Source: an uncultured Eubacteriales bacterium
Lineage (GTDB): Bacteria; Bacillota_A; Clostridia; Christensenellales; Aristaeellaceae
Direction: 5' to 3'
NCBI GenBank assembly: GCA_902766515.1
Contig: CACXEB010000006.1
Span: 1 to 10,080 of the forward strand
Length of the DNA: 10,080 nt
The translations under genes were made by a program, and so were the position numbers. Positions 1 to 10,080 of this stretch are shown piece after piece (position 1 is the first letter of the stretch; each line of letters begins with the position of its first letter). Under the pieces are notes generated by a model. That model searched no databases, was not told where the DNA came from, and was given only the letters and a program-made list of their open reading frames with translations.

Positions 1-1041
1 CACGCAGCCGGGGCCGATGGATTCGGACAGGCCATAGTTGGTATCGTACTGATGGTGCGGGAAGATGCTGAGCCAGCGCTTGATCAGGGACGGCGGCACC
101 GGCTGCGCACCGATGTGCATCAGCCGCCACTGGCCGAGCTGGTAGTCCGCCAGCCGGACATCGCCCCGGTCGATCGCGTCCAGGATGTCCTGCGCCCACG
201 GTACCAGCAGCCAGACGATGGTGCAGTGTTCATCGCTGACCGCTTTCAGGATCCATTCCGGGCGGGTGCCCTTCAGCAGCACCGCCTTGCCGCCGACCAG
301 GAAGCTGCCGAACCAGTGCATCTTGGCGCCGGTATGGTACAGGGGCGGAATGCACAGGAAGACGTCGTCATGGGTCTGGCCGTGATGATGCTGCTCCACC
401 TGCGCGGCGTGCATCAGCGAGCGGTGCCTGTGGAGGATGGCCTTGGGGAAGCCGGTGGTGCCGGACGAATAGTAGATCGCGCCGAAATCGTCATCCGTCA
501 GCGGGATGCGCGGGTTTTCCGACGAGCAGAAGCCGATCATCTGGTCATAGCTGTCCGCGAAGGTCGGGCATTCCTCACCGACGTAAAACAGATGGCGCAC
601 CTTGGGGATCCGGTCGCAGATTTCCTCCATGCGGCCGATGAATTCCGGGCCGAAGGCGAGCATGGTGCAGTCCGCCTTCTCCAGGCAGTAGCGGATCTCC
701 TCCGCGGTGTACCGGTAATTCAGCGGCACGGCCACGGCGCCTGCCCGCAGGATGCCGAAATATACCGGCAGCCACTCCAGCGAGTTCATCAGCAGGATGG
801 CCACCTTGTCACCCTTATGGCAGCCGCGCGTCAGCAGCAGGTTGGCGAACCGGTTCGCCTTCAGGTCGAAGTCCTTCCAGCTGAGCTCCCTGCGGAACAG
901 CTGGCCCGGTTCCGGCTGCATGAGCGAATACTCGCGCCAGGTGATCCGGCTTTCCGGTTCAAACTTCGGGTTGATCTCCACGAGGGCTGTTTCCTGCCCG
1001 TACAGTTCAGCGTTGCGGGCCAGGATGTCGGTAATGGGCAT
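1..1041 (-). CDS. AMP-forming acyl-CoA synthetase (class I adenylate-forming enzyme), 3' end outside window
   Basis: The visible 347 residues match the N-terminal part of the ANL superfamily, which activates a carboxylic acid with ATP to an acyl-adenylate and then transfers it to CoA. The phosphate-binding loop is YYSSGTTGFPK at residues 190-200. The PLYHTG motif is at 233-238 and the adenine/acyl-pocket motif, here YGLSES, at 336-341; the family more often has YGxTE. The small C-terminal lid domain lies beyond position 1. The ATG at 1041 is chosen because AGGAGG sits 9 bases upstream (1051-1056) and the protein begins like the family (MPITDILARNAELYG). The gene starts 31 bases after the T-tract of a T-box terminator, so it is the first gene under that switch. 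The substrate cannot be read from this fragment. A fatty-acid or aromatic-acid ligase is possible; the T-box makes an amino-acid-related acid worth considering. Family assignment is firm, specificity is not. Confidence 0.93.
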   Translation of the reverse strand, partial: MPITDILARNAELYGQETALVEINPKFEPESRITWREYSLMQPEPGQLFRRELSWKDFDLKANRFANLLLTRGCHKGDKVAILLMNSLEWLPVYFGILRAGAVAVPLNYRYTAEEIRYCLEKADCTMLAFGPEFIGRMEEICDRIPKVRHLFYVGEECPTFADSYDQMIGFCSSENPRIPLTDDDFGAIYYSSGTTGFPKAILHRHRSLMHAAQVEQHHHGQTHDDVFLCIPPLYHTGAKMHWFGSFLVGGKAVLLKGTRPEWILKAVSDEHCTIVWLLVPWAQDILDAIDRGDVRLADYQLGQWRLMHIGAQPVPPSLIKRWLSIFPHHQYDTNYGLSESIGPGCV

Positions 1042-1072
1042 ATGCAGATACCTCCTGTTTCAGCGGGGCAAT

Positions 1073-1110
1073 AAAAAATCGCCCTCCGCCAGATCATGGA
1101 AGAGGACGAT
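1073..1110 (-). terminator. T-box intrinsic terminator
   Basis: On the minus strand ATCGTCCTC (1102-1110) pairs fully with GAGGGCGAT (1078-1086), nine pairs with one G-U, and a run of six T follows (1073-1078). The 5' arm overlaps the CCTCT needed for the antiterminator, so the two structures exclude each other, as expected for a transcriptional T-box. Confidence 0.92.
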
Positions 1111-1337
1111 AAGGAATCTTACCGCGGTACCACCTCTGTTGCCGGCAGACGTCGCTGCCAACCACTCAACAGCGCTTTGACGGGCGCCCCCGGCGCAGCC
1201 TACGCAGGGCAGCATAAGGCCCCTTCGGTGCGCGACTCGCGGGCTGTATTCGGCCGTCCTCCGCCTGCTGCCTCGCACCGTCCGGCAGTTCTCTGAGCGG
1301 CGTTCGGATGCCTACTTGCTCCCGGTCATCGTCTCTG
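1073..1337 (-). promoter_or_regulatory. T-box riboswitch leader, probably tRNA-Tyr responsive
   Basis: Read on the minus strand, this leader carries the full set of T-box landmarks. Near its 5' end is AAGTA, one side of the specifier loop. The AG bulge region CAGAGAACTGCC follows, then GGACGGTGCGAGGCAG closing the distal stem I. The other side of the specifier loop is GAATACA (1245-1251), with TAC at 1246-1248 as the apparent specifier codon for tyrosine. A stem III (GTTGGCAG paired with CTGC..CAAC, about 1142-1166) precedes the T-box sequence AGAGGTGGTACCGCGG (1122-1137). In it, TGGT (1129-1132) would pair with an ACCA tRNA end, that is discriminator base A, which fits tRNA-Tyr. AGAGG (1133-1137) can pair with CCTCT (1101-1105) as antiterminator, in competition with the terminator. 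Uncharged tRNA should allow read-through into the acyl-CoA synthetase gene. ACA (Thr) is the alternative codon register and fits less well. The class is near certain, the amino acid moderately so. Confidence 0.93.
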
Positions 1338-1343
1338 CCCTGC

Positions 1344-1372
1344 ATTATAACCATATTTTCCCGGTGCGTCAA
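1344..1372 (-). promoter_or_regulatory. Sigma-A promoter of the T-box/acyl-CoA synthetase transcript
   Basis: The minus strand has TTGACG (1367-1372) as the -35 element and a perfect TATAAT (1344-1349) as the -10 element, separated by exactly 17 bases. Transcription should start near 1337, just before the first helix of the T-box. No operator-like palindrome overlaps the promoter, so the T-box is probably the main control. Confidence 0.9.
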
Positions 1373-1384
1373 GTGCAGAATAGC

Positions 1385-1496
1385 CGAAAGGGGGACTCAT
1401 GTCCCCCCTTCGGGACCCCCCCTGACGGCGTTTCCTGTCGGGCCTACGGCCCTCCCGGGCGGAAACGCCGCAAGGTACAAACGGCTACGCCGTTTG
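1385..1496. repeat. Cluster of three adjacent hairpins
   Basis: Hairpin 1 pairs 1385-1396 with 1401-1412 (GGGGGAC against GTCCCCC plus CGAA against TTCG, one mismatch, loop TCAT). Hairpin 2 has perfect 10-base arms, CGGCGTTTCC (1426-1435) and GGAAACGCCG (1461-1470), enclosing a smaller hairpin GGGCC-TAC-GGCCC (1440-1452). Hairpin 3 is CAAACGGC-TAC-GCCGTTTG (1478-1496), eight perfect pairs. None is followed by a T-run on either strand, so they do not look like simple terminators. GTCCC (1401-1405) can also pair with GGGAC (1412-1416), an alternative fold of hairpin 1. Confidence 0.75.
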
Positions 1497-1634
1497 GATG
1501 CCCTGGGCCTGCCGGCCCGTTCGTCGGTGAAAACAATCCACTGGATCATTTTCCAGGCCCTCCTCACCCCGCACCGTACATACCGCTGCTGCGGATTTGA
1601 ATCAGGGGTTGCCCCCCTGATAACCCCTCGCCAC

Positions 1635-1732
1635 GTCCTCTGCTGCACTCCCATCCCATCGCCTACGGTTCGGCCTATGGCCTCATCCGCCGGGTGAACC
1701 GGCGGACTCCGGGATTCCGTGCCGCAGAGGAC
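1635..1732. repeat. Long nested inverted repeat enclosing a perfect hairpin
   Basis: The outer arms GTCCTCTGCTGCAC (1635-1648) and GTGCCGCAGAGGAC (1719-1732) pair at 13 of 14 positions. Inside lie GGCC-TAT-GGCC (1672-1682) and a perfect eight-pair hairpin TCCGCCGG-GTGAA-CCGGCGGA (1686-1706). Small hairpins on a long closing stem are typical of folded RNAs or palindromic elements. The direction of any transcript is unknown; read-through from the hom operon would make the minus-strand version. Confidence 0.7.
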
Positions 1733-1908
1733 AGAGTAGTATGTCACTGACTTTGGTGATTGGACGGCTAAGCGAGACTCCGGTTCGGTCTGCGGCATTA
1801 TCTGTCGAATCAATCTCCGGACGCTGGATTTCGTTCCGCAGTTACCCAATCGCGTCTCTTTCTGCTTCTCTTTTCTCTACCTATGCCATACCCGTAAACA
1901 ATAACCGG

Positions 1909-2013
1909 TCAGGCAAGCATCCGCGGAAGAATGACGATCAGGCCGATGATCACCAGGAGCGTCAGGATGAGGAAGAGGATGCTGCCGACGGTCAGGCGCC
2001 GTTCCGGTTTCAT
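1909..2013 (-). CDS. 34-residue single-span membrane protein, coupled to hom
   Basis: This short frame begins with ATG at 2013, overlapping the hom stop codon as ATGA, and is preceded by GCGGAGGAAGC, a good ribosome binding site inside the end of hom. It encodes MKPERRLTV, then an unbroken hydrophobic stretch from about residue 9 to 30 (SILFLILTLLVIIGLIVILP), and ends RMLA before TGA at 1909-1911. The charged start and single helix predict an inner-membrane protein with the N-terminus in the cytoplasm. The function is unknown. Placement suggests translational coupling to hom and to the vitamin-uptake operon. I consider it a real gene because of the start-stop overlap, the Shine-Dalgarno sequence and the clean membrane span; conservation would settle it. 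Confidence 0.7.
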   Translation of the reverse strand: MKPERRLTVGSILFLILTLLVIIGLIVILPRMLA

Positions 2014-3296
2014 GCTTCCTCCGCCTCGACGCGCAACACGTTCATCACTTTGACCAGCTGGGGATCAAAGGCGGCGATCGCGGCGCGGACGTTTTTCTCG
2101 CTGGCCGGATGCGTCAGGATCGTGATCTGCGCGCCTTCCTCGGCGCGCTCCTCGGGCTGCAGCAGCGCCTTGACGCCGATCTGGTGTGCGGAGAGGGAGG
2201 CCGCCACATGGGCCAGCACGCCCGTCGCGTCGCGGGCGGACAGCCGGATGTAGAAGGCGCTCCTGCGGTCCGTGAGCATCACGGCGTTTCCCGCCTGGTC
2301 CACACACGGAGACTTTGCCGTCCGCTCGTCCGAGGTCGCGATGATCGCGTTGATCAGGTCGCTCATCATCGCGCCCGCCGTGGGCGCGCTGCCCGCGCCG
2401 CGGCCGTAGATCATCATATCCCCGCAGGCGTGCCCGTGCAGGAAGACCGCGTTGAAGGCGCCGTTCACGCTGCTCAGCGGATGGTGCAGGGGCACGAGCA
2501 TCGGGGACACGAACGCGTCCATGCCGGCCTCGGTCTGGGTGGCGTGCGCCAGGAGCTTGATGGCGTAGCCCAGCTCCCGGGCGTTGCGGATATCGTCCTG
2601 GGTGACATGGGTCATGCCTTCCCGCTCGATCGCGGTGACCGGCAGGTGGCGGTGGAACGCCAGGGAGGACAGGATAGACAGCTTGTACATGGCGTCCTCG
2701 CCCTCGACGTCCGCGGTCGGGTCCGGCTCCGCCAGGCCCAGGGCCTGCGCGTCGCGGAGCACCTCCTGGTAACCCAGGCCTTCGCTGCTCATGCGGGTCA
2801 GCAGGTAGTTGGTCGTCCCGTTGATGATCGCCGTCAGCCGGTCGATCCGGTTGGCCTGCAGGGAGTCCTGCAGGATCTTGATGATCGGCATCGCGCCGCC
2901 TACGGCCGCCTCGTAATACAGCGTCGCCTGGCCTGCCGCCGCGGCGTCGTGCAGCTCGCGCCAGTGCAGCGCCAGCGCCATCTTGTTGGCTGTCACCACA
3001 TGCTTGCCGGCGCGAAGCGCCTCGCACATCCAGTCCGCGGAGGGATGCTCGCCGCCCAGGCACTCAATGACATACCGGATGTCCGGATCCCGGAGGATCA
3101 CATCCTTATCGTCCGTCAGCAGGGAGCTGTCCACATAGTCTGGCCGCTTCTTGCCCAGGTCGCGCACGAGGATGGCCTTCATCACCGGATCAATCTGGTA
3201 GTTTTCCCGGAAGGACGGCGCCATTTCCCGCAGCAGCTTGGCGACGCCGCTGCCGATGTTGCCGCATCCCAGCAGGCCGATGCACATGGTCTTCAT
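2010..3296 (-). CDS. hom: Homoserine dehydrogenase with C-terminal ACT domain
   Basis: This enzyme reduces aspartate semialdehyde to homoserine with NAD(P)H, the branch point to threonine and methionine. At 428 residues it has the usual length for the form with a regulatory domain. The nucleotide-binding motif GLLGCGNIGSG is at 7-17, VVTANK at 100-105 and NGTTNY at 160-164. The signature around AEPDPTADVEGEDAMYKL (189-206) includes the expected catalytic Asp201 and Lys205, aligned by memory with yeast Asp219 and Lys223. YGRGAGSAPTAGAM is at 297-310. An ACT domain from about 349 to 425 predicts feedback control, usually by threonine. The ATG at 3296 overlaps the coaX stop as ATGA, with CGGAGG upstream inside coaX. 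The next gene downstream overlaps its stop in the same way. Pairing hom with CoA genes is unusual; no thrB, thrC or aspartokinase gene is in the window. Confidence 0.97.
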   Translation of the reverse strand: MKTMCIGLLGCGNIGSGVAKLLREMAPSFRENYQIDPVMKAILVRDLGKKRPDYVDSSLLTDDKDVILRDPDIRYVIECLGGEHPSADWMCEALRAGKHVVTANKMALALHWRELHDAAAAGQATLYYEAAVGGAMPIIKILQDSLQANRIDRLTAIINGTTNYLLTRMSSEGLGYQEVLRDAQALGLAEPDPTADVEGEDAMYKLSILSSLAFHRHLPVTAIEREGMTHVTQDDIRNARELGYAIKLLAHATQTEAGMDAFVSPMLVPLHHPLSSVNGAFNAVFLHGHACGDMMIYGRGAGSAPTAGAMMSDLINAIIATSDERTAKSPCVDQAGNAVMLTDRRSAFYIRLSARDATGVLAHVAASLSAHQIGVKALLQPEERAEEGAQITILTHPASEKNVRAAIAAFDPQLVKVMNVLRVEAEEA

Positions 3297-4075
3297 TCCG
3301 CGTTTCCTCCGAAATTCTTGTAGTAGATGGTCAGCAGGCCCTTGAGCGTCAGCAGGCCGTCGATCCGGGTGATCATTTTCGATTCCTGGGCGATCAGCTT
3401 GGAGAACCCGCCCGTCGCGATGACATGTGCGTCCGGGCAGCCCATCTCAGCCCGCAGGCGGCCGATCAGGTAATTCACCTGGCCGACGTAGCCGAAGAAG
3501 ATGCCCGACTGCATGTTCGCGATGGTGTTCCTGCCGATCACATGCTCCGGCTGCAGCAGCTCGAAGTTGGGCAGCTTCGCCGTGCCGTGCACCAGCGCGT
3601 CGCTGGCCAGGCGGACGCCGGGGCAGATGCAGCCGCCCAGGAACGCGCCGCCCGCGTCCAGGACGCCGAAGGTGGTCGCCGTGCCGAAATCGATGAATAT
3701 GCAGTTCCCGCCGTATTCCGTATAGGTGGCCACCGCGTTGCAGATGCGGTCGCTGCCCAGTTCCCGCGGGTTTTCGTACTTGATGTCGATGCCCGTCCGG
3801 ATGCCGGGGGATACGAAGGCAGGATTCACATTGAAATAATCCCGGCACATGTGCTCCACCGTATAATTGATGGACGGCACGACGCTGCTGAGCATGATCC
3901 CCCCGACGGCGCCCATATCGACGTTCCGGCTGTGGAACAGGCTGGATACCAGCACGCCCAGCTCGTCCGAGGTATACGTCGCCTTGGTGGCCAGGCGCCA
4001 GTACTGCTTCAGGTTCCGGCCCTCAAACAGGCCGATCTTGATGTTGGTATTGCCCACATCCATGGTCAGGATCAT
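3293..4075 (-). CDS. coaX: Type III pantothenate kinase
   Basis: The enzyme phosphorylates pantothenate with ATP, the first step of coenzyme A synthesis in the cytoplasm. The 260 residues show the type III (ASKHA-fold) signatures: DVGNTN at 6-11 (phosphate binding), PRELGSDR at 103-110 with the presumed catalytic Asp109, DFGTATT at 129-135, and ATGG at 220-223. Type III kinases are generally insensitive to CoA feedback, so supply may be set at uptake by the transporter gene just upstream. The ATG at 4075 is preceded by AAGGAAG about 10 bases away. An internal ATG four codons later is possible, but the longer start matches the usual few residues before DVGNTN. The gap to the upstream ECF gene is 41 bases; the stop overlaps the hom start by four bases, implying translational coupling. 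Confidence 0.97.
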   Translation of the reverse strand: MILTMDVGNTNIKIGLFEGRNLKQYWRLATKATYTSDELGVLVSSLFHSRNVDMGAVGGIMLSSVVPSINYTVEHMCRDYFNVNPAFVSPGIRTGIDIKYENPRELGSDRICNAVATYTEYGGNCIFIDFGTATTFGVLDAGGAFLGGCICPGVRLASDALVHGTAKLPNFELLQPEHVIGRNTIANMQSGIFFGYVGQVNYLIGRLRAEMGCPDAHVIATGGFSKLIAQESKMITRIDGLLTLKGLLTIYYKNFGGNAE

Positions 4076-4116
4076 GTTCCGTTCTTCCTTCCGTTATCGT
4101 ACTGTATGCTGTCCGC

Positions 4117-4734
4117 TCATTCCCTGTGGAGCGCCGTCTGCAGCGCCTTGCTGACCGCCGTGGCGATCACGCCGCAGGCCGCCGCTTCGATCAGGGCCTG
4201 GGTGCCGACCATCACGCCGACCAGCAGGATCGGGTTGCTGACGCCCGTCTTCGCAACGACGCCCTGGATGTATTCGCTGTGATAGAACAGCAGCATCAGC
4301 AGGCCCATAAAGAAGAAGGTGTTCAGCAGCGGCGCGGCCAGGCTGCCCGCGATATTGTCCACGATGCTCTTCGGCTTCGTTACCCTGCGCACTGCCTTGA
4401 CGATCAGGCCGGTGCAGATGCCCATCAGCACGCGGCCGACCACACAGACCACGAACGCGCCCGGGATGCTGACGCTGTACATGGCGATCGTCATCGGGGA
4501 CGAACTGGAAAAACCGTTGATGAAGCTCGTGATGCCGAAAACCAGTCCCAGCGCCGCGCTGGCCCAGGGGCCGAGCAGGATCGCGCCGACCGCCACCGGG
4601 ATGGTCAGCAGGGACGCCGCCAGGAAGGGCAGGTTCAGGTAGCCCAGGGGGGTGACGCTCATCACGATCTCCACCGCGACGAGCAGGGCAAATTCGCAGA
4701 GCTGAAGCGTTTTGGGGTTGCGAAACTGTTTCAT
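4117..4734 (-). CDS. ECF transporter S component, probably pantothenate-specific
   Basis: The 205-residue protein is very hydrophobic with about six predicted membrane spans (roughly 12-30, 37-55, 57-75, 84-113, 128-152 and 168-195), the size and topology of substrate-binding S components of energy-coupling factor vitamin transporters. S components bind the vitamin in the membrane and share a common EcfA/A'/T energy module encoded elsewhere; no such genes are visible here. Directly upstream of pantothenate kinase, pantothenate is the most likely substrate (a PanT-like role), but this rests on context and not on a substrate motif. The ATG at 4734 has GGAGG six bases upstream. It is the first gene after a 176-base gap, so it probably opens the transporter-coaX-hom unit, although no convincing promoter is seen. 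Confidence 0.85.
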   Translation of the reverse strand: MKQFRNPKTLQLCEFALLVAVEIVMSVTPLGYLNLPFLAASLLTIPVAVGAILLGPWASAALGLVFGITSFINGFSSSSPMTIAMYSVSIPGAFVVCVVGRVLMGICTGLIVKAVRRVTKPKSIVDNIAGSLAAPLLNTFFFMGLLMLLFYHSEYIQGVVAKTGVSNPILLVGVMVGTQALIEAAACGVIATAVSKALQTALHRE

Positions 4735-4910
4735 GGTGTGCCTCCGTTCAAATTCATAAAGATATCTGACGTGTCTTGCGTATGCGCCGTGTCTGCCGCC
4801 TTATACGCAGGTCGGCGGCGATCATCCGCCGGCGGCCGGGTTGTGCGCTCGGGCCCCGAAGGTACCCGGCCCCAGCCGCCGGCGGTTGATTGAAAGAGGA
4901 TTGATTCAGG
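4735..4910 (-). other. Intergenic spacer with strong GC-rich hairpin
   Basis: CCGCCGGCGG occurs at 4826-4835 and 4876-4885. As it is self-complementary, the copies can pair with each other. CCGGGT (4836-4841) also pairs with ACCCGG (4864-4869), giving about 16 pairs with a six-base bulge (4870-4875) and a smaller CGGGCCCCG-type hairpin in the loop. No T-run follows, so it is not a classic terminator; it may stabilise RNA ends or slow read-through between the aminopeptidase and transporter genes. A second dyad, GCGTAT (4778-4783) and ATACGC (4803-4808), lies nearer the transporter start and could be an operator or part of the leader fold. TATAAG on the minus strand here lacks a recognisable -35 partner, so no promoter is called. 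Confidence 0.6.
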
Positions 4911-6308
4911 TTACATGTCGTCTTCGCGCGGGCCCATGGCCGTCAGGAACGCGGCATAGCCGCGGACGGATTCGAACAGGTCTGCCTTGTTGATGATCTC
5001 CTGGGGCGCGTGCATGCTCAGCACCGCGACGCCGGAGTCGATGACCTCCATGCCGTAGAGGGCGCAGATGTACGCGATGGTGCCGCCGCCGCCCAGGTCC
5101 ACCCGGCCCAGCTCCGCCGTCTGCCAGGACACGTCCGCGTCGTCCATGCAGCGCCGGACGCGGCCCATGAACTCCGCGTTGGCATCGTTGGAGCCGGACT
5201 TGCCCCGGGAGCCGGTGAACTTGTTGAAGCAGACGCCCTTGCCCAGCAGCGCCGCGTTTTTCTTTTCAAACGCTTCCGCGTACAGCGGATCGAAGCCGGC
5301 GCTGACGTCGCAGGAGAGCATCCGGCTGGCAGCCAGCGCGCGCCGCAGGCTCGCGTCCTGGCCGTTCAGGCGCAGGATCTCGGCCAGCGCGTTTTCAAAG
5401 TACATGGCCCGCATGCCCGTCGCGCCGACGGAACCGATCTCTTCCTTGTCGGCCAGGATGCAGCAGCAGGTGTATTCGGGCACGGCGGGCAGCGAGAGCA
5501 TGGCCTGGATGCTGGCATAGGCGCACACGCGGTCGTCATGGCCGTAGCCGAGGATCATGCTGCGGTCGAGGCCGTAATCCCGCGCGTGCTCAGCCGGCAC
5601 GGCTTCCAGCTCCGCGCTCAGCAGGTCCTCTTCCTCCAGCCCGTATTTTTCCTTCAGGATGCCCAGCAGCTGGGCCTTGACGGCGTCCTTCTCGGTATCC
5701 TTCAGCGGCTTGCCCGCCAGCATGATGTCCAGCCCTTCGCCGTCCACCACATCGCTGGCCTTCTTGGCCATCCGCTCCTGGCTCAGGTGGATGAGCAGGT
5801 CGGAGATGCCGATCACCGGGTCATTTTCATCCTCGCCGATCACGATATCCAGCGCGGTGCCGTCCTTTTTGACGACGGTGCCGTGCAGCGCCAGGGCGCG
5901 CGCCACCCACTGGTACTTCTTGATGCCGCCGTAATAGTGCGTGTCGGCGTAAGCGATTTCCGTATCCTCGTACAGCGGGTTCTGCTTCAGGTCGATGCGC
6001 GGGCTGTCGATGTGCGCGCCGATGATGTTCAGGCCTTCCTCCAGCGGCTTTTCGCCGATATGGAAGAACACCAGCGCCTTCTTCATCTGGACGGCATACA
6101 GCCTGTCCCCCGGCTTGACCGGTTCACCGCGGCGGATCGCGTCCTTCAGGGAGCCGTAGCCGGCTTCCTTCAGCATGGCCACCGTCTGGCAAACGCACTC
6201 CCGTTCCGTCTTGCCGTGATCCAGGTACGCGCGGTAGGCCGCGGCGGTCGCTTCCAGCGCTTGCAGCTGGGCATCGTCATACTTGAGCCAGGCGTTTTTA
6301 CGCTCCAT
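4911..6308 (-). CDS. M18 family aminopeptidase
   Basis: This 465-residue protein is a cytosolic di-zinc M18 (aspartyl aminopeptidase-type) metallopeptidase that removes N-terminal residues, usually acidic ones, from peptides. Expected motifs and metal ligands are all present: GAHIDSPR with His99, GHDDR with Asp258, DKEEIGS with Glu289/Glu290, SCDVSAGFDP with Asp334, and SMHAPQE with His433. NKFTGSRGKSGSNDANAEF (362-380) and GGGGTIAYICALYGMEVIDS (406-425) are also typical of the family. No signal peptide is seen. The ATG at 6308 has GGAGG nine bases upstream, and the gene overlaps the end of the GH2 gene by 11 bases, so it is translated from the same message. With the glycosidase it suggests intracellular finishing of imported peptides or glycopeptides. 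It closes the upstream operon. Confidence 0.95.
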   Translation of the reverse strand: MERKNAWLKYDDAQLQALEATAAAYRAYLDHGKTERECVCQTVAMLKEAGYGSLKDAIRRGEPVKPGDRLYAVQMKKALVFFHIGEKPLEEGLNIIGAHIDSPRIDLKQNPLYEDTEIAYADTHYYGGIKKYQWVARALALHGTVVKKDGTALDIVIGEDENDPVIGISDLLIHLSQERMAKKASDVVDGEGLDIMLAGKPLKDTEKDAVKAQLLGILKEKYGLEEEDLLSAELEAVPAEHARDYGLDRSMILGYGHDDRVCAYASIQAMLSLPAVPEYTCCCILADKEEIGSVGATGMRAMYFENALAEILRLNGQDASLRRALAASRMLSCDVSAGFDPLYAEAFEKKNAALLGKGVCFNKFTGSRGKSGSNDANAEFMGRVRRCMDDADVSWQTAELGRVDLGGGGTIAYICALYGMEVIDSGVAVLSMHAPQEIINKADLFESVRGYAAFLTAMGPREDDM

Positions 6309-8706
6309 GGGTTTCTTCCTCCTTCTCTCCGGCCGCGGGCGTCCCGTCGGCAGTCTGTACCGTAAATGTCAGTTCCAGCGGCATCATGCGCTCGCCGACC
6401 ACCGTCAGGACGGCCTCGCCCGCCTGCCCCACGGTGCGCAGGTAGCAGCCGGTCATGCCGCCCTCTGCCGTGACCACCGTCGGCCCGACCAGCTCCGCCG
6501 CGCCCGATACATGCAGGTGCAGCGGCAGCTGCGCGTACGGGGCCGGGGTGCCGTTCTCATCCACGATCCTGAGGCGCACCTGCGCCATATCGTAGGTATC
6601 GCCCTCGGTCAGCGTCATGGAAGAGCAGCGCGCCTCCAGGTGCAGCCGGGTGCCCGGACAGAGCGTGCGGCTCAGGACCACCTCGCCGTTCCGGACGGCG
6701 TCAAACCGCCAGGAAACGGACTCACCGCCCCAGTTGCGGACATATTTGCCGTACAGGCGGGCCGCTTCCTCCTCGGTCATCTCATACCGGCCGGTCAGCA
6801 GGCTGTAGCGCAGCTTATCCGCCGGCGGCAGGTGATCGGGGCCGTATTTGCGCGCGGCCAGCAGGCACTGCCGCATGAGCTCCGCCTTCTTTTCCGGGTA
6901 GCCTTCCTGCGATACGAGCAGCTCGCCGATCACGTCATCCACCAGCAGCGGCCCGTGGGGCAGGCTCCTGAAGGGCGTTTCCGAAAAAGCGGTCACGTAG
7001 GCGCCGTTCCTGTACAGCCGCACCTCGTCGGCGTTGGTAAACACCCAGACGTCGCCGATATCGCCGGCGGGATAATCCCCGATGTCCATCGACGAGCCGA
7101 TCTCCAGCACGGGCACGGCATCCTGCTGGCTGGCGTACAGCGCGGCGGCCAGCTTCGGGTTGCGGAAAGCGTCCATCACGCCGTGATAGCACACCCGGTC
7201 GCCCGAGCCGAAATCCCGGTGCGTCGGATAATCGAACATGCACCAACCGAAGCAGCCGGCGTGCACGTCGCTCGCCGCCGCATCGTTCTGCACCGTCGCG
7301 TGGCGGAGCGCCTGCTCCTGCCGGCGCTCCCACGTATCGTACGGCTTTGTGGGAAACATATGGCCGTTGTGCTCGGAAACCAGGAAGGGCTTCGTGGTGT
7401 CCGGCGTCACCTTTTCCTTGGGCTTGACACCCGCGCCCTGGCCGGCGAAGGAGAAATCGTTGAAGGCGTACACATCCTCCAGGAGACTGCTCTTTTCAAG
7501 GTACCTGACGCCGGTCGTCGGCCGGCTCTTGTCCAGCGCATGCGCGACAGCGTTGGTCTCCCGGTAGAACTCGTCGTCATCCTGGCTTTCGTTGATGCGG
7601 ACCCCCCACAGGATCACGCTCGGATGGTTGCGGTACTGGCGCACCATCTCGCGGGTGTTTTCCACCGCCTGGGCCTTCCAGAGGGTATCGCCGATGTGCT
7701 GCCAGCCGGGGATCTCCGTAAACACCAGCAGCCCCAGCCGGTCGCAGGCATCCACGAACGCCTGGCTCTGCGGGTAATGGGACGTCCGCACCGCCGTGAC
7801 GCCCAGCTCCTCCTTGAGGATCCGCGCGTCCTCCACCTGCAGGCTGTCCGGCGCCGCATAGCCGATATACGGGTAGGACTGGTGCCGGTTCAGGCCCCGC
7901 AGGAACGTCTTCACCCCGTTCAGGTAAAAGCCGTCCGCCTTGAACTCCGCCGTGCGGAAGCCGAAGCGGACCCGGTGCGCGTCGGCCGCGGCGCCGTTTT
8001 CGTCCAGGATGGCGGCTTCCAGGGTATACAGGTACGGCGCGTCCAGCGTCCAGGCGACCGCGGCCGGGAAGGTCAGCGTATAATTCAGCTGGCAGCCGCT
8101 TTCCTCCAGGACGCACTGGCCGTCCCGGTCATACAGGCGGATCCGGGTGACCGTCTCACTGTCCTTTTCCTCCTCCTGGCCGCCCAGCGTCAGCACCACC
8201 GCTGCGGTATGCACGGTCGGCGTCGTGACAAATACGTCCTCGACATAGACCTGCGGCCGGATGTCCAGCCAGCAGGGCCTGTACAGCCCGCCGTAGGTCA
8301 GGTAGTCGATCACGAAGCCGAAGGGCGGGATCGCCGGGTTCTCCGTCGAATCCAGCCGGACCGCCAGCAGCGCTTCCTCCCCGGGGCTGACCAGGCCGGT
8401 CAGTTCCACCGAAAACGCCGTGTAGCCCGACCGGTGGGTATAAAGCTCCCGCCCGTTCAGGAAAACCGTCGCGATATGCGCCGCGCCGTCAAAGCGCACA
8501 AAAACACGCTGACCTTCGGCCTCCCCGGGCAGGCAGAGCCTGCGCCGGTAACCGGAGATCAGCTGGTAGCTCATATCATCCGCATAATGCTGCGGCACTT
8601 CACGCACGGTGTGCGGCAGGCGCACCGACTGGGCACTGCCCCGTCCCTGCGCGAACGCGTCGGACCACTCAGGCGTGAATTCCCAGCCATTATTCAGACT
8701 GATCAT
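6298..8706 (-). CDS. GH2 family glycoside hydrolase (beta-galactosidase-like)
   Basis: The 802 residues show the GH2 order: an N-terminal sugar-binding jelly roll (about 1-150), an immunoglobulin-like domain (150-250), a TIM barrel (about 255-500), and C-terminal beta domains. Of these, the stretch VWVFTNADEVRLYRNG (553-568) resembles the domain common in clostridial GH2 enzymes. RGLNRHQ (270-276) is the barrel entry motif. INES at 371-374 supplies the acid/base Glu373 and FLVSEHNGHM at 441-450 the likely nucleophile Glu445. There is no signal peptide, so it should act in the cytoplasm on imported oligosaccharides. Beta-galactosidase is the best guess; beta-glucuronidase or beta-mannosidase cannot be excluded. 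The ATG at 8706 follows a modest GGGGGA site, 25 bases after the lipoprotein gene. The stop overlaps the next gene. Confidence 0.93.
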   Translation of the reverse strand: MISLNNGWEFTPEWSDAFAQGRGSAQSVRLPHTVREVPQHYADDMSYQLISGYRRRLCLPGEAEGQRVFVRFDGAAHIATVFLNGRELYTHRSGYTAFSVELTGLVSPGEEALLAVRLDSTENPAIPPFGFVIDYLTYGGLYRPCWLDIRPQVYVEDVFVTTPTVHTAAVVLTLGGQEEEKDSETVTRIRLYDRDGQCVLEESGCQLNYTLTFPAAVAWTLDAPYLYTLEAAILDENGAAADAHRVRFGFRTAEFKADGFYLNGVKTFLRGLNRHQSYPYIGYAAPDSLQVEDARILKEELGVTAVRTSHYPQSQAFVDACDRLGLLVFTEIPGWQHIGDTLWKAQAVENTREMVRQYRNHPSVILWGVRINESQDDDEFYRETNAVAHALDKSRPTTGVRYLEKSSLLEDVYAFNDFSFAGQGAGVKPKEKVTPDTTKPFLVSEHNGHMFPTKPYDTWERRQEQALRHATVQNDAAASDVHAGCFGWCMFDYPTHRDFGSGDRVCYHGVMDAFRNPKLAAALYASQQDAVPVLEIGSSMDIGDYPAGDIGDVWVFTNADEVRLYRNGAYVTAFSETPFRSLPHGPLLVDDVIGELLVSQEGYPEKKAELMRQCLLAARKYGPDHLPPADKLRYSLLTGRYEMTEEEAARLYGKYVRNWGGESVSWRFDAVRNGEVVLSRTLCPGTRLHLEARCSSMTLTEGDTYDMAQVRLRIVDENGTPAPYAQLPLHLHVSGAAELVGPTVVTAEGGMTGCYLRTVGQAGEAVLTVVGERMMPLELTFTVQTADGTPAAGEKEEETHGA

Positions 8707-8731
8707 ATTTTCCCCCGCATAACATCATTCG

Positions 8732-9628
8732 TCAATACTCCGCGTAGCTGAGCTTTCCGCCCTCATATTTAAGCTGTGTGAGCCGCTTCGCGCCGCGGGA
8801 CGCGTCCATGAACAGGGATTCCCGCGTCTGATCCAGGCTCAGCGAGCCCAGCGGCAGGTCCATGGTATCCGTATTCAGCTCATATTCCTCGATCCAGGCG
8901 TTGTCCCGGTCCATCCAGCCGACGCAGAGCACCCACCGGTACGGCGCCTCAATGGTGCCGTCTTCATTGGGGCTCAGCTGCAGGTCCAGGAAGCGGTACT
9001 GCCCGTCCGCGGCCCGGAACAGGTCATAGGACCAGCCGGAGATGCTGCCGTTCAGGCGGGAAACGGTCTCCAGCCGCCCCTCGCCGCCGCTGTCCGCCAG
9101 GCGGTAGGCCGACGCATACGCGAAATCGCCGCCGCCCTCGCCGGACATGACCCAGGTAAAGGGGTCGTACCGGATGTTGTCGACCACTTCCTCCACCCAG
9201 CCTTCATCGTCCTCGATGGTGAACACGTCGGTCGCGCTGCCCTCGATCAGTTCCGAGTACGGCTTATCGTAGGTGAAATCGCCGCCGGAGGTCGCCGCAT
9301 AGGTATAGCCCTCGTCGCCGTGCTGCCAGGTGCCGCCGGAAAGCGCGTCCAGGAACTGCGTCAGGATCTGGGAAGGGATCCGGACGCTGTCGATCGCCGC
9401 GTTTTCGCCAAGCACGGCCGTTTCCAGCTTCAGCGCGGGCTGCGCGCCGGCAAGCAGAGCCTGCTCCAGCGCCTGCATGCCTTCCGGCAGGGCGGGATTG
9501 ACCGTCTGCTGCGGCGCCGGGGACGGCGTGGCCGCCTGCTCCGGCGCTTTCGCGCAGGCGCTCAGCAGCAGGGCGACCGCCGCGCACAGCGCTGCCAGCC
9601 GTCCGCGCAGGCTTTTTCTGGTGGCCAT
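8732..9628 (-). CDS. Lipoprotein of unknown family
   Basis: The 298-residue product begins MATRKSLRGR, a hydrophobic stretch, and the lipobox LLSAC with Cys25 as the predicted lipidation site. It should be exported by Sec and anchored to the outer face of the membrane. A flexible Ala/Pro/Gln-rich linker (26-46) leads to an acidic folded domain rich in Gly, Asp, Tyr and Trp, with no repeat or catalytic motif that I recognise. The ATG at 9628 has AAGGAGG six bases upstream. It lies 21 bases after the preceding gene and 25 before the GH2 gene, so it belongs to that operon. A sugar-binding or cell-surface role is conceivable from context only; the sequence is unlike ABC solute-binding proteins in length and pattern. 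Confidence 0.88.
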   Translation of the reverse strand: MATRKSLRGRLAALCAAVALLLSACAKAPEQAATPSPAPQQTVNPALPEGMQALEQALLAGAQPALKLETAVLGENAAIDSVRIPSQILTQFLDALSGGTWQHGDEGYTYAATSGGDFTYDKPYSELIEGSATDVFTIEDDEGWVEEVVDNIRYDPFTWVMSGEGGGDFAYASAYRLADSGGEGRLETVSRLNGSISGWSYDLFRAADGQYRFLDLQLSPNEDGTIEAPYRWVLCVGWMDRDNAWIEEYELNTDTMDLPLGSLSLDQTRESLFMDASRGAKRLTQLKYEGGKLSYAEY

Positions 9629-9649
9629 ACGCGCCCTCCTTGCAGTGCT

Positions 9650-10080
9650 TTACCAGGTCGCTTTCAGCGCGACCTTGATCGCCGCCTGATGATCCGCGTC
9701 CACCTTATTGGAGCCGTGGGTCTTGCTGCCGGTAAAATGGATGCAGAACTGGCCGTCGAAGTCGTTGTCCGTGATGGTCTGGTCGCCGTGCGGCACGCCG
9801 TAAATGCTGCCGGCGTAGACCTTGTCTTTATACAGGATCAGGACGGGCCGGCGCTTATAGTTGATCCGGCCGCCATACACCGCTTTCATCTTCTTGGTAT
9901 CCGCCTTGGTGAGCGGTTCCGCGTCCAGGTGGTTGGTGCCGTACATGGCCTTGCAGGTCCAGGTCTTGCCGGTCTTCACGTCCTTGATGGTGAACACGGC
10001 GTTCCGGGGGATCGCCTTCCTACCGCCGCTGAACCATTTGAGCTCGCGGGTGACATAGGTGGTCTTCGCGGTGGTCTTCG
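9650..10080 (-). CDS. C-terminal part of an unrecognised protein, possibly secreted or cell-wall associated, 5' end outside window
   Basis: The frame is open from the window edge to TAA at 9650-9652, giving 142 visible residues. A GTG at 9997 is internal and not a start, since the frame continues upstream with KTTAKTTYVTRELKWF and no obvious ribosome binding site. The visible domain has FTIKDVKTGKTWTCKAMYG, then HLDAEPLTKADTKKMK and a final GQFCIHFTGSKTHGS with DADHQAAIK. The conserved-looking HGD, CIHF, KTHG and DADH clusters hint at a metal or catalytic site. I associate this kind of tail with clostridial secreted proteins carrying SH3 or peptidoglycan-binding modules, but that is from memory and the N-terminus is missing. 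The CIHF...THG arrangement loosely recalls L,D-transpeptidases but lacks their SHGCxR motif. It is the furthest-upstream visible gene of the lipoprotein-GH2-M18 operon. Confidence 0.8.
   Translation of the reverse strand, partial: KTTAKTTYVTRELKWFSGGRKAIPRNAVFTIKDVKTGKTWTCKAMYGTNHLDAEPLTKADTKKMKAVYGGRINYKRRPVLILYKDKVYAGSIYGVPHGDQTITDNDFDGQFCIHFTGSKTHGSNKVDADHQAAIKVALKATW

Follow-up and report, generated by a model that had tools for sequence, protein, structure and literature searches.

The ligase gene and its leader

The window, by which we mean the whole stretch of 10,080 nucleotides analysed here, opens with part of a gene for an AMP-forming acyl- or aryl-CoA ligase. The gene is read on the minus strand from position 1041, behind an AGGAGG ribosome-binding site, and its frame runs off the window at position 1. 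It is preceded by a T-box leader and a promoter, and the features of this region are as follows.

1..1041, minus strand: AMP-forming acyl/aryl-CoA ligase, 347 amino acids visible, open at position 1 (PF00501, 197.8 bits)
1051..1056, minus strand: ribosome-binding site AGGAGG, from the sequence
1072..1110, minus strand: intrinsic terminator, a hairpin (1110..1078) followed by a U run (1077..1072), -18.1 kcal/mol
1099..1338, minus strand: T-box leader comprising stem I with AGAGA and GGUG motifs, specifier loop and antiterminator (RF00230, E 3e-20, full model length)
1102..1136, minus strand: antiterminator helix, from the Rfam match and leader comparison
1129..1132, minus strand: antiterminator bulge UGGU, which fits the ACCA end of tRNA-Tyr
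1246..1248, minus strand: specifier codon UAC (Tyr), right after a conserved GAA (1251..1249), from the sequence, the Rfam match and aligned leaders
1344..1372, minus strand: sigma-70-type promoter TTGACG-17-TATAAT, 11 of 12 consensus bases

The sequence-only reading had placed a complete T-box unit directly before an AMP-forming acyl-CoA ligase, and promoter, stem I, specifier, antiterminator and terminator were all located. The Rfam T-box model, proposed there as a check, matches 1338..1099 of the minus strand, clears its curated cut-off narrowly (94.6 versus 93 bits) and gives the sole Rfam match at the gathering threshold anywhere in the window; an archaeal RNase P match inside the leader (23.7 versus 84 bits) was discarded. 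The 5' strand of the terminator overlaps the 3' strand of the antiterminator, and by this sharing of sequence the two structures are mutually exclusive. A simple terminator scan did not list the window's terminator because it permitted loops of 3-8 only. Within 1000-2020, TTGACG-17-TATAAT is the one promoter-like site, while shuffled sequences hold a mean of 0.3. As a single strand, 1060-1372 folds with no extra stability over shuffled sequence (z 0.19; 53 of 100 shuffles fold equally well or better). Since the Rfam margin is small and the lone fold does not go beyond the shuffles, conservation was needed to settle that this is a T-box.

Upstream of the promoter lies a 637-base intergenic stretch (1373-2009) with two inverted repeats, at 1421-1475 and 1635-1732. 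Elsewhere in the window (3293-4734), a type III pantothenate kinase adjoins the substrate subunit of an ECF transporter, which might, by neighbourhood only, be a pantothenate importer.

Conservation of the leader among related ligase loci

A collection of species genomes was scanned with the window's ligase fragment; at least 596 stretches matched, with at least 589 relatives, and the best 80 loci were kept. Almost all of these are metagenome-assembled, and many are labelled as ruminant, deer or horse gut samples. A T-box stands at the head of the orthologous operon in 27 of the best 80 loci: a motif scan found its core no more than 600 bases upstream of the ligase in 22, and in L033, L040, L062, L072 and L073 it precedes a symporter gene that lies directly upstream of the ligase. 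All 22 ligase-first leaders match RF00230 and 19 exceed its cut-off, with L024, L043 and L061 falling below it at E values from 1.8e-18 to 1e-14. Rfam confirmed the symporter-first T-boxes of L033, L040 and L072, and those of L062 (E 8.9e-53) and L073 (E 7.7e-57) were recovered by profile search alone; a listing of L033 as T-box-free was rejected because a T-box precedes its symporter gene. Among 23 leaders, the 22 ligase-first ones and the window's, a terminator-like hairpin with a U run comes after the T-box in 22 (the miss is L010), compared with 6 of 115 shuffled controls. As all 22 ligase-first leaders match the model, the identity of the window leader is settled: it is confirmed as a canonical transcriptional T-box, with predicted tRNA-dependent readthrough.

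Might this leader nonetheless be a stray copy of a Tyr T-box, behind which the ligase arrived by rearrangement and came under accidental control? T-boxes are numerous, with 7 to 18 matches per genome in six genomes, and the T-box label is scattered over the ligase tree with 12 changes, so that gains or losses appear to have been frequent. Even so, 12 changes lie below all of 500 shuffles (mean 20.1), in a test in which L018 is misplaced, the five symporter-first leaders are uncounted and related rows ease clustering. On this tree 26 of the 27 T-box loci fall within one Clostridia clade of 54 loci and the window; the remaining one, L018, is misplaced because of an internal stop in its frame. 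Leader and operon thus remain linked in 26 of that clade's 54 loci and in L018, the codon is almost always kept, and tyrS has its own, separate T-box in genomes G003 and G008. We consider accidental control very unlikely. Relatives in which the leader precedes a synthetase instead of the operon were sought, and none was found among the best 80 related loci.

No T-box was detected at the operon head in 53 of the best 80 ligase loci, among which L008 and L046 have fewer than 100 bases upstream. L002, one of the two nearest relatives among the best 80 loci, is included here: its ligase, like that of L001, is 94% identical to the window's (best segment), and outside the start region its upstream DNA does not align well with that of the window. 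A possible T-box remnant in L039 (17.7 bits, E 0.13) was not accepted. Among the best 80 loci no T-box was found in a Lentisphaerota clade of 16 rows, 14 so labelled and two unlabelled (L045, L047, L049-L051, L053, L055, L057, L060, L063, L064, L066, L071 and L077-L079), whose ligases are about 70% identical, nor in nine rows outside both clades, eight of them labelled Lachnospiraceae. Genome G003 has two ligase loci (L003 and L004), each behind its own Tyr T-box; the contig of L003 terminates within the ligase.

Specifier register and tRNA identity

The specifier loop of the window reads GAA-UAC-A. UAC (Tyr) is the specifier in the window and in 26 of the 27 related leaders, the symporter-first leaders included (5 of 5). 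In the alignment, the window shares GAA-UAC with 18 of the 22 relatives whose leader lies directly before the ligase; L035, L043 and L061 have one additional base (GAAU-UAC), and the one exception in the codon is the leader of L017 (L017:4823-5080), with GAA-UUC. The latter is called Phe by codon alone, and suggests a switch of product within the ligase-leader family. The UGGU bulge is present in the window and in all 27 related leaders. Among tRNAs from four related genomes, tRNA-Tyr (anticodon GUA) ends in ACCA in 4 of 4, its discriminator base being A, so that codon and bulge fit one and the same tRNA.

A register one base later would give the codon ACA and make the leader a tRNA-Thr sensor, with an operon unrelated to tyrosine. 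We considered it because nine bases separate codon and GAG in four synthetase leaders of related genomes, three of valS and one of ileS, where most ligase leaders have ten. Nine bases counted back from the conserved GAG lead to Thr codons, ACA in the window and in a few relatives ACG or ACC. However, tRNA-Thr (anticodon UGU) ends in UCCA in 3 of 3 cases from related genomes and, with U as discriminator, would require UGGA, whereas the window and all 27 leaders have UGGU; a thrS leader (L096) does pair an ACC specifier with UGGA. GAA-UAC with the nine-base spacing is itself found in two tyrS leaders and in the ligase leaders L052 and L069. Moreover, the later register turns the codon of L017 into Ser, and tRNA-Ser ends in GCCA, not ACCA (discriminator G; 3 of 3 from related genomes). 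The tyrS leaders of G003 and G008 are separate Tyr T-boxes (103.6 and 91.1 bits, the latter slightly under the cut-off), both with GAA-UAC and UGGU. Because the discriminator bases and the tyrS leaders disagree with it, we rejected the Thr register, which we hold to be extremely improbable.

The earlier suggestion that UAC and UGGU indicate tRNA-Tyr is therefore upheld by the window, by 26 of 27 leaders, by the discriminator bases and by the tyrS leaders, and no non-Tyr codon was found in the window's specifier. Comparison thus supports a window T-box specific for tRNA-Tyr.

The operon and the symporter in relatives

The ligase reached no cut-off among curated ligase families, and the nearest solved ligase structures include fatty-acid and aryl-acid enzymes alike; neither families nor structures decided its substrate. 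Its neighbours are more telling. Since the window ends within the ligase, iorAB is known from relatives alone, and we infer that the genome of the window itself carries it past position 1. In L001 and L002, iorA and iorB come after the ligase, and in L001, a relative, both products lie above their curated cut-offs (IorA, TIGR03336, 719.6 versus 650.9 bits; IorB, 288.9 versus 230). Directly 3' of the ligase, iorA is found in 41 of the 75 loci with room among the best 80. Among loci with room it adjoins the ligase in 20 of the 25 that have a T-box, as against 21 of the 50 in which none was detected (Fisher p 0.003, for related rows that are not independent). Within the available stretches of the 27 T-box loci, iorB occurs in 17, a PaaK-like ligase with an ACT protein in nine and an aminotransferase in four; the protein of L035 is PaaK-like and not certified PaaK, as it scores under the PaaK cut-off (TIGR02155; 543.4 versus 646.3 bits). 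The five T-box loci with room but no iorA beside the ligase (L028, L037, L041, L043 and L061) count against the operon as proposed; the genomes of L028, L037 and L041 have a full IorA on a different contig. IorA exceeds its cut-off in 22 of 25 genomes, with partial matches in the other three. No adjoining iorA was found for the Lentisphaerota-clade ligases in the available stretches. From the 21 loci with an iorA neighbour and no detected T-box, it appears that the operon is also run without the Tyr switch. In L006 (G005:C69:4981-6688) the iorA match is split in two pieces, suggestive of a broken gene or an assembly error.

These relatives bear on two further points of the sequence-only reading. 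It had the T-box directly controlling the ligase; the relatives indicate that the T-box heads a whole operon. It had also assigned the ligase, or genes past position 1, to tyrosine or aromatic-acid metabolism, with which the indolepyruvate:ferredoxin oxidoreductase subunits carried by relatives agree.

In 12 of the best 80 loci the ligase has a same-strand neighbour for a sodium:solute symporter (PF00474 in L028), placed after it in L028 and before it in the 11 others; the match in L076 is weak (39% identity). For six of those in which it lies upstream of the ligase (L030, L034, L042, L056, L058 and L076), no T-box was detectable. In G008 a symporter is also near a second ligase and IorA (L121). 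Homologues of the L028 symporter, 61 to 74% identical, lie directly behind Tyr T-boxes in G003 (L177), G006 (L119), G008 (L097) and G009 (L173); the first three leaders were confirmed by Rfam and that of L173 by motifs and profile (E 1.6e-44). Because ligase and symporter have codon and operon in common, the symporter is the best candidate for an importer of the aryl acid, the alternative being that it would import tyrosine.

Proposed function

Gene sequence alone gives neither the direction of the oxidoreductase, which may make or break amino acids, nor the acid taken by the ligase. A T-box in front of such genes adds both kinds of information, since a starvation-induced operon points to synthesis and the codon to the product. 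We think it likely that the canonical tRNA-Tyr T-box controls an operon that supplies tyrosine by salvage of an aryl acid; the chemistry and its direction, that is, the ligase substrate and the sense in which IorAB runs, are what we infer.

In our model, uncharged tRNA-Tyr would base-pair both with UAC in the specifier loop and with UGGU in the bulge, so that the antiterminator forms and RNA polymerase continues into the operon. The sodium symporter, where present, would import the aryl acid, most likely 4-hydroxyphenylacetate, and the ligase would convert it to its CoA ester. IorAB, with reduced ferredoxin, would then carboxylate the CoA ester reductively to 4-hydroxyphenylpyruvate, from which an aminotransferase would form tyrosine. 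The same enzymes could take phenylacetate to phenylalanine.

The opposite direction has to be weighed. In a catabolic operon, IorAB would oxidise aryl pyruvates arising from tyrosine breakdown, and the ligase would dispose of the CoA ester or gain energy from it. Ior genes by themselves leave the direction open, and the available text of PMC6737245 describes IOR as an enzyme of archaeal peptide fermentation; in addition, the ligase-iorA pair is kept in the 21 loci without a detected T-box. The same text also gives phenylacetyl-CoA ligase with Ior as a synthetic route in methanogens. T-boxes raise expression when the cognate tRNA is uncharged (PMC7778990, available text), and the operon should therefore make, not break, tyrosine: breakdown would be turned up just when charged tRNA-Tyr is scarce and it would be harmful. 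The linked aminotransferase, ACT protein and symporter suit synthesis, though certain catabolic roles would suit them as well, and four related genomes have clusters of comparable organisation whose T-boxes appear to be specific for Ile and Val. On balance a catabolic role is unlikely. Whether the aryl acid is a precursor or a breakdown product had at first been left open; the starvation-induced switch favours the precursor side over breakdown.

The salvage operon would not stand alone in its hosts. Of 25 host genomes, 20 gave a match for TyrA and 23 one for chorismate synthase. Four of the five without a TyrA match (G001, G003, G007 and G008) belong to the 16 genomes that have a T-box at the ligase, and the fifth is one of the other nine; assembly gaps may account for these absences. 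As TyrA and chorismate synthase are widely kept, we rejected the operon as sole source of tyrosine for most genomes; with the ordinary route in place in most hosts, it would be mostly supplementary.

Relation to known systems

That bacteria of the rumen can re-form amino acids out of organic acids is long established. If our reading is right, it supplies candidates, a transporter among them, for the genes that salvage aryl acids in uncultured Clostridia of the gut, and is relevant both to gut 4-hydroxyphenylacetate and phenylacetate and to how ruminants are supplied with amino acids.

The formation of phenylalanine from phenylacetate in the rumen (Allison 1965 and others, as cited in PMC7356843) is the same kind of chemistry as proposed here, in the same habitat. 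In the available text of PMC7356843, rumen cultures convert phenylacetate to phenylalanine and phenylalanine to tyrosine; 4-hydroxyphenylacetate and its conversion to tyrosine are not named there, nor are genes or regulation. The aryl-acid route of methanogens (PMC6737245, PMC4162585) likewise combines a CoA ligase with IorAB in reductive carboxylation. It differs in being archaeal, with no T-box mentioned in the available parts of these papers, whereas here symporter, ACT protein and aminotransferase are linked in some relatives.

The Tyr T-boxes before tyrS (RF00230) resemble the window's in the full model match, GAA-UAC, UGGU and the strand shared by antiterminator and terminator. The difference is in the target, here an acyl-CoA ligase and a 2-oxoacid:ferredoxin oxidoreductase instead of a synthetase or a shikimate-pathway gene. 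In the Bacillus cereus group, according to the accessible part of PMC2494555, a Tyr T-box acts on the tyrosine-supply gene for phenylalanine-4-hydroxylase; it too sits on a less usual source of tyrosine, but with another enzyme and precursor, whereas here an organic acid would be carboxylated. In the open literature searched, we found no report that combines T-box, indolepyruvate and tyrosine. The accessible text of three T-box surveys (PMC2494555, PMC7778990, PMC3766115) yielded no mention of CoA or acyl-CoA, or of indolepyruvate or pyruvate; the parts available of PMC5171806 and PMC9045289 connect no T-box with a ferredoxin oxidoreductase, and those of PMC11304471 name iorAB in Bacteroides fragilis and say nothing on T-boxes. 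As an RNA the T-box is ordinary; the unusual part is its target, with no prior report found in that literature.

Parallel clusters, probably for branched-chain acids

Four related genomes (G001:C123, G004:C21, G006:C74 and G012:C47; L115-L118) contain two T-boxes clustered with genes for an acyl-CoA synthetase and a 2-oxoacid:ferredoxin oxidoreductase. Ten T-box matches were examined, of which eight lie in these clusters (one over the gathering score and seven below, E 7e-13 or better) and two precede leuA-like genes. When the codons are read by eye with the spacing of the valS and ileS leaders, the first T-box has AUC (Ile) in 4 of 4 clusters, and the second GUA or GUC (Val). MbcS is the best NCBIfam match of the synthetases in G001, G006 and G012, below its cut-off, and cupin domains are present in G012; the proteins of the G004 cluster were judged by eye. 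The G006 cluster includes a class IV aminotransferase, and that of G012 a VorB-type subunit above its cut-off (551 versus 399 bits). By their gene content and codons, these clusters resemble the tyrosine operon and are likely to represent a parallel salvage of branched-chain acids.

We incline, by somewhat more than an even chance, to a modular form of tRNA-sensing salvage. For several amino acids in turn, a codon-matched T-box would govern activation of the corresponding fermentation acid to its CoA ester and an oxidoreductase that carboxylates it back, giving tyrosine from 4-hydroxyphenylacetate, phenylalanine from phenylacetate, isoleucine from 2-methylbutyrate and valine from isobutyrate. 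If such a programme holds, the leader codon would show which product a ligase serves where nothing else can assign it, and would settle which way a reversible enzyme runs.

One further T-box was seen on contig G001:C76 (L104, L123). It scores 75.1 bits, under the cut-off; its specifier is apparently UGG (Trp) and its bulge UGGC. It precedes a homologue of L-lactate or malate dehydrogenase, followed by transporter-like genes.
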